A DNA stretch of 64,000 bases from Leucobacter aridicollis (GTDB lineage Bacteria > Actinomycetota > Actinomycetes > Actinomycetales > Microbacteriaceae): the NCBI RefSeq assembly GCF_013409595.1, contig NZ_JACCBD010000001.1, positions 2,790,001-2,854,000 of the forward strand, read 5' to 3'. Below the pieces are notes generated by a model. The model did not search any database, had not been told where the DNA came from, and saw only the letters and a program-made list of their open reading frames with translations. This document shows positions 1-64,000 of this stretch, piece after piece. The position numbers and the translations under genes are program-made. The stretch's first letter is position 1; each line of letters starts with the position of its first letter.

Positions 1-113
1 CCGCGAAGGCCAAGGCAAAGCTCAAGCCAAACTCCCGCGGCGCCCAGCTGCAGGCCGCGACCGAGAAGCGTGAGCGCGAAAAGGCCGCCCGTCGCAAGGC
101 CAAGCGAAAGTAG
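1..113 (+). CDS. C-terminal end of an unidentified protein (partial)
   Basis: An open frame enters from the left edge and stops with TAG at 111-113. The visible 36 residues are almost entirely Lys, Ala, Arg and Glu, a basic low-complexity tail of the kind found on nucleic-acid-binding proteins. No domain is visible, so the function cannot be named. The next gene is convergent, on the minus strand. Confidence 0.6.
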   Translation, partial: AKAKAKLKPNSRGAQLQAATEKREREKAARRKAKRK

Positions 114-171
114 CGCGGCTCGTCGCGCTGCCGCGGCTGGGTCTGGCGCTGTTGCGTCTGCCGCCGGCGCT

Positions 172-1080
172 CTAGGGCTTCGCCCTCCCCGACGGCAGGG
201 CGAACAGGACGAGGCTTGCCCCAATGAGGCAGACGCCAACGATCCCACCGCCAGCGAGGCGCTCCCCGACGATCAGTGCCGCGAACCCGGCGGCGATGAC
301 GGGCTCCGATAGCGTCAGCACGGTCGCCGTGGTCGCGTCGACGTGGCGCAGCGCGAGCCCGAATAGCACGTAGCCGAGGAACATCGGCACGAGCGCCATG
401 TACGCGCCGACACCGAACGTCCGCCACGAGCTCAGCAGCGGGCCGCCCGTAGCGATGAGCACGGGCATGAGCAGGAGTCCGCCGAGGCCGAACACGGCCC
501 CCATCGCGACGCGCGAATCCACGCCGGGCCCGATGAGCCGGTGGGCCGCCCAGGCATACCCGGCGTAGCTGACGCCCGCGACGAGACCAAGGCCGACACC
601 GAGGCCGACCTGCCCGGTGCCGCCCGTCGCCGCGTGCCCGCCAAAGAGGCTGAGCACCGCCATTCCGGCGAGCCCCAGGGCGGCCGCAAGAAGCCACCTT
701 CGGGAGGGACGCTTGCGGTCGATCGCCCAGTCGAGCAGCGCTGCGAACACCGGGGCAGACCCGAGTGAGACGACCGTTCCGATCGTGACCCCCGCGGTGT
801 GCATGCTGCTATAGAACGCGAGCGGGTAAGCGAATACGCCAAGGCCGCCGAATAGCACGAGACCCCACCTCGCCCGCAGGTTCGGCAGCGCCCGCACGAG
901 CCCGCGTCCAGCGACCACGGCCTGCAGCAGCCCGCCGATGCCGAGCGCCACCGCACCGATCGCGAGCGGGCCGACCTCGGGCGCGAACGTCGCGGCAGTG
1001 CCCGTTGTACCCCACAGGAGGGACGCGAGGAGGACGAGGAGGACGCCGAACCCAGGGCGCACAGGTGAAGCGGATGACAT
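172..1080 (-). CDS. EamA-family drug/metabolite exporter
   Basis: Multi-pass inner-membrane protein of 302 aa, the usual size for the EamA (DMT superfamily, RhaT/YdcZ-like) exporters. It shows about ten hydrophobic segments arranged as two tandem EamA repeats; the second ends in the typical TLSEPVIAA stretch followed by a last helix. The frame stays open far upstream, but the ATG at 1080 is chosen because translation from there begins with a normal first helix and it lies just before the regulator operator. The substrate is unknown. It is divergent from a TetR gene and shares an operator region with it, so it is probably the regulated target. Confidence 0.85.
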   Translation of the reverse strand: MSSASPVRPGFGVLLVLLASLLWGTTGTAATFAPEVGPLAIGAVALGIGGLLQAVVAGRGLVRALPNLRARWGLVLFGGLGVFAYPLAFYSSMHTAGVTIGTVVSLGSAPVFAALLDWAIDRKRPSRRWLLAAALGLAGMAVLSLFGGHAATGGTGQVGLGVGLGLVAGVSYAGYAWAAHRLIGPGVDSRVAMGAVFGLGGLLLMPVLIATGGPLLSSWRTFGVGAYMALVPMFLGYVLFGLALRHVDATTATVLTLSEPVIAAGFAALIVGERLAGGGIVGVCLIGASLVLFALPSGRAKP

Positions 1081-1092
1081 CACCCCAGCATA

Positions 1093-1110
1093 GTAGACAG
1101 ATCGGTCTAC
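1093..1110. promoter_or_regulatory. Probable TetR operator between exporter and regulator
   Basis: GTAGACAGATCGGTCTAC is an 18-bp inverted repeat with one mismatched pair, centred on GATC. It sits 12 bp upstream of the exporter start and about 40 bp upstream of the tetR start. Size and symmetry match TetR-family operators, so it probably serves both genes. Confidence 0.6.
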
Positions 1111-1152
1111 CTTGCTACACTTGGGGTAGCGTCTCACCCTAGGGAGGGCCCC

Positions 1153-1791
1153 GTGAACACCGCATCCGCGCCTGCGGCATCCGCCGCCTCCGTGGCTTCC
1201 GCAGCCTCTGCGGCTTCCGCAGCCTCCGCCGTCACGAAGCGCAAGCCTGCCCGCGATCGGCTGCTGCAAGCGGCGGCTGAAGAGTTCTACGCCCAGGGCG
1301 TGACGGGAACGGGCATCGACACGATCATTGCGACCGCGGGCGTCGCGAAGAAGAGCCTGTACAACAACTTCGATTCGAAGGACGCGCTGGTCGCCGCCTA
1401 CCTCGAGGAGCGCCACCGCGAGTGGCTCGCCCTCTTCGAGGACCGCCTCGCAAATGCGGAGACCCCGACCGCACGCGTGCTCGCCGTGTTTGACGCCTAC
1501 GCCGACCACGCAAATGCAGAGTACCGCGATGGTTGGCGGGGCTGCGGCCTGCTCAACGCGGCCGCCGAGCTCCCCGTCGGGCACCCTGGACGGGCGGCGG
1601 TGCGGGCGCACAAGGACGAGGTGGAGGGGCTGCTCAGAGCGCAGCTCGCCGAGATCGTCGAGGCCCCCGAGGCGCTCGCGGCCCACCTGTCGCTGCTGCT
1701 CGAGGGTTCGATGGCGAAGTCGGGGCTCGAAGGTACCGACGCATGGGTGCTGCGGGCGCGAGGACTCGCGGAGGCACTCCTGCACCCCTGA
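1153..1791 (+). CDS. TetR/AcrR-family transcriptional regulator
   Basis: One-component DNA-binding repressor of 212 aa. After an unusual N-terminal tract of repeated Ala-Ala-Ser units (about residues 4-26) comes a standard TetR helix-turn-helix: a helix with LLQAAAEEFYAQG, then the recognition region ending in KKSLYNNFDSKDAL. The C-terminal all-helical domain would bind an inducer and dimerise. The GTG start at 1153 has an AGGGAGG ribosome site 5 bases upstream. It is divergent from the EamA exporter with a palindromic operator between them, the classic repressor/pump arrangement. The inducer is unknown. The Ala/Ser tract comes from a repetitive GCATCCGCC-like sequence and could be slippage-prone. 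Confidence 0.88.
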   Translation: MNTASAPAASAASVASAASAASAASAVTKRKPARDRLLQAAAEEFYAQGVTGTGIDTIIATAGVAKKSLYNNFDSKDALVAAYLEERHREWLALFEDRLANAETPTARVLAVFDAYADHANAEYRDGWRGCGLLNAAAELPVGHPGRAAVRAHKDEVEGLLRAQLAEIVEAPEALAAHLSLLLEGSMAKSGLEGTDAWVLRARGLAEALLHP

Positions 1792-1870
1792 GACCCGCCA
1801 GCACCGCCAGCCCGGGCCAGCCCCAGCCCCGCCAGCCCCGCCCCGCCCGCACCGCCGCCCGCCCCGAAAA

Positions 1871-1928
1871 CTTTCTCTACGTTTTGACGTAGTTCCGGGG
1901 CCCGAACTACGTCAAAACGTAGACAAAG
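1871..1928. terminator. Long inverted repeat between convergent genes
   Basis: Arms 1871-1895 and 1904-1928 pair over 25 positions with one mismatch (1875/1924), leaving an 8-base GC-rich loop. It separates tetR (+) and kbl (-), which point towards each other, so a bidirectional terminator is the simplest reading. Each arm contains its own smaller palindrome, CTACGT-TTTG-ACGTAG. There is no clear U-tract. Confidence 0.55.
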
Positions 1929-1966
1929 CTGGATGTCCCGGCCGGGTTCAGGGGGCGGGCAGACCC

Positions 1967-3151
1967 CTACGCCGGCTGCACCTCGCGGGTTGCCTCAACG
2001 AACGCCGTCACGCAGGCGCGAATCTGCTCCTCGGTGTGGGCCGCAGACAGCTGCACGCGAATTCGCGCCTCGCCGCGCGGGACGACGGGAAAGCTGAACG
2101 CCGTCACGAACACGCCGCGGCGCTGCAGCTCGGCCGCGACCTGGGCGGTCACGGCGGCATCGCCGAACATCACCGGCACGATCGGGTGGTTGCCTGGGAG
2201 CAGCTCGAAGCCCGCCTCCGTCATCAGCGACCGGAACAGTTCAGCGTTCTGCTGCAGCCGCACCCGCGCGTCGCCGGCACCCTCGACGAGGTCGAGCGCG
2301 GCGAGCGAGCCCGCGACGATCGCCGGGGCGAGAGTGTTCGAGAAGAGGTACGGGCGCGCGCGCTGGCGGAGCAGCTGCACGATCTCGCCGTGACCCGACA
2401 CGTAGCCGCCGGAGGCCCCGCCGAGAGCCTTGCCCAGCGTGCCCGTGAGGATGTCGACGCGGTCCGCGACACCGCAGAGCTCGGGGGTGCCGGCGCCGGT
2501 CTCCCCCATGAAGCCGACCGCGTGCGAGTCGTCGACGAGCACGAGCGCATCGTACTTGTCCGCCAGGTCGCAGATCGCCTCGAGCGGGGCGACGAAGCCG
2601 TCCATCGAGAACACGCCATCGGTCACGATCACCCGGAACCGGGCATCTGCGGCCTCCTGCAGGCGGGCCTCAAGCTCTTCCATGTCGCAGTTCGCGTACC
2701 GGTAGCGGCGGGCCTTCGACAGCCTGATGCCGTCGATGAGCGACGCGTGGTTGAGCGCGTCCGAGATGATCGCGTCCTCCGCCCCAAAGAGCGTCTCGAA
2801 GACGCCGCCGTTCGCGTCGAAGCACGAGGCAAAGAGGATCGTCTCCTCCGTCCCGAGGAAGCTCGAGAGCCGCGACTCGAGTTCGAGGTGCTGATCCTGC
2901 GTGCCACAGATGAACCGCACGCTCGCGAGGCCGTACCCCCACTCGTCGAGCGCGGTGTGCGCCGCGGCGACGATCGCCGGGTGGTCGGCGAGGCCAAGGT
3001 AGTTGTTCGCGCAGAAGTTCAGCACCTGCGCGTCGCCGACGGTGATCTCGGGGCCCTGCGGGCCCGCGATACCGCGCTCGCGCTTGAACAGTCCGGCGCC
3101 CTCGATCTCCGCGAGCTCCGTGGTCAGGTGTGCTTTGAATGCTCCGTACAT
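1967..3151 (-). CDS. kbl: 2-amino-3-ketobutyrate CoA ligase (glycine C-acetyltransferase)
   Basis: PLP enzyme that cleaves 2-amino-3-oxobutyrate with CoA to glycine and acetyl-CoA, the second step of threonine breakdown; cytoplasmic. At 394 aa it has the family length. Visible features are [14 protein letters not shown] near residue 45, the [17 protein letters not shown] stretch near 206-223, and the Schiff-base lysine, about K241, in [15 protein letters not shown]. Its ATG shares one base with the tdh stop (TAATG), so the two genes are translationally coupled. The tdh-kbl pair makes the function secure against other alpha-oxoamine synthases such as BioF. Confidence 0.95.
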
Positions 3152-4194
3152 TACAGTTCCGTCCAGTCGAGGATGATTTTTCCGGTCGTCGCCGAGCGCG
3201 CGGCAGCGAAGCCACGTTCCCAGTCGCGCGCGGGGATGGTGTCGGCGATCACCGACGTGATGCGCTCGCGCAGCTGCTCGCTCGTCTCGAGCATGGCCGC
3301 CATCGCGTTCCAGGTCTCGAACATCTCGCGCCCGTAGATGCCCTTCAGCGTGATCATGTGGGTCACGACCTTGGCCCAGTCAACCGCGAACTCCGCTGTC
3401 GGCAGTCCGAGCATCGCGATCCTGCCGCCGTGGTTCATGTTCTCGAGCATGCCCGGCAGCGCGGGGCTCGCGCCGCTCATCTCGAATCCGATGTCGAAGC
3501 CCTCGCGCATGCCCAGCTGCGTCTGCGCGTCTTGGATCGATTCACTCGCCACGTTGACCGTCGCGTGAGCGCCCAGGCCGCGTGCGAGTTCGAGTCGGGC
3601 GTCGCTAATGTCGGTCGCGACGACGTAGCGCGCGCCGACGTGACGGGCGACCGCGACGGACATGAGGCCGATCGGGCCGCAGCCGCTCACGAGCACGTCT
3701 TCGCCGACGAGCGGGAAGGCGAGCGCCGTGTGCACCGCGTTCCCGAGCGGGTCAAAGATCGCACCGAGTTCGGGCGAGATCGTGTCGGAGTGCACCCAGA
3801 CGTTGCTCGCGGGCAGCGACAGGTATTCGGCGAACGCGCCGTCGCGGTGGAGCCCGAGCCCCTTCGTGCGGATGCACATCTGGCGGCGGCCCGCCCGGCA
3901 GTTGCGGCAGGTGCCGCAGACGATGTGGCCCTCCCCCGAGACGCGGTCGCCGACGCGCACGTCGCACACGCCCGAGCCGATCTCGACGACCTCGCCGTAG
4001 AACTCGTGGCCGGGGATCAGCGGGGCGTCGATGTTATTCGCCGCCCACGCGTCCCATTCCAGGATGTGTAGATCGGTGCCGCAGATCCCCGTGCGGAGGA
4101 CGCGGATGACGACGTCATCGGGGCCGCATTCGGGATCGGGGACGTCGGTGAGGACGAGGCCCGGCCCCGCCTCAGGTTTCGTGAGTGCTCGCAT
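3151..4194 (-). CDS. tdh: L-threonine 3-dehydrogenase
   Basis: Zinc-dependent medium-chain dehydrogenase that oxidises L-threonine to 2-amino-3-oxobutyrate with NAD+, feeding kbl. The 347-aa protein shows catalytic-zinc residues Cys38 (GICGTDLHI) and His63-Glu64 (PGHEF), a structural-zinc set Cys93, Cys96, Cys99 and Cys107, and a Rossmann motif around [14 protein letters not shown]. The C-terminal KIILDW ending is typical of Tdh. It is first in the operon and divergent from a LysR regulator. Confidence 0.95.
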
Positions 4195-4235
4195 AGAGCC
4201 ATTTCGCCACGGATCACACTTCAGAACAAGATGAT

Positions 4236-4272
4236 CTTTCTTTAGTTTTCATTAAGCTAGAGCTAAAGAAAG
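4236..4272. promoter_or_regulatory. Inverted repeat in the tdh/lysR divergent promoter
   Basis: CTTTCTTTAG (4236-4245) and CTAAAGAAAG (4263-4272) are perfect 10-bp inverted arms separated by 17 bp. This AT-rich island lies in the 85-bp gap between tdh and the LysR gene. LysR proteins usually bind such dyads, so it is the probable control site for threonine catabolism and for autoregulation. Confidence 0.55.
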
Positions 4273-4279
4273 GGGCCGC

Positions 4280-5203
4280 ATGGAGATCTACCAGCTCGAG
4301 ATTCTGCGCGAGCTCGGCACGCTTGGCAGCGTGACCGCAGTCGCCGACAGTTTGCGCGTGACGCCCTCCGCGGTCTCGCAGCAGCTGACCGCGCTGCAAC
4401 GCGGCTTCCGTGCGCCGCTCACCCGTAGAGCCGGGCGCACGCTCGTGCTCACCGAAGCTGGCCACGCGCTCGCCCGGGCCGGCACCGGCGTCATCGAGGC
4501 GATGGCGGCGGCAGCGGGCGCGGTCGAGGCATTCGAACAGGAGCCCGCGGGCATCGTCACTGTCAGTGGGTTCCACAGCGCCTCGCAGGCCATCTTCGGC
4601 GGGCTACTCGGCGAGTTGCGGAGCGTCGAAGCGGCACCGGATCTCCGGCTGTCCGACGAGGACGTCGCGCAGGAGGAGTTTCCGCTCCTCACCGCGAGCT
4701 ACGATCTCGTCATCGCTCACAGGCTCGAGCACAGCCCACCGTGGCCCGAGGCGGGGCTGCGCGTCATCCCGCTCGCGCAGGAGCCGCTCGACGTCGCTCT
4801 CCCTGCTGGCCACCCGCTCACGGACAAGGATCACCTCACCCCGTCCGACGTCGCCGGTGAGGCGTGGGTGACGAGCCGGGCCGGGTACTCCCCCGACGAC
4901 CTGCTCGGCGCCATCGCTGCGGTCGCCGATCGCTCGGTCAAGGTGGTCCATCGGATCAACGACTACGGCTCTGTTGCGTCGATCGTCGCGACCGGGGACG
5001 CGATCGGGATGGTGCCACGCTACACCGTCGGTTCGGCCCTCGCCGGGCTCGAACTCCGCCCGTTGCGGGGCGTCAACGCGACCCGCGCGATCGACCTGCT
5101 CACGCGCCCGGAGACCCTCCACCGCCGCTCCGTCCAGGTGACGGTGACGGCGCTGCGCACGGCGATGAGCCGGCTCGTGCTGGCCGGAGAGGCGCGGCGC
5201 TAG
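4280..5203 (+). CDS. LysR-family transcriptional regulator, probable regulator of tdh-kbl
   Basis: A 307-aa regulator with an N-terminal winged helix-turn-helix (residues about 1-60, including VTAVADSLRVTPSAVSQQLTAL) and a C-terminal LysR substrate-binding domain. ATG 4280 follows an AAAGGGG ribosome site. It is transcribed divergently from tdh-kbl across a palindromic promoter region, which implies control of threonine degradation; the effector is not evident from sequence. Its stop overlaps the stop of the convergent metallopeptidase gene by 4 bases. Confidence 0.88.
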   Translation: MEIYQLEILRELGTLGSVTAVADSLRVTPSAVSQQLTALQRGFRAPLTRRAGRTLVLTEAGHALARAGTGVIEAMAAAAGAVEAFEQEPAGIVTVSGFHSASQAIFGGLLGELRSVEAAPDLRLSDEDVAQEEFPLLTASYDLVIAHRLEHSPPWPEAGLRVIPLAQEPLDVALPAGHPLTDKDHLTPSDVAGEAWVTSRAGYSPDDLLGAIAAVADRSVKVVHRINDYGSVASIVATGDAIGMVPRYTVGSALAGLELRPLRGVNATRAIDLLTRPETLHRRSVQVTVTALRTAMSRLVLAGEARR

Positions 5204-6093
5204 AGCTGGCTCGCGGGCACCTCGAACGTGCCGCACGAGGTCGGTCCCTGCTCGTAGCCGGTCATGAACCAGCGCTGGCGCTGCTCGGACGTGCCGTGGG
5301 TGAAGCGCTCGGGGTCGACGCGCATGCCCGAGGACTGCATGATGTGGTCGTCACCGACTGCGGCCGCGGCGCTCAGCGCATCGTTGATCTCAGACTGCGT
5401 GACAGGCTTCAGGAACGGCACGCCGCTGTCGTCGGTCACGGTCTGGGCGGCGCCGACCCACGCGCCAGCGAAGCAGTCGGCCTGGAGCTCGAGCCGCACC
5501 GAGCCCGAGGTCGCACCCGACTCACGCCCAGCCTGGTTCAGCGAGCCGGTGATGTTCGAGATGTGGTGGCCCCACTCGTGCGCGAGCACGTACATCTCGG
5601 CGAGCGGACCGCCCGACGCACCGTAGTCCGAGCGCAGCGTGTTGAAGAACGCGGTGTCGACGTAAATCCGCTCCTCCGGCGGGCAGTAGAACGGGCCGGT
5701 CGCTGCCGACGCGGTGCCGCACTGCGACTGGGTCTGGCCGCTGAAGAGGGCGACGGGCTGCGGGCCGCGGTAGTTGCCGACCTGGGTGTTCCAGTAGCGG
5801 TTGAGCGAGTCGCTCGTCGCAGTCATGCGGCACTCGACATTCGCGTTCGCGTCGGCGCCCGTCTTGCAGTTCTCGACCGCGACGATTTCCTCGCTCGATG
5901 AGGCGCTGCCACCGCCGGAGCTCAGCGCCGGCGCGAAGCCCGTGAGATCGACACCGAGGAGCTGCGAGCCGAGAAACAGCACGAGCATCAGCCCGATGCC
6001 GCCGCCGCCAACGGCCAAGCCTGTTCGGCGCCCACCGCCGCTGCGCTTCTGCACCTGACTCGTGTCGATGCGAACGTTCTCGTTGAATGTCAT
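5200..6093 (-). CDS. Membrane-anchored neutral zinc metallopeptidase (YpfJ family)
   Basis: A 297-aa protein of the putative neutral zinc metallopeptidase family (YpfJ-like). It has a short basic N-terminus, one membrane segment at about residues 24-44, a Ser/Gly-rich linker, then a domain with the HEWGH zinc motif at about 172-176 and several Cys that could form disulfides outside the membrane. The catalytic domain therefore probably faces the cell surface. The ATG at 6093 is preferred over one 36 bases upstream because it gives the usual N-terminus. The natural substrate is unknown. Confidence 0.85.
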   Translation of the reverse strand: MTFNENVRIDTSQVQKRSGGGRRTGLAVGGGGIGLMLVLFLGSQLLGVDLTGFAPALSSGGGSASSSEEIVAVENCKTGADANANVECRMTATSDSLNRYWNTQVGNYRGPQPVALFSGQTQSQCGTASAATGPFYCPPEERIYVDTAFFNTLRSDYGASGGPLAEMYVLAHEWGHHISNITGSLNQAGRESGATSGSVRLELQADCFAGAWVGAAQTVTDDSGVPFLKPVTQSEINDALSAAAAVGDDHIMQSSGMRVDPERFTHGTSEQRQRWFMTGYEQGPTSCGTFEVPASQL

Positions 6094-6110
6094 GCTCGAA
6101 TAGTATCCCG

Positions 6111-7802
6111 TCAGCGGCCCATCGCCCACCGCAGGGTGTCGAGCCCGAGCGTGCCGAGCGCGAGCGCACGATCGTGGAACGATGCGAGCGTGAATCCGGG
6201 CTCCCGTTCCGCTGCCGACCGAAGCTCAAGCCACTGCCGCTCGCCCACCTTGTAGGAGCTCGCCTGGCCCGGCCAGCCGAGGTACCGCAGCACCTCGAAT
6301 TGGAGCGCTTCGGGGCGCATCGTCACGTTGCGCGCCATGAAGTCAGAGACCCGCTCCGCCGTCCACACGCCGCCGTCGGGGGCGCGCTTGCCGAGGTGCA
6401 GGCCGATGTCGACGACCACGCGTGCTGCTCGCATCCGCTGCGCGTCGAGCATGCCAAGGCGGGCTCCGGGATCCTCGAGGAATCCGAGCTCGACCATGAG
6501 GCGCTCGGCGTAGAGTGCCCAACCTTCGAGGTGTCCGGACGATCCCGCCCGGGTGCGCCGCCAGGCGTTCAATGTGCCGCGGCGAGCGACCGCCCCGCCG
6601 AGCTGCAGGTGATGGCCGGGCACTCCCTCGTGGTACACCGTGGTGAGCTCTCGCCAGGTTCGAAACTCGGTCACGCCGGAAGGAACGGTCCACCACATGC
6701 TGCCGGGCCTGGCGAAGTCGTCGCTGGGCGCCGTGTAGTAGATCCCACCCTCCCTTGTCGGTGCGATGCGGCAGTCGAGCCTGCGGAGTTCTCCCGGGAT
6801 CGCGAACACCGTCCCGTCGAGCGCGTCAATGGCCTCGTCGCTCCGCTCCTGCAGCCACCGCTGGAGGGCGTCCTCCCCGTGGATGATGTTTCGGGGATCC
6901 CGGTCGAGCAGGGCGATCGCCTCCGCGGGCGACGCTCCCGGCGCGATTGCTTCGGCCACCGACCGCTGCTCGGCGGCAATGCTGTCGATCTCGGCGAGCG
7001 CCCACTCGTAAGTCTCGTCGGCGTCGATGTCGGTGCCGAGGAAGTCACGGGCGGCAAGTGCGTAGTGGTCTCGACCAACTGCGTCGGCAGCGTTGGCCGT
7101 CGGCGCGAGCTGCTCACGCAGGTAACGGGCGAACGATGCGTAGGCGTCTGCAGCGCCAGCGGCTCCCTCGCCCAGCTCGGCCACCAGCGCGCGGCCGGGC
7201 GAAGGCCAGGTCTGGGCCGCGTCGCTGGCGGCCTCACCGAGTCGCGGGAAGTACTCGGCCGCGAACCGATCTGCCTGCGCGGCGACCGCGAGCACCTGCC
7301 GCCGGGCGGGCCCGTTGCCGCGCGCGGCGCCACGTTCCAGGGACTGCACATACCCCGACAGCGCCGCGGGAACCGCCGCGAGGCGCCTGGCAATCGCTTC
7401 CCAGTCATCCTCAGTCTCTCGCGGCATCAGATCGAACGCCTGGCGTATGAGTTGCGCGGGCGTTTCAAGCACCGTCAGGTCCCGCAGCGCGAGGCCCGCC
7501 TCGACGCGGGTAACGTGAATGTCGAGACGATCGCGCAGTTCGCGCACCGTGACCTCGTCGGTCTCGTCCGCGGGGGCCGCGCACTCCAGGTCCGCACGCA
7601 CCGCACGAGCTTCAGCGGCCGCCTGGGCCGCGCCGTCCGGCGAGTAGTCGCCGAAAGTCGTCGCCGATGCGGCTCGCCCAAGCTTGGTGCCGAGCACCGG
7701 GTCGAGCGTGACCTCGGTGTCGAGCCACCGCTCGGCGAGAGCGTCAATGGCCGTGGGCTGCCGAGCGTCTGAGATCGCTCCGAGTCGCTGCTGGGGGCTC
7801 AT
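6111..7802 (-). CDS. DUF885-family predicted metallopeptidase
   Basis: A 563-aa protein of the DUF885 family, predicted zinc-dependent carboxypeptidase-like enzymes. The diagnostic YHEGVPGHHLQ motif is at about residues 390-400, followed by HLEGWALYAERL at about 424-435; the His, Glu and downstream Glu are the expected zinc and catalytic residues. There is no signal peptide, so it is likely cytoplasmic. It lies 17 bp upstream of the YpfJ-like gene on the same strand and opposite a cupin regulator. The substrate is unknown; neighbouring peptide-uptake genes make small peptides a reasonable guess. Confidence 0.85.
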   Translation of the reverse strand: MSPQQRLGAISDARQPTAIDALAERWLDTEVTLDPVLGTKLGRAASATTFGDYSPDGAAQAAAEARAVRADLECAAPADETDEVTVRELRDRLDIHVTRVEAGLALRDLTVLETPAQLIRQAFDLMPRETEDDWEAIARRLAAVPAALSGYVQSLERGAARGNGPARRQVLAVAAQADRFAAEYFPRLGEAASDAAQTWPSPGRALVAELGEGAAGAADAYASFARYLREQLAPTANAADAVGRDHYALAARDFLGTDIDADETYEWALAEIDSIAAEQRSVAEAIAPGASPAEAIALLDRDPRNIIHGEDALQRWLQERSDEAIDALDGTVFAIPGELRRLDCRIAPTREGGIYYTAPSDDFARPGSMWWTVPSGVTEFRTWRELTTVYHEGVPGHHLQLGGAVARRGTLNAWRRTRAGSSGHLEGWALYAERLMVELGFLEDPGARLGMLDAQRMRAARVVVDIGLHLGKRAPDGGVWTAERVSDFMARNVTMRPEALQFEVLRYLGWPGQASSYKVGERQWLELRSAAEREPGFTLASFHDRALALGTLGLDTLRWAMGR

Positions 7803-7860
7803 GGTCCGGTCGCCTTTCTGCGGCCCCGGTGTGGGCGCCGCTGGGCTGGGAGATTAGTCT

Positions 7861-8460
7861 GTGGGGGTGAGCAAGGAACGAGACGCCCCGAACGCCGAGG
7901 TCGCTGCGCTGGGTCGCGAGCTGCGCGACGAGCGCCAGCGACAGGGATTGAGCCTGAATGCGTTGAGCCAGCGCTCGGGTGTCAGCTTCGGGCTGATCAG
8001 CCAGCTTGAACGCGGGCTTGGCAATCCGTCGTTCCTCGCGCTGAAGCGGCTCGCCGAGGCGCTCGGGATCCCGATCTCGCGGTTCCTGGAGGGCGGCGCC
8101 GACCGCGACGACCTTGTCGTGCGCGCCGACGAGCGCACGCTGCTTCCGGTCCTTGAGAGCGAGCCCGAAAGCCAGCTCGTCGTGCGTGAGCTGCTCACGC
8201 CCGGCCGGAGGTCGTCGCTGCAGGTGATTCGCAGCACGCTGCCGCCTGGCTTCACGAACGAGGGCAAGGCGTTCCGGCATCTGGGGACCGAGTGCGTCGT
8301 CGTCGAGTCCGGCACGCTCACCGTCGTGCACGGCGAGCGCCGAGTTGTGCTTGAGCCGGGCGACGCCATGACCTATCCGTGCTCGGTCCCGCACTGGTGG
8401 GCGAACACGACGACGGAGCCGTGCGTCGTGCTCGGGGCAGTGACCCCGTTCGAGCAGTAA
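7861..8460 (+). CDS. XRE-family regulator with C-terminal cupin domain
   Basis: A 199-aa regulator joining an N-terminal lambda-repressor-type helix-turn-helix (about residues 15-75, with LSQRSGVSFGLISQLERG) to a cupin effector domain (about 125-195, with HLGTECVVVESG and EPGDAMTYP). This HTH-cupin class often controls amino-acid, polyamine or peptide metabolism in response to a ligand in the cupin barrel. The frame has GTG codons at 7861 and 7867; 7861 is used. It is divergent from the DUF885 peptidase and close to a dipeptide importer, so these may be its targets. Confidence 0.88.
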   Translation: MGVSKERDAPNAEVAALGRELRDERQRQGLSLNALSQRSGVSFGLISQLERGLGNPSFLALKRLAEALGIPISRFLEGGADRDDLVVRADERTLLPVLESEPESQLVVRELLTPGRRSSLQVIRSTLPPGFTNEGKAFRHLGTECVVVESGTLTVVHGERRVVLEPGDAMTYPCSVPHWWANTTTEPCVVLGAVTPFEQ

Positions 8461-8474
8461 CCCTGACGGGCGGC

Positions 8475-9206
8475 TCATCGCTCAGCCGCCCGCCGTTCGT
8501 CAAGGGCAAGATCGAGCAGCCTCGCGAGTTCGTCGATCGGTCGCGCGTGGTCGTCGGCGCGCAGATCGATCGCGAGAGGCGCGTCCCCGGCCGCCGTCAC
8601 GCCCAGCGGCGTGGTTGGGTCGCTCGGAAGCGGGTCGACATCCGCCGGATCGACCGCGGTGGGGGCGACCCCGACGAGCAGCGCAGCCGACTGCCTGCCG
8701 CGAAGGTCTCCGCCTGCAGCGTCGCCTGCGGCGAGCGCCGCGAGCACGCGGCGCGAGAAGCCAGCGAGGGCCCGTTCGCCAGCCACGCCGTCATCGTCGG
8801 GTGCGCCCTCGAATGCAGCGACCATGGCGGCGAGCACCCCCCGGCCGGGCAGGAGATTGCCGAGCACGACGAACCCCTCACCAGTCTCGCTTCCCGCCCA
8901 CGCGGTGCAGGCATCGCCAGTGTGCGCTGAGACGGCGCCGTCCGCCGTCACGACCGCGGCCTGCCGCCACGCTGCGCCGGAATCCCAGTCGGGGATGCGC
9001 GCGATAGCAGTTGCCGGCGACGCCCCCGAGGCGACAGCGTCGAGCAGCAGCCCGCGCAGGGATCGGTTCGTGTAGGCCTGACTTGCTGCGGCCCCGACGC
9101 CGACCCGCAGGGCCGGCACGCCCGCGCCGACGGCGAGCGAGCGGCTCGCCGTAGCCGCGGCGAGTAGACCCCTCGTTGGGTCGCTCGCCAGGATGGTAAA
9201 TGTCAT
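8475..9206 (-). CDS. DUF1028-family Ntn-hydrolase-like protein
   Basis: A 243-aa protein matching DUF1028, a family with an Ntn-hydrolase-like fold often encoded beside peptide or amino-acid catabolism genes. It begins MTFTILASDPTRGLLAAATASRSLAVGAG and continues with SQAYTN and GDACTAWAGS, both family hallmarks. ATG 9206 is chosen for that N-terminus and a GAGGAAG ribosome site. It is divergent from the dipeptide ABC operon and shares an AT-rich control region with it. A peptidase or amidase role fits the context but is inference. Confidence 0.82.
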   Translation of the reverse strand: MTFTILASDPTRGLLAAATASRSLAVGAGVPALRVGVGAAASQAYTNRSLRGLLLDAVASGASPATAIARIPDWDSGAAWRQAAVVTADGAVSAHTGDACTAWAGSETGEGFVVLGNLLPGRGVLAAMVAAFEGAPDDDGVAGERALAGFSRRVLAALAAGDAAGGDLRGRQSAALLVGVAPTAVDPADVDPLPSDPTTPLGVTAAGDAPLAIDLRADDHARPIDELARLLDLALDERRAAER

Positions 9207-9260
9207 GTCGCTGCTTCCTCGGGTTGACGCGAGCCCGTTTTCGATGTTGACTATCGCAAT

Positions 9261-9292
9261 AATGATGATTCCATCATAAAAATGATAATTCC
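9261..9292. promoter_or_regulatory. Tandem AT-rich operator upstream of the dipeptide ABC operon
   Basis: AATGATGATTCC (9261-9272) is repeated as AATGATAATTCC (9281-9292), exactly 20 bp apart, or two helical turns. The first unit also forms an inverted repeat with the ATCAT at 9273-9277. The site is an AT-rich island in GC-rich DNA between divergent genes. The HTH-cupin regulator at 7861-8460 is a candidate binder. Confidence 0.5.
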
Positions 9293-9319
9293 GCCCACTC
9301 ACGCAGAGGATCAGTGCCG

Positions 9320-10858
9320 ATGAAGTCACGCACACTACTCCCAGGAGTCGCCCTGCTGGGCGCCCTCGTTCTCGCCGGCTGTTCGACCGGCACCGCCGTC
9401 GACCTCGATGGCGGCGGCACCGGCGGCGCCTCCGGCGCCGTGCTGACGGCGGCAATCGCTGGCGAGCCGGATCAGCTCGACCCGCACAAGACCACCGCCT
9501 ACTTCTCATTTGAGGTGCTCGAGAACGTCTTTGACACGCTCGTGCAGCCCGACGAGAACCTCGAAATGCAGCCGGCACTCGCGGAGAGCTGGGATCTGAG
9601 CGACGACCAGCTCACCTGGACATTCCATCTGCGCGAAGGCGTGACGTTCCACGACGGCTCGCCGTTTACCTCCGCGGACGTCGCATACTCGCTGAACCGG
9701 ATCATCGACGACGAGCTTGCCAACGCCTGGCGGCTCAGCGCGATCACCGGGATCGAGACGCCAGACGACACGACCGTCGTCATCTCGGTCGCGCAGCCCA
9801 CCCCGAACCTACTGTCGAGCCTCGGCGGGTTCAAGGGCATGGCGATTGTGCAGCGCGAGAACGTCGAGAGCGGCGACATCACCACCAAGCCAATCGGCAC
9901 GGGCCCCTTCTCCCTCACGAGCTACACCCAGGGCGACAGCATCAAGCTTGCCGCGAACCCGGACTACTGGGCTGGCGCGCCCAAGGTCGGCGGCGTGAAC
10001 TTTTCCTTCCTGTCCGAAGGCAACACTGCGATCGCCGCGCTGAAGAGCGGGGAGATCGACTGGACCGACTCGATTCCCGCCCAGCAGATCGAGCAGCTGA
10101 GCGGCGACTCCGCCCTCGAGATCGGCGTCGAACCGAGCACGGACTACTGGTACCTCGCGCTGAACGAAGGGCACGAGCCATACGGTGACGTTCGCGTGCG
10201 CCAGGCCATCGCCTACGCCATCGACCGGGAGGCGATCGCCCAGGTCACGAGCTACGGGACCGCCACGACGAACCAGCTCGCGATCCCCGAGCAGAGCGCC
10301 TGGTACACCGAGTTCGACGAGTTCAGCACCGATATCGACGAGTCCAAGAAGCTGCTCGCTGAGGCAGGAGTCGATGGTTCGACGCTCACGCTGGATCTGC
10401 TCGCCTCCTCGGACTACCCGGAGACCGTCACCGCCGCGCAGGTGATCGCCGACAACCTCGCGCCGCTCGGGATCGATGTCTCGATCCGGCAGCCCGATTT
10501 CGCCACCTGGCTCGACGAGCAGAACAGCGGCAACTTCGACATGCTCATGATGGCCTGGCTCGGCAACATCGATCCTGACGACTTCTACTACGCGCAGCAC
10601 CATTCGAAGGGCGCAAGCAATGCGCAGGGGTACAGCAACCCCAAGGTCGACGAGCTGCTCGACGCCGGACGGACCGAGACCGACGTCGACGCCCGCAAGA
10701 AGCTCTACGACGAGGCCGCGGCCCTCATCGCCCAGGAGGCAAGCTACATCTACCTCTACAACCCCTCGGTCGTGCAGGCCTGGCTGCCCGCCGTTGAGGG
10801 GTACGAGGTGCGCAGCGACCGCGCCGTCCGCTTCAAGGATGTGAGCCTCGCCGAATGA
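9320..10858 (+). CDS. Peptide/dipeptide ABC transporter substrate-binding lipoprotein
   Basis: Extracellular solute receptor of SBP family 5 (DppA/OppA-like), 512 aa. It has a lipoprotein signal peptide with lipobox LAGC (Cys21), then the family signature GEPDQLDPHKTTAY, LREGVTFHDGSPFTSADVAYSL and a C-terminal YIYLYNP segment. ATG 9320 lies 10 bases after AGAGGA; an in-frame GTG at 9314 is the alternative. It is the first gene of a four-gene operon with ATGA overlaps throughout, so the importer is produced as a unit. The ligand is probably a dipeptide or similar oligopeptide. Confidence 0.92.
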   Translation: MKSRTLLPGVALLGALVLAGCSTGTAVDLDGGGTGGASGAVLTAAIAGEPDQLDPHKTTAYFSFEVLENVFDTLVQPDENLEMQPALAESWDLSDDQLTWTFHLREGVTFHDGSPFTSADVAYSLNRIIDDELANAWRLSAITGIETPDDTTVVISVAQPTPNLLSSLGGFKGMAIVQRENVESGDITTKPIGTGPFSLTSYTQGDSIKLAANPDYWAGAPKVGGVNFSFLSEGNTAIAALKSGEIDWTDSIPAQQIEQLSGDSALEIGVEPSTDYWYLALNEGHEPYGDVRVRQAIAYAIDREAIAQVTSYGTATTNQLAIPEQSAWYTEFDEFSTDIDESKKLLAEAGVDGSTLTLDLLASSDYPETVTAAQVIADNLAPLGIDVSIRQPDFATWLDEQNSGNFDMLMMAWLGNIDPDDFYYAQHHSKGASNAQGYSNPKVDELLDAGRTETDVDARKKLYDEAAALIAQEASYIYLYNPSVVQAWLPAVEGYEVRSDRAVRFKDVSLAE

Positions 10859-11838
10859 CGTCCACGCTGACGAGCCGCGTCACCGGCTCGGCAACCCTGC
10901 GCTTCCTCGGGAAGCGACTCCTTCACACCGTCGTCGTGCTTCTCGGCGTCCTTGTGCTGGTGTTCACGCTGATCCACCTGGTGCCGGGCGACCCTGTCCG
11001 GATCGCGCTCGGCACCCGGTACACCCAGGAATCGTACGATGCGCTGCGGGCCGCCTCAGGGCTCGACCGCCCGCTCATCGAGCAGTTCTTCGCATACGTC
11101 GGCCACGCGCTCACGGGTGATCTCGGCGTCAGCTTCCGAAACGGCCAGCCTGTCACCGAGATCCTGCTCGAGCGGCTCCCCGCGACATTGTCGCTCGCCG
11201 GCGTCGGCATGCTCATTGCGCTGCTCATCTCGATCCCAGCCGGAACGTTCTCGGCGCTGAAGGAGGGCACCGTCGGCGACGGCATCGTCCGAGTGTTCAG
11301 CCAGTTTGGCGTCTCGATCCCTGATTTCTGGATGGGCATGCTGCTCATCACGCTGTTCTCGACGATCCTGGGCTGGCTGCCGCCGTCAGGGTACGTCGCG
11401 TTCGGCGAGGATCCGGGCGAGTGGCTCAGGCGCGTGTTCACCCCCGCGCTGACCGTCGGCCTCGTCGCCGGCTCGATCATGACGCGCTACGTCCGCGGTG
11501 CGGTGCTTGAGGTCGCCGAGGCAGCGTACGTCCGCACGGCACGCTCGAAGGGGCTGCGGCCCGCGGTCGTGACGGGCGTGCACATCGCTCGCAACGCGTT
11601 CATCCCGATCCTCACGATCACCGGCATTCAGCTTGCAACGATGCTCGGCGGCGTACTCGTCGTCGAGGTCGTGTTCGCGTGGCCGGGACTCGGCCGGCTC
11701 GTCTACGACTCGGTCGCCTCGCGCGATTACCCGGTCGTGCAAGGGGCGGTGCTGCTCATCGCCATCGCGTTCCTCGTCGTCAACCTCGTTGTCGACGCAC
11801 TGTATGCCCTCATCGACCCGAGGATCCGACTGTCATGA
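10855..11838 (+). CDS. Dipeptide ABC transporter permease (DppB type)
   Basis: A 327-aa inner-membrane permease of the DppB/OppB class. About six transmembrane helices are visible: the first is LLHTVVVLLGVLVLVFTLIHLVPGDPV, and the EAA loop AAYVRTARSKGL sits near residue 225 for contact with the ATPase. Its ATG overlaps the stop of the binding-protein gene (ATGA), and it overlaps the next permease gene in the same way. Together the two permeases form the channel. Confidence 0.92.
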   Translation: MTSTLTSRVTGSATLRFLGKRLLHTVVVLLGVLVLVFTLIHLVPGDPVRIALGTRYTQESYDALRAASGLDRPLIEQFFAYVGHALTGDLGVSFRNGQPVTEILLERLPATLSLAGVGMLIALLISIPAGTFSALKEGTVGDGIVRVFSQFGVSIPDFWMGMLLITLFSTILGWLPPSGYVAFGEDPGEWLRRVFTPALTVGLVAGSIMTRYVRGAVLEVAEAAYVRTARSKGLRPAVVTGVHIARNAFIPILTITGIQLATMLGGVLVVEVVFAWPGLGRLVYDSVASRDYPVVQGAVLLIAIAFLVVNLVVDALYALIDPRIRLS

Positions 11839-12749
11839 CCGCTCCAGACACCGTCGCACTCGCGACCGCGCCCACACGCGCTGATGGCAGCCGCCCATCG
11901 GCGTTCCAACTGTTCCTCCGAAGCCCGGTGAGCGTCGTAGGCAGCATCGTGCTCCTCGTGATGATCGCCGCTGCGCTGCTCGGGCCGGCGCTCGCGCCCT
12001 ACGGCGTGAACGAGACCGACATCGCCGGCGCGCTCAAGGCGCCGAGCGCCGAGCACTGGTTCGGGACCGATGACCTCGGGCGAGACGTGTTCTCGCGCGT
12101 CGTGATCGCCGCGCAGGTATCGCTGCGCGTTGCCGTCATCAGCGTCGCCATCGCGCTCGTGCTGGGGGTGCTCCTCGGCATCGTGTCAGGCTACGCGGGC
12201 GGCTGGGCCGACGGCGTGCTCATGCGAATCGTTGACGTGATGTTCGCGTTCCCGATGCTCATCCTCGCGCTCGCGATCGTCGCGGTGCTCGGTCCCGGCG
12301 CGAACACGGCGACAATCGCTATCGGTGTCGTCTACGTCCCGATCTTCGCCCGCGTCGCCAGAGCCAGCACGCTCAGCGTGCGCTCGGAGCCCTTCGTCCG
12401 CGCGTCGCAGACGATGGGGACGGGCGCCGGCAGGATTCTCGTGAAGCACATCCTCCCGAACATCTCGGGGCCGATCATCGTGCAAACCTCGCTCTCCCTT
12501 GCGTTCGCGATCCTCTCCGAGGCCGCGCTCTCGTTCCTCGGGCTCGGCGTGCAGCCGCCGCAGCCCTCGTGGGGTCGCATGCTCTTCGAAGCGCAATCGT
12601 TTCTGGGTACAGCCTGGTGGCTCGCGGTGTTCCCGGGCCTCGCGATCTTTCTCACCGTGCTGTCCTGCAACCTCGTCGGCGACGGCCTCCGCGACGTCCT
12701 CGACCCCAAGCAGCGCAGCGTCATCGAATCAAGGAGCGCTCGCCGATGA
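11835..12749 (+). CDS. Dipeptide ABC transporter permease (DppC type)
   Basis: A 304-aa DppC/OppC-class permease. It carries the typical hydrophilic N-terminus, a first helix followed by the HWFGTDDLGRDVFSRV motif, five further helices, and an EAA loop near FVRASQTMGTGAGRI. ATG 11835 overlaps the dppB-type stop. The reading frame is open further upstream, but that stretch lies inside the preceding gene. Confidence 0.92.
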   Translation: MTAPDTVALATAPTRADGSRPSAFQLFLRSPVSVVGSIVLLVMIAAALLGPALAPYGVNETDIAGALKAPSAEHWFGTDDLGRDVFSRVVIAAQVSLRVAVISVAIALVLGVLLGIVSGYAGGWADGVLMRIVDVMFAFPMLILALAIVAVLGPGANTATIAIGVVYVPIFARVARASTLSVRSEPFVRASQTMGTGAGRILVKHILPNISGPIIVQTSLSLAFAILSEAALSFLGLGVQPPQPSWGRMLFEAQSFLGTAWWLAVFPGLAIFLTVLSCNLVGDGLRDVLDPKQRSVIESRSARR

Positions 12750-14362
12750 GCCACACAGACACCCCCGTCCTCTCCGTGCAGGACCTGCGCGTCACCATCG
12801 GAGGAACCGAGCTCGTGCACGGCGTCTCATTCGACGTCCACGACGGGCAGACCGTCGGCATCGTCGGTGAATCCGGCTCCGGCAAGTCGCTGAGCGTGCT
12901 CAGCGCGACCCGCCTGCTCGATCTCCCGCACCAGCGGGTGACCGGGCGGTCGCTGCTCCGCGGCGACGACCTCGTCACCGCCCCCAAAGCGCGGCTCAGG
13001 CGCGTGCACGGCCCGGAGATCGGGTTCGTCTTCCAGGACCCGAGCACGTCACTGAATCCGCTCCTCACGCTCGAACGGCAGCTCACGGAGGGCCCCGAGA
13101 CGCACCTCAGGCTCAGCCATCGCGCGGCACGCACGCGGGCGATCGAGCTGCTGGAGGCCGTCGGGCTTCCCGATCCTGAACGCCAGCTGCAGTCCTACCC
13201 GCATCAGCTCTCCGGCGGTCAGCGCCAGCGCGTGATGATCGCGATCGCGCTCGCCTGCGACCCGTCGCTACTCATTGCGGATGAGCCGACGACGGCGCTT
13301 GACGTCACGACGCAGGCGCAGATCATCGACCTCGTCCGGGAGATGCAGCGCGAACGCGGCATGGCGGTCGTCTGGATCAGCCACGACCTCGGCGTGATCG
13401 GGCAGGTCGCGACCGACGTCACCGTGCTCTTCCGCGGCGACGCGGTCGAACAGCGGCCGGTGCTCGACCTCTTCGACCGGCCCGAGCACGATTACACGAA
13501 GCGGCTCCTCGCGAGCCGGCCGTCACTGTCGAGTCCGCCGCCCGAGCCCGCACCAGCCGACGCTGCACCCGTGCTCGAGGTCTCCGACCTCAACATCAGG
13601 TTCCCGGTGAAGTCAAAGACTGGCACCACCTGGGTGCACGCGGTGCGAGACGTGAGCTTCACCATCGCCCGCGGGACGACGCTCGGGCTCGTTGGCGAGT
13701 CAGGGTCCGGCAAGTCGACGATCGCCGGTGCGCTCACCGGCCAGGTGTCGCCCGAGAGCGGCTCCGTCTCCCTCGCGGGCTCCGACGTGCTCGCCGCCCG
13801 CGGGGGCGAGCTGCGCGGGATCCGCCGACGGCTGGCGATGGTCTTCCAGGACCCCTTCTCTGCGCTGAACCCGCGCACGACAGTATCCGAGGCGATCTCT
13901 GAGCCGCTCATCGTGCACGGCCTGCGCGACGGCAAGCGCGCCCGCGCTGCACGCGTCGCGGAGCTCCTCGAACAGGTCCATCTGCCGGCATCGTTCGCGT
14001 CGCGCTACCCGCACGAGATGTCTGGCGGCCAGCGGCAGCGGGTCTGCATTGCGCGCGCGCTCGCCTGCGAGCCGGAACTCCTGATCCTCGACGAGTCGAC
14101 CGCGTCGCTCGACGTTTCGATCCAGGCCGATGTCATGGCGCTGCTCAAGCATCTCCAGCGCGAGCTCGGCTTGGCCTACCTCTTCATCGCGCACGACCTC
14201 GCCGTCGTGCACGAGATGAGCCACGAGGTCATGGTGATGCGCCGTGGCGAGATCGTTGAGGCGGGCCCGAGCGAGGCCCTCTACGGAGCGCCCCAGCACG
14301 AGTACACGCGGTCGCTACTCGCCGCGATCCCGCCGACCCGGCCCGCGGCTGCCCTGAGTTAG
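12746..14362 (+). CDS. Fused dipeptide ABC transporter ATPase (DppD-DppF)
   Basis: A 538-aa protein holding two complete ABC ATPase domains, where many bacteria use separate DppD and DppF subunits. Domain 1 has Walker A GESGSGKS and signature LSGGQRQR; domain 2 has [16 protein letters not shown] and [10 protein letters not shown]. Each ends in the oligopeptide-transporter C-terminal extension ([20 protein letters not shown]). It energises the two permeases. The start overlaps the upstream stop, and its own stop overlaps the stop of the convergent glutaminase gene. Confidence 0.93.
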
Positions 14363-15276
14363 AAGATCGACCAGTCGGTGCGTGCCGTGAGCTCGGCGAG
14401 CGCCGTCATGCCCGTCAGCGAGTTCCCCGAGCCGTCGAGGCCGGGCCCCCAGACGCAGATCGAGCACACGTCGGGGACGATCGCAAGGATCCCGCCGCCA
14501 ACGCCAGACTTCCCGGGCAGGCCAACCCGGTAGGCGAACTCGCCGGCCGCGTCGTAGAACCCCGAGGTCAGCATCACCGCGTTCACGCGGCGGGCCTGGT
14601 TTGAGCTCAACAGCCGGCTGCCGTCCGCGCGCACCCCGCGCCGGGCGAGGAACGCTCCGGCCGCGGCGAGATCCTCGCAGGTCATCGCGATCGCGCACTG
14701 CTCGACGTAGCGCGCGAGCACAGCATCGACGTTGTTGGTGAGGTTCCCGAAGCTGCGCAGCAGGTGCGCGATCGACGAGTTTCTGTCCGAGTGGCTGAGC
14801 TCGGACGCCGCGGTCAGCGCGTCAACGGAGATCTCTGGGTTGCCCGACTCGGCGCGGACGAACTCGAGCACGGGCGACTGCTCGCCAGGCGTCAGACTCA
14901 ATAGGTGATCGGCGACGACCAGGGCGCCCGCGTTCATGAACGGGTTGCGCGGGATACCGCGCTTGTACTCGAGCTGGGCGAGCGAGTTGAATGCGGCGCC
15001 GGACGGCTCCCGATTCACGCGCTGCCAGATCTCGTCGCCGTCGCCGGCCATGACGAGCGCGAGTGAGAACACCTTCGAGATACTCTGGATCGAGAAGTCG
15101 ACCGCGGCGTCGCCGGCGGCGAACCGCTCGCCGTCTGTCGTCATGACGGCGATGCCGAACTGGTCGGGGTCCACTGCCGCGAGACGGGGGATGTAGTCGG
15201 CGACGCTGCCGCCACCCATGACCGGCCGAACGGCCTCGTACACTTCGTCAAGCACGCCCTGCAGATCACTCGTCAT
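14359..15276 (-). CDS. glsA: Glutaminase
   Basis: Hydrolyses L-glutamine to glutamate and ammonia; serine-dependent beta-lactamase-like fold, cytoplasmic. The 305-aa protein has the catalytic Ser-x-x-Lys (Ser65, Lys68 in QSISKVFS), NPFMNAGAL in the middle, and the PGKSGVGGGI signature before the C-terminus, all typical of GlsA/YbaS enzymes. Length matches the short, single-domain bacterial form. It is a single gene convergent with the dipeptide ABC operon. Confidence 0.94.
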   Translation of the reverse strand: MTSDLQGVLDEVYEAVRPVMGGGSVADYIPRLAAVDPDQFGIAVMTTDGERFAAGDAAVDFSIQSISKVFSLALVMAGDGDEIWQRVNREPSGAAFNSLAQLEYKRGIPRNPFMNAGALVVADHLLSLTPGEQSPVLEFVRAESGNPEISVDALTAASELSHSDRNSSIAHLLRSFGNLTNNVDAVLARYVEQCAIAMTCEDLAAAGAFLARRGVRADGSRLLSSNQARRVNAVMLTSGFYDAAGEFAYRVGLPGKSGVGGGILAIVPDVCSICVWGPGLDGSGNSLTGMTALAELTARTDWSIF

Positions 15277-15306
15277 AGTGCGACAAGTTTATCGAAAATT
15301 CCCTGC

Positions 15307-16284
15307 TCACTCCAGGTTTTTCGCAAAGCGATCCGTCGCACGGACGAGCGCGTCGACGATGCCAGGCTCGCTCGCAGCGTGCCCCGCATCGGCCACCATG
15401 TCGATCGAGGCCTCGGGCCACGCGCGGTGCAGATCCCACGCGGTGCGCGCCGGCGTACAGACGTCGTAACGCCCCTGCACGATCGCGCCGGGGATACCTG
15501 CGAGCTTGCCCGCGTTCGCGATGAGCTGCCCGTCCTCAAACCACCCTCCGTTCGAGAAGAAGTGGTTCTCGATGCGCGCGAACGCGACCGCGCCGGCGAC
15601 GTCCGCGCGTGCCTCCGCGATGACGTCGGCGTCGGGGATCAGGCGCACGGTCGCGTTCTCCCAGACCGTCCAGGCGACGCCCGCAGGCACGTGGACCGCC
15701 GGGTCAGGATCGGTGAGCCGCCGGCGGTAGGCCGCGACGAGGTCGCCGCGCTCGCCTTCGGGGATCGCCGCGAGGTACTCCTCCCAGACGTCGGGGAAGA
15801 GGTGCGAGGCGCCGTCTTGATAGAACCAGTCGATCTCACTTTTGCGCAGCGTGAAGATGCCGCGCACGACGAGCTCCGTGACCCGCTCCGGGTGCGTCTG
15901 CGCGTATGCGAGCGAGAGCGTCGACCCCCAGGAGCCGCCAAACACGAGCCACTTGTCGATGCCGAGGTGCTCGCGGAGGCGCTCGATGTCGGCGACGAAG
16001 TGCCAGGTGGTGATCGCCGACATGTCGGCGTCTGGCGCGCTCACGTGCGGCGTGGAGCGCCCGCTGCCGCGCTGCTGCAGCAGCACGATGCGGTAGCGCT
16101 CAGGGTCGAAGTAGCGGCGGTAGTCGGCGGACAGCACGCCGCCGGGGCCGCCGTGCAGAAAGATGGCAGGCTTCCCGTCGGGATTTCCGCAGACTTCCCA
16201 GTAGACCTCGTGGCCGTCGCCGACCGGGAGCATTCCCTGATCGTACGGCTCGATGGGCGGGTAGAGCGTGCGCAGTTCAGTCAT
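15307..16284 (-). CDS. pip: Proline iminopeptidase
   Basis: Serine peptidase of family S33 that removes N-terminal proline from peptides. The 325-aa alpha/beta-hydrolase shows the oxyanion motif HGGPGG (about residues 44-49), QQRGSGRSTPH, and the nucleophile elbow GGSWGSTL with Ser118; the catalytic His lies in DAGHAASEPG. There is no signal peptide. It sits 30 bp upstream of glsA on the same strand and may be cotranscribed with it, consistent with peptide-to-amino-acid breakdown after uptake. Confidence 0.93.
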   Translation of the reverse strand: MTELRTLYPPIEPYDQGMLPVGDGHEVYWEVCGNPDGKPAIFLHGGPGGVLSADYRRYFDPERYRIVLLQQRGSGRSTPHVSAPDADMSAITTWHFVADIERLREHLGIDKWLVFGGSWGSTLSLAYAQTHPERVTELVVRGIFTLRKSEIDWFYQDGASHLFPDVWEEYLAAIPEGERGDLVAAYRRRLTDPDPAVHVPAGVAWTVWENATVRLIPDADVIAEARADVAGAVAFARIENHFFSNGGWFEDGQLIANAGKLAGIPGAIVQGRYDVCTPARTAWDLHRAWPEASIDMVADAGHAASEPGIVDALVRATDRFAKNLE

Positions 16285-16330
16285 TCCCCCACTCTAGAAC
16301 GCCGAGCGTCCACACGTTCAGTACTTGGCC

Positions 16331-16369
16331 TTGCTAGGTAGCGGTACTTAGTGTTACTTTATAGCGGTA
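16331..16369 (+). promoter_or_regulatory. padR promoter with repeated operator half-sites
   Basis: TTGCTA (16331-16336) and TTACTT (16354-16359), 17 bp apart, make a plausible -35/-10 pair. The octamer TAGCGGTA occurs at 16339-16346 inside the spacer and again at 16362-16369 directly after the -10 box. This placement suits repression by the PadR protein encoded downstream. Confidence 0.5.
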
Positions 16370-16399
16370 GTCACTCACGCTAAGTAGAGGAGGTTGAGG

Positions 16400-16726
16400 T
16401 TGGCAAACCAACTCACCGAAATGCTCAAGGGCACCCTCGAGGGGATCGTCCTCGCGTTTCTCGCCACAGACCCGGCGTACGGGTACGAGATCACCACTCG
16501 CCTGCGGGACGAGGGATTCGAGGACATTGCCGAGGGCACGGTGTACGCGCTCCTCGTGCGCATCGAACAGCGGGGGCTCGTCGATGTCGCGAAGGTCCCG
16601 TCTGAGAAGGGGCCGCCCCGCAAGGTCTACTCCATCAACGAGGCCGGGCACGCTCAGCTCGCAGAGTTCTGGCAGACGTGGAGCTTCCTCGCCGGCCGCA
16701 TCGAACAGCTCCGCCCCACCGCGTAG
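16400..16726 (+). CDS. PadR-family transcriptional regulator
   Basis: A 108-aa winged-helix regulator of the PadR family: KGTLEGIVLAFL, then YGYEITTRLRDEGF, the recognition element EGTVYALLVRIEQRGLV and the wing KGPPRKVYSI. TTG 16400 is preferred because AGGAGG lies 6 bases upstream; an earlier TTG at 16394 abuts that site. It heads an operon with a DUF1048 protein and an ABC efflux pair, a recurring arrangement in which PadR represses its own pump and is relieved by a toxic compound. Confidence 0.9.
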   Translation: MANQLTEMLKGTLEGIVLAFLATDPAYGYEITTRLRDEGFEDIAEGTVYALLVRIEQRGLVDVAKVPSEKGPPRKVYSINEAGHAQLAEFWQTWSFLAGRIEQLRPTA

Positions 16727-16773
16727 CCAGACACCACACACGAACAGACACACACGTATTCAAGGAGAACATC

Positions 16774-17154
16774 ATGGCCGCAAAGTGGATTGAAATGCTC
16801 ACCGGTTCACTCGAGCAGAAGAAGCAGTACCGGGAGCACATGGCTCGCCTCGACGCCCTCCCCGCGCCATACGGCGAGGCGGCGAAGGCCGTTCAGCGCT
16901 ACCTCACCTACGCGGGCGCCGCGGAGGACGGCGACACCCTCGTCACGATGATCGGCGACCACGTCGATCTCTGGGAGCGCGCGGCGGTGGACGGCACCCC
17001 CGTCCGAGCGATCGTCGGCGACAACCCGGTCGAGTTCGCCGAGGAGTTCGCGAGGGCCTACGCGGGCAAGCAGTGGATCGACCGCGAGCGGAACCGCCTC
17101 ACGCAGGCGATCGCCGCCGCCGAGGCGAAACAGCAGGGCGGGCAGGAGTCATGA
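16774..17154 (+). CDS. DUF1048-family protein
   Basis: A 126-aa soluble, helix-rich protein of the DUF1048 family, whose members are regularly encoded between PadR regulators and ABC transporters. It begins MAAKWIEMLTGSLEQKKQYR and is preceded by AAGGAGA. Its TGA overlaps the ATG of the ATPase gene. The molecular role is not established; a helper or sensor for the transporter is a guess from context. Confidence 0.82.
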   Translation: MAAKWIEMLTGSLEQKKQYREHMARLDALPAPYGEAAKAVQRYLTYAGAAEDGDTLVTMIGDHVDLWERAAVDGTPVRAIVGDNPVEFAEEFARAYAGKQWIDRERNRLTQAIAAAEAKQQGGQES

Positions 17155-17945
17155 CCGGCCCGCACCAGCCCGAACCCGCCATCCAGGTCGCGGGAATCAC
17201 GAAGGCGTTCGGTGAGCTCGCCGTGCTTCGCGGTGTTGACTTCGAAGTGCGGCCGGGAAGCATCTTCGCACTGCTCGGCTCGAACGGCGCCGGAAAGACC
17301 ACGCTCGTTCGCATCCTCTCGACGCTCACCGCCGCCGACGCGGGCAGCGCCACGGTCGCGGGCCACAGCGTCACTGAGGCACCGGCTGCGGTGCGCCAGG
17401 CGATCAGCCTGACCGGCCAGTTCGCCGCGGTCGACGAGATCCTCACCGGCCGCGAGAACCTCGCGCTCGTCGCGCGGCTGCGCCACCTCGACCACCCCGC
17501 CGAGATCGCCGACGCGATGCTCGACAGGCTCTCGCTCACCGAGGCTGGCGACCGCAGGGCGGGAACCTACTCTGGCGGGATGCGCCGCAGGCTCGACATC
17601 GCGATGAGCCTCATCGGTAACCCGCAGGTGATCTTTCTCGACGAACCAACGACGGGCCTCGACCCGCAGTCCCGCATCGAGGTCTGGCAGACGATCCGGC
17701 AGCTCGCCCGCGGCGGCACGACGGTGATGCTCACCACCCAATACCTCGACGAGGCCGAGCAGCTCGCCGACCAGATCGCGATCCTGCACGAGGGCAGGAT
17801 CATCCAAAACGGCACCCTCGCCGAACTCAAGGCGCTGCTCCCCGCCGCGCAGGTCGAGTACGTCGAGAAGCAGCCCTCGCTCGAGGACGTGTTCCTCACG
17901 CTGGTGGGGGAACGCCCAGCCGACACCGGGAAGGACGAACGATGA
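17151..17945 (+). CDS. ABC transporter ATP-binding protein (DrrA-like)
   Basis: A 264-aa ATPase with Walker A GSNGAGKTT, signature YSGGMRRRLD, Walker B VIFLDEPTTGLD and the H-loop position occupied by Gln in LTTQYLDEAEQ, as is usual for DrrA/daunorubicin-type exporters. It pairs with the adjacent ABC-2 permease to form an export pump. Starts are coupled by ATGA overlaps on both sides. The exported compound is unknown. Confidence 0.92.
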   Translation: MTGPHQPEPAIQVAGITKAFGELAVLRGVDFEVRPGSIFALLGSNGAGKTTLVRILSTLTAADAGSATVAGHSVTEAPAAVRQAISLTGQFAAVDEILTGRENLALVARLRHLDHPAEIADAMLDRLSLTEAGDRRAGTYSGGMRRRLDIAMSLIGNPQVIFLDEPTTGLDPQSRIEVWQTIRQLARGGTTVMLTTQYLDEAEQLADQIAILHEGRIIQNGTLAELKALLPAAQVEYVEKQPSLEDVFLTLVGERPADTGKDER

Positions 17946-18706
17946 GCTCACACGCGCTCTCAGACACCGGCGCGCTCACCGCGCGCTCCCTCACGCACAT
18001 CCTGCGCAGCCCCGACACGATCATCACGACGGCGGTCACCCCGGTGGCGCTGATGCTGCTCTTCGTGTTCGTACTCGGCGGCGCGATCAATACGGGCTCC
18101 AGCGACTCGTACATTAACTACATGCTGCCCGGCATCCTGCTCATCACGATCGCGTCGGGGATCGCGTACACCGCCTACCGGCTGTTCCTCGACATGCAGG
18201 GTGGCATCTTTGAGCGGTTCCAGTCGATGCCGATCGCCCGGTCGAGCGTGCTCTGGGCGCACGTGCTCACGTCGCTCGCGGCGAACCTCGTGTCGATCGG
18301 GCTCGTCATCGGCGTCGCGCTGCTCCTCGGCTTCCGCACGAGCGCGTCGCCTGCCGCGTGGCTCGCGGTCATCGGGATCCTCGCCCTGTTCACGCTCGCC
18401 CTCACCTGGGTCGCCGTCATCGCCGGACTCTCGGCGAAGACCGTCGACGGCGCGAGCGCGTTCAGCTACCCGCTGATCTTCCTGCCGTTCATCAGCTCGG
18501 CGTTCGTCCCGACGGCGAGCATGCCCGGCCCCGTCGCCTGGTTCGCCGAGCACCAGCCAGTCACGGCGATCGTGGACTCGATCCGCAACCTGTTCGCAGG
18601 CGCCCCAGTCGGGAGCGAGCTGTGGGTCGCCCTCGCCTGGCTCGTCGGGATTCTCGCCGTCGCGTATGGCGCCGCGATCCTGATCTACCGCCGAAAGATC
18701 AGGTAG
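17942..18706 (+). CDS. ABC-2 type transporter permease (DrrB-like)
   Basis: A 254-aa membrane protein with about six helices, including TAVTPVALMLLFVFVLGGAI and a C-terminal LVGILAVAYGAAILIYRRKIR. The ABC-2 signature is visible around LPFISSAFVPTASMPGPVAWFAEHQPVT. It is the transmembrane half of the pump and last gene of the PadR operon, followed directly by a strong hairpin. Confidence 0.9.
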   Translation: MSSHALSDTGALTARSLTHILRSPDTIITTAVTPVALMLLFVFVLGGAINTGSSDSYINYMLPGILLITIASGIAYTAYRLFLDMQGGIFERFQSMPIARSSVLWAHVLTSLAANLVSIGLVIGVALLLGFRTSASPAAWLAVIGILALFTLALTWVAVIAGLSAKTVDGASAFSYPLIFLPFISSAFVPTASMPGPVAWFAEHQPVTAIVDSIRNLFAGAPVGSELWVALAWLVGILAVAYGAAILIYRRKIR

Positions 18707-18718
18707 CCCCCCTCACAC

Positions 18719-18757
18719 CAGCGCGCCCCGCAGCCTCACCGGCTGCGGGGCGCGCTG
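18719..18757. terminator. Perfect GC-rich hairpin between convergent genes
   Basis: Arms 18719-18735 and 18741-18757 are a perfect 17-bp inverted repeat around a 5-base loop (TCACC). It lies 12 bp after the permease stop and 13 bp beyond the stop of the convergent acyl-CoA oxidase-like gene. It probably terminates both; there is no U-tract. Confidence 0.7.
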
Positions 18758-18770
18758 CGCGCTGCGGGTC

Positions 18771-20849
18771 TCAGCTCGCGGTGGCGGCGGCCTTCTCTGC
18801 GGCCTTCGCCGCAGCCTTCGCCTGTGCGCGAAGCTCCTTCTCGTGCACTGGCCAGAGGCCGGCGGCGCGCTGCTCATCGACGTAGTTCTGCGCCTCCTGC
18901 TGGCGCTCCTCCTCGATGCCCGTCGCGATCTCCGCGCGCAGCAGGGCGTCGTCGAGCCCGAACGCGTCGACGAGGTCGAGCGCGTGCTCGCGGACGCGGC
19001 CGAGCAGCCTGTCGATGTACGCGGTGACCGACTCGGCGCGCTTGCCCGACATGCGGCCGTGCACGAGGTACCAGGTCATGTTGCGCTCGATCACGGTGAG
19101 GCCGAACAGGTCGCGCAGCCACGTCATCACCTGCTTCGTGCCCGGATCCGTGAGCTTCTCGAGCTCCTCGGTGAACGCCTCCCACTGCAGCAGCTCGGCG
19201 TGGGCGCGCGCCGCTTCAATGAGCTTGTGCTGCTGGGCGTTGAACGCGTCCTCGCTGCGCGCGGCACGCTCGGCCTTCGGCACATCCTTCGTTGCGTCGC
19301 GCAGCGCGCCCGCGACCTCGGCGACCATGGTCTCGACGCGGTCGGTGAGCAGCTCGCGCTGCGCCTCCGGACTGCGGAAGCTCTCGACCGAGCGTGCGGT
19401 CTGCCCGAAGTCGGCGATGCTCTGGCCAAGCTGACGGAGCCCGAAGCGGCTCACCCGGTCGCCGATCTGGCTCGCCGCCGCGCGTGCGAGGGCAGCCTTG
19501 TCGCCGTCTTTGAACTGCGCGGCGTAGTCGGTGAGCAGGCGCTTGCCGACAAGCTGGAGCAGCACCGTGTTGTCGCCCTCGAACGTGACATAGATGTCGA
19601 GATCGGCGCGCAGGCCCGTCAGGCGGTTCTTCGCGATGAAGCCCGCGCCACCGCAGGCCTCGCGCGCCTCCTGCAGGGTGTCGAGCGCCGCCCACGTCGA
19701 GAGCGACTTCAGGCCGGCGGCGAGGGTCTCGAGATCCTCGCGGTTCTCGTCGGTGTCCTTCACGCCCGAGAACACCTCGTCAAACACCGTGAGCAGCCGC
19801 TCGTGCGCGAACGCCATTGCGTAGGTCTCCGCGAGCCGGGGCAGCAGGCGCCGCTGGTGCTGGCCGTAGTCCATGAGCACGGTCTCACGGCCCGATGCGC
19901 CCGGGAACTGGCGGCGCTGCGTGCCGTACCGGATCGCGATGGTGAGCGCCGCCTGCATCGCGCGCACGGCCGAGCCGTCGAGCGAGACGCGGCCCTGCAC
20001 GAGCGTGCCGATCATCGTGAAGAAGCGGCGGCCGGGGCTCTCGATGTGCGACGAATAGGTGCCGTCAGCCGCGACGTCGCCGTAGCGGTTGAGGAGGTTC
20101 TCGCGCGGGATCCTGACGTTCGTGAAGTGCAGCCGGCCGTTGTCGATTCCGTTCAGGCCGCCCTTGACGCCGTCGTCCTCGCTGCCGACGCCAGGCAGCA
20201 GCTTGCCCTCGGGGGTGCGGATCGGCACGAAGAACGCGTGCACGCCGTGGTTCACCCCGCGCGTGATGAGCTGGGCGAAGACCACCGCGGCCTGGCCGTG
20301 CAGCGCGGCGTTGCCGAGGAACTCCTTCCACGCACCCTTGAACGGGGTGTGGATCTCAAACTCCTCGGTGTCGGGATCGTAGGTCGCGGTCGTGCCGATC
20401 GACGCGACGTCGGAACCGTGCCCGATCTCGGTCATCGCGAACGCGCCGGGGAGCTTCAGGCTCATCACGTCAGGCAGCCACTTCTCGTGGTGCGCCTTGT
20501 TGCCAAGGTGCAGGATCGCGGAGCCAAACAGCCCCCACTGCACGCCGCCCTTGATCTGCATCGAGGGGTCTGCGAGCACGAGCTCCTGAAACGCCGCGAC
20601 GTTGCCACCGTGGTTGTCGCCGCCACCGAGGTACTTCGGGTACGCGCGCTGGATCGCGCCCGCCTCAACGAGCTCGTGCAGCTGGCTGAGCACCCGGATA
20701 CGGTGCTCGTCCATCGGCTGCCCGGGGATCGTGTGCAGGCTCGGCCTCGAGCGCACGAGCTCCCTGGCTTCGAGGCGCTCGGTCTTCCACTTGCCGAGGA
20801 GCGCGTCGCTCACCTGCTGGACGTTGATGCGAGGGGCGTTGTCGGCCAT
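18771..20849 (-). CDS. Acyl-CoA oxidase-like acyl-CoA dehydrogenase family protein
   Basis: A 692-aa flavoprotein. It is longer than ordinary acyl-CoA dehydrogenases (about 380-400 aa) and matches the layout of acyl-CoA oxidases: N-terminal helical domain, beta domain with FAMTEIGHGSDV and FLGNAALHGQAAVVFAQL, C-terminal domain with GTQRRQF and CGGAGFIAKNRL, FEGDNTVLLQLVGKRLL, then an extra helical region. It would introduce the 2,3 double bond into acyl-CoAs in beta-oxidation. ATG 20849 follows GGAGA. The C-terminus is Ala/Lys-rich. Whether O2 or ETF is the acceptor cannot be told from sequence. Confidence 0.88.
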   Translation of the reverse strand: MADNAPRINVQQVSDALLGKWKTERLEARELVRSRPSLHTIPGQPMDEHRIRVLSQLHELVEAGAIQRAYPKYLGGGDNHGGNVAAFQELVLADPSMQIKGGVQWGLFGSAILHLGNKAHHEKWLPDVMSLKLPGAFAMTEIGHGSDVASIGTTATYDPDTEEFEIHTPFKGAWKEFLGNAALHGQAAVVFAQLITRGVNHGVHAFFVPIRTPEGKLLPGVGSEDDGVKGGLNGIDNGRLHFTNVRIPRENLLNRYGDVAADGTYSSHIESPGRRFFTMIGTLVQGRVSLDGSAVRAMQAALTIAIRYGTQRRQFPGASGRETVLMDYGQHQRRLLPRLAETYAMAFAHERLLTVFDEVFSGVKDTDENREDLETLAAGLKSLSTWAALDTLQEAREACGGAGFIAKNRLTGLRADLDIYVTFEGDNTVLLQLVGKRLLTDYAAQFKDGDKAALARAAASQIGDRVSRFGLRQLGQSIADFGQTARSVESFRSPEAQRELLTDRVETMVAEVAGALRDATKDVPKAERAARSEDAFNAQQHKLIEAARAHAELLQWEAFTEELEKLTDPGTKQVMTWLRDLFGLTVIERNMTWYLVHGRMSGKRAESVTAYIDRLLGRVREHALDLVDAFGLDDALLRAEIATGIEEERQQEAQNYVDEQRAAGLWPVHEKELRAQAKAAAKAAEKAAATAS

Positions 20850-21065
20850 CGATATCTCCAATTCGACCTGACGGCAGAGCCAGCCGGGTTCGAACGGCCG
20901 CTGGGGTCGCCCGAGGGCCCGTCTGCCCTGATTATGGAGACAGGTTATGTCGACGTCGAGAAACCCTCAACCGTTCGCGGGGCAGTCGACAAGGCTGCTC
21001 GATCACTCGAACGCGAGACTTGTACCAAGCCTACAAAGTGAGGATGCGTTCCCTGTGAGGTATCT

Positions 21066-22703
21066 CTACTTGCGTCCGCTCGATTTCGGGCGCCGTTTCG
21101 GCTCGTACGCCTCGAACACGAGCGGCTCGATGCCGGCCTCGTCGAGCATCTCCCGCGTGCGCTTCTGCCACGTGCGAGGGATGAGCGTGACGACCTGGCC
21201 GCCTCGGCCGGCCCGGCCGGTGCGGCCCGAGCGGTGCACGAAAGTCTTCGCCTCCTGCGGCGGATCGAGCTGCACGACGGCGTCGACATCGTCGATGTGG
21301 ATGCCTCGCGCCGCCACGTCGGTCGCAACGAGCACGCGCGCCTTGCCCGTCGCGAACTGCTTGAGGTTGATCTCGCGTCGCGCCTGGCTGAGGTTACCGT
21401 GCAGCGACGTCGCGGACACCCCCGCGTCGAGCAGCTCTTCCGTAATGCGCTCGGCCGCCGCGCGGGTGCGCGAGAACAGCATGACGCGTCCGGGAATCTT
21501 CGCGAACTCGAGCACCGCCGCGTCCTTGTCCTCGCGCATCACCATGTATACGCGGTGCGGCACCGTCGATACGGTTCGCTCGATCTCGTGCGCCGCGGGG
21601 TCAACGAGGAACTCCCCGACGAGCTCCTCGACGTCGCGGTCCAGCGTCGCCGAGAAGAGCAAGCGTTGGCCGCCCCGCTCCGTCTGCCGGAGCGTCCACT
21701 GCGTCTCCTCGAGGAACCCGAGTTCGCACAAGTGATCGGCTTCGTCGACGATTGAGACCTGCACCTCGCGCAGATCGAGCTTGCGCCGCTCGACGAGGTC
21801 GCGGATGCGTCCCGGGGTGCCGATAACGATGTCGACACCGCGCTCAAGGGCGTGCACCTGAGACTCGCTAGGGACGCCGCCCACAAGCTGCGCGGTGTAA
21901 AACCCGACCGAGCGCGCGAGCGGCTGCACCGTGCGGTCGATCTGCAGCGCGAGCTCGCGGGTGGGGGCGAGGATCAGCGCCTTCGGTTTCCGGGTCGCGC
22001 CCGCCGAACCACGCGAGACGCGCTCGCCGCGCTTCGCCTGCTTGGCCTTCTTCGGCGCGGGCTCACCGAACTTCCCCTCGGCCTTGAGCACAAGCAGCCG
22101 CTCGACAAGCGCCGCGCCAAACGCGATCGTCTTGCCCGAGCCCGTCTCTGCCCGGCCGAGCACATCGCGACCCGCAATCGTGTCGGGAATCGTCGCGACC
22201 TGGATCGGGAACGGCGAGTCGGCGCCGAGCTCCCCGAGCGTCCGCACGAGGTTCTGCCCGAGGCCGAGGTCGCCGAAGCTCCGCCCGGAGGCGTCCGCAG
22301 TCGTCCACACCTTCGGCGTAAAGTTCTGCAGGGTCTCCCCCGCTGGCCGCAGGCGCCTCGCGCCCCGCTCAGCCCCGCCCGGCCGCTGGCTCCGCTCGCT
22401 GCCCTGGCCGCCGCCGCTGCCTAGGTCGCCTCGGCCGCGCTGGCCGCCCCGGCCGGCCTGGCCGCCCCTGCCACCGGCACTAGGCCTGCGATCTGCACCA
22501 CCAATGCCAGAACCCCTGGAGTTCGACATATCTTCTGCAGATCCCAGATCTTGCTGCCCACGGCGAGCCCGGCCGGAGCCACCAGCGCCCTCAGAGCCGC
22601 CCTGCCCGGTGGCGGCCCCGCCGTACTTGCGCTTCGGGGCCCGGGTGCGGTTCGGGTCATAGTTCGCCGGGGCTTTGAACCCGCGCCGCTTCTTCTGCGC
22701 CAT
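21066..22703 (-). CDS. DEAD-box RNA helicase with Arg/Gly-rich N-terminus
   Basis: A 545-aa ATP-dependent RNA helicase. The first 120 residues are basic and Gly/Arg-rich (repeats such as GRGGQAGRGGQRGRG), likely an RNA-binding tail. The core shows AETGSGKT, PTRELALQI, GTPGRIRDL, VDEADHL, SAT, and in domain 2 ATDVAARGIHIDDVDAVV and HRSGRTGRAGRGG. A likely role is rRNA processing or mRNA turnover. It starts 3 bases after the stop of a large RND transporter, so the two may share a transcript, an odd pairing. Confidence 0.93.
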   Translation of the reverse strand: MAQKKRRGFKAPANYDPNRTRAPKRKYGGAATGQGGSEGAGGSGRARRGQQDLGSAEDMSNSRGSGIGGADRRPSAGGRGGQAGRGGQRGRGDLGSGGGQGSERSQRPGGAERGARRLRPAGETLQNFTPKVWTTADASGRSFGDLGLGQNLVRTLGELGADSPFPIQVATIPDTIAGRDVLGRAETGSGKTIAFGAALVERLLVLKAEGKFGEPAPKKAKQAKRGERVSRGSAGATRKPKALILAPTRELALQIDRTVQPLARSVGFYTAQLVGGVPSESQVHALERGVDIVIGTPGRIRDLVERRKLDLREVQVSIVDEADHLCELGFLEETQWTLRQTERGGQRLLFSATLDRDVEELVGEFLVDPAAHEIERTVSTVPHRVYMVMREDKDAAVLEFAKIPGRVMLFSRTRAAAERITEELLDAGVSATSLHGNLSQARREINLKQFATGKARVLVATDVAARGIHIDDVDAVVQLDPPQEAKTFVHRSGRTGRAGRGGQVVTLIPRTWQKRTREMLDEAGIEPLVFEAYEPKRRPKSSGRK

Positions 22704-22706
22704 GAG

Positions 22707-25700
22707 TTAGCTGTTCCGTTCTTCGGTGTCGGCAGAGGGCCCGCCGTCAAATGTGGTGTCGGGCGCGGGCTCAGGCTCAGGCGCGGGCGCGGGCTCGGGC
22801 GCGGCCTCAGGCTCAGGCCCGGCCCCTGGCAAGGTGGTCTCGCCGGGGGCAACGGCTTCCGGCGCGGGCTCGGCCTCAGCCTCAGCCTCAGCCTCGGGCG
22901 CGGCGTGCTCCGGCACCGCGGCCGCACCAGGAGCGTCAGCCGGCTCGGCGTCGACGGCGCCCCCGTGAGCACCAGCACCAGCACCAGCAAGGGCAGCCCC
23001 GGCGCCAGCCGCCTTGGCGGCACGCTTGGCGGTCCGGCGGTCACGCGACTCTTCGCGTTTGCGCTCGACGAGGTAGTAGAGCGTCGGCAACACGACGAGG
23101 GTCAGCACGGTCGACGACAGCAGACCACCGATCACGACGACGGCGAGCGGCTGCGAGATGAACCCGCCCTTACCAGTGATTCCGAGCGCCATCGGGGTGA
23201 GCGCGAGGATGGTCGCGAGCGCGGTCATGACGATCGGCCTGAGACGCTGCAGCGAGCCGTGCAGCACCGCGTCGCGCAGGCTGTCGCCACGTTCTCGGTA
23301 CTGGTTCACAAGGTCGATGAGCACGATCGCGTTCGTCACTACGATGCCAACGAGCATAAGCACGCCGATGAGCGATGCGACGCCGAGCGGAATGCCAGTC
23401 GCGATGAGTAGCAGCATCGCGCCCGTTGCAGCGAACGGCACGGAGACGAGCAGTAGCAGCGGCTGCAGCAGGCTGCGGAACGTCGCGACCATCACGACGT
23501 AGACGATGAGGATCGCCGCGAGCAGCGCAATCCCCAGCTGCTGGAACGCTTCTTCCTGCTGCGACATGACGCCGCCGATACTGGCGGACGCACCGGCTGG
23601 CAGGTCGACGCTGTCGAGCGCTGCGGTGACCTGCGTGCCAGCCGCACCGAGGTCGTCGCCCACCGGCAGCGCCGATACCGTGACCATTCGCACGTTGTTC
23701 TCGGTGCGCACCGTCACCGGGCCGTCCGCGATTTCGACGGTCGCAAGCTCGTCGAGTCGCTTCTCGCCGGCGCCGGTCTGCAGCTTGAGCGCCTTCACGC
23801 CGTCGACGTCGGTCGGGGCCGTGCCGAGGTCGAGGTAGACGTTTACCGTCGAGTCGTCGATCGTTATGCGCCCGACCTGGCTCGGCTGCATGCTCTTCGC
23901 TGCCATGCCGCCCACCGCGGCCTCGCTGAGCCCGGCCTCGGCGGCCTTCTCGCGATCCACGGCGACGCGCACGTAGGGCCGCGACATCGCCAGGTCGCTC
24001 TCGACCTGCTGCAGCCCGTCCTGCTTCTTCAGCGCGGCGACGATGTCGTCGCTCGCCTCGGCAAGGGTTTCCTGGTCTGGCGCGGTCACGTTCACCTGGA
24101 TCGCGCTCGACATCGACATGCCGCCGCCCGACTGTCCGATGGAGAACTCTCCGGCGTCGGAGATCTTGTCGACCGCGGCGCGAATGTCGTCCTTGGCCTG
24201 CGCCTGGTCGGCGTCCGGATCGAGCGTGAGCGAGTAGTTGATCGCGCCGTCGCTACCGCCGCCGAACATCGCCATCATGCCGCCAGCGGAGCCGATGGTG
24301 ACCTGGACGGTCTCGACCTCGTCGAGCCCCGAGAGCGCGTCTTCGACCCGTTCGGCCTGCGCGAGCTGCTCGTCGAGGCTCGCGCCGGGCGCGAGGGTCT
24401 GGGTGAGCCCGACGGAGTTCTGTTCGTCCTCGCTCATGAACGTCGTCTTCATGAGCGGGGTCGCGAGCACGGTGCCCGCGAGCACGAGCACGGACAGGAT
24501 CAGGGTGATGCCCGGCTTTCCAAGCGTCCACTCAATGATCGGCCGGTAGCCGCGGGCCAGCCAGTTGCCTCGGTGATCGTGCTCCGACGCATTCTCGACG
24601 GCTGCGCCGTCAACCGCGGCGGGCCGTGACTCGGGCTTCAGGAACCAGTACGCGAGCACCGGCACGATCGTCAGCGAGACCAGCAGCGATGCGGCGAGCG
24701 CGATCGTCACCGTGAACGCGAACGGCCGGAACAGTTCGCCGACCATGCCGCTGACAAACGCCATCGGCAGGAACACCGCGACCGTCGTGATTGTCGCGGC
24801 CGTAATCGCTCCGGCAACCTCGCGGACGGCGCGAAGGATCGCTGTCGCCCGGTCCTCGCCTTCGACGAGGTGGCGTTTGATGTTCTCAATGACGACGATC
24901 GAGTCGTCGACGACTCGGCCGATCGAGATCGTGAGCGCGCCGAGCGTCAGCATGTTTAGCGTGTAGTCCGCGAAGTTCAATCCGACGAATGCGAGCAGCA
25001 CCGACGTGGGGATGGAGATCGCGGTCACGAGCGTCGCGCGCACGGACATGAGGAAGACGAGGATCACGAGCACGGCAAACACGAGCCCGAGCAGGCCCTC
25101 CGTGGTGAGCGACTCGATGGACTGTTCCACGTAGGGCGCCTGGTCGAAGATCACATTGAGCTTCACGTCGCCGAGCTGCGTCGAGAGTTCGTCGAGCTTC
25201 TCCTGCACAACGTGCGAGACCTCGACGGTGTTCGCCTGTGACATCTTGGTCACGGCGATGGTGAGCGCGGGCTCCCCGTTGATTCGCGAGATGCTCGTGA
25301 CGGGGTTCGCCTCAAGCGAGACGTCGGCGACGTCTCCGATGGTGACGACGTCGGGCAGCTTCGGCGCGGTCACGGCTTGGTCAGCGTCGGGGGCCGCGGT
25401 CTGCGGGAGCTGTGCGCCTGGCTGAGCTTGCGCCTGTGCGGTCTGCTCAGCGAGCTGTTGCTGCGCTTGAAGGGCCTGCTGGTAGGCCATGAAGTCCTCG
25501 GTGCTGCGCGGCACCGGGATCGATGCGATATCTTCCGCCGAGTTGAGTTCGGAACCGAGCTGCACGGCGAGCGTGTTCGTTGTGTCGTCGACCGTGCCGC
25601 CGGCGATGAGCACGCCGCTCTGCTGCAGGGCGTCGGTGATGCGCTGCTGGCTCATGCCAGCTGAGGCGAGCTTGTCGGCGTTCGGCACGATGGTCACGCG

Positions 25701-26249
25701 GTCGCCGCGTGCGCCCGAGAGCTGTGCCTCGCGCACCCCGTCGAGGTCGCCGATCTCGGGGACGACGACGCGCTCGATGAGCTTCGCGGTCTCCTCGGGG
25801 TCCTCGCCGTTCGGGGGCGTGACGGCGATCTGGATCACCGGGAGGTCGTCGACGCTGCCGGCAACGACCTGGGTGTCCGCGGTCTCCGGCAGCGTCTGCG
25901 AGATCCGGCTGACGGCGCGTTCGACCTTTTGTTCGGTCGCAGCGACGTCGACGCCGTAGGTGAACTGGGCGAGCACGACGGACATGCCTGTGCTCGACGT
26001 CGCGGTCGTGCTCTCGAGTTTCGGAACGCCGCGCAGCGCGGTCTCGACCGGCCCCGAGACGTCGTTGTTCACGACGTCAGGAGAGGCCCCCGGGTAGGTC
26101 GTGATCACGGCGATCGCCGGGAACTCGACTGACGGCATGAGCTCCTGCTTGAGGGAGGACATCCCGAGGAAGCCGAAGACTGCGGCCACGATGGTCACGA
26201 GCGCAATGAGTGCCCGGTTTTTGAGGCTGAGCACTGTAAGAAACTGCAT
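22707..26249 (-). CDS. RND-family (AcrB-like) efflux/transport protein
   Basis: A 1180-aa integral membrane transporter of the hydrophobe/amphiphile RND class. It begins MQFLTVLSLKNRALIALVTIVAAVFGF, has two large extracytoplasmic loops, two clusters of six membrane segments, and IGRVVDDSIVVIENIKRH, the TM4 signature with paired Asp used for proton coupling. About 90 residues at the C-terminus are a Pro/Ala/Glu-rich cytoplasmic tail. ATG 26249 is chosen over a start 72 bases upstream because it gives the standard N-terminus. No membrane-fusion partner is nearby. The substrate is unknown. Confidence 0.92.
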   Translation of the reverse strand: MQFLTVLSLKNRALIALVTIVAAVFGFLGMSSLKQELMPSVEFPAIAVITTYPGASPDVVNNDVSGPVETALRGVPKLESTTATSSTGMSVVLAQFTYGVDVAATEQKVERAVSRISQTLPETADTQVVAGSVDDLPVIQIAVTPPNGEDPEETAKLIERVVVPEIGDLDGVREAQLSGARGDRVTIVPNADKLASAGMSQQRITDALQQSGVLIAGGTVDDTTNTLAVQLGSELNSAEDIASIPVPRSTEDFMAYQQALQAQQQLAEQTAQAQAQPGAQLPQTAAPDADQAVTAPKLPDVVTIGDVADVSLEANPVTSISRINGEPALTIAVTKMSQANTVEVSHVVQEKLDELSTQLGDVKLNVIFDQAPYVEQSIESLTTEGLLGLVFAVLVILVFLMSVRATLVTAISIPTSVLLAFVGLNFADYTLNMLTLGALTISIGRVVDDSIVVIENIKRHLVEGEDRATAILRAVREVAGAITAATITTVAVFLPMAFVSGMVGELFRPFAFTVTIALAASLLVSLTIVPVLAYWFLKPESRPAAVDGAAVENASEHDHRGNWLARGYRPIIEWTLGKPGITLILSVLVLAGTVLATPLMKTTFMSEDEQNSVGLTQTLAPGASLDEQLAQAERVEDALSGLDEVETVQVTIGSAGGMMAMFGGGSDGAINYSLTLDPDADQAQAKDDIRAAVDKISDAGEFSIGQSGGGMSMSSAIQVNVTAPDQETLAEASDDIVAALKKQDGLQQVESDLAMSRPYVRVAVDREKAAEAGLSEAAVGGMAAKSMQPSQVGRITIDDSTVNVYLDLGTAPTDVDGVKALKLQTGAGEKRLDELATVEIADGPVTVRTENNVRMVTVSALPVGDDLGAAGTQVTAALDSVDLPAGASASIGGVMSQQEEAFQQLGIALLAAILIVYVVMVATFRSLLQPLLLLVSVPFAATGAMLLLIATGIPLGVASLIGVLMLVGIVVTNAIVLIDLVNQYRERGDSLRDAVLHGSLQRLRPIVMTALATILALTPMALGITGKGGFISQPLAVVVIGGLLSSTVLTLVVLPTLYYLVERKREESRDRRTAKRAAKAAGAGAALAGAGAGAHGGAVDAEPADAPGAAAVPEHAAPEAEAEAEAEPAPEAVAPGETTLPGAGPEPEAAPEPAPAPEPEPAPDTTFDGGPSADTEERNS

Positions 26250-26302
26250 GAGTGAAATTATCCCATGGCCCACTGATAGCGTCGCGGGGGGTGAAGAGGT
26301 CG

Positions 26303-26317
26303 CATAATGGAGGGGTG
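26303..26317 (+). promoter_or_regulatory. Possible -10 box and leaderless start of the DUF445 gene
   Basis: CATAAT at 26303-26308 resembles a -10 element and lies 6 bases before the GTG at 26315. Transcription would begin at or near the start codon. Actinobacteria translate many leaderless mRNAs, so this may decide the start; TTG 26324 behind GGAGGGG is the rival. Confidence 0.4.
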
Positions 26318-27610
26318 CCACTGTTGAACCGACGTACGCTCGGAGCCGTCACCCCAGCCGACTTCGACCGTTTGCACGCGCTCAGACGGATGCAGGGCAT
26401 CGCGGTCGGCCTGCTGATCTTCATGGCCGTCGTCTTCGTCTTCGCCTTCGCGCTCCAGGAGCGGATCCCCTGGCTCGCGTACGTCAGGGCCGCGAGCGAG
26501 GGCGGCATGGTCGGCGCGCTCGCCGACTGGTTCGCGGTGACGGCACTGTTCAGGCACCCGCTCGGCGTGCCGATCCCGCACACGAACCTCATCGCGAATA
26601 AGAAGGACGAGATCGGCGAGGGACTCGGTTCCTTCATCGAGGAGAACTTCCTCGCGGACGAGGTTGTGCACGACAAGCTCTCCCAGATCAGCGGCGCGCG
26701 GATGGCCGGTGCCTGGCTGCGCGAGACTGGGAACGCGAGGCGGGTGAGCGACATGGCGGCGAGTGTCGGACTCGGCGCGCTCACCGTGCTCGACGACCGC
26801 GACGTTCAGGATCTGGTCGAGTCGCTCGTGCGGCGCCACATCGTCGATCCCGAGTGGGGCCCGCTGCTCGGCCGCGCGACCGAGTCGTTCGTCACCGGCG
26901 GCCACCACGAATCGCTCGTGGACCTCGCCGCGAACCGGCTCGAGCTGTGGCTCGTGCAGCACCCGCAGGCGTTCGACAAGGTCATCTCTTCAAGGCTCCC
27001 CCAGTGGGTGCCGAGCATCGTCGACAAGTTCGTCGACCAGCGGCTGCACGCCGAGGCCGTGAAGTTTCTGCAGAACGTCGCGGCCGACGGGAACCACCCC
27101 GCCCGCGCGGCAATCACAAAGTTCTTGCACGATCTCTCGCGCGACCTGCAGGAGCAGGAGTCGCTCCAGGCACAACTCGAGTCGTTCAAGCGAGAGGTGT
27201 TCGACAGCCCGCGGATCCGCGACCTCGCCGCGAGCACGTGGCGCACGGCACGCGCCGCCATCGTCGACATGCTCGAGGATCCCGACAGCGAGCTGCGCAG
27301 CCGCATCACCGCCGCGATCTGCGACTTCGGGCGCAAGCTTGAGGACGACGCGACGCTGCAGTACAAGATCGACGTGTGGGTGATGAACGTTGTCGAGTAC
27401 CTCGTGCGCACTTACCGCCACGACCTCGCGCAGGTCGTCGCCGATACCGTGCAGCGGTGGGATGCGAAGGAAGCCGCCGAGAAGATCGAGCTGCAGGTCG
27501 GCAAGGATCTGCAGTTCATTCGCATCAACGGCACCGTCATCGGTTCACTCGCGGGCCTCGGCATCTTCACGATCGCCGAGCTCGTCATCGCCCCGCTCGC
27601 GGGTCACTAA
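26315..27610 (+). CDS. DUF445-family membrane protein
   Basis: A protein of about 431 aa in the DUF445 (YjiN-like) family. It has one membrane segment near the N-terminus (GIAVGLLIFMAVVFVFAFAL), the family signature EGGMVGALADWFAVTALFRHPLG, a long helical middle part and a second hydrophobic segment at the C-terminus (VIGSLAGLGIFTIAELVIAPLAGH). Both ends are thus membrane-embedded with a helical bundle between. Function is not established. The first codons are uncertain (GTG 26315 or TTG 26324). It is divergent from the RND transporter. Confidence 0.85.
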   Translation: MPLLNRRTLGAVTPADFDRLHALRRMQGIAVGLLIFMAVVFVFAFALQERIPWLAYVRAASEGGMVGALADWFAVTALFRHPLGVPIPHTNLIANKKDEIGEGLGSFIEENFLADEVVHDKLSQISGARMAGAWLRETGNARRVSDMAASVGLGALTVLDDRDVQDLVESLVRRHIVDPEWGPLLGRATESFVTGGHHESLVDLAANRLELWLVQHPQAFDKVISSRLPQWVPSIVDKFVDQRLHAEAVKFLQNVAADGNHPARAAITKFLHDLSRDLQEQESLQAQLESFKREVFDSPRIRDLAASTWRTARAAIVDMLEDPDSELRSRITAAICDFGRKLEDDATLQYKIDVWVMNVVEYLVRTYRHDLAQVVADTVQRWDAKEAAEKIELQVGKDLQFIRINGTVIGSLAGLGIFTIAELVIAPLAGH

Positions 27611-27672
27611 ACCGCGTGCCGGGCTCACGGGCCCGCCAGCCCGAAACGCAGGGCCCGGAAAGATGAAGACTT

Positions 27673-27720
27673 TCTCATCGTGACCTCATCTGCGCTTCAC
27701 ATTGTTCCGCCACGATGAGA
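27673..27720 (+). promoter_or_regulatory. Nested operator upstream of the two-component operon
   Basis: TCTCATCGTG (27673-27682) and CACGATGAGA (27711-27720) are perfect inverted arms 28 bp apart. Within the left part, TCTCATC (27673-27679) and CCTCATC (27684-27690) form a direct repeat of 11-bp period, the layout bound by OmpR/PhoB-type regulators. It ends 2 bp before the first gene, so the response regulator encoded downstream is the obvious candidate binder. Confidence 0.55.
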
Positions 27721-27722
27721 GC

Positions 27723-28055
27723 ATGACATTCGCACGCCGCTTCCTGCTCCCGGGCGCGCTCATCGTCGTTCCTGCGGCGATCGCTGTCGGGAGTCTGGCG
27801 CTCATTCAAGCCCCGGGCGCCCCCGAGGTTCCGCGGGGACCCATCGTGGCGCCCGCGCCGCCGGCAGAGCCCACCCCCGCCCCCAAGCCGGCTCCGGCGC
27901 CGGCCCCCACACCAGCACCGGCACCGGCACCGGCACCGGCCCCGGCACCCGCACCCGCGCCCGCCCCGGCACCGGCACCGGCACCCGCCCCGGCCCCTGC
28001 ACCGCTCGACGACGACTGGGACGACGACGCGGACGACTGGGGCGACGATGACTGA
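27723..28055 (+). CDS. Small membrane-anchored Pro-Ala repeat protein with acidic tail
   Basis: An unrecognised 110-aa protein with three parts: a basic start and hydrophobic segment (residues about 5-28, signal or anchor), a run of Pro-Ala dipeptides with few interruptions (about 37-93), and a tail made almost only of Asp and Trp. The Pro-Ala part would form a stiff extended rod; the acidic end could bind cations. It is the first gene of the sensor-kinase operon and overlaps the kinase gene by 8 bases. This suggests an accessory to signal sensing, but no function is known. The GCACCG-like DNA repeats could change copy number. Confidence 0.7.
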   Translation: MTFARRFLLPGALIVVPAAIAVGSLALIQAPGAPEVPRGPIVAPAPPAEPTPAPKPAPAPAPTPAPAPAPAPAPAPAPAPAPAPAPAPAPAPAPLDDDWDDDADDWGDDD

Positions 28056-29673
28056 TCACAGCGCGCCGACCGCGATCCTCCCCACCACCCCGCTGCCGAC
28101 GGCTCCGCCCGCCGCAGGTGCTGCCGGGGCGCCAGAACTCGGCCCCCAGGCCTCGACGGACATGCCCCCGGCGGGAGGCCGCCCGGACCGGCGCCGCTCC
28201 GCAGCGCCCCGGCCGCTCCAGACCCGCGCGCTGCCTGCGCGATGGCGAATCACGGTGTGGATCGTGCTGAGCACGCTCTTCACGCTGTGCGCGATCGCCC
28301 TCATCGGGCGCAGCCTCACCCTCGCGAGCGTCGAGGTCGAGGCGAACGCGCAGATCACGCAGGAGGCCGAGGAATTCACGAGGTTCGTCGCAGAGGGCGT
28401 CGACCCTGAGACGACGAAGCCGTTCGCGACACCCGCGCGGCTCCTCGAGGTCTACCTCTCGCGGCAGTCTGTGAGCGACAGCGAGCTCATCATTGGGCTC
28501 GCCGACAGAGCTCCCGTCGGCTCTCTCTCAGGGGTCGACGGCTGGGCGCCTGATCGCTCACCGGCGCCGCAGCTGCTCGAAACACTCACCGCGCCGGCGA
28601 AGAACTCGGGGGCGCTGACGACCGCCGACGGCGAGCCCGTCCGGTGGGGGCGTGTCGACTTCGTCGTCGGCGAGCAGTCGGGATCGCTGCTCGTCGCCCA
28701 GTTCACCGCCGCCGACCGCGCCGCCGTCGATCGCGCAGTCGGCACGCTCGCCTGGGTCGCGGCGGCGGGCCTGCTGCTCTGCTCGGGTGTGGCCTGGCTC
28801 GTCGCCGGTCAGATTCTCGCCCCCGTACGCGAGGTGTACCGAGTCGCCAGGGATATCACCGAGCACGATCTCACCGCAAGGGTGCCTGTCGATGGCAACG
28901 ACGACATCGCACAGGTCGCGGCGACGTTTAACGAGATGCTCGACCGCTTGGAGGAGGCGCACCGCGCGCAGCAGCAGTTCGTCGACGACGCCGGCCACGA
29001 GCTGCGCACACCGATCACCGTGGTGCGCGGTCACCTCGAGCTCCTGAGCGAAGATCCAGACGAACGCCGCGCCACGCTCAGGCTCGTCACCGACGAGCTC
29101 GCCCGGATGAGCCGGATCGTGTCGGATCTCCTCGTGCTCGCTCGCGCGCAGCAGCACGACTTCGTGCGCTTCGCACCGTGCGACGTCGCGGCGTTGACGC
29201 TCGACATCGAGGCGAAGGCGCAGGCGCTTGGCGAGCGCAGGTGGCAGCTCATGGAGGTGGCCGAGGGCGACGCCATCATCGACGCGCAACGCGTCACGCA
29301 GGCCGTGCTGCAGCTTGCCGCCAACGCGGTACAGGTGACCGATGCGGGCGACAGGATCAGGATCGGCTCGCGGTTCGAGGGCGACGGCGCCGAGCGGCGG
29401 CTGCGCGTCTGGGTCGCCGACGAGGGGCCCGGAGTCTCTGACGAGGCGGCGACGCGCATCTTCGACAGGTTCGTCCACGGCGGCCACGTCGCGGTTCGCA
29501 GCGACACGGCGGGCTCCTCCCCCCGGCACGGTTCGGGCCTCGGGCTCGCCATCGTCCGAGCGATCACTGACGGTCACGGCGGCTCGGCGTGGCTCGAGAG
29601 CACCCTCGGCGAGGGCGCGACGTTCGGGCTCGACCTGCCCGCCCCACAGTACGCAGAGACGAAGGAGTCGTGA
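28048..29673 (+). CDS. Two-component sensor histidine kinase
   Basis: A 541-aa membrane kinase. It has a long Pro-rich cytoplasmic N-terminus, TM1 (about 66-88), an extracytoplasmic sensor loop of about 140 residues, TM2 (about 231-254), a HAMP linker, a HisKA domain with His317 in DDAGHELRTPIT, and an HATPase domain with N-box QLAANAV, DEGPGVSDE and GSGLGLAIV. It phosphorylates the response regulator encoded next. The signal is unknown; cotranscription with an SLC13 transporter gene suggests a carboxylate, as in other uptake-linked systems. Confidence 0.92.
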   Translation: MTDHSAPTAILPTTPLPTAPPAAGAAGAPELGPQASTDMPPAGGRPDRRRSAAPRPLQTRALPARWRITVWIVLSTLFTLCAIALIGRSLTLASVEVEANAQITQEAEEFTRFVAEGVDPETTKPFATPARLLEVYLSRQSVSDSELIIGLADRAPVGSLSGVDGWAPDRSPAPQLLETLTAPAKNSGALTTADGEPVRWGRVDFVVGEQSGSLLVAQFTAADRAAVDRAVGTLAWVAAAGLLLCSGVAWLVAGQILAPVREVYRVARDITEHDLTARVPVDGNDDIAQVAATFNEMLDRLEEAHRAQQQFVDDAGHELRTPITVVRGHLELLSEDPDERRATLRLVTDELARMSRIVSDLLVLARAQQHDFVRFAPCDVAALTLDIEAKAQALGERRWQLMEVAEGDAIIDAQRVTQAVLQLAANAVQVTDAGDRIRIGSRFEGDGAERRLRVWVADEGPGVSDEAATRIFDRFVHGGHVAVRSDTAGSSPRHGSGLGLAIVRAITDGHGGSAWLESTLGEGATFGLDLPAPQYAETKES

Positions 29674-29674
29674 C

Positions 29675-30334
29675 ATGCGGCACATCCTGATCGCCGAAGA
29701 CGATCCCCACATCACCTCGTTCGTCGCGCGCGGCCTGCGCGCCGCCGGCTACGACACGACCGCTGCAGCTGACGGCGATACCGCGCTGATCCTCGCCCGC
29801 TCGGGATCCTTCGATCTCGTACTCCTCGACATCGGCCTGCCCGGCATCGACGGGTTCACCGTGCTCAGTCAGCTCCGCGGCGAGGGAGTGACGGTGCCGG
29901 TCATCGTGCTCACCGCTCGCGACTCCGTCATCGACACCGTGCGCGGCCTCGAGGGTGGCGCCAACGACTACGTGACGAAGCCGTTTCAGTTCGCCGAGCT
30001 GCTCGCTCGCGTGCGGATCCGGATCGGCGACGGCGAGCAGCGCCAGTCCGGCCAGCTCATGAGCCACGCCGACCTGCAGCTTGATGTGCGCGCCCGGCGC
30101 GTCACCGTCGGCGAGGACGCCGTCGACCTCACCGCCAGGGAGTTCGACCTCCTCGAGGTGCTCATGCAGCACCCTGGCCAGGTGCTCTCGCGCGACCAGC
30201 TCATCGGACACGTGTGGGGGATGGACTTCGACCCGGCGTCGAATGTGGTCGACGTCTACGTGCGCGCGCTCCGCGGCAAGATCGGAGCGGACCGCATCGA
30301 GACCGTTCGCGGATCCGGATACAGGCTGCGATGA
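29675..30334 (+). CDS. OmpR-family response regulator
   Basis: A 219-aa regulator with a receiver domain (acidic pocket Glu8/Asp9/Asp10, phospho-acceptor Asp52, Lys102) and a C-terminal OmpR winged helix (LTAREFDLLEVLMQHPGQVLSRDQL, VVDVYVRALRGKIG, TVRGSGYRLR). It is the partner of the kinase immediately upstream. The ribosome site GAAGGAG overlaps the end of the kinase gene. The 11-bp direct repeat upstream of the operon is its likely site. Confidence 0.93.
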   Translation: MRHILIAEDDPHITSFVARGLRAAGYDTTAAADGDTALILARSGSFDLVLLDIGLPGIDGFTVLSQLRGEGVTVPVIVLTARDSVIDTVRGLEGGANDYVTKPFQFAELLARVRIRIGDGEQRQSGQLMSHADLQLDVRARRVTVGEDAVDLTAREFDLLEVLMQHPGQVLSRDQLIGHVWGMDFDPASNVVDVYVRALRGKIGADRIETVRGSGYRLR

Positions 30335-31905
30335 GTACCGTGCGCTTCGCAACGACCCCGCCGCCCGGTCGCGGCGTCCCGCCGCGACCTCCGGAGCTGC
30401 CCCCGAGAGCGTCCCGCGATGCGGCGCCCGGGACGAGGATCCAGTGGCGAGGCCAGGCCAGGCGCGTGTTCGCGGCGATCCTTGTCGTCGCGATCGCCAC
30501 CTGGCTCGTCGCCCCGGCGGCGGTGCGCGAGCTCTCGCGCACCGGCAGTGCCGGAGATCTCGAACTGCAGGCGGCCGTGACGCTGGCGGTCTTCCTCGCC
30601 GCGATCTGGGGGTGGATCTTCACCTCGCTCGACGACACGCTCGTCGCGTTCCTCGCGGCGACGGCCCTCATCGTGTCAGGCGTGCTGCCCGCCGAGCGGT
30701 TCTTCGCCGCGCTCGGCGACGAGACGATCTGGCTCCTCATTCTCGCCTGCGTCCTCGCCGCTGGCGTGGGGGCGAGCGGCCTGGCGCTGCGCGGTGCGGC
30801 TGCGCTGGTGACCCGCGCACGCACGCCACGCGCCCTCGCCCACGCGAGCACGGCGGCGCTCACGCTCTCGGCTTTCGCGATTCCCGCGACGAGCGGCCGG
30901 GCCGCGCTTGCGCTGCCGGTGTACCGGGCGCTCGCGACTGCGCTCCCCGGGAGGCCGGCGCTCGTCCGGGCCCTCGGGCTTCTCTTCCCCACCGTGATCC
31001 TGCTCTCCGCGGTCGGGTCGCTGCTCGGGGCGGGGGCGCACCTCGTCACGAGCCAGATCCTCGAGCAGACGACCGGCGAGGGGATCGGGTTTCTTCGCTG
31101 GCTGGTCCTCGGCCTTCCGCTCGCTGTCGTCTCGTCGCACCTCACCTGCGAGCTCGTGCTGGTGCGCTTCACCACTCGGGCAGAACGACGTGGCCGTGTC
31201 GCCGTGAGCATCGACGACCTCGCGCGCGACACGGCGACGCCCCTCGTCGGGCCGCTCACCGGCGCGGAGCGCCGCGCGCTCGCGATCCTCGCTAGCGTCG
31301 TTGCGCTCTGGTGCACCGAGCCGCTCCACGGGGCCTCCCCGGCGGTCGTCGCCCTGCTCGGCGCGATCGCGATGACACTCCCGGCGGTCGGGTGTCTCTC
31401 GCTGGGCGCCGCGGTGAAGCAGGTTCCGTGGCACCTCATGCTGTTCCTCGCGGCAACGCTCGCCCTCGGCACTGCGCTCGCGACGACTGGCGCGGCCGAC
31501 TGGCTCGGAGCGACCCTGCTCGGCCCCGTACACGGGTTGGGGGCAGGCGCCGGCTTTGCCTTCCTCCTGCTTGTCGTCGCGCTGTCGCTCGCCGCGCACC
31601 TCGTCATCCAGTCTCGGTCTGCGCGCTCGGCCGCGGTCATCCCCGTGGTCGTCGCGCTTGCCCCCGGGCTCGGCGTGGACCCGGCGGCGGCAGCGTTCGC
31701 GTCGACAGCGGCTGCGGGGTTCTGCCACACGCTGCCAAGCTCGGCGAAGCCCGTCGCGATGTTCGCCGCCGACGATGCGGGCGGCGGGATCGACCCGGCG
31801 GACCTGCTGCGGCTCTCCGCCTGGCTCGCACCGCTGCTCTTCACCCTCATCGTCGCCTTCTCCCTCTGGGTGTGGCCGGTCCTCGGCCTCCCTTTCTTCA
31901 CCTAG
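30331..31905 (+). CDS. SLC13/DASS-family anion transporter
   Basis: A 524-aa membrane protein with about twelve helices. Family hallmarks of the divalent-anion:Na+ symporters are the helix-hairpin region SAFAIPATSGRAALALPVYRALA and the second repeat VIQSRSARSAAVIPVVVALA followed by GFCHTLPSSAKPVAMFA. Likely substrates are di- or tricarboxylates or related anions. Its ATG overlaps the response-regulator stop, so it is the output gene most tightly tied to the two-component system. Confidence 0.87.
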   Translation: MSTVRFATTPPPGRGVPPRPPELPPRASRDAAPGTRIQWRGQARRVFAAILVVAIATWLVAPAAVRELSRTGSAGDLELQAAVTLAVFLAAIWGWIFTSLDDTLVAFLAATALIVSGVLPAERFFAALGDETIWLLILACVLAAGVGASGLALRGAAALVTRARTPRALAHASTAALTLSAFAIPATSGRAALALPVYRALATALPGRPALVRALGLLFPTVILLSAVGSLLGAGAHLVTSQILEQTTGEGIGFLRWLVLGLPLAVVSSHLTCELVLVRFTTRAERRGRVAVSIDDLARDTATPLVGPLTGAERRALAILASVVALWCTEPLHGASPAVVALLGAIAMTLPAVGCLSLGAAVKQVPWHLMLFLAATLALGTALATTGAADWLGATLLGPVHGLGAGAGFAFLLLVVALSLAAHLVIQSRSARSAAVIPVVVALAPGLGVDPAAAAFASTAAAGFCHTLPSSAKPVAMFAADDAGGGIDPADLLRLSAWLAPLLFTLIVAFSLWVWPVLGLPFFT

Positions 31906-31920
31906 CCCTCGTTTTCACCG

Positions 31921-31939
31921 CACCGGGACCCTCCCGGTG
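31921..31939 (+). terminator. Short hairpin between transporter and glycerate kinase genes
   Basis: CACCGGGA-CCC-TCCCGGTG is a perfect 8-bp stem with a 3-base loop, 15 bp after the transporter stop and ahead of the kinase ribosome site. It could weaken read-through into the kinase gene. There is no U-tract. Confidence 0.4.
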
Positions 31940-31968
31940 TCTCGTCGACCCTTCACGGAGGTCCCATC

Positions 31969-33183
31969 ATGTCCATGCACATCCCGCAACGCGTCCTCGT
32001 CGCCCCGAGCGGTTTCAAGGAGAGCCTCGGCGCCGACGCCGTGGCCGCCGCGATCGCCGCGGGCATCCGCCGAGTGATCCCCGGCGTCCAGGTCGACGAG
32101 TACCCAGTCCCCGACGGCGGCGAGGGCACTGCAGAGCTCCTCGCCGCGACGACTGGCGGCGACCTCGTGCCCGAAACCGTCACCGGCCCGGTCGGCGACC
32201 CCGTGCTGGCGCACTGGGCCAGGCTTGGCGGCGCCGCGGCAGGTACCGCGGTCATCGAGATGGCCGCCGCAGCCGGCCTCCGGCTCGTCCCGCACGGCAT
32301 GCGCGACCCGGGCGCGACCACGACCCGCGGGGTCGGCGAGCTCATCGCGGCCGCGCTCGACGACGGGGCCACCCGCGTCATCGTCGGCTGCGGCGACTCC
32401 GGCACGAGCGACGGTGGCGCCGGCGCGCTCACCGCACTCGGGGTGAGGATCCTGGATTCGCACGGGGACGAGCTCCCCGACGGTGGGACGCACCTTGGCC
32501 GCGCAGCGAGCATCGACCTCGCCGGGCTCCACCCCCGTGCTCGTGACGTCGAAATCGTCCTCGCGTGCAACGTCCACAACGTGCTCTGCGGCCCGCGCGG
32601 CGTGGCGCGCGTGTTCGGCCCGCAGAAGGGCGCGACTCCCGAACAGGTCGAGCAGCTGTCATCCGCGCTCGAGCACTGGGCCGAGCTGCTCGCCCGCACG
32701 CAGCCCGTCACCGGCCTCGACCTGCGCACCGGACCGGGAACAGGCGCGTCTGGAGGCCTCGGTGCCGGACTCGCGGCTGTACTCGGCGCGCGGCTCGCGC
32801 CTCGCTTCGATGTGCTGCTCGACCCCGCCGTTGCCCCGTGCGATCTGGACGCGCTCATTGACGCCGCGGATCTCGTCGTCACCGCCGAGGGCGCGATCGA
32901 CTTCCAAACCCCGCGCGGCAAGGTTCCCGCGGAGATCGCCGCGCGGGCGCGGGCCGCCGGTGTGCCCGTGCTCGGCATCGCAGGGTCGCTCGGCTCTGGC
33001 GCACCGGACGTGCACGACATCGGAATCGACGCGATCGCCTCGATCCTCACCGTGCCGATGGAGCTCGCGCAGGCCGTCGAGCACGGCGACGCGCTGCTGC
33101 GAGACGCCGCCGAGCGGTGCATGCGCATGATCCTGCTCGGATCTGCGCTGTCCGCGCGCGGGGCGCTTCCACTCGCGGCGTAG
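31969..33183 (+). CDS. Glycerate kinase
   Basis: Phosphorylates D-glycerate with ATP to a phosphoglycerate, feeding glycolysis; cytoplasmic. The 404-aa protein matches the GlxK/GarK family: VLVAPSGFKESLGADAV at the N-terminus, VPDGGEGTAELL, GCGDSGTSDGGAGAL and GPQKGATPEQV. ATG 31969 has a CGGAGG site 7 bases upstream. It follows the SLC13 transporter on the same strand across a short hairpin, suggesting uptake and use of a hydroxy-acid. GarK and GlxK cannot be distinguished here. Confidence 0.9.
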   Translation: MSMHIPQRVLVAPSGFKESLGADAVAAAIAAGIRRVIPGVQVDEYPVPDGGEGTAELLAATTGGDLVPETVTGPVGDPVLAHWARLGGAAAGTAVIEMAAAAGLRLVPHGMRDPGATTTRGVGELIAAALDDGATRVIVGCGDSGTSDGGAGALTALGVRILDSHGDELPDGGTHLGRAASIDLAGLHPRARDVEIVLACNVHNVLCGPRGVARVFGPQKGATPEQVEQLSSALEHWAELLARTQPVTGLDLRTGPGTGASGGLGAGLAAVLGARLAPRFDVLLDPAVAPCDLDALIDAADLVVTAEGAIDFQTPRGKVPAEIAARARAAGVPVLGIAGSLGSGAPDVHDIGIDAIASILTVPMELAQAVEHGDALLRDAAERCMRMILLGSALSARGALPLAA

Positions 33184-33227
33184 CCACCGGCGCCCTGCGC
33201 TGGGCCCCGGCGCCGTCGCTTGGGGTC

Positions 33228-33872
33228 CTACTGCCGGTACGCGAAGGGCAGCAGCATGTCCTGCACACGTTCCTTCATCGCGGTGTGATCGCTGCGTGTC
33301 GAGATCGCGCATCGCGAGACGGTGCACTCAAGTCCCTCGACTGTTGGCTCCGGCACCGTGAGCAGCACCTCGAACGAGCCCTGTGTCGCGTCGTCGTAGC
33401 CCTGCGTTGCGAACGCCCGCCAGGCCCAATCGTCCGTGATCCACGCGCTCGAGAGCGCCTCCTTCGCGGCCGCCTCGCCCTGTTCGGCGCCCTCGGGAAT
33501 CCCGCCGAGGCACGGCCCGGGCTTCACGTCAGGTGACGGCGGGATCGCGCAGAATCCGACGTATATGCCGAGTCCGGCATCGAAGCCCGTGCCGGAGACG
33601 ACGACCTGGTCCCCCGGCGCCAACTCCTCAAGATCGGCAGGCTTGCCATCAGTCGTCGCGACCGAAATCGCCCGGGTTCGTCCGTCGGCGCCAGTCGCGG
33701 TCGATTCGGATTCGAACGATGTGGGGATCGTCTGCCCCGAGCTGCCCGTGTTCGAATGCGTGAGAATCGGGATGAGAATCGCCGCAACGACGCCAAGAAT
33801 CACGAGAAACAGCGCGAGAATCGTGACGAGAACGATGCGCTTTACCGAGCGACGAGGTGCGGGCGAAGTCAT
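33228..33872 (-). CDS. Membrane-anchored surface protein with neocarzinostatin-like region
   Basis: A 214-aa protein with a short basic N-terminus and one membrane segment (about residues 11-36), then an extracellular domain. The segment DQVVVSGTGFDAGLGIYVGFCAIP, and later LECTVSRCAISTRSDHTA before FAYRQ, resemble the neocarzinostatin/macromomycin-like immunoglobulin fold found in actinobacterial surface proteins; paired Cys fit disulfides. No enzyme motif is seen. It is convergent with glycerate kinase. The family match is made by eye and is moderate. Confidence 0.72.
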   Translation of the reverse strand: MTSPAPRRSVKRIVLVTILALFLVILGVVAAILIPILTHSNTGSSGQTIPTSFESESTATGADGRTRAISVATTDGKPADLEELAPGDQVVVSGTGFDAGLGIYVGFCAIPPSPDVKPGPCLGGIPEGAEQGEAAAKEALSSAWITDDWAWRAFATQGYDDATQGSFEVLLTVPEPTVEGLECTVSRCAISTRSDHTAMKERVQDMLLPFAYRQ

Positions 33873-34000
33873 GCCCTCATGTTAGCGCCGCTGAGGCCGC
33901 TTCCCAACGTGCTAAGATCATGCCCATACGTCCATGATTGATTGAGTACTGCCTCGCGGGAGAAATCCTGTGGGGCCCGAAATGTGTAAGGGGGTCACGC

Positions 34001-34192
34001 ATGGGGCGCGGCCGTCAGAAGGCAAAACACACTAAGGTAGCTCGGGAGCTGAAGTACTTCAGCCCAGCCACCAACTACTCGGAGCTTGAGCGCGAGCTCG
34101 CTTCGGGGCACCTCTCAGAAGAGGACCGTTGGGCTGATCTTGCCGACAAGTACAACGTCGACGACGAAGACTCAGAGGACGACGACAAGTAG
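34001..34192 (+). CDS. DUF3073-family small protein
   Basis: A 63-aa protein characteristic of actinobacteria: basic start MGRGRQKAKHTKVARELKY, then FSPATNYSELERELAS, and an acidic Asp/Glu tail. ATG 34001 follows AAGGGGG at 6 bases. The charge-split layout is typical of DUF3073. The function is unknown. A strong terminator follows. Confidence 0.88.
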   Translation: MGRGRQKAKHTKVARELKYFSPATNYSELERELASGHLSEEDRWADLADKYNVDDEDSEDDDK

Positions 34193-34217
34193 GAGTCGGC
34201 GCCTCACGCTGCGTGCT

Positions 34218-34255
34218 GGTTCTGGCCGCCCCACCTCGGTGAGGCGGCCAGAACC
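34218..34255. terminator. Terminator after the DUF3073 gene
   Basis: GGTTCTGGCCGCC (34218-34230) pairs perfectly with 34243-34255 across a 12-base loop, followed by TTTCGCTTT. It lies between convergent DUF3073 and gpmA genes and may serve both. Confidence 0.8.
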
Positions 34256-34267
34256 TTTCGCTTTGAA

Positions 34268-35008
34268 CTACTTGCCCTGGGCGGCGACGGCTGCTGCGCC
34301 GGCTGCTGCCGCCTCGGGATCGAGGTAGCGGCCTGCGCCGGTCGGGGTGCCGTCTTCGTTGATCTCGTAGACGAGCGGCATGCCCGTCGGAATGTTCAGC
34401 GCGGCGATGTCTTCGTCGGAGATCCCCTCGAGGTGCTTCACGAGCGCGCGCAGCGAGTTGCCGTGCGCCGTGACGAGCACGGTCTTGCCCGAGTTCAGCT
34501 CGGGGAGGATGGCGCTCTCCCAGTAGGGCACGAGGCGGGTGACGACGTCGGACAGGCACTCGGTGCGCGGAGCGTCGCCATCAATACCCGCGTAACGCGG
34601 GTCGTTCGCCTGCGACCACTCGTTCGAGTCGTCGAGCGCGGGCGGCGGCGTGTTGTAGGAGCGACGCCACTCCATGAACTGCTCCTCGCCGTACTTCTGC
34701 AGCGTCTCGGCCTTGTCGAGGCCCTGCAGTGCGCCGTAGTGGCGCTCGTTCAGGCGCCACGAGCGCTCCACGGGGATCCACATGCGGTCGGCGGCCTCGA
34801 GCGCGAGGTTCGAGGTCTGGATCGCGCGGCTCAGGAGCGACGTGAACAGCACGTCCGGGAGCATTCCCGACTCGGCGAGCAGCGTGCCTGCCGCAGCCGC
34901 CTCACCTCGCCCACGCTCGGTGAGTCGCACATCGACCCATCCGGTGAACAGGTTCTTTTCGTTCCATTCGCTCTGGCCGTGACGGAGCAGGATCAACGTG
35001 TTGGTCAT
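34268..35008 (-). CDS. gpmA: 2,3-bisphosphoglycerate-dependent phosphoglycerate mutase
   Basis: Interconverts 3- and 2-phosphoglycerate in glycolysis. The 246-aa protein has the phospho-acceptor His10 in [33 protein letters not shown], and the second catalytic histidine in [13 protein letters not shown]. The length and all motifs match the dPGM family. It is on the same strand as ygfZ, 62 bp downstream of it. Confidence 0.96.
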
Positions 35009-35070
35009 GCCCCCAGCTTAGCGAGGTTCATCCACGCCGCGTGGGTGAAGTGGGATCCGGTGGCGGCGAG

Positions 35071-36183
35071 TTACAGCCGCTTTAGCTTCGGAATCGTTCG
35101 GGTTGCCCCGGCGTCGGTCGGCACGATCATTTCCTGAGCGGCGGCAATGACGCCCTCGACGGGCGCCGCCGGGTCCGCAGCGTCGGCCCCCGCGCGCACA
35201 GCAAGCGTGACGTCGCCAGGCACCGACCGCTTCAGTAGCGCGAACGCAATCCCGCCCCACTCGTAGTGGAGCGCGGCGCGTGTGATCCGGCCGACCGGCC
35301 TGGCGTCCGGGTCACTCGCCTCGCCCTCGCGAAACACGAGCGCGCCTGCGACGGGCAGCTCGCCCTCAGAGCCGTCGAGGTGCAGCATGACCAGCCGGCG
35401 CGGTGGGTGCCCCAGGTTGTGGACCTTTGCGACGGTTTCCTGGCCGCGGTAGCAGCCCTTCGTGAGATGGACGGCGCTGCGGAGCCAGTCGAACTCGTGC
35501 GGGATCGCACGCTCGTCGACGTCCGCGGCGCGTGACGGGCGCCAGGCGCGAATCTCCAGTGCGTCGAGCGCCATCAAGCCAGCCGGCGACACCGCCCGCG
35601 AGACCTCAGCGAGCCTGTCGCTCGGGAAGACGAACTGGATCGCGCTCCAGGACGCGCCAGCGTGCGCTCCATGCGCGTACTGGGCGCCGCCCCGGGCAAC
35701 CTCGGCCCAGGGGTCCGCCCACTCGACAGTCGGCTGCAGTTCGCGCAGGGCCTCGACCGCGGTGCCACCCGCAAACGCGAGCACGGCCGCGAAGTCCTGT
35801 GACACGTCGGCGACCTCAACTCGCAGCGCAAACCGCATCCGGTTCAGAAACGCGGCGAGCGATTCAGCAGAGCCCTCGTCGACGAGGAGCCAGGTCGTCT
35901 CGCCGTCGTCGACGACGCGCATCGCATGCTCGATTCGACCGTTCGGGTCGAGCAACAGCGTTTCGGTGCTTTCGCCCGGCGCAAGGTTCAGGAGGTGCTG
36001 GCTCGTCATCGAGTTCAGCCAGCTCAGACGATCGGCCCCGCCGACAGTCACGATGCCGCGGTGCGAGAGATCGACCGCTGCGTTGCCCTCGTCGAGGGCA
36101 CGCTGCTCTTGCACGGGAGCGCCGTAGTGCAGCGCGACGGCCTCACCGACCGCTCCTGGAAGTGAAAGGAACGGGCTCGCCAT
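35071..36183 (-). CDS. ygfZ: YgfZ/GcvT-family folate-binding protein
   Basis: A 370-aa folate-dependent protein related to the aminomethyltransferase GcvT and linked in other bacteria to repair or assembly of iron-sulfur enzymes. The diagnostic motif KGCYRGQE is present near residue 240, after the GcvT-like N-terminal part with DLSHRGIVTVGGADRLSWLNSMTSQ. It lacks the full GcvT active site. It starts 12 bp after the stop of a 36-aa membrane protein gene on the same strand. Confidence 0.9.
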   Translation of the reverse strand: MASPFLSLPGAVGEAVALHYGAPVQEQRALDEGNAAVDLSHRGIVTVGGADRLSWLNSMTSQHLLNLAPGESTETLLLDPNGRIEHAMRVVDDGETTWLLVDEGSAESLAAFLNRMRFALRVEVADVSQDFAAVLAFAGGTAVEALRELQPTVEWADPWAEVARGGAQYAHGAHAGASWSAIQFVFPSDRLAEVSRAVSPAGLMALDALEIRAWRPSRAADVDERAIPHEFDWLRSAVHLTKGCYRGQETVAKVHNLGHPPRRLVMLHLDGSEGELPVAGALVFREGEASDPDARPVGRITRAALHYEWGGIAFALLKRSVPGDVTLAVRAGADAADPAAPVEGVIAAAQEMIVPTDAGATRTIPKLKRL

Positions 36184-36195
36184 CAGGGGATGCGC

Positions 36196-36306
36196 CTAGC
36201 GCTGGCCCTTGAAGAGGTTGTAGATAACCGTGCCGGAGACCCAAGCGATCGCGACACCTGCGAGACCCAGCAGGCCGAGGAAGAAGAGTTCAAGAGCCAA
36301 AAGCAT
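36196..36306 (-). CDS. 36-residue single-pass membrane protein
   Basis: A small ORF that length cut-offs miss. It starts MLLALELFFLGLLGLAGVAI, runs as one hydrophobic helix to about residue 31, and ends in the basic LFKGQR. ATG 36306 has no clear ribosome site; TAGACT lies 6 bases upstream, so the mRNA may be leaderless. It is followed after 12 bases by ygfZ on the same strand. Clean codon structure, a helix-plus-basic-end layout and operon position support a real gene. The function is unknown. Confidence 0.65.
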   Translation of the reverse strand: MLLALELFFLGLLGLAGVAIAWVSGTVIYNLFKGQR

Positions 36307-36335
36307 GGCACCAGTCTAGCAAGGTATTGCGTGGG

Positions 36336-36623
36336 CTACGCGATGAGGGTGCTCACGATGTCGATCACGGCGATGATCACGACCGAACCGGCGATGCTGA
36401 ACGACAGCCGGCTGATGAATCCCTCGCGCTGCGCGGTCCCGAGCTGCAGCGCGAACGTGACGAGCGTGGACACGCCAACGGCGAGCGCAAGCCATTGGAA
36501 GCGCGCCTCCTCGATGAAGACGGTGACGAGCACGCCGAACACGGCTGCGACGGCCCAGGCAATGATGAGTCTCGGCAGGTGCCACGACACCTGGGTCGGC
36601 TGCTCGGCATCGCTCGAAGTCAT
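36336..36623 (-). CDS. Small three-helix membrane protein
   Basis: A 95-aa protein with a polar N-terminus and about three hydrophobic helices (LIIAWAVAAVFGVLVTVFI, WLALAVGVSTLVTFALQL, ISFSIAGSVVIIAVIDIVSTLIA approximately). ATG 36623 is preferred; another in-frame ATG lies 18 bases upstream. It lies just upstream of the 36-aa gene on the same strand. No family is recognised. Confidence 0.7.
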   Translation of the reverse strand: MTSSDAEQPTQVSWHLPRLIIAWAVAAVFGVLVTVFIEEARFQWLALAVGVSTLVTFALQLGTAQREGFISRLSFSIAGSVVIIAVIDIVSTLIA

Positions 36624-36699
36624 GCCCACATCTTCCCACACCGGTGCACGAACTGTCCGAGATAGGATGTTTCCCTAGTCACACTCGGGGAGGTCAGTC

Positions 36700-37443
36700 A
36701 TGGAACTGCTCCTCCTCACCGCGGGCGATTCGGCGCCGGAACAGGGAGGCCGACACCCAGGCGGGCGGCTCGGCTCCCCCGCGAACGATGCCGGCGCACC
36801 CCTGCCAGCGCTCGAGCTCCTCGCTCACCAGGTCGCGACCGCGAGCCTCGCGGCCCCGCTCCAGGCCGCGCTCGCCTACGAGAACGCGCCGCACCGCATC
36901 GGCGCGATCCTGATCGATGGCACCGCCGACCCGCGCGCCGCACGCGCGGCCGCCGTCGCGCTCAGCGGGCGCACACGCCTGCCGCGGGTGGCGATCGTGC
37001 GCGACGCGGCGCTCGCGGCCCTGTCGCCGGAGTGGGATCTCGCGGACTTCATCACGCCCGAGGCGAGCCCGGCCGAGCTTGAGGCGCGACTCAGATTGCT
37101 TGCGTCCGCGGGCGACGGCCCAGACGAGGCCGGAAGCGGGTCGGCGGTCGAGGTGTCCGGGGTCGAGATCGACGAGTCAAACTTCGTGGCCACGGTGCAC
37201 GGCCGCAAGCTCGACCTCACCTACAAGGAGTTCGAACTCCTTCACTTCCTCGCGCTGCACCCGGCGCGCGTCTTCACGCGCGAGCAGCTGCTCTCCGAGG
37301 TGTGGGGCACCGATTACTTTGGGGGCGCTCGCACCGTCGACGTTCACGTACGCCGCCTCCGCGCGAAGCTCGGCGAGCACGAGTGGCTCATCAGCACCGT
37401 CAGAGGAGTCGGGTATGGTTTCGCGCGAGGGCGCCAAGGCTAG
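36700..37443 (+). CDS. OmpR/GlnR-type winged-helix response regulator
   Basis: A 247-aa regulator. The N-terminal half is a degenerate receiver-like domain without a clear phosphorylation pocket; the C-terminal half is a full OmpR-type winged helix (LTYKEFELLHFLALHPARVFTREQLL, RTVDVHVRRLRAKLG, STVRGVGYGF). This combination resembles actinobacterial GlnR. The next gene is mshD, the same order as Rv0818 (glnR)-mshD in Mycobacterium tuberculosis, which supports orthology to the GlnR type. Targets could include nitrogen or, given the neighbours, phosphate genes. There is no kinase nearby. Confidence 0.82.
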   Translation: MELLLLTAGDSAPEQGGRHPGGRLGSPANDAGAPLPALELLAHQVATASLAAPLQAALAYENAPHRIGAILIDGTADPRAARAAAVALSGRTRLPRVAIVRDAALAALSPEWDLADFITPEASPAELEARLRLLASAGDGPDEAGSGSAVEVSGVEIDESNFVATVHGRKLDLTYKEFELLHFLALHPARVFTREQLLSEVWGTDYFGGARTVDVHVRRLRAKLGEHEWLISTVRGVGYGFARGRQG

Positions 37444-37462
37444 AACGCAGAAGGAGCACGTG

Positions 37463-38422
37463 ATGGACGCAAGGAGTCTCACAGCCAGCGAAGGATCGGT
37501 GCAGGCCGCGCAGCCACTGCTCGAACGGGCGGAACGTGCCGACGGGAACTCCCCCGTCTCAGACCAGGCGCTCATCGCTGCGGGGCAGGGGCAGCGCGAG
37601 CTCGTCATCTTCACCGCACCAGACGATGCGGAGCCGGTAGCGGTCGGAATCGTCGGCCAGGGCGAGCTCGACTTGGTCGTCGATCCACCCAAGCGCGGCG
37701 CGGGCATCGGCGCCGCGGCGCTCCGGCTACTCCTCGACTCGCCCGCCGCGCGCGCGGCCGCCCCCGGCGGCTCGACGGGCCCGCTCGCGTGGGCGCACGG
37801 CGAGAACCCGGCCGCGACGGCGCTGCTGCGCGGCGCGGGGTTCGAGCCCGTCCGCTCGCTGTTCCGCATGGCGCTCGATCCTGCGCGCCTGCCCGCTGGC
37901 GACGCCGACCCGTTCGCGGTCGAGCTGCCAGCCGGCTTCGCGCTCCGCACGTTCGACGCCGCGTCCGAGGCCGCCGGAGACGCGCATCCCGCCGACGCCC
38001 ACGCCTGGGTGCAGGTGAACTCGCGGGCCTTTGCCTCGCACCCCGAGCAGGGCAGGGTGACCCTCGAGGACTTCGCGCTCATGCGCGCGGAGCCCTGGTT
38101 CAACCCGGACGACCTGTTTCTCGTCGCGACGGCGGACACGAACCACACTGCGGGCTTCACCTGGGTGAAGACGCTGCGCGGCGAGGACGGGATCGTCGAG
38201 ACCGAGCTGTACGTGATCGGCGTCGACCCAGACTTCGCCGGCACTGGGCTCGGCAAGGCGCTGCTCCGGGTCACGCTCGCGCGCATGGCGCAACACGCCC
38301 CGCAACGCGTCACCCTGTACGTCGACGGCGACAACACGCGCGCGGTTGGCATGTACGAGAGTGCAGGGTTCACCATTGATTCACGAAGCACGCAATGGCG
38401 CGGGCCACAGGTGTCAGAATAG
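37463..38422 (+). CDS. mshD: Mycothiol synthase
   Basis: Acetyl-CoA:Cys-GlcN-Ins acetyltransferase, the last step of mycothiol, the main low-molecular-weight thiol of actinobacteria. The 319-aa protein carries two tandem GNAT domains; the second is better conserved (ELYVIGVDPDFAGTGLGKALLRVTL and YVDGDNTRAVGMYESAGF), the first shows LVVDPPKRGAGIGAAAL. ATG 37463 follows AAGGAG. It lies 19 bp after the GlnR-like gene and 4 bp before ppk, probably in one transcript. Confidence 0.92.
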   Translation: MDARSLTASEGSVQAAQPLLERAERADGNSPVSDQALIAAGQGQRELVIFTAPDDAEPVAVGIVGQGELDLVVDPPKRGAGIGAAALRLLLDSPAARAAAPGGSTGPLAWAHGENPAATALLRGAGFEPVRSLFRMALDPARLPAGDADPFAVELPAGFALRTFDAASEAAGDAHPADAHAWVQVNSRAFASHPEQGRVTLEDFALMRAEPWFNPDDLFLVATADTNHTAGFTWVKTLRGEDGIVETELYVIGVDPDFAGTGLGKALLRVTLARMAQHAPQRVTLYVDGDNTRAVGMYESAGFTIDSRSTQWRGPQVSE

Positions 38423-38426
38423 AGCC

Positions 38427-40550
<2,124 letters not shown>

Positions 40551-40554
40551 CAGC

Positions 40555-41508
40555 GTGGCGAAACAGGTTTTTGCGGCGGGCACGATCCCGTGGCGGCGCG
40601 TCCGAACCCCGTCGGGCAAAGACGAGCTGATGGTGCTGCTCATCCACCGCCGCAAGCAGCGCGACGTCTCGTTCCCGAAGGGCAAACTCGACCCGGGCGA
40701 GAGCATGCCGCAGGCGGCGGTGCGCGAGACTCGCGAGGAGACAGGGCTGCGGATCTCGCTCGGGGCGACGCTCGGCACCATCCACTACGAGCTGCCAGGC
40801 GGGGGCACGAAGATCGTGCAGTACTGGTCGGCCGAGGTGAGCCCGAAGACCGCACTCGCTTCGACGTTCAAACCGAACTCGGAGGTCCAAGCGCTCGAGT
40901 GGGTTGCGGCGAGCGCAGCCCGCGACCTCCTGAGCTACGACGCGGACCGCGAGCTTTTCGACGTGTTCATGCGTCTCGCCGCTCCTGGCCTGCTCGACAC
41001 GTTCTCGGTCACGCTCGTGCGGCATGCGAAAGCACAGGCCCGCAGCGAGGACCAGCCGGTGGATCACCTCCGCCCGCTCACCGAGGGCGGCGACAGGCAG
41101 GCGCACACGCTCGCCCCGATCCTCCGCTCGTTCGCGCCGAAGCGCATCTACTCGTCGACCGCGACCCGCTGCCTCGAGACCGTCGCGCCGCTCGCCGAGC
41201 TCATCAAGAAGGATGTGCGCGAGCAGGAGTGCCTAAGCCAGGACTTCTGGGACGAGGGCGATCTCACCCTCACCCGCAGGCTCATCGGCAAGGTCGTCAC
41301 CCGTGGCCGATCCGCCGTGATCTGCAGCCATCTGCCCGTATTGCCCGATCTGGCCCGTGAGCTCATGCTTGCCAGTGGTAGCCTGCCGGGCGAGTACGTC
41401 GAAGACGCAGCGCGGCTCCCACCCGCGGGATTCTCGGTCTTCCACTTCTCGCGGTCCCGGCCGGGCGCTGGCATCCTCGGGGTGGAAACGTATCCGCTGA
41501 AACACTAG
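40555..41508 (+). CDS. mutT1: Nudix hydrolase fused to histidine phosphatase (MutT1 type)
   Basis: A 317-aa fusion. The N-terminal Nudix domain has a complete Nudix box, from Gly43 to Leu65 (GKLDPGES then REETGL); the C-terminal SixA-like domain has TLVRHAKAQ and the later CSHLPVLPDL. Mycobacterial MutT1 has the same architecture and cleans 8-oxo-(d)GTP and diadenosine polyphosphates. GTG 40555 starts 4 bases after the ppk stop, so the two are coupled. The substrate is assigned by architecture and synteny. Confidence 0.9.
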   Translation: MAKQVFAAGTIPWRRVRTPSGKDELMVLLIHRRKQRDVSFPKGKLDPGESMPQAAVRETREETGLRISLGATLGTIHYELPGGGTKIVQYWSAEVSPKTALASTFKPNSEVQALEWVAASAARDLLSYDADRELFDVFMRLAAPGLLDTFSVTLVRHAKAQARSEDQPVDHLRPLTEGGDRQAHTLAPILRSFAPKRIYSSTATRCLETVAPLAELIKKDVREQECLSQDFWDEGDLTLTRRLIGKVVTRGRSAVICSHLPVLPDLARELMLASGSLPGEYVEDAARLPPAGFSVFHFSRSRPGAGILGVETYPLKH

Positions 41509-41521
41509 TCAGGGGTGAACA

Positions 41522-42418
41522 ATGCGCGATGATGCGCCATTCGGAGTCGTGGTGAACCCGCGGTCCGCGTTCGGCCGCGGCGCCCGCGTCGCCGGCCGGG
41601 TGCTCGCCGAATTCGCAGCTGCAGGCGTTCCGGCGATCGAGATCTCGGGTGCGGACGCCGCCGACTGCCAGGCCAAAGTGCGCGCCGCCTGCCGCAATGG
41701 GCTACGCGGCCTCGTCCTCGTCGGCGGCGACGGCCTCATCGGGCTCGTGCTGCAGGTTGCCGAGGCCCGCGCGCTCCCGATCGGAGTGGTGCCCGCGGGT
41801 AGCGGTAACGACTTCGCCAGGCAGTTCGCCCTCGCGCACTCACCGGAGGCGGCCGTCCTCCGGGTGCTCGCAGCAGAGGCCGCGCCGCTCGCAGTCGACC
41901 TCGGCGTCGTCGAGCGCCCGGGCGCGGCCGAGCACTGGTTCGCGGGTGGGCTCTCGATCGGGCTCGACGCCGCAATCAACCGGCGGGCGAACGCCATCCG
42001 GCTGCCCCTCGGGCCGTTCCGCTACCACCTCGCACTCATCGTCGAGATCCTGACGCTGAAGCACCGGCGGTTCTCCGTGCGCATCGGCTCCTCCGACCGC
42101 TCGTTCACCGGCGTCCTCGCGACTGTCATGAACACCCGCGCGATCGGCGGCGGCATCAGGCTCGCACCCGGCGCCTCCGTGCACGACGGCAAGCTCGACC
42201 TCGTTGAGGTCACCTACGGCACGAAGCTCAGGCTGTTGAGCGTGCTCGGGCTGCTCGCACGCGCCCGCCACGAGCACCTCCCGGAGGTCACGATCACCCG
42301 TGCCGAGCGGATACGTATCGACGCGGGCGACGAGGTCGCGTATTCAGACGGCGAGCGCGTCGGCACCGGCCCCTTCGAAGTGCGGGTCGCACCCGGCGCC
42401 CTGCGCTTCCTCGCGTAA
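41522..42418 (+). CDS. Diacylglycerol/sphingosine kinase-family lipid kinase
   Basis: A 298-aa protein with the DAGK catalytic domain: VVNPRSAFGRG at the N-terminus, the nucleotide-binding GGDG in LVLVGGDGLIGLVL, and VPAGSGNDFARQF. The C-terminal beta-sandwich includes APGASVHDGKLDLVEV. It would phosphorylate a lipid alcohol such as diacylglycerol, recycling it to phosphatidic acid. It starts 13 bp after mutT1 on the same strand. Confidence 0.9.
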   Translation: MRDDAPFGVVVNPRSAFGRGARVAGRVLAEFAAAGVPAIEISGADAADCQAKVRAACRNGLRGLVLVGGDGLIGLVLQVAEARALPIGVVPAGSGNDFARQFALAHSPEAAVLRVLAAEAAPLAVDLGVVERPGAAEHWFAGGLSIGLDAAINRRANAIRLPLGPFRYHLALIVEILTLKHRRFSVRIGSSDRSFTGVLATVMNTRAIGGGIRLAPGASVHDGKLDLVEVTYGTKLRLLSVLGLLARARHEHLPEVTITRAERIRIDAGDEVAYSDGERVGTGPFEVRVAPGALRFLA

Positions 42419-42499
42419 GGCAGCCGGCCCGGACGCCCCGGGCCCGGGCTACTCCGATCCAGACCTTCCCGGCCCCTCTCCGGCCCTTCCCCCTCTCTT

Positions 42500-42521
42500 C
42501 CCCTGCCCCTGCCCCTGCCCC
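42500..42521 (-). repeat. G-quadruplex-capable tract (four G4 runs on minus strand)
   Basis: On the plus strand, CCCC occurs at 42500, 42506, 42512 and 42518 with TG between each run. The minus strand therefore has four GGGG runs with 2-base CA loops, which satisfies the usual G-quadruplex pattern. It lies about 275 bp upstream of pstS and 80 bp after the lipid kinase gene. Confidence 0.7.
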
Positions 42522-42543
42522 TGGGGCACATCACCCCCGGCGG

Positions 42544-42594
42544 GTTGGCAGTTGTTGTCGCTCTGAGCGCGGCGTACCGACAACAACTGCCAAC
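42544..42594. repeat. Long perfect inverted repeat upstream of pstS
   Basis: Arms GTTGGCAGTTGTTGTCG (42544-42560) and 42578-42594 are perfectly complementary over 17 bp around a 17-base spacer. It could terminate the upstream operon or be an element of a dispersed family; there is no U-tract. Confidence 0.6.
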
Positions 42595-42676
42595 TCCTCC
42601 ACAGGGGCAGGGCGCGGCTGTCGGCGCGCCCGACGGAGAGGTGCCATGGTGGGCGGTTTCCGCGGCATCACTTCGA

Positions 42677-42694
42677 GTTCACCTCATGTTTACC
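42677..42694 (+). promoter_or_regulatory. PHO-box-like direct repeat upstream of pstS
   Basis: GTTCACC (42677-42683) and GTTTACC (42688-42694) are direct repeats of 11-bp period. Streptomyces PhoP binds direct repeats of GTTCACC with the same spacing, upstream of pst and other phosphate genes. The position, about 100 bp before pstS, fits activation under phosphate starvation. Confidence 0.65.
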
Positions 42695-42794
42695 TTCCTG
42701 TCGGTCGCCGGTCACACCCGATCCTTAGCGTTGACAGCGTCAGGCACTCGCCCGGCATTCAGGATCACACCACATCAGAATGGACACGACACTC

Positions 42795-43898
42795 GTGAAG
42801 TTCTCATCCACGATGAAGGCAGCCGCTGTCGGCGGCGCCGCCCTGCTTATCCTCACCGGTTGCGCTGCAAATGAAGCCGCACCCGATACCGGCGAAGAGA
42901 CCACCCCTTCGTCGCTCTCCGGCACGCTCTCGGGCGCTGGCGCTTCCTCGCAGGATGCCGCACAGCAGCAGGGCTGGATCGCCGGCTTCCAGACTGCGAA
43001 CGCCGACGTCACGATCAACTACGATCCCTCGGGTTCGGGTGCCGGCCGCGAGTCGTTCCAGAAGGGCGCAGTCGCGTTCGCTGGCTCCGACCGCGCATTC
43101 AAGGCAGAGGAGATCACGGCTGGTCCGTTCGACGCTTGCACGACGAGCGACATCGTCGAGATCCCCGCGTACATCTCCCCGATCGCACTCGTGTTCAACG
43201 TCGACGGTGTCGACAACCTGAACCTCGACGCAGACACCATCGCGAAGATCTTCACCGGCGAGATCACCAAGTGGAACGACCCGGCTATCGCTGCGGCCAA
43301 CGCTGACGCTACGCTGCCGGACCAGGCAATCGTGCCCGTGCACCGCTCCGACAAGTCGGGCACCACCGGCAACTTCACCGATTACCTCGCAGCAGCCGCG
43401 CCGTCCGCGTGGACCGCTGGCTCGGTCGAGGAGTGGCCGGCAGAGATCACCGGTGGCGAGGCAGCCCAGGGCACCTCGGGCGTCGTTGAGGCAGTCAAGG
43501 GCGGCGTGGGCACCATCGGCTACGCCGACGCTTCGAAGGCCGGCGACCTCGGCACCGTCTCGGTGAAGGTCGGCGACGAGTACGTTGCGTTCACCCCCGA
43601 GGCCGCTGCAGCGATCGTCGACGCGTCGCCGCTCGAGGAGGGTCGCACCGACCACGATCTCGCGATCGCCCTCGACCGCACCAGCACCGAGGAGGGCGTC
43701 TACCCGCTCGTCCTCGTGAGCTACCTCGTCGGCTGCGAGAAGTACGAGGATCCGGCAGACGCCGAGCTCGTGAAGTCCTACTTCGAGTACATCGTGAGCG
43801 CTGAGGGCCAGGACGTCGCGGCCGAGGCCGCCGGTTCGGCTCCCATCTCGGACACGCTCCGTGAGAAGGCCAGCGCAGCGGTCGCTTCGATCAGCTAA
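42795..43898 (+). CDS. pstS: Phosphate ABC transporter substrate-binding lipoprotein
   Basis: Extracellular phosphate receptor of the Pst importer. The 367-aa protein has a lipoprotein signal with lipobox LTGC (Cys23), GAGASSQDAAQQGW-like start of the mature domain, NYDPSGSGAGRESF, FAGSDRAF and VHRSDKSGTTGNFTDYL, which hold phosphate. GTG 42795 is preferred because it gives a clean signal peptide; ATG 42780 is in frame upstream. A PHO-box-like repeat precedes it, and a hairpin follows the gene. Confidence 0.93.
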   Translation: MKFSSTMKAAAVGGAALLILTGCAANEAAPDTGEETTPSSLSGTLSGAGASSQDAAQQQGWIAGFQTANADVTINYDPSGSGAGRESFQKGAVAFAGSDRAFKAEEITAGPFDACTTSDIVEIPAYISPIALVFNVDGVDNLNLDADTIAKIFTGEITKWNDPAIAAANADATLPDQAIVPVHRSDKSGTTGNFTDYLAAAAPSAWTAGSVEEWPAEITGGEAAQGTSGVVEAVKGGVGTIGYADASKAGDLGTVSVKVGDEYVAFTPEAAAAIVDASPLEEGRTDHDLAIALDRTSTEEGVYPLVLVSYLVGCEKYEDPADAELVKSYFEYIVSAEGQDVAAEAAGSAPISDTLREKASAAVASIS

Positions 43899-43905
43899 CC
43901 CCCTG

Positions 43906-43947
43906 CTGGTGGATCCGGCGCCCGCTCACACGCGCCGGATCCACCAG
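43906..43947 (+). terminator. Intercistronic hairpin between pstS and pstC
   Basis: CTGGTGGATCCGGCGC (43906-43921) pairs perfectly with 43932-43947 around a 10-base loop, just after the pstS stop. Such structures often stop part of the transcription or stabilise the upstream mRNA, giving more binding protein than permease. Confidence 0.65.
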
Positions 43948-43997
43948 GCTTCACCCGCTCTCCGCCTCACCCACTTCCACCGGAAGGCACTCCTCAA

Positions 43998-44933
43998 GTG
44001 ACTGCATCCACGGCCACGCCGCGTCAAGTTCTTAGCCGCGGCGACCGAGTGTTCTCGCGCACGGCCATCGCCTCCGGCAGCATGATCCTCATCATCCTCG
44101 CCGCCGTCGCGATCTTCCTCATCGTGCAGAGCCTGCCCGCGTTCGTCGCTACGAGCGAGACCGCGTCGGTGCTCACCACAGACTTCTGGGGCTACGTCGG
44201 CCCCCTCGTGTTCGGCACCGTCTGGGCGGCGGTCCTTGCACTCATCATCGCGCTCCCGCTCTCGATCGGCATCGCGCTCTTCATCTCGCACTACGCCCCT
44301 CGGAAGCTGTCCCAGTTCCTCGGCTACCTCATCGACCTGCTCTCGGCCGTGCCCAGTGTCGTGTACGGCCTCTGGGGCATCCTGGTGCTCGCACCGGCTG
44401 TGCGGCCCGTCTACGTCTGGCTCAATGAGCACATGGGCTGGTTCCCACTGTTCGGCGGCACCGCGAGCGGCACCGGTCGCACGATCCTCACCGCGGCCAT
44501 CGTGCTCGCCGTGATGATCCTCCCGGTCATGACCGCGATCTCGCGCGAGGTCTTCCTGCAGGCGCCGAAGCTCAATGAGGAGGCCGCGCTCGCCCTCGGC
44601 GCGACGCGCTGGGAGATGATCCGCCTCTCGGTCCTCCCGTTTGCGAAGCCGGGCATCATCTCGGGCGCCATGCTCGGCCTCGGCCGCGCGCTCGGCGAGA
44701 CCATGGCCGTCGCGATGGTGCTCTCCGCGAGCGGCATCGTCTCCTTCAAGCTGCTCACCTCCGACAACCCGTCCACGATCGCCGCAAACATCGCGCTCAC
44801 CTTCCCCGAGGCATACGGCGAAAACGTGAACGTGCTTATTGCGACGGGCCTCATCCTGTTCATCGTCACCTTCCTCGTGAACGCGCTCGCGCGGTGGATC
44901 GTGAGCCGTCAGACCGCGAAGACCGGAGCGTAA
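43998..44933 (+). CDS. pstC: Phosphate ABC transporter permease PstC
   Basis: A 311-aa inner-membrane permease with about six helices. PstC features include [36 protein letters not shown], the EAA loop [16 protein letters not shown] and [15 protein letters not shown]. It starts with GTG 43998, 99 bp after pstS and beyond the hairpin. With PstA it forms the phosphate channel. Confidence 0.95.
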
Positions 44934-44935
44934 TC

Positions 44936-45820
44936 ATGTCCCTGACTGCAGCAGCAACGGCGGCCACCAAGCGCCGCAAGCTCACCGACAGGTTCGTCAC
45001 CGTCCTCGTCACGGCCGCGTTCCTCGTGGCGCTCATCCCCCTCATCTCGCTCGCGATCACCGTCGTCTCGAACGGCATCGCGCGCTTCGACCCCGAGTTC
45101 TTCTCGTCGTCGATGCGCAACGTCACCGGCGAGGGCGGCGGCGCGCTCCACGCGATGATCGGCACGCTCCTCATTACCCTCGCGGCCACCGTCATCTCGG
45201 TCCCGCTCGGGCTCATGACCTCGATCTACCTCGTCGAGTACGGCCGCGGCCGCCTCGCGAAGACAATCACCTTCCTCGTGGATGTTATGACGGGCATCCC
45301 CTCGATCGTCGCCGGCCTCTTCGCCTACGCGGCCTTCGTGCTCATCTTCGGGCCCGGCGTGCGCATGGGCATCATCGGCGCCGTAGCCCTGTCCGTGCTC
45401 ATGATCCCGGTCGTCGTCCGTTCGAGCGAAGAGATGCTCAGGCTCGTGCCCGGCGAGCTCCGCGAGGCGTCGTACGCGCTGGGCGTGCCGAAGTGGCGCA
45501 CGATCCTGAAGGTGGTGCTCCCCACCTCGATGGCAGGCATCATGACCGGCGTCATGCTCGCAATCGCCCGCGTCATCGGCGAGACCGCTCCCCTACTCAT
45601 CACCGCGGGCTTCACGGCAAGCATGAACTACAACCTGTTCAGCGACCGGATGCAGTCGCTCCCGGTGTACGTGTACACGCAGTTCGCGAACCAGGGCAAC
45701 CCGGCCTCCGCGTTCATCGAACGTGCCTGGGCCGCCGCGCTCCTCCTCATCCTCATCGTGATGGCGCTCAACCTGTTTGCCCGCCTCATCGCTCGACGGT
45801 TCTCGGCCGTCGCACGCTGA
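44936..45820 (+). CDS. pstA: Phosphate ABC transporter permease PstA
   Basis: A 294-aa permease partner of PstC. It shows [52 protein letters not shown] as the EAA loop and [16 protein letters not shown] near the C-terminus. ATG 44936 is 2 bases after the pstC stop, so translation is coupled. Confidence 0.95.
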
Positions 45821-45849
45821 TCACAGACCACACCCACAGAAAGCAGCAC

Positions 45850-46629
45850 ATGTCGAAGCGCATCGAAGTTGAAGACCTCAACGTCTACTACTCGAAGTTC
45901 CTTGCAGTTGAAGACGTCTCGCTCACGATCGAGCCGCGCTCGGTCACCGCGTTCATCGGCCCCTCGGGCTGCGGCAAGTCGACCTTCCTCAGGACGCTGA
46001 ACCGGATGCACGAGACGATCCCCGGCGCTCGAGTCGAGGGCAAGGTCATGCTGAACGACGAGGATCTCTACGCGCCAGGCGTCGACCCCGTGCTCGTGCG
46101 CCGCCAGGTTGGCATGGTGTTCCAGCGGCCGAACCCGTTCCCGACGATGTCGATCCGCGACAACGTGCTCGCGGGTGTAAAGCTCAACAACAAGCGCATC
46201 TCGAAGAGCGACGCTGACGAGCTTGTCGAGAAGTCGCTGCGCGGCGCGAACCTGTGGAACGAGGTGAAGGATCGCCTGGAGAAGCCCGGCGCGGGCCTGT
46301 CCGGCGGCCAGCAGCAGCGACTCTGCATCGCCCGCGCGATTGCGGTCTCCCCCGAGGTGCTGCTGATGGACGAGCCCTGCTCGGCGCTTGACCCGATCTC
46401 GACGCTCGCCATCGAGGACCTCATCGCGGAGCTCAAGCAGGAGTACACGATCGTCATCGTGACCCACAACATGCAGCAGGCCTCGCGCGTCTCCGACCGC
46501 ACCGCGTTCTTCAACATTGCTGGCACGGGCAAGCCCGGCAAGCTCATCGAATACAACGACACAGCAACCATCTTCGGCGCCCCGACTGTCCAGGCCACCG
46601 AGGACTACGTCTCGGGCCGCTTCGGATAA
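45850..46629 (+). CDS. pstB: Phosphate ABC transporter ATP-binding protein
   Basis: A 259-aa ATPase that powers phosphate uptake. Motifs include [13 protein letters not shown], Walker [10 protein letters not shown], the PstB-specific [16 protein letters not shown], signature [14 protein letters not shown], Walker [16 protein letters not shown] and the C-terminal [10 protein letters not shown]. It is the last gene of the operon, followed by a palindromic GC-rich region. No phoU is adjacent. Confidence 0.97.
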
Positions 46630-46636
46630 GGATTGG

Positions 46637-46652
46637 CTGGCCCCGGGGCCAG
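46637..46652. terminator. Palindrome directly after pstB
   Basis: CTGGCCCCGGGGCCAG is a perfect 16-bp palindrome 7 bp after the pstB stop and probably helps end the pst transcript. Confidence 0.5.
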
Positions 46653-46750
46653 TCCTACTAGGGCCGGTCTTGGCTGGGCCAGTCCTGACGGGGGCTAGCC
46701 CAACCAGGGGCCTGTCCCCGTCCGGGGCTAGGCCTACCCAGGGCCAGTCC
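46645..46750. repeat. Short interspersed GGGCCAGTCC repeats
   Basis: GGGCCAGTCC occurs at 46646-46655, 46676-46685 and 46741-46750. Related units (GGGGCTAGCCC, GGGGCTAGGCC, TTGGCTGG) lie between. The whole stretch looks built from one small unit by repeated duplication and drift. Confidence 0.55.
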
Positions 46751-46806
46751 CGCCCGGCAGTGGGGCCCGACGCGCCCCACCCCGGCCGCGCGGCCGCTAC
46801 GTCTGG

Positions 46807-46860
46807 GATCTGCAATGTACATGCCGGCTTCGTAGCCGTGGGGCATATCTCCTGCAGATC
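46807..46860. ncRNA. Nested 54-nt hairpin, possible structured RNA or regulatory site
   Basis: Outer stem GATCTGCA/TGCAGATC (46807-46814 with 46853-46860), an internal loop of 6 against 6 bases, a second stem ATGCC/GGCAT (46821-46825 with 46842-46846) and a third GGCT/AGCC closed by the TCGT loop (46830-46833). Three stacked helices suggest a folded RNA or a protein-binding site. The strand is unknown. Confidence 0.4.
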
Positions 46861-47070
46861 ACATACGCACGGACCGCGCGGCACAGTGGGCAGGCGCTTG
46901 CTTGCCAGCTCCAGAACTACCCCCAGCCCCGGAGCTACCCAAAGGCACAAAAAGACCGAGCCGCAGAACGCCTCTCGGCGGAAGGCCGCTCGAAGCGGCG
47001 AATTTTGGAGCCCGGGGAACTGCGGCCCGGCACCGTCAATTGTACCCGGACTCGAGTGTGAGCCAAGTCC

Positions 47071-47700
47071 TTAGCCCAGAGTGCCGTCCCGCCAGCGCCG
47101 TGCGGCCCCATCGAGCTCGCGGGCGATGGTCGCGTACCGCAGCGCCCTGGTCGTGAGCTCGGTCCCGTGAGCCTCGTCGTGAAGGTCCCGGTCATCAGCG
47201 AGTTCGGCGGCGCCCGCCGCCATCACCCTCGCGTATGCCCCGGCGCGGTCGAGCGTCACCCCGAGATCGCCGACGAATGCGCCGCGGAGGATCCGGTCGC
47301 ACAGTTCGGCAATGGTGTCGGGCGTGGCGGGTTCCACCGCGCCGACGACGATGGGGTCGATCGTCCCGATCCTGCGCGACCCGCGGGAGAACAGGTCGGC
47401 TGTGCCCTCGGGATCCGCGACGGTGATGCGGCGAAGCAGGTAGAGCCGCCAGAGCACCCCGGCGAGCGAGTGTGGGCTCTCGCGGGCCCAGAGCTCCGCG
47501 ATGTCGTTGATGCCGTCGCCCGCGGCGACGTCGACCACGCGGCGCACGATCTCGGGATCGGCGACCTGGCGCACTCGGTGGAGGAGGGCCCACGACGTTT
47601 CCTGGGCGAGCCGGTGGGCCGCCTCCGGATCGTCGGAACCGATAATGCCGTCAAAGGCTGCGGAAGGCTGGAGGATCGGGCGCTGGTGTTCTCGTGTCAT
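47071..47700 (-). CDS. Conserved hypothetical helical protein
   Basis: A 209-aa soluble protein, strongly helical, with many Ala, Arg and Asp and no membrane segment. It begins MTREHQRPILQPSAAFDGIIGSDDPEAAHRLAQETSWALLHRVR. I recognise the general look of a protein conserved in Microbacteriaceae but know no function. ATG 47700 lies 13 bp after the DUF308 stop; a GTG at 47727 would overlap that gene. It is convergent with pstB. Confidence 0.72.
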   Translation of the reverse strand: MTREHQRPILQPSAAFDGIIGSDDPEAAHRLAQETSWALLHRVRQVADPEIVRRVVDVAAGDGINDIAELWARESPHSLAGVLWRLYLLRRITVADPEGTADLFSRGSRRIGTIDPIVVGAVEPATPDTIAELCDRILRGAFVGDLGVTLDRAGAYARVMAAGAAELADDRDLHDEAHGTELTTRALRYATIARELDGAARRWRDGTLG

Positions 47701-47713
47701 ACGGGGAGCTAGG

Positions 47714-48265
47714 TTACGCGTTTCCACGTCGGAGCGCGAGCGCCGCCCAGATCAATGAGCCGCCGATGAGCGTCGTCAGCAGGCCGGCGGCGAACGCCGC
47801 AAGGATGAGCGCGAGCGACGGCCAGATGAGTGCGGCGATACCGAGGGCGACCAGCACCGCGGGGATAGCGATGAATACCCAGTGCAGTGCCTGTCGCATC
47901 CGGATCGCGATCGCAAGCCAGATCGTTCCGACGAAGAGCATCATCGCCGCGACAAACCCAACGAGCATGCTCACGGTGAGCTCCGGGAATGCGAGCGCGA
48001 CGACGCCGAGCACGATGAACAGGATCGCGGCCGGCGTGCCGAACCCGCGTGCTCGGGAACCGACTAGCGTGGCAATGCCGTTGCCGATGAGGGCGGCCCC
48101 GATGAGGAACGCAAGAATCCGGCTCGCCGCGAAGAACGGCCAGATGAGCAGGCTCATGCCGATGAGTACGGTCACGATCCCGACGGCGAGCGGCACGCCC
48201 CACGGGAAGTTGCGGGATGGCCGTCGGCCGGGCTGTGACCCCTCGGGGATAAGCTCCCAACTCAT
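47714..48265 (-). CDS. HdeD/DUF308-family membrane protein
   Basis: A 183-aa integral membrane protein with six evenly spaced helices, the layout of the HdeD (DUF308) family, some of which help acid resistance in enteric bacteria. Each helix pair repeats a pattern such as GIVTVLIGMSLLIWPFFAASRILAFLIGAALI. It overlaps nothing and is probably cotranscribed with the downstream hypothetical gene. Its role here is unknown. Confidence 0.82.
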   Translation of the reverse strand: MSWELIPEGSQPGRRPSRNFPWGVPLAVGIVTVLIGMSLLIWPFFAASRILAFLIGAALIGNGIATLVGSRARGFGTPAAILFIVLGVVALAFPELTVSMLVGFVAAMMLFVGTIWLAIAIRMRQALHWVFIAIPAVLVALGIAALIWPSLALILAAFAAGLLTTLIGGSLIWAALALRRGNA

Positions 48266-48419
48266 GCGGTGTCCCTTCGCTCATGTGTCGCCGCTGGCGT
48301 CGCGATCACGACGCCCGGTGCTGCTTCCACTGTAAACGCCCGCAGCTGTGTGGTGTGCTGCGTGCGCTTTCGGCGCAATCCAGGGGATTTTGGGGTGACT
48401 GTGAAAATCACAAAAGCCC

Positions 48420-48447
48420 TTGACTGACATTGGGAACCGACAATAAT
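48420..48447 (+). promoter_or_regulatory. Promoter of the chromosomal GlsB-type gene
   Basis: TTGACT (48420-48425) and AATAAT (48442-48447) with a 16-bp spacer form a sigma70-like promoter, followed by AGAGGGG and ATG 48475. Confidence 0.55.
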
Positions 48448-48474
48448 TGAGAACCAAAGAGAGAGGGGAAACTC

Positions 48475-48738
48475 ATGGGATTCTTAGCTTTCATCGTACT
48501 CGGGCTCATCGCCGGGGCCATTGCAAAGGCGATCATGCCTGGCAAGGGCGGCGGCGGCTGGTTCGCGACGCTCATACTCGGTGTCGTCGGCGCCGTCGTC
48601 GGCGGCTGGCTCGGCTCACTACTCTTCGACGCCCCGCTCGAGGAGTTCTGGTCGCTCCAGACCTGGGCCCTCGCGATCGGCGGCGCGCTCGTCGTGTTGC
48701 TCGTCTGGGGAATGATCACCGGGCGCCGCAAGGAATAG
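48475..48738 (+). CDS. GlsB/YeaQ/YmgE-family stress membrane protein
   Basis: An 87-aa protein with three hydrophobic segments and the family pattern MGFLAFIVLGLIAGAIAKAI, PGKGGGGWFATLILGVVGA, VGGWLG. These small envelope proteins are induced by stress in several bacteria; the molecular role is unclear. A paralogue with 67 of 87 identical residues lies at 60434-60697 in the element-like part of the window. Strong promoter and ribosome site; a perfect terminator follows. Confidence 0.9.
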   Translation: MGFLAFIVLGLIAGAIAKAIMPGKGGGGWFATLILGVVGAVVGGWLGSLLFDAPLEEFWSLQTWALAIGGALVVLLVWGMITGRRKE

Positions 48739-48750
48739 CCCACAGGAACA

Positions 48751-48796
48751 CGAAGCCGGCCTGGTCGAGAGAACTCTCTCGACCAGGCCGGCTTCG
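48751..48796. terminator. Perfect 21-bp terminator between GlsB gene and tRNA-Lys
   Basis: Arms 48751-48771 and 48776-48796 are perfectly complementary over 21 bp with the loop AACT, followed by TTTGCGTT. It lies between the convergent GlsB-type gene and tRNA and can end both transcripts. Confidence 0.85.
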
Positions 48797-48805
48797 TTTG
48801 CGTTG

Positions 48806-48877
48806 TGCCCCCAGTAGGGATCGAACCTACGACCTGCGGATTAAAAGTCCGTAGCTCTGCCGCTGAGCTATAGGGGC
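48806..48877 (-). tRNA. tRNA-Lys (anticodon TTT)
   Basis: A 72-nt cloverleaf: acceptor GCCCCTA pairs with TGGGGGC (one G-T pair), D-arm around AGCTCAGCGGCAGAGCT, anticodon loop CTTTTAA giving anticodon TTT at 48843-48845, and T-arm with GGTTCGATCCC. The discriminator is A; no CCA is encoded. It marks the change from chromosome-like to element-like genes. Confidence 0.95.
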
Positions 48878-49132
48878 GTCAGCTTCCAATGCTACACGTC
48901 CCATGAGCCAATCGGCGGACACCTCGAACGTGTCGGCGATTGCACTGATCTCTTCGAGACTCCACCGAGACACACGCTTCATCTTCTGGTTGAACTTAGA
49001 TGCGCTCATTCCAAGCATCATCGCCAGCTCGCGCTGTGAGAGTGGACGATTCAGGAACATCAGATAGTTCACACGCTGGCAGACGACCTCATTCAGGTCC
49101 AGCTCTTCAGAAATAGCAATTTTTGCTCCCAT
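48827..49132 (-). CDS. XRE-family HTH regulator whose frame runs into tRNA-Lys
   Basis: A 101-aa protein with a helix-turn-helix (LSQRELAMMLGMSASKFNQKMKRVSRWSLEEISAIADTFEV). Up to WLMGR, about residue 80, it looks like a normal small phage- or plasmid-type regulator. The last 17 codons lie inside the tRNA gene on the same strand, so the tail is probably an accident of the junction. ATG 49132 has no ribosome site, but TACTAT lies 6 bases upstream, suggesting a leaderless mRNA. A small palindrome upstream is a likely autoregulatory site. Confidence 0.75.
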   Translation of the reverse strand: MGAKIAISEELDLNEVVCQRVNYLMFLNRPLSQRELAMMLGMSASKFNQKMKRVSRWSLEEISAIADTFEVSADWLMGRVALEADAPIAQRQSYGLLIRRS

Positions 49133-49142
49133 ACGCCAATAG

Positions 49143-49156
49143 TAGAACATTTTCTA
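49143..49156. promoter_or_regulatory. Operator-like palindrome upstream of the XRE gene
   Basis: TAGAA-CATT-TTCTA is a 5+5 bp inverted repeat 11 bp upstream of the XRE start, in an AT-rich divergent promoter region. It is a candidate autoregulatory site. Confidence 0.45.
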
Positions 49157-49239
49157 TGTTGTTTAAAGCGTAATCATTCGAATTCCGCACTGCTTATTCC
49201 AACATCGCAGATTCTTTGATTTTCTGTTACGTTGTGTCC

Positions 49240-49428
49240 ATGACGAAAACACAAGTGGCCGAACTCGCCGCTCTAAACGAGTCTGTGGGTCGCGCTGACC
49301 GCGATGCTGCATGGATCGCTAGGCGGCTCGGCAAGAACTACCAGTGGGTTCGCCGTCGCCTCCGCGGGATCACTCCGCTGAGCCCAGGCGATCGCGAGTT
49401 GATTGAGTCTGCACTCCGGACCAATTAA
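49240..49428 (+). CDS. Small helix-turn-helix protein
   Basis: A 62-aa basic protein beginning MTKTQVAELAALNESVGRAD. The stretch DAAWIARRLGKNYQWVRRRLRGITPLSPGDRELIESAL fits a helix-turn-helix. It has no ribosome site before ATG 49240, so it may be leaderless. It is divergent from the XRE gene; such pairs often form a switch on phages and plasmids. A hairpin follows. Confidence 0.65.
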   Translation: MTKTQVAELAALNESVGRADRDAAWIARRLGKNYQWVRRRLRGITPLSPGDRELIESALRTN

Positions 49429-49443
49429 CCCAGCAAAAAAGAT

Positions 49444-49473
49444 GAGCCCCCGGAGCGGCAACTCCGGAGGCTC
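49444..49473 (+). terminator. Hairpin after the small HTH gene
   Basis: Arms 49444-49455 and 49462-49473 pair over 12 positions with one mismatch around a 6-base loop. It lies 15 bp after the stop and precedes the ribosome site of the next gene. Confidence 0.55.
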
Positions 49474-49500
49474 AGTGACATCCCGGAAAGGAATATCGAA

Positions 49501-49893
49501 GTGTCTCACTACTATGACACATCCTCGCGCGCAGATGAACAGCTTCCCAGCAAATTCACTAGCAACGAGGAAGCCCATTCTCTCACTGAACCCCGTGAAC
49601 CGCGTGGGTTTCTCATCAAGGTCTATAGCCTCATGTACGGCACCGGCCTGGTATGGATCGCAGCCGTGGTTGCCGCGGTGTTCACCTTCGGCTGGGGAGC
49701 AACGATCGTGTTCCTCAGTCTCGCGTGGGCGTCAGTGACGGCAATCGGTTCTAACCCCGAAGCCCCCGCACTCCCACTCGCCCAGGGCGGCACCGCGCTA
49801 GCCGCGGCTATCGCACTCACCATCCTTGCCGTGCTGATGACCAGGGCATTCCGTCGAATGATCAACCACGGCCCACGCCAAAGTCAGGGTTGA
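49501..49893 (+). CDS. Hypothetical two-helix membrane protein
   Basis: A 130-aa protein with a polar first 40 residues and hydrophobic segments around 46-80 (YGTGLVWIAAVVAAVFTFGWGATIVFLSLAW, at least one and possibly two helices) and 97-115 (ALAAAIALTILAVLMT). GTG 49501 has GGAAAGGA 8 bases upstream. It starts the plasmid-like gene series. No family is recognised. Confidence 0.68.
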   Translation: MSHYYDTSSRADEQLPSKFTSNEEAHSLTEPREPRGFLIKVYSLMYGTGLVWIAAVVAAVFTFGWGATIVFLSLAWASVTAIGSNPEAPALPLAQGGTALAAAIALTILAVLMTRAFRRMINHGPRQSQG

Positions 49894-49903
49894 GGCGGCC
49901 ACA

Positions 49904-50914
49904 ATGAGCAACGAAGCAATTCACTGGGCCTGGAAACAGGAGACTGGGTCACCCGTCACAAAGCTCATCCTCCACGTGCTCGCAGACCTCGCAGATGAGA
50001 ACCACTCATGCTTCCCTTCGATCGAGCACATTGTCGCGAAGGTCGAAGCTAGCGAGAAGACTGTTCGACGCAAGCTTGAGGATCTGGAGGCTGCTCATCT
50101 GATCCGCAAGGAACGGCGGTATGTCCAGTTCGGGCAACGGCTCACGGACCGCTACTACTTGGATGTTGAGGGTCAGGTCTCGGCGATCGCTGCATTAGCG
50201 GTCAAATTGACCGGTAATGGTGACATCGAGGAGAAACCCCAGGTCAGCGCAGTAGAGGTCAATTTGACCGGTAATGGTTCTACTGCCGCTTCATTAGCGG
50301 TCAACTGTGACCGCTACACAAGGACCCCTCATGAGATAAGAGATAAATCTCTTATCATCGAGGATCCTGCGGATCCCGAGGCTGCGCCGCGACAAATTCA
50401 AAATGATCTGGAGTCCAGGAGTGGTGATCTGGAGTCCGCCAAGGACTCCAGTCCCGCCCACGGAGGCTCCGAGATTGAACAGGAACTGCGGGAGATTCAT
50501 CCGACGCTCACTGTCGCGGCCGTCACGGCTCGGCTCAAGGTCGCGAAGGCCGAGGACGTCGACCTACTCAACGCGGCAAGAGTGATCCTTGGACGTGCGA
50601 CCCGAACGGTCTCGGCACCTGCCGCGTTCGTTGCTGCGGCGATCGACAGGACACCTGACGCGTGGCGGCCGCAGCTTCCAGGGTTTGAACCTGGTGATCT
50701 CGATGGGCCGCTAACCTCGCAATTTGACGAGCTGCGAGCACGCGAACGCACCGAGACTGTCTCGTGCAGCCTTGGCGAGCACGACTGGGGGGATGAGTGG
50801 CTTGCCGAGACCGACCGCGGCTACTGCGTCCGTCCCCGCTGCAACACGGCCCGCCGCTCAGTCGACCCGGCATATGCGGAGCTCGAAGCGCGCCTGTTCG
50901 AAGGGAGTCTCTGA
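49904..50914 (+). CDS. Replication-type helix-turn-helix protein (putative initiator)
   Basis: A 336-aa protein with an N-terminal winged-helix (MSNEAIHWAWKQETGSPVTKL, then CFPSIEHIVAKVEASEKTVRRKLEDLEAAHLIRKERRY), the HTH_36-type domain common in phage and plasmid replication proteins. The middle is poorly conserved and is encoded by DNA with repeated palindromes that look like iterons. The C-terminus has Cys/His (CSLGEHDWGD, YCVRPRCN) that could bind zinc. The next gene overlaps its stop by one base. The initiator role is inferred from fold and repeats. Confidence 0.68.
   Translation: MSNEAIHWAWKQETGSPVTKLILHVLADLADENHSCFPSIEHIVAKVEASEKTVRRKLEDLEAAHLIRKERRYVQFGQRLTDRYYLDVEGQVSAIAALAVKLTGNGDIEEKPQVSAVEVNLTGNGSTAASLAVNCDRYTRTPHEIRDKSLIIEDPADPEAAPRQIQNDLESRSGDLESAKDSSPAHGGSEIEQELREIHPTLTVAAVTARLKVAKAEDVDLLNAARVILGRATRTVSAPAAFVAAAIDRTPDAWRPQLPGFEPGDLDGPLTSQFDELRARERTETVSCSLGEHDWGDEWLAETDRGYCVRPRCNTARRSVDPAYAELEARLFEGSL
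50193..50315. repeat. Iteron-like palindromic repeats inside the putative rep gene
   Basis: GGTCAAATTGACC (50200-50212), GGTCAATTTGACC (50257-50269) and AGCGGTCA-ACTG-TGACCGCT (50296-50315) are three related palindromes. CATTAGCGGTCAA is repeated exactly in units 1 and 3, and TTGACCGGTAATGGT is nearly or fully shared by units 1 and 2. Iterons within a rep gene commonly mark a replication origin. Confidence 0.65.
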
Positions 50915-51255
50915 TGGGCAGGATCATCAAACGCGAAATTGTCGGATTCACGTGTGAACTCCGCAGCTGCGGCCAGACCGTCCGCACTCACCTCGGCTAT
51001 CCAGCGAACGGCACCTGGCACGACCAGCTCGAAGAACTCGAGCGACTGATTTCGCTCGGTTGGGGAATGGTGCTCCACTCCCAGCTCCGGACGTACTGCC
51101 CAGAACATATCGAGCGAGTCTGGGACTGCACCTGCCGGACACACCCAACCAGGGCAAGCCTCTGCACTTCCCACAACACCGAGTCCGCCAGCCTCGTCTG
51201 GACGGCACACGACACCCCTCAGCAGGTAAAAGAATTCAGGAAGGTTCTCTCATGA
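50914..51255 (+). CDS. Hypothetical Cys-rich protein
   Basis: A 113-aa soluble protein with Cys pairs (Cys14 and Cys19 in FTCELRSCG; later YCPEHIERVWDCTC), suggesting a zinc-binding fold. Its ATG overlaps the stop of the putative rep gene and its TGA overlaps the ParB-like start, so the three genes are made together. No family is recognised. Confidence 0.68.
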   Translation: MGRIIKREIVGFTCELRSCGQTVRTHLGYPANGTWHDQLEELERLISLGWGMVLHSQLRTYCPEHIERVWDCTCRTHPTRASLCTSHNTESASLVWTAHDTPQQVKEFRKVLS

Positions 51256-52244
51256 ACGACGGCATCATCCAGACCCCGATCCAGCAAGATTGGAAGCTCG
51301 TTCGCGTCGAGGACGTGATCGTCAAGGAGCGACTTCGCGACTACGACGAGGACCACATCAACCGCATTCGTCGTTCCTTCAGGGAGCTCGGTGGCCAGCT
51401 TCAACTGCAGCCGATCGTGCTCGATGAGCGAATGATCCTCATCGACGGTGCACATCGTCTCGAGGCCGCTTCACGCGAGGGTTGGGAGTTCATCTCCGCA
51501 CTCATTTGGACCGGCGTCACTGAGGAAGACCGCCCCATCCTCGAAGCCGAAGCAAACATCGTCCGCAAGGACTTCAGCCCGGTCGAGCTCGAACGCATCT
51601 GGAAAGAGCACTACGAACCCGCAACACGAGCGAAGGCGCGGAAAACTCAAGTCAAAAATCTCCGCCGAGGTGACGATTTCCCCGTTACCGGTAATACCGG
51701 TAACGGGGAAATCGTGGCAGTTTCGAAGGTGGCGCGTGAGACTGTAGGCCGGGATATCGACTGGTTGAACAAGGTCACCGATGTGCGTGCCCTGGCTGAA
51801 TCGACCACTGCGCCGGTCGAGCTGAGGGCTGCGGCTGAGCGCGGCATCGAGAAGCTCTCGAAGCCTGGCGCGAAGGTCGACCCGGTACACAAGGAGCTCC
51901 TAAGACTCCAGGACGCCTTCAGCAAGAAAGGCCAGGCCCCAACGGAGCGGCGCGCGGAGGCGCTGGAGAAGACGCTCGACAAGCAAGTCACCGAATCGAC
52001 CCTCCTCGCAGAGAAGTACAGCGGCGAACTCGGATCCGACCTCGTGGAAGCAGCTGGTGTCGTGCCCGCCGGCGGTGAGAGTGTACGCGCAATCCGCGTC
52101 GCCCTCACCCACGCACTCGCAGGCGCGATCATCGTGGAGTGCCGGACGTCGGAGAACCCGGCGGCAGCGCTGCGACCCATTGGGCAGGAAGTCGTTGACC
52201 TCCTCAACATGCTCACAACGAAGCAACTCGGGTTGGAGGCGTGA
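51252..52244 (+). CDS. ParB-like nuclease/partition-domain protein
   Basis: A 330-aa protein with an N-terminal ParB/sulfiredoxin-type domain: VEDVIVKERLRDYDEDHINRIRRSF, QPIVLDERMILIDGAHRLEAASREGW. The IDGAHRLEAA motif is the phage/plasmid variant of the ParB GERRxxA box. The middle (about residues 140-155) is encoded by a perfect 43-bp palindrome; the C-terminal half is helical. No ParA is adjacent. Partition, replication control or gene regulation on the element are all possible. Confidence 0.8.
   Translation: MNDGIIQTPIQQDWKLVRVEDVIVKERLRDYDEDHINRIRRSFRELGGQLQLQPIVLDERMILIDGAHRLEAASREGWEFISALIWTGVTEEDRPILEAEANIVRKDFSPVELERIWKEHYEPATRAKARKTQVKNLRRGDDFPVTGNTGNGEIVAVSKVARETVGRDIDWLNKVTDVRALAESTTAPVELRAAAERGIEKLSKPGAKVDPVHKELLRLQDAFSKKGQAPTERRAEALEKTLDKQVTESTLLAEKYSGELGSDLVEAAGVVPAGGESVRAIRVALTHALAGAIIVECRTSENPAAALRPIGQEVVDLLNMLTTKQLGLEA
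51673..51715. repeat. Perfect 43-bp palindrome inside the ParB-like gene
   Basis: The 21-bp arm 51673-51693 and its exact complement 51695-51715 flank a single central A at 51694. The core is TTACCGGTA-A-TACCGGTAA. It is in frame within the coding sequence and is the longest perfect dyad I found in the window. Confidence 0.95.
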
Positions 52245-52245
52245 A

Positions 52246-53016
52246 ATGGGATCCAAGATTGAGCACTTCGACGTGTGGCGTCAGCGCATGGCGTTCACCG
52301 CTCTCGCCGACAGCCCCGATTTTCTGAATACGGCTGAGGGCGCGGCACTCATCGAACAGATCCGGCACCGCAGCGCGAAAATGATCGTGTGGGAAGCCCG
52401 CGAGATGGACTTTGTTCTCGAAGCAGACGACGTGGTGAACGGTGCGATCCTCCTCCTCACCGAGCAGGACGGACGCATCTCCCGCTACATCGCGTCCGCC
52501 GACGGAGAGCCGTGGGGGTATTTCTACACCTGCCTCAAGGGTTGGGCGCGCCAGCAGTGGGGACACCGGGGAAGCTCCCTCGAGGCTCTCGAAGACGTCG
52601 TTCCAACGGGGGGCAAGCCGGAGGACGATCTGACACCGCTTGAAGAGGTCGTGCGTCTCACGTTTGAGACGCTGTCACCCCATACTCCTGAGCGGCTGCA
52701 CCCGGAGCTTCTGGAGCTGTTGCGGTGGCTCGCGGCGAACCCGCCGCAGCGGCTCTCTTACGAGACCGGTGACAAGGTTGCGGCGCACAGGTTCGCGCCA
52801 GCGTTCTCGATCATGCAGGTCACGGCCGTGATGAATATCGCGTGGGGTGGCAGGCCCCGCCAGGCGGACACGAGCCTGTTTGGGCAGTACTTGCTCGATG
52901 ATTTCTTCCGCCCTTCAGAATCGCCCACGCATGCTCGGGCGCTCACATATTTCAAGAAGCAGATGCGTGCGGGCGATGGCGGCTCGCGCATGCTCACAGA
53001 TTGGCCAGCACGATGA
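52246..53016 (+). CDS. Hypothetical protein with sigma-factor region 2-like segment
   Basis: A 256-aa protein. The segment FVLEADDVVNGAILLL followed by WGYFYTCLKGWARQQW and SSLEALEDV resembles region 2 of sigma70-type factors and the linker after it, but no region 4 helix-turn-helix is evident. GGAGG precedes ATG 52246. Its TGA overlaps the DUF2637 start. A sigma-like or anti-termination role is only a suggestion. Confidence 0.65.
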   Translation: MGSKIEHFDVWRQRMAFTALADSPDFLNTAEGAALIEQIRHRSAKMIVWEAREMDFVLEADDVVNGAILLLTEQDGRISRYIASADGEPWGYFYTCLKGWARQQWGHRGSSLEALEDVVPTGGKPEDDLTPLEEVVRLTFETLSPHTPERLHPELLELLRWLAANPPQRLSYETGDKVAAHRFAPAFSIMQVTAVMNIAWGGRPRQADTSLFGQYLLDDFFRPSESPTHARALTYFKKQMRAGDGGSRMLTDWPAR

Positions 53017-53801
53017 AGAACAAACCCACCCGCAATTGGCATCTCGTCCTCACGCTCGGGATCCCGCTCACCATCGTCGGAGCTTCCGCAATGGCGATCT
53101 CCTACGCCACACTTATCGATGTCGCCCGCGTGAACGGGCTCCCACTCCCGGAACTCTTCCCCGTCCTCATCGACGTCGGCACGGTCGCGACCATGATCGC
53201 CGCCGCACAGTTCCGCCTCCGTGGCATCGACGGGCGCTGGCTCGCCTACGTCGCGTTCATCGCCCTGTCCGCGGTATCGATCGTCGCGAACGCGTCGCAT
53301 GCGTGGCGTGCAGCAGACATGACGGTAACAACGCCGTGGGCGGCAGCGATCCTCGCAGCAACACCGCCGGCGGCGCTCCTCGCGATCACGCACCTGGTGA
53401 TGATGCTCATCCCGGACGAGAAAGAGCGCGCGAAGCTACAGGCGGTCCGCGAGAAGCAGGCCGAGGCTGAGGCCCGTCACCGCCAGTCGATCCAGCAGCC
53501 GGCCTCAGTTCCAGCAGCGGCCCCGGTTACGCCTGCGGCTGCAGTCGCTGCGGTCTCCGCTCCTGCGGCCCCGTTGCGGCTTGTAGAGCAGGACAAGCCT
53601 GCCGCAGCCGATCAGGCTGAGGTACGCGAGAAAGTCCTCGCCCACATCGCAGAGCACGGCGAAAGACCCACGGGTGCGATCGTTGGCGACTGGCTCGGCA
53701 AGAGCTACAAGACCGGTCAACGCTTCCTCCAGAAACTCGAGGAATCAGGCGAGCTGAACGCGGCACCCGTGTCCGCCGGTGTCTCGGGGATCATGGCTTG
53801 A
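53013..53801 (+). CDS. DUF2637 membrane protein with C-terminal winged helix
   Basis: A 262-aa protein. Residues about 10-130 hold four helices of the DUF2637 type (LVLTLGIPLTIVGASAMAISYATL, LFPVLIDVGTVATMIAAAQ and following), well known on actinobacterial plasmids and integrative elements, where related proteins assist plasmid spread. A Pro/Ala linker leads to a C-terminal winged-helix region (AEVREKVLAHIAEHGERPTGAIVGDWLGKSYKTGQRFLQKL). This supports the mobile-element reading. Confidence 0.8.
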   Translation: MKNKPTRNWHLVLTLGIPLTIVGASAMAISYATLIDVARVNGLPLPELFPVLIDVGTVATMIAAAQFRLRGIDGRWLAYVAFIALSAVSIVANASHAWRAADMTVTTPWAAAILAATPPAALLAITHLVMMLIPDEKERAKLQAVREKQAEAEARHRQSIQQPASVPAAAPVTPAAAVAAVSAPAAPLRLVEQDKPAAADQAEVREKVLAHIAEHGERPTGAIVGDWLGKSYKTGQRFLQKLEESGELNAAPVSAGVSGIMA

Positions 53802-54553
53802 ACGCGTCAGCGCCCAAGCCTCGGGAGATCTGCCCGGCGGAGCACCGGCATGAGGCGAGCAGCACCTGCTACATCACGCACCGATGCGGCTGTCTCAAAT
53901 GTCGGGCCGCGCACAAGGAGCGCACGGATCGTCGCATCAAGCTCCAGGCGTATGGCCGGTTTGATTCTGGTCTGGTCGACGCCGTCCCGGTCCGGTATCA
54001 CCTGCACATGCTGAGAGATTCCGGCCTCGGCTACGCACGGATCGCTGAACTCGCAGGCGTTGGGCAGACCGCTGTCCGGAACCTGCTCTATGGCCGGAGC
54101 GCGTCAGGCCCGAGAAATCGGGAATGGTTGAATCGTGTGAAGCGGGAAACCGCAGAGCGCATCATGGCAGTCTGGCCGGCCCCAGAGCTCCTTGCCGACG
54201 CACAACTCGTTCCAGCGTTGGGAACTCACCGCCGGATTCAAGCCCTTGTCGCCCACGGATGGTCGATGTCGAAGCTTGCTCAGAAGATGGGCTGGGAGGT
54301 GCAGAACGTGTCGGCAATGCTGCGCCGTAGCCAGGTGGAAGCACGCACAATGCGAAAGGTGTCAGCCATGTTCGACGAGCTCTGGAACGTCGCCCCTCCC
54401 AGCGCGACTCGGGCAGACCGCGGCGCGATCACCCGCGCCCGAGGCCATGCGAAGGCTCACGGATGGGCCCCAGCTCTCGCATGGGACGACATTGACACCG
54501 ACACAGAGCCCGAAGGGCTCACCGATTCAACCGACGTCAAGAACGTCGCCTAA
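53798..54553 (+). CDS. Zinc-ribbon/HTH DNA-binding protein of phage-plasmid type
   Basis: A 251-aa protein starting at TTG 53798, overlapping the previous stop. The N-terminus has clustered Cys/His (Cys12, Cys24, Cys30, Cys32, Cys35 in CGCLKCRAAHK), a pattern frequent in actinophage HTH proteins. Two helix-turn-helix-like stretches follow (GYARIAELAGVGQTAVRNLLYG and SMSKLAQKMGWEVQNVSAMLRR). It is likely a DNA-binding regulator of the element. Confidence 0.72.
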   Translation: MNASAPKPREICPAEHRHEASSTCYITHRCGCLKCRAAHKERTDRRIKLQAYGRFDSGLVDAVPVRYHLHMLRDSGLGYARIAELAGVGQTAVRNLLYGRSASGPRNREWLNRVKRETAERIMAVWPAPELLADAQLVPALGTHRRIQALVAHGWSMSKLAQKMGWEVQNVSAMLRRSQVEARTMRKVSAMFDELWNVAPPSATRADRGAITRARGHAKAHGWAPALAWDDIDTDTEPEGLTDSTDVKNVA

Positions 54554-54620
54554 TTCCCGAATGTCTGACCTCAGCCCTACAGTGACTTGTAGGGGGAAAA
54601 TTTGTTACTGGTGTAAAGAA

Positions 54621-56000
54621 ATGACTGACATGCATACGAACGAAGAACCCACCCAAGTGGACGAGCCTGTCACCGTGGCAGAAGACGCAGCGCCTGCGAA
54701 GAACACCCGCCGACGGAACATCGTCATCGGGGCGAGTGCCGCAGCGGTCCTCGTGCTCGGCGGTGCCGCCGCACTCGTAATCCCGAAACTCGTCCACGAT
54801 CACCGTGTGGACAGCTATCACGAGCTCCAGGCCGAGACGACTGCACTCCTAGAACAGATTGGCGAAAACACTGCACGACAAGACGCAGCGGACGGCCTCT
54901 TCGAACTGTCAACCAGGGAAGCAGGCGTGCTCGCGACAGCGCTTGCCGAAACTGGGAAGACCAGTGAGCCGGTCGTCCTCAAGGCAGACGCCGCCGCTGT
55001 CACCGAAGCTGGAACCAAGCTAGACGAAGCCGTAGCGGGCATCGATGTGGACGAGGAGCTCAGCGAGAACGCGACCACGCTTGAGCACGCTGTGAAGGAA
55101 GCGCGTGAGGGTGATGCTGAGGCTGCGAAGCAAGCCGAAGCCGACAAGAAGGAACCGCCCGCCCCCTCTGTCGCAGCGACCTGGCACGAGATCTCCATTG
55201 ATGAAGCGGCAGCGCTCGCGTTCCCCAAGGACACGACACCGACAGTCGGACTCGTAGCGGACGCCTCAGTGACCTCTGAGACGGTGACGAACGCCCAAAC
55301 GTTCCTTGAAGAAGTCACGAAGAACGCCGACACGGTGAAGAAGCAGCTCGCCAAGAAGACCGCAGCTCTTGACAGCCTTGCTTCCGAGGTCGACGCTGCA
55401 CTTTCCTCGCTCGAGAGTGCAGCCCAGCACGCGCCCGGGCAGGCGCCGAAGGTGACTGAGGCGGCGAGCAAGGCCGGCGACACGAAGAAGCTCACGGAGG
55501 CTGCAGCCGCAGCCGCAAAGCCTGAGCTTTCGGGGTTCGCGCTCAAGAACGCCGTCGACGCATATATTGCCCAGGCGAAGGCTGTGCAGAAGGCGCACGC
55601 TGACCAGGAAGCCAAGGAAGCTGCTGAAGCTGCCGCCGCAGCGGCAGCAGCAGAGGGCGCTGCCGGATACACAGACCCCGGTACCGGCGCGTACGTGCCA
55701 GTAGAGCAGGGCTGGGGCGGCGGAGGCTGGGCCGACCCCGGAACCACCGGTGGCGGCTGGACCGGAGGCGGAAGCACCGGTGGAGGAAGCGCAAACACCG
55801 GCGGCGGAAGCGGGTCTACCGGCGGCGGGAACACCGGTGGAGGCGGCGGCACTGGTGGTGGCAACACCGGTGGCGGTGGATACACACCGCCCCCGCACCA
55901 GTGCCCTGCAGCGCCTCCCGGCTGGTACGACAGCGGGTCCACGTTCAACGGCTGCCCAATCTATGCACCTCCTGGGTCGGGTGGAGCTGACGAGTGGTAA
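54621..56000 (+). CDS. Membrane-anchored coiled-coil protein with Gly-rich C-terminus
   Basis: An unrecognised 459-aa protein. Layout: acidic cytoplasmic N-terminus, basic RRR before a membrane segment (about 33-55), a long Ala/Glu/Lys-rich helical region with coiled-coil character (about 60-350), a Gly/Thr/Ser-rich stretch of TGGG units (about 362-420), and a small C-terminal piece with two Cys (QCPAAPPGWYDSGSTFNGCPIY). It would project from the cell surface. It lies just upstream of the adhesin gene on the same strand, with a terminator between. The function is unknown; a surface or mating-contact role is inference. Confidence 0.75.
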   Translation: MTDMHTNEEPTQVDEPVTVAEDAAPAKNTRRRNIVIGASAAAVLVLGGAAALVIPKLVHDHRVDSYHELQAETTALLEQIGENTARQDAADGLFELSTREAGVLATALAETGKTSEPVVLKADAAAVTEAGTKLDEAVAGIDVDEELSENATTLEHAVKEAREGDAEAAKQAEADKKEPPAPSVAATWHEISIDEAAALAFPKDTTPTVGLVADASVTSETVTNAQTFLEEVTKNADTVKKQLAKKTAALDSLASEVDAALSSLESAAQHAPGQAPKVTEAASKAGDTKKLTEAAAAAAKPELSGFALKNAVDAYIAQAKAVQKAHADQEAKEAAEAAAAAAAAEGAAGYTDPGTGAYVPVEQGWGGGGWADPGTTGGGWTGGGSTGGGSANTGGGSGSTGGGNTGGGGGTGGGNTGGGGYTPPPHQCPAAPPGWYDSGSTFNGCPIYAPPGSGGADEW

Positions 56001-56015
56001 TCCGTCTCTAACCCG

Positions 56016-56052
56016 AAAAGTGGCCTCCACTGTGAAAGTGAGGGCCACTTTT
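56016..56052 (+). terminator. Rho-independent terminator after the coiled-coil gene
   Basis: AAAAGTGGCC (56016-56025) pairs with GGCCACTTTT (56043-56052), with further pairing inside and a run of six T. It lies 15 bp after the stop. The adhesin gene therefore probably has its own promoter. Confidence 0.85.
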
Positions 56053-56151
56053 TTGTGACTGCGCGGGGTTTTTCATCGAATGTTGTGGCTCAGGGAACGC
56101 GATACCTGAGGCGGGGGGCCACGTCACTCTAGAGAAAGAACAGGCAAAGCA

Positions 56152-59100
56152 TTGCAACCACAACCAGCACTTAACCGGCGCCAGCGCCGCAGATTGGGGA
56201 AACCAGTCGCGGTGCTCCTCGCGGGCCTCGTGCTCGCGAGCAGCGTCGGAACGATCGACGTGTTCCAGCAGCCGACCGCAGCGCACGCTATCTCCGAAGG
56301 CGCCGGCATCAACACGATGGGCGGCTTCATCGGCGGCTTCCAGCACTCCAACGGCCAGATCGTGTTCTGCGTCGAGATGGGAATGCCCCCGCAGCTGGGC
56401 ATCAACCCAGCACTCGGCGCAACAGCAACGTTGCCGGCCTACACGGCAACCGAGTTCCACTCCGGCGTCGGGAACTGGACCAACATTCAGGCACCAGCTC
56501 TTTCCGGGAACGGGCTGAAGACGATGAACAAGGTCATGTCGAAGTACGGGCAGACCGCGAACGCGAACCAGGCCGCCGCGGTCCAGATCGCGATCTGGGA
56601 GATCCGGGCCGCAGGAGCCAACGCTTCGTATCAGAGCATGCTCTCTGCGATGAAGGGCGCAGTTGATCCATCGATCGTCTCGAACGCGATGGCGATGATC
56701 AAGGAGGCCCAGGCAAGCGACGCAGCAGAGAACGCCCCAGGCGACCCCCGCATCTTCGGCACTGGCTCGTACAAGGGCCATGTCGTCGTCGACCCAGGGA
56801 CCACCGAGCTGACGATCACGAACGGCATCTTTGATGCGACGGGGTCAAACAAGATCACCTTCCCCGGCGGCACGAAAGGCGTTCAAACTGTCGCCTGGAC
56901 CGGGCAAGCACCGTATGACGACAAGTCATGGGGCCGCTACTACCGGGTCACCGTCAACGGCAAATACCAGTACCAGTCCAGCCCCGCAGAAGTGTCCTTC
57001 GGACACCCCGGAGGATACGGGCAGGGCATCGCAGCAGGCACCGCGAGCAAGCCCGTCACTGGCAACTACAAGGCCGTCGGTGTTGACCCCGACACGCTCT
57101 GGTCGCCCGTCTTGACGACCGAGACCCCGTCCAAGTTCGTCAAGCGAGGAGAATCGTTCAGCGACACCATCACCTTCGGCATCGCTGAAGGGTCAAACCC
57201 GTGGCGTCAATCGTTGACTTCAGCTGGCGAGTCACGGTTTGCGCCGATCAAGGCTGAGGGCACTCTCTATGGTCCCTTCCTTCAGGATCCGGCTCTCAAC
57301 CCGTCTGCGACACCGCCGAAGGGTGCACCCGTGGCGGCGACTGCATCAGTCACTACTGATTCGAAGAAGGGCCCCGGCACCTACACCGTCGAGAAGATCG
57401 GGAAATCTGAAGAGGCCGGCTACTACTCCTGGGTCTGGAAGATCCAGGGTAGCGACCAGCTTGCTTCCGTAGTTTCGCCTCCGAACGGCATCGACGGTTC
57501 CCTACCGAAGAACTATTTCTTCACGGATGGTTTCGGACAGGCCACTGAGGGCCAGCTGACTCCGACAGAGCTGCGCTGGTCGACGAAGGTCGCAAAGAAG
57601 CAGGTCTCGATCGGCGGGAAGGTCACCGACGATGTAGACGTGACGCTGCAGAACGGCGGCTGGCTCCAGAACGCTGAGGGCAACCGCACTCCGTTCACCC
57701 TCCGTGGAACGGTCTACCTTGCCGACAAGAAGCCCGTGCAGCAGCCCGTCGCGCCTGAAGGCGCTCAGGTGCTCACCACGACGAAGCAGACCGTTGACAG
57801 TGTCGCGAAGTTCACGTCGAAGGACATTAAGGTTCCGCTGAGCACGAAGGCGAAGTACGCCACCGTCCAGTGGTGCCTGGTAGATGAAGACCAGACCGAC
57901 GATGCCAAGGGCAAGGCTGAGGAGTGGTGCGACGACTACGGCGTGCCCTCTGAGACGTTCAAGATCGTCGGCCCCGAGGTCGAAACTCAGGCCATCGAGA
58001 AGGGCTCCGTCGCGGGCACCATCCACGACGTCGCAACCGTCACCGGTGGACTCCCTGAGAACGCGAAGACCGAGATCGAGTTCGAACTGTTCCTGAAGCC
58101 CGAGGCCGGCCAGCCCAAGTACGACGAGAACTGGAAGCCGATCCTTGACGAGAACGGCGAGACCGTGCTCTGGGCAGAGGACGAGGTCCAGGATCCCGCC
58201 GCAGTGTGTGAGGCGCAGCCGGTCGCGAAGACCGATCGCGTCGAGGTCACGAAGCTCGGCGAAGTGAAGTCCCCTGACGTGTTCACCCACTCAACCGGTA
58301 CCGGTTACTGGGTCGAGCGTACGATCATCACGCCTGAGGATCCGAAGGACGGTGAAGAGTTTGAGTACTCGCGCGGCCGCTGCGGCATCCCGAACGAGAC
58401 GACCGTGATCGAGGGGCCTGAGGTAGAGACGCAGGCGATCGAGAAGGGCGAAGTCGCGGGCACCATCCACGACGTCGCAACCGTCACCGGCACCCTCCCG
58501 AACGCGTCAAAGACTGAAGTCGAGTTCGAACTGTTCCTGAAGCCAGAAGCCGGCCAGCCCAAGTACGACGAGAACTGGGAAGCAATCGTCGACGACAACG
58601 GGAAGGTTGTGCTGTGGACTGAGGAAGAGATCCAGGACCCAGAAGCGGTGTGCGAAGCGCAGCCGGTCGCGAAGACCGACCGCGTCGAGGTCACCGAGCT
58701 TGGTGAAGTGAAGTCACCGGACGTACTCACGCACTCTGCAGGCATAAGCTACTGGGTCGAGTCCACGATCATCACCCCGAACGATCCTGAGGACGGCGAA
58801 GAGTACGAGTACTCGCGCGGCCGCTGCGGCATCCCGAACGAGACCACAGTGATCGAGGAGCCCAAGGTACGCACCGAGGGCAAGACCGTCACCGTTGGCG
58901 ACGAGATCTGGGACACCGCGTTCACGAGCGAGCACGGCGACCTGTCGGAGCTCACGGGTGTCGAGTACAAGGTCACGTTCAAGGCCTACACGCGCGAGGA
59001 CAGCAAGGACATGGTCTGCTCCCCGGAGAACGAGATCAAGGACTTCGAGGACAAGACCGGTGTTGTCGTGTCCGAGCCTGGCAAGTACGAGTCGAACAAG

Positions 59101-59391
59101 GTGAAGACAACCGAGAAGCACATCGGTCTCGGCGGCTACCAGGAGACCTTGATCCGTGTGGAGAAGGGTACTGAGATTGAGGTCGCTGTCGGCAAGTGTG
59201 GTGAACCGTCAGAGAACCTCGAGGTGCGTGAGAAGCCTGTCGTCCCTGGTCCACTCGCTACGACCGGCGGTAACGTCGCTCTCCTCGCCGGCCTCGGCGG
59301 CGGTGTGCTCCTCCTGGGCGCAGCGGCAGTACTCGCGGCGAAGCGGCGCGGCCGCGCTGCAGGCGCAGAGGAGGTGATCGCTACAAACTAA
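56152..59391 (+). CDS. Sortase-anchored surface adhesin with predicted thioester domain
   Basis: A 1079-aa cell-wall protein. A basic start and signal peptide (about 1-46, ending in AHA) lead into a domain with Cys73 (VFCVEMG) and Gln145 (VQIAIWEIR), the pattern of thioester adhesin domains, in which a Cys-Gln bond can capture host amines covalently. After a long middle region come two tandem 148-residue repeats (607-754 and 755-902) and a degenerate third unit. The C-terminus has LATTG (1035-1039), a hydrophobic segment and KRRGR, a class-E-type sortase signal. TTG 56152 is the first plausible start. No sortase is in the window. Confidence 0.85.
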   Translation: MQPQPALNRRQRRRLGKPVAVLLAGLVLASSVGTIDVFQQPTAAHAISEGAGINTMGGFIGGFQHSNGQIVFCVEMGMPPQLGINPALGATATLPAYTATEFHSGVGNWTNIQAPALSGNGLKTMNKVMSKYGQTANANQAAAVQIAIWEIRAAGANASYQSMLSAMKGAVDPSIVSNAMAMIKEAQASDAAENAPGDPRIFGTGSYKGHVVVDPGTTELTITNGIFDATGSNKITFPGGTKGVQTVAWTGQAPYDDKSWGRYYRVTVNGKYQYQSSPAEVSFGHPGGYGQGIAAGTASKPVTGNYKAVGVDPDTLWSPVLTTETPSKFVKRGESFSDTITFGIAEGSNPWRQSLTSAGESRFAPIKAEGTLYGPFLQDPALNPSATPPKGAPVAATASVTTDSKKGPGTYTVEKIGKSEEAGYYSWVWKIQGSDQLASVVSPPNGIDGSLPKNYFFTDGFGQATEGQLTPTELRWSTKVAKKQVSIGGKVTDDVDVTLQNGGWLQNAEGNRTPFTLRGTVYLADKKPVQQPVAPEGAQVLTTTKQTVDSVAKFTSKDIKVPLSTKAKYATVQWCLVDEDQTDDAKGKAEEWCDDYGVPSETFKIVGPEVETQAIEKGSVAGTIHDVATVTGGLPENAKTEIEFELFLKPEAGQPKYDENWKPILDENGETVLWAEDEVQDPAAVCEAQPVAKTDRVEVTKLGEVKSPDVFTHSTGTGYWVERTIITPEDPKDGEEFEYSRGRCGIPNETTVIEGPEVETQAIEKGEVAGTIHDVATVTGTLPNASKTEVEFELFLKPEAGQPKYDENWEAIVDDNGKVVLWTEEEIQDPEAVCEAQPVAKTDRVEVTELGEVKSPDVLTHSAGISYWVESTIITPNDPEDGEEYEYSRGRCGIPNETTVIEEPKVRTEGKTVTVGDEIWDTAFTSEHGDLSELTGVEYKVTFKAYTREDSKDMVCSPENEIKDFEDKTGVVVSEPGKYESNKVKTTEKHIGLGGYQETLIRVEKGTEIEVAVGKCGEPSENLEVREKPVVPGPLATTGGNVALLAGLGGGVLLLGAAAVLAAKRRGRAAGAEEVIATN
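57970..58857 (+). repeat. Two tandem 444-bp repeats in the adhesin gene
   Basis: 57970-58413 and 58414-58857 are each exactly 444 bp (148 codons) and encode near-identical units starting GPEVETQAIEKG and ending CGIPNETTVIE. The equal length points to tandem duplication, and the copy number could vary between strains. Confidence 0.9.
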
Positions 59392-59394
59392 CCT

Positions 59395-59808
59395 CGAACT
59401 CCCCTAAGCATCCCCTGATTTTCCGGTGGAAGTTGTGCCCCTATCCATTGACCAGGCTTGGGAACAACGTCTGTCATGCAACACCCTCCGTGGGGTACAT
59501 GCGGGGAGATACGGCAGGCGCGTCTGATCGCTCCTCGCCTACCTGATCGAACCGCATTATGAATGCGCAACACGCAGCATCTGCCTCCGCTCCATGCGCA
59601 CAACTGCCCCGCACTCGCTCCACATAGAGCAAGTGCGGGGCAGTTGTGTCGTCACCTCCCCACACCGGAACCGGGTACCAGAGGCGCCGCGACCTGGCGT
59701 AGGAGTAAATCAACGATGTATCGAGTCCCGCTCTCCCAAACCCCCTTGTTCGAGTCGGGAACCCGGCCACCATACTAATCGAAGAAACCGCTCGGTAGAG
59801 TGGCCAGC
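59395..59808. other. Gene-free region after the adhesin gene
   Basis: No reading frame here looks coding. The one clear structure is the long hairpin at 59599-59648. The rest is of mixed composition and contains nothing further I can identify. Confidence 0.6.
59599..59648. repeat. Long intergenic hairpin
   Basis: Arms 59599-59620 and 59627-59648 pair over 22 positions with one mismatch around the loop CACATA. The left arm begins CACAACTGCCCCGCACT. It shares ACAACTGCC with the right arm of the inverted repeat upstream of pstS. It lies about 200 bp after the adhesin, so a simple terminator is less likely. Confidence 0.65.
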
Positions 59809-60018
59809 ATGGGGAAGACTGATGGGATTGTTACTCGTTGCATCGATGAAGCTCGGGATGAGCTATCGGAATTCACGAATGGGAGGGCGTTCACTCCGGG
59901 GAACTTTGGCGTCTTTCATGACCGTGTTCAACGCATCTTAGAGTCACTTACTGAAGCAGTTGAAGCGCTCGCTGAAGACCGGATAAACCGACGTGATGAT
60001 GCGGAGCCCGCTAGATAG
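59809..60018 (+). CDS. Small helical hypothetical protein
   Basis: A 69-aa acidic protein, MGKTDGIVTRCIDEARDELSE at the start, with a helical C-terminal half (VQRILESLTEAVEALAEDRINR) and no membrane segment. ATG 59809 is used; GTG 59800 is in frame upstream. The A+T content is higher than in the chromosomal part. No family is recognised. Confidence 0.55.
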   Translation: MGKTDGIVTRCIDEARDELSEFTNGRAFTPGNFGVFHDRVQRILESLTEAVEALAEDRINRRDDAEPAR

Positions 60019-60028
60019 CTACACGTGG

Positions 60029-60295
60029 CTAGTTGCTTCCGAGGAGCGTCTCCCGGAGCGCTTCAGTTCGAGAGATCGCGTCGTCGAGCTGCCGCGCCCG
60101 GTCCGCGAAGGTCTGGCTGTCAGCGGATAGGTTCTCGCGTTCGCGTCGCGCCTGCGCGATTTCCTTGTCTAGGAAGTCGAGGGTGTGGGTTCTGATGTGT
60201 TCAGGGAGCCTCCGGAAGCCCGCCTCCGGCGGAGGAACCAGCTCGGGTGGCGTGGCGTGCACCAGGACCTCGGTGCTAGACGCTTCGTTACTCAT
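60029..60295 (-). CDS. Small coiled-coil hypothetical protein
   Basis: An 88-aa protein with a Pro-rich first third and a helical, heptad-like remainder (FLDKEIAQARRERENLSADSQTFADRARQLDDAISRTEAL). GGGAG precedes ATG 60295. It is convergent with the 69-aa gene. The function is unknown. Confidence 0.62.
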   Translation of the reverse strand: MSNEASSTEVLVHATPPELVPPPEAGFRRLPEHIRTHTLDFLDKEIAQARRERENLSADSQTFADRARQLDDAISRTEALRETLLGSN

Positions 60296-60401
60296 TGACT
60301 TGGGCTCCCTCGCTCAGGCCTGATCTGAAAAGATCTTCGACGCTAGTTGCTGTATTGCTCCGACAGGCTGGGAATAGATTATCCCCGAGCCGGGGGTAGG
60401 G

Positions 60402-60432
60402 CGCGGCAGGCGCGCCCCATCCCCCTGCCGCG
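60402..60432 (-). terminator. Hairpin after the element-borne GlsB gene
   Basis: CGCGGCAGG (60402-60410) pairs with CCTGCCGCG (60424-60432), directly beyond the stop of the minus-strand GlsB-type gene. Confidence 0.5.
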
Positions 60433-60433
60433 G

Positions 60434-60697
60434 CTAGGACTTCTTTCGTCCGGTGATCAGGCCCCAGATGAGCAAGACGACGATAGAACCGCCGATCGCT
60501 AGTGCCCAGGACTGTATCGACCAGAAGTTCTGTAGCGACGCGTCGAACAAGATCGATCCCAGCCACCCTCCGACCATCGCCCCAATGACACCTAGGACGA
60601 GTGTTGCGAACCATCCGCCACCGTGCTCACCGGGGAGGATGGCCTTGGCGATAGCGCCCGCGATCAGCCCGAGAAGTGCAAAAGCTAGAAAACCCAT
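60434..60697 (-). CDS. Second GlsB/YeaQ/YmgE-family stress membrane protein
   Basis: An 87-aa paralogue of the protein at 48475-48738, identical at 67 of 87 positions, including GLIAGAIAKAI, GGGWFATL, VGGWLGS and WALAIGG. It has three hydrophobic segments. ATG 60697 follows AAAGGA. It lies near Hsp20 and a sigma-like gene, which looks like a stress module carried by the element. Confidence 0.9.
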   Translation of the reverse strand: MGFLAFALLGLIAGAIAKAILPGEHGGGWFATLVLGVIGAMVGGWLGSILFDASLQNFWSIQSWALAIGGSIVVLLIWGLITGRKKS

Positions 60698-61031
60698 GAG
60701 TCGTCCTTTCGTTGGATGCTTAGTCAAACGGCCACAGGTGCATACGTCAAGAGCAACCAACTCCGCTTTCGGGCATGTGGCCGACTCGCCATTCCATTCG
60801 TGAAGGCATAGCGGACGAAAAAGCGCATCACCGCGCCATCCAAAGGGCGTCTTCGCACTTTCGGCAACCGCCTCAGTGATGATCAGGTTACCTAGAGTTC
60901 ATCCAATGGAAAGATAACTTTTCGGCCAACGCATCGACTTTCTGGGCCAAACAAATGAGGATGGGCCCAAAGGACTCACCGGCGCTGCAGCACTCGGCAG
61001 CTGTGCCGTGAGCGCTCCGAGAGGGGTTCGA
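60698..61031. other. Gene-free divergent region
   Basis: These 334 bp separate the minus-strand GlsB gene and the plus-strand sigma-like gene and must hold their promoters. I see no clear promoter boxes, repeats or small gene. Confidence 0.5.
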
Positions 61032-61376
61032 ATGGCGTTTCATCACTCACTTTCTCTGCGAGTAGCAAGCGACATGGTGCTGGTGCCTCGAGCAGCTGAC
61101 GGCGACGAGGACGCGCTTCGTGCGTTGATCGTGCAGCACGCGCCCACCATGCGGGCGCTAGCTAGGCGCCTCATGGCGACTGACTGCGAGGTCGACCGAG
61201 TCGTTCGCCAGGCCTTCATGATCGTTCTCACCAGTCTCGACGGCGGGGAAGACGACGCTCGAGGATTGAAGATGAAACTTCTGCAGCACACGTGCCGGGA
61301 GTCGCTCGCGCGCAACTCTTACCTTGACGTGCTCAAGAGACGTGAAGACGGATACCGCTACAACGAGTGCAGCTAA
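61032..61376 (+). CDS. Truncated ECF sigma factor-like protein (region 2 only)
   Basis: A 114-aa protein. AADGDEDALRALIVQHAPTMRALARRLMATDCEVDRVVRQAFMIVLTSLD aligns by eye with the start of ECF sigma region 2. The gene stops soon afterwards, so the region 4 helix-turn-helix that reads the -35 box is missing; ECF factors are normally 160-200 aa. ATG 61032 follows GAGAGGGG. It may be a decayed gene or a short regulator that binds core polymerase or an anti-sigma factor. Confidence 0.6.
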   Translation: MAFHHSLSLRVASDMVLVPRAADGDEDALRALIVQHAPTMRALARRLMATDCEVDRVVRQAFMIVLTSLDGGEDDARGLKMKLLQHTCRESLARNSYLDVLKRREDGYRYNECS

Positions 61377-61414
61377 CGCCGGATAGACATAGGCGCGAGG
61401 GTGAAATGAGAAAC

Positions 61415-61454
61415 GGCCTCGTTCCAAGGGATGGGGATCGCTTGGAACGCGGCC
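61415..61454. terminator. Hairpin between convergent sigma-like and Hsp20 genes
   Basis: CGTTCCAAG (61420-61428) pairs with CTTGGAACG (61441-61449), with further GGCC pairing outside. It lies between two convergent stops. Confidence 0.55.
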
Positions 61455-61501
61455 GCACCTCGTTTATATCAGTCTCAGGTTGTACGTGCAGGACCAGCTT
61501 G

Positions 61502-61936
61502 TTAGGCGGTGATCGACTTCCCCTCAGCTGCTTCAGTCGACGGCATTGCTACCTCGATCTTCCGCGGCTTTGCCTTTGCGTTCAGCGGAAGGATGACGCT
61601 GAGGACACCGTCCTTGTAGGTGGCGCTGATGTTCTCAGTGTCGATGCCCTCTCCGATGCTGAACTGTCGCAGGTAGGCGCCTTCTGCGCGTTCCTGTGTC
61701 AGCCACTTCACACCTTCGGAGTTCGCGCCTGAACGGTACGCGCGGATCGTGAGTAGCTGGCCGTCGACGTCGATATCGAGGCTGCCTGGGTCGATTCCTG
61801 GCATGTCAGCTGTCAGGAAGTAGCGGTCCTGGTCTCGGTAGAGATCGACGGGCATTGCGCGTGGCGCGGTGCGCGCCTGCAGCATGCCCGTAGCGACTCG
61901 TTCGAGTTCAGTGAAAGGGTCAAATGTCAGTGCCAT
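61502..61936 (-). CDS. Small heat-shock protein Hsp20 (alpha-crystallin family)
   Basis: An ATP-independent chaperone that holds unfolding proteins. The 144-aa protein has an N-terminal arm (MALTFDPFTELERVATGML), an alpha-crystallin domain with YFLTADMPGIDPGSLDIDVDGQLLTIRA, and the conserved ATYKDGVLSVILPL followed by RKIEV. AAAGGAG precedes ATG 61936. A perfect CIRCE element lies upstream, so HrcA repression is expected. Confidence 0.94.
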   Translation of the reverse strand: MALTFDPFTELERVATGMLQARTAPRAMPVDLYRDQDRYFLTADMPGIDPGSLDIDVDGQLLTIRAYRSGANSEGVKWLTQERAEGAYLRQFSIGEGIDTENISATYKDGVLSVILPLNAKAKPRKIEVAMPSTEAAEGKSITA

Positions 61937-61994
61937 TGAGATCAGTCTCCTTTCGACAGAAACCTGAGTCGGTTTCGCTCAGGTGTGATTTAGA

Positions 61995-62021
61995 TTAGCA
62001 CTCTGACCCTGAGAGTGCTAA
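61995..62021. promoter_or_regulatory. CIRCE element (HrcA operator) upstream of hsp20
   Basis: TTAGCACTC (61995-62003), 9 bases, then GAGTGCTAA (62013-62021) match the CIRCE consensus exactly. It lies 59-85 bp upstream of the hsp20 start. HrcA binding here would make hsp20 heat-inducible. Confidence 0.92.
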
Positions 62022-62207
62022 TAAAGAATGCTCAAAAATTGCTCAAAAGACCAGCGCTCCAGAGCTCACCTTCGGACTACTCGAGCCGCCACTCAGGGAT
62101 CTCAAGCAGCCCCGCTGCCGTTCCCGAGAGTAGCGACGGGCTCAAGAGGTAGGAACTTCCAGCCGTGGGGCGTATGGTGGTGTCCCACCCAAAAGAGGGA
62201 GATCGAC

Positions 62208-62375
62208 ATGAACGAGAAGAAGCAGCCCACCGAGGACACTGTTGACGAACCCGTAATGGACGGCGCTGACGAGGAATTCGATGGGGACGCAAACCCCCGC
62301 AAAGGGCAATCAGACCCAGGGCTGATCCGTCATCCCGATAAGAACGACAAGACGACCGCACCCTACAACCTGTAG
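62208..62375 (+). CDS. Small acidic hypothetical protein
   Basis: A 55-aa hydrophilic protein rich in Asp, Glu and Lys (MNEKKQPTEDTVDEPVMDGADEEF at the start), probably disordered. AGAGGGA precedes ATG 62208. Small acidic proteins of this kind are often stress-related, but no family is recognised. Confidence 0.6.
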   Translation: MNEKKQPTEDTVDEPVMDGADEEFDGDANPRKGQSDPGLIRHPDKNDKTTAPYNL

Positions 62376-62388
62376 TCCAGCCAACTGC

Positions 62389-62727
62389 ATGTCGAATATC
62401 AGCCGGAATACCGGTAACGTCGGCAGCCCAACCGCAATGATCTCCCCAGCAGAGTCCTCCAAGCCTTCGCGTCACCAGACTGCGCTTACCTCACGGGACC
62501 AAAGCCTTGCTTCCTTGGCCTTGGTCGTTGGAACTGCAGCGTTCCTGCTGGGGTGGATGCCTGTAATTGGATTTCTGGCAGGCGTTGCCGGCATTGGAAT
62601 CGCAGCCACCGCGCTCCTCGTTGCACGACCAAAATCATGGCCGCTCGCCGGCATGGCATTGTCTGGGATTGCGACTGCGACCTCTATCGCTGCCACGCTG
62701 TGGCTACTTCAACCATTTCCGTTTTAG
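62389..62727 (+). CDS. Small membrane protein (DUF4190-like)
   Basis: A 112-aa protein with a polar N-terminal 35 residues and then about three hydrophobic helices: SLASLALVVGTAAFLLGWMPVIGFLAGVAGIGIAATALLVA, a short loop, and MALSGIATATSIAATLWLL. This resembles DUF4190-type small membrane proteins. It starts 13 bp after the acidic-protein gene, probably in the same operon. Confidence 0.65.
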   Translation: MSNISRNTGNVGSPTAMISPAESSKPSRHQTALTSRDQSLASLALVVGTAAFLLGWMPVIGFLAGVAGIGIAATALLVARPKSWPLAGMALSGIATATSIAATLWLLQPFPF

Positions 62728-63256
62728 TTCCGCCTCACTTTAGGCCGTTTCAAGAAGGGCTGCATGTCGGCTGGGGGCACGCTTCTCAAACGCTGTGTTC
62801 ACTCGGCGGGCGTAGTGGTATGCCTTCGCGAAACCAGGCTCCACAGACCACTCCAAGCGATTGGGACTCTCCTACACGGTGGTAGGACTAGGGCACTACC
62901 TTCAGTGTTTGCTCCGTCGCCCGTTCTAGGCCCGCACAGTCAGCGAGCGCGGCCAGGCAAGATGTAGAGTCCTTCAGCGGGCGTGCCTCAGGGAGAAATG
63001 CGGCCCCACGACGCAATGGTTCGGTCGCTTGCCCGCGGGGGCGAGCGGAGCTTGCGAAGTTCAGCGATCTCAGGGCGCTTCCGCTGAGTTCTGGCGCCGT
63101 CCGACGCGGAGAGCTTGCAATGCAAGTCGATGTGCGGCGACGGGGCCCCGGTCGCTCGCATTCCGCATTGGGAGCACAGGGTATTTTCCCGATCCTCTCT
63201 TCTCTGCCTGCGCAGTGGGTTTCGTCGAGCAGAGAGACTCGATGAAAGGATCCCTG
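62728..63256. other. Gene-free region before the DUF4913 gene
   Basis: About 530 bp without a supported coding region. A minus-strand open frame at 62888-63376 has Arg/Ser-rich composition and no ribosome site and looks spurious. No clear repeat or RNA was found. Its length and position suggest it could hold a transfer origin or promoter, which I cannot demonstrate. Confidence 0.5.
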
Positions 63257-63808
63257 GTGACGAAGACGCATGAAGTCGACGGCGAGGCGGTGGAGGCGTC
63301 GGTGACGACCGGCCGCACTCGAGGTAGCCGTCCGAACGCTACGCCCCCTCCCCCACCCCCTCCCCAGGTACGACAACCGTTGCCGTCGCCGATCAACTGG
63401 TGGAAGCTCGATGACGAGGAAAGCGCAGAAACTCTGGAAGTCCTCGGCGAATGGGTGCCCGAGCTCGTCCGCAGGTACGGGCTGCGCGACTCGGTAGTGC
63501 CTCCCTGCTGGTTCTTACACGAAGCCCTCGTGCAAGAACTCCTTGCACTGTTTCAGTACCGCAACCAGCAGCAAGTAGAACCCACTGCTCCGCCGTCAGC
63601 GATGCTCGATTTCCATTACCAGTTCGATCTCGCGATCCGCAGGCTCACGAGTTGGACGACGTCGACGGGATGCAACTCGGCCGAGCATCACGACACGACG
63701 CCCGCAGTGTGGGTGATGCCAGGTAGCGTGCGGAACAGTAACTGGGTCGTTGATTTCGAAGACTACGTGAAGACAGTCCGCGCGGGTAACGCGGGCGTGA
63801 AGGAGTGA
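63257..63808 (+). CDS. DUF4913-family protein
   Basis: A 183-aa protein of a family typical of actinobacterial conjugative and integrative elements. After a Pro-rich linker (run of Pro near residues 28-36), the domain INWWKLDDEESAETLEVLGEWVPELVRRYGL, then VVPPCWFLHEALVQELLALFQY, fits DUF4913. GTG 63257 has AAAGGA 6 bases upstream; ATG 63242 is in frame upstream. It lies 2 bases before the next gene. Confidence 0.78.
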   Translation: MTKTHEVDGEAVEASVTTGRTRGSRPNATPPPPPPPQVRQPLPSPINWWKLDDEESAETLEVLGEWVPELVRRYGLRDSVVPPCWFLHEALVQELLALFQYRNQQQVEPTAPPSAMLDFHYQFDLAIRRLTSWTTSTGCNSAEHHDTTPAVWVMPGSVRNSNWVVDFEDYVKTVRAGNAGVKE

Positions 63809-63810
63809 TT

Positions 63811-64000
63811 GTGAAGAAGCAGTGGAACCGTAACACGGTCATCGGTGTCGTCTCGGGTGCAGTGGTCCTGCTCACCGCGATCGGCATCACGATTTTCCTA
63901 CTCCTGCCGGGAGGCAGCAAGGATCCGGCCGCTCCTGAGCCGAAGCCCGCGCCTGGCACGAGCGCTGGAGCTGAAAGCCCGGAACTGGGTGAGCAAGAGA
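63811..64000 (+). CDS. Membrane-anchored protein, N-terminal part (cut by window end)
   Basis: GTG 63811 follows AAGGAG and opens a frame to the window end (63 residues seen). A basic start (MKKQWNRNTVIG) is followed by one membrane segment (about 11-32) and a Pro/Ala/Glu-rich extracytoplasmic stretch. It is coupled to the DUF4913 gene. In related elements such proteins precede type IV secretion genes, but this one cannot be identified from the part visible. Confidence 0.65.
   Translation, partial: MKKQWNRNTVIGVVSGAVVLLTAIGITIFLLLPGGSKDPAAPEPKPAPGTSAGAESPELGEQE

Follow-up and report, generated by a model that had tools for sequence, protein, structure and literature searches.

A ParB-like gene of Leucobacter aridicollis carries, inside its own coding sequence, a perfect 43-bp dyad that is in all likelihood the specific DNA-binding site of the protein that the same gene encodes. 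Judging from comparisons among related genes, this protein very probably recognizes the gene that encodes it: the symmetry of the dyad is kept in distant relatives while its letters change on both arms, and in the larger clade of relatives these letters covary with residues of the helix-turn-helix (HTH) encoded just downstream. The gene lies in a 64,000-nucleotide stretch of DNA, the whole of which we call the window, in a locus that we read as an integrated conjugative element from the content of the neighboring genes. Features discussed below are collected in Table 1.

Table 1. Features of the ParB-like gene, its dyad and the neighboring genes, in window coordinates
Feature	Position	Strand	Details
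Gene with an HTH_36 domain and its own internal inverted repeats	49904..50914	+	Pfam HTH_36, 1.4e-09
Repeat arm in the HTH_36 gene, containing ACCGGTAATG	50193..50219	.	Pairs with 50250-50276, 85% complementary
Second repeat arm in the HTH_36 gene, also containing ACCGGTAATG	50250..50276	.	
ParB-like gene, 330 aa: N domain of ParB/sulfiredoxin fold, disordered linker, HTH, helical C-terminal part	51252..52244	+	
Codons 1-120, ParB/sulfiredoxin-fold domain	51252..51611	+	AlphaFold2 model, Foldseek, profile match to solved ParB chains
Codons 141-155, containing the dyad and specifying the linker peptide DDFPVTGNTGNGEIV	51672..51716	+	Residues 143-153 with pLDDT <50
Candidate operator or parS-like site of the ParB-like protein	51673..51715	.	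43-bp odd-centred perfect dyad
Codons 157-182, HTH; helix 169-182 is the predicted recognition helix	51720..51797	+	Secondary structure of the model
Membrane protein of a family that includes a DUF2637 protein; recurrent neighbor of ParB-like genes	53013..53801	+	

The dyad and the protein encoded around it

In the window sequence, the dyad consists of two 21-bp arms that are 100% complementary and flank a single spacer base (A, 51694), the centre, which cannot pair. It reaches from the middle base of codon 141 to the middle base of codon 155, confirming the sequence-only reading, which had reported a palindrome within the ParB-like reading frame that encodes residues 141-155. That reading had also called such dyads very rare by chance, and simple arithmetic agrees: with this spacing and even base use, about 1.5e-8 (64000/4^21) would be expected in 64 kb. 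Its remark that dyads of this length tend to be unstable was overstated, as palindrome instability is known for much longer palindromes. A search of the 3.57-Mb genome with the 19-base core, ACCGGTAAYACCGGTRAYG, allowing at most two mismatches, returned a single place, the dyad itself.

When the window was scanned for perfect arms of at least 11 bp with spacers of at most 12, the dyad ranked second. The longest perfect dyad of the window (48750-48797, 23-bp arms, 2-nt spacer) adjoins a tRNA-Lys gene (48805-48877) and is perhaps a terminator. The window also holds a 28-bp inverted repeat at 1871-1928 (93% complementary, 2-nt spacer).

The 330-aa reading frame opens with an ATG at 51252, and its nearest named homologs are Leucobacter proteins titled ParB N-terminal domain-containing protein or ParB-like nuclease family protein. 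An AlphaFold2 model of the window protein (48 sequences, mean pLDDT 81.9, pTM 0.51) comprises an N-terminal alpha/beta domain, a long helix up to residue 141, a segment with pLDDT <50 (residues 143-153), two helices that form an HTH (157-164 and 169-182), and more helices after these. The best Foldseek matches to the model were pNOB8 ParB, ParB, Noc and KorB, with significant E-values; likeness over the whole fold was weak (TM ~0.2-0.4, rmsd ~9-18), presumably because the domain arrangement differs. Profile matches to solved ParB/Noc chains together with Foldseek identified the N domain as a ParB/sulfiredoxin fold. Pfam ParB_N did not match the window protein at E 0.01, and parB_part matched it weakly, under the cut-off; PF02195 is carried by some relatives. 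The order of a ParB-type domain, a low-confidence segment and an HTH indicates that the dyad encodes the interdomain linker. Its codons thus serve two ends, as the sequence-only reading had pointed out in speaking of a double constraint. The constraint is real and probably mild, the peptide being the least-ordered inner part of the model and differing between relatives.

Conservation of the symmetry and covariation with the HTH

Relatives were sampled from best-scoring lists (the best 30 loci, the best 80 of 210 with profile A2, and the best 30 plus the best 30) that covered genus, family and named genome records. These gave 186 loci. Sixteen were left out (two pattern-search copies, 12 neighborhood stretches and two weak viral loci), leaving 170 genes and, judged by the first 900 nt of the frame, 136 unique ones, among which close relatives remain and one organism may be present twice. 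The 136 genes split into clade A, 18 genes close to the window protein, and clade B, 118 distant ones at about 23-32% identity among the matches listed. By record label, 66 are from Actinomycetota, one is from a metagenome-assembled genome labelled Armatimonadota and 69 carry no phylum. A scan of genome contigs with the query P0001 alone retrieved no relatives, and profile A2 retrieved 210. Viral contigs gave no match to P0001 and two weak short matches to A2, which were kept out of the counts; phage and plasmid records searched with P0001 gave one weak phage match and no plasmid.

The ParB/sulfiredoxin fold was found both in the window model and in a model of a clade B protein (L161, mean pLDDT 88.4). 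An HTH follows the N domain in both (helices 148-160 and 165-179 in L161), and the C-terminal part is helical in both. Whole-protein pattern searches for CTP-binding motifs, of which ENxxR is one, found [AE]NxxR in 45 of 48 clade A proteins and 6 of 45 clade B proteins, and D/E..NxxHK in 39 of 45 clade B proteins. From these sequences, the nucleotide-binding motifs appear to be retained in part only. One fixed linker peptide was rejected as the conserved entity, since the pattern V..N[ST].N occurs in just 27 of 48 clade A proteins.

We searched codons 80-165 of each matched frame for odd-centred dyads, taking the best of 12 pairs. All 12 pairs matched in 84 of the 136 sampled genes, 11 in 35, 10 in 9, 9 in 2 and 8 in 6. 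At least 10 of 12 pairs were thus present within this fixed stretch in 128 genes (15 of 18 in clade A and 113 of 118 in clade B). When the eight misses were rechecked, L172 proved to have a perfect linker dyad just outside the fixed stretch, bringing the total to 129 of 136 genes with a linker dyad of at least 10/12, 85 of them perfect. The dyads of L011 (9/12) and L056 (8/12) look degraded, L029 has a short frame, and L008, L010, L141 and L145 have no linker dyad.

The position of the dyad relative to the reading frame is also kept. In clade A, with the misses counted, all 18 genes have the centre at the second position of a codon; in clade B, 114 of 118 genes (115 with L172) have it at the third. 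The letters are far from fixed: the left half-site takes 46 different forms among 113 clade B genes and 14 among 15 clade A genes, so the two arms change in step. In clade B, the outer letters of the half-site, CGGT, and the A-rich centre vary little. An alignment of homologous genes, as the sequence-only reading had proposed, therefore finds the dyad kept while its letters vary on both arms.

To control for the coding sequence, synonymous codons were permuted inside each gene. Of the 2720 shuffles, 17 reached 12/12 with the centre kept in place, compared with 84 of the 136 real genes; when the best place in the stretch was taken, 11 did so. The looser class of at least 10/12 at the same centre was found in 624 of 2720 shuffles; it often survives shuffling because the peptide itself preserves some of the symmetry, so it is the perfect dyads that carry the information. 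Perfect odd-centred 12/12 dyads were also concentrated at the site: across 59 loci of at least 9 kb (641,779 bases), 35 lay there and 3 elsewhere, and the same loci held no perfect even-centred 12/12 dyad. In the 58 dyad-bearing loci of at least 9 kb, we found no second similar dyad (at most 6 mismatches of 25), and extra half-sites numbered 8, no excess over the 10 in shuffled sequence.

Covariation between dyad and protein was examined in 113 of the 118 clade B genes, those with a dyad of at least 10/12 centred on codon position 3; this set consists of dyad-bearing genes, so genes without one could not count against coevolution. The effective number of genes is about 60 at 90% identity. Half-site positions are counted from the centre, and residues were compared outside codons 136-148 and numbered as in the L031 protein. 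Residue 152 is D or E in 49 of 49 genes with C at position 6. With G at that position it is R in 16 of 21 and K in 4 of 21; with T it is K in 31 of 40, and with A it is Q in 3 of 3. Residue 168 is K or R in 36 of 39 genes with G at position 4 and T in 64 of 69 with C. Residue 169 follows suit at position 2: with G there it is R or M in 12 of 13 genes, and with A it is T or S in all 97. A sequence-weighted mutual-information scan of 266 residues ranked an HTH residue (152-176) first for positions 2, 3, 4, 6 and 7, and a residue outside the HTH first for positions 1, 5, 8 and 9.

Shared ancestry was addressed with a quick tree built without residues 128-182, on which independent pairs were compared by a sign test. 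The strongest agreement was between position 6 and residue 152 (D/E with C), with all 12 pairs in accord (p 0.0005); position 4 and residue 168 agreed in about 6 of 7 (median p 0.03), and position 2 and residue 169 in 5.5 of 6 (median p 0.03). Two further comparisons offered too few pairs: position 3 with residue 162 (4 of 5, p 0.125), and G or T at position 6 with R or K at residue 152 (4.2 of 5, p 0.125). No pair in these comparisons ran in the opposite direction. When 295-297 residues were scanned with the same control for the tree, the top residues were 152 (positions 6 and 7), 168 (position 4), 172 (position 3) and 169 (position 2), so that the top residue lay inside the HTH at all five half-site positions tested; these five were picked after the first scan, and four of the five tests rest on 5-10 pairs. 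Residue letters were grouped beforehand by their association with the base, alike for all residues.

The clade B counterpart of window helix 169-182 holds the coevolving residues 168, 169 and 172 (L161 166, 167 and 170), which are predicted to be residues 2, 3 and 6 of the recognition helix, and residue 152 (L161 150) lies near the start of the first HTH helix. The pairings D/E-C, R-G and Q-A are classical contacts between side chains and bases. Covariation of this kind is the pattern expected if the encoded HTH touches the dyad in its own gene, and it makes physical binding of the protein to the dyad very likely. We extend the coevolution by homology to clade A, the clade of the window protein, in which 18 genes are too few for the test.

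These data suggest a simple arrangement. A dimer of the ParB-like protein would bind the dyad through its two HTH domains, with the inner half-site letters read, in clade B, by a few changeable HTH residues. The site would occupy codons for the disordered segment that links the nucleotide-binding-fold domain to the HTH and that appears to tolerate many different peptides. Lying in the linker codons of its reader, it would be inherited with that reader as one piece. By analogy with ParB, Noc and KorB, the site probably also serves to load a sliding clamp, a step of which we are distinctly less sure than of binding itself.

The same genome carries a second, distant clade B gene (L161, C1:637876-638946) with its own, different linker dyad, as well as sequences that match the chromosomal parS consensus perfectly or nearly so; these systems thus have separate sites. 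Outside the sampled genes, we compared 13 ParB-like genes from 12 plasmid and phage records, picked after the pattern was known and with near-identical records left out, and asked how often synonymous shuffles gave a dyad as long anywhere in the gene. Odd-centred linker dyads were found in a Microbacterium plasmid gene (13-bp arms, 3 of 300 shuffles as long) and a Streptomyces atratus plasmid gene (14-bp arms, 0 of 300). Even-centred perfect dyads lie just before the HTH in genes of Vibrio phage eugene 12A10 (L197; 12-bp arms, 0 of 300) and Pseudomonas phage phiAH14a (L199; 9-bp arms, 4 of 300). By this control, the other nine genes had no convincing linker dyad: those of a Curtobacterium plasmid and of Pelagibaca, two Mycobacterium phage genes (one of them cut), and those of two Lactobacillus phages that are alike and of three Staphylococcus phages. 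Pelagibaca has an imperfect 10/12 dyad in the linker region, and Staphylococcus phage EW has a linker dyad with 7-bp arms that was matched by 74 of 300 shuffles.

Possible roles of the site in a conjugative element

Past the end of the window, the locus continues with an M23 peptidase gene and a gene for a VirD4/TraG-type coupling protein, and related stretches elsewhere encode an SCO6880-type protein, ArdC-type genes and primase-polymerase genes. The membrane protein downstream of the ParB-like gene had no Pfam match itself; its family has members in 10 of the 13 stretches compared, and the member in L041 matches DUF2637. A 1079-aa protein of the element (56152-59391) had no Pfam match, has family members in 4 of 13 stretches and, by eye, looks secreted and wall-anchored.

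Upstream, the HTH_36 gene possibly encodes a replication initiator. The motif repeated in its two arms, ACCGGTAATG, occurs near the centre of the dyad too. We rejected it as a site common to the HTH_36 repeats and the dyad, the corresponding stretches of relatives being unalike by eye. Dyads with perfect arms of at least 9 bp lie about 0.8-1.05 kb upstream of the ParB-like gene in L003, L004, L005, L006, L009, L011, L014, L128 and L129, and are absent there in L010, L012, L013 and L015 in the same comparison. From their position, the dyads of the relatives would fall inside an HTH_36 gene, and these upstream repeats and dyads are possibly an origin embedded in an initiator gene.

Two roles are compatible with binding of the protein to its own gene. 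The chances seem about even that the dyad is a regulatory operator, from which the protein represses or organizes transcription of the element, either locally or through sliding, in the manner of KorB of RK2. The gene lies upstream of conjugation genes on the same strand, KorB is among the structural matches, and long-range silencing by KorB has been described in the accessible part of a published account (PMC11790492). Against this role, no second similar site was found in the 58 loci, nor in the genome with the 19-base core at up to two mismatches.

The sequence-only reading had offered the dyad as the binding site of the encoded protein and, in the same breath, as an intragenic centromere. 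The first part is strongly supported by a dyad that is kept and by letters that covary with the HTH. The second, in which a chromosomal or distant ParA would move the bound site, appears rather doubtful. It can draw on the ParB-type fold of the protein and on the internal parS sites published, as far as the accessible accounts go, for SCP1 parB1 and parB2 and SCP2 parT. However, every AAA_31 or CbiA match in the genome is more than 600 kb away from the element, and tblastn with three ParA proteins taken from this genome had no hit across 81 stretches and the window. With these two Pfam families and three ParA queries, no parA was found beside parB, so we did not adopt partition as an established function. 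Regulation or organization of the element is a role we can neither press nor discount, and ParA-driven partition is the harder of the two to credit; we therefore lean towards a clamp or regulator that acts on the element at a specific site, in preference to a classical centromere.

Readings that dispense with binding by the encoded protein fare much worse. A hairpin in the mRNA that controls translation or stability is very improbable. A dyad within a coding sequence is also transcribed into an mRNA hairpin, and among the few clade A mismatches at positions 1-12, G-U pairs are favored (G-U 5, A-C 2, other 6). In clade B, however, mismatches at positions 1-12 (87 distinct 31-mers) comprised 8 G-U, 21 A-C and 29 other, so wobble pairs are not favored there, and we rejected the RNA hairpin on this ground. 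An mRNA structure would not be expected to coevolve with HTH residues either, and Rfam had no match at the dyad, its sole match in the window being a tRNA.

Slightly less probable still is a single-strand origin, a nicking site or an oriT hairpin, also raised by the sequence-only reading. Long dyads do occur at such places, and the match to a coupling protein marks the element as conjugative. Yet the letters of this dyad go with HTH residues of the same gene and vary widely between elements, and the proposal thus found no support. Least probable of all is a neutral relic that template-switch mutation keeps perfect: imperfect dyads can be perfected by hairpin-templated repair, but this leaves unexplained the codon register, the persistence across clades at about 23-32% identity and the coevolution with the HTH.

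Known systems and what the family may mean

We compared the proposed self-binding gene with known systems. Among the closest is ParT-parS of the Streptomyces coelicolor plasmid SCP2, in which ChIP-seq and BLI identified a specific 18-bp inverted repeat inside the parT coding sequence (PMC12260392). According to the accessible part of that account, it too is a conjugative actinobacterial element with a ParB-like protein and a site in the reader gene, but ParT has no CTPase-fold domain and works with a ParA, whereas our protein has a ParB/sulfiredoxin fold and no ParA was found nearby. A ParT-type, CTP-independent partition protein was ruled out here, as the CTPase fold is present in both models. 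On the linear plasmid SCP1, parB1 and parB2 each hold an internal parS (inverted repeats of 13 and 19 bp) and encode divergent CTPase domains (PMC13245405). The accessible text describes three sites around each SCP1 parAB operon, whereas the stretches searched here held one site and no parA was found; family-wide coevolution is not treated in that text.

KorB of RK2 and BisD of a Pseudomonas integrative and conjugative element resemble our protein as ParB-type regulators of conjugative elements, and KorB is also a structural match. To our knowledge, no KorB or BisD site lies in the linker codons of its reader gene. In the accessible part of one account, BisD is named as a CTP-using regulator (PMC12704722). 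A role like that of KorB or BisD is as likely for our protein as partition.

In Bacillus subtilis, parS-359 is one of several chromosomal sites that share a consensus. It lies inside parB, as stated in the accessible part of a published report (PMC4442127). The repABC modules, with oriV inside repC and parS inside or near the operon (PMC9040568, in its accessible part), are alike in embedding cis sites in the module and differ in their shared parS consensus, the placement of the sites and the presence of a ParA homolog. For ParB and Noc, residues 173, 179, 184 and 201 decide which site is bound (PMC7383237, likewise from its accessible part). That switch is between two specificities, whereas here dozens of natural half-sites are linked to their readers. 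Given the published internal parS sites of SCP2, SCP1 and B. subtilis, a site embedded in the gene of its reader is not new. In the open-licence literature searched, we found no account of the linker placement in this family, the missing ParA neighbor or the position-by-position coevolution; what looks new is a coevolving, ParA-less family.

A wider reading, which we find evenly poised, is that self-addressing reader genes form a large class in mobile elements, apparently without ParA. The disordered linker would provide an evolvable slot for the target of the protein's own HTH, and reader and address would co-diversify, giving separate identities to elements that reside in the same cell. Such genes would extend beyond Actinobacteria to the even-centred cases in Vibrio and Pseudomonas phages, each gene reporting one recognition pair.

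If this is true, target sites could be read straight from the gene sequence for a whole ParB-like family, which is rarely possible. The family would then supply dozens of naturally occurring reader-site pairs from which to study the HTH recognition code, and might yield orthogonal ParB-site pairs for DNA labelling. It raises the question of what role a ParB plays without a ParA, and it would provide a testable idea of how related conjugative elements in one cell avoid cross-talk.
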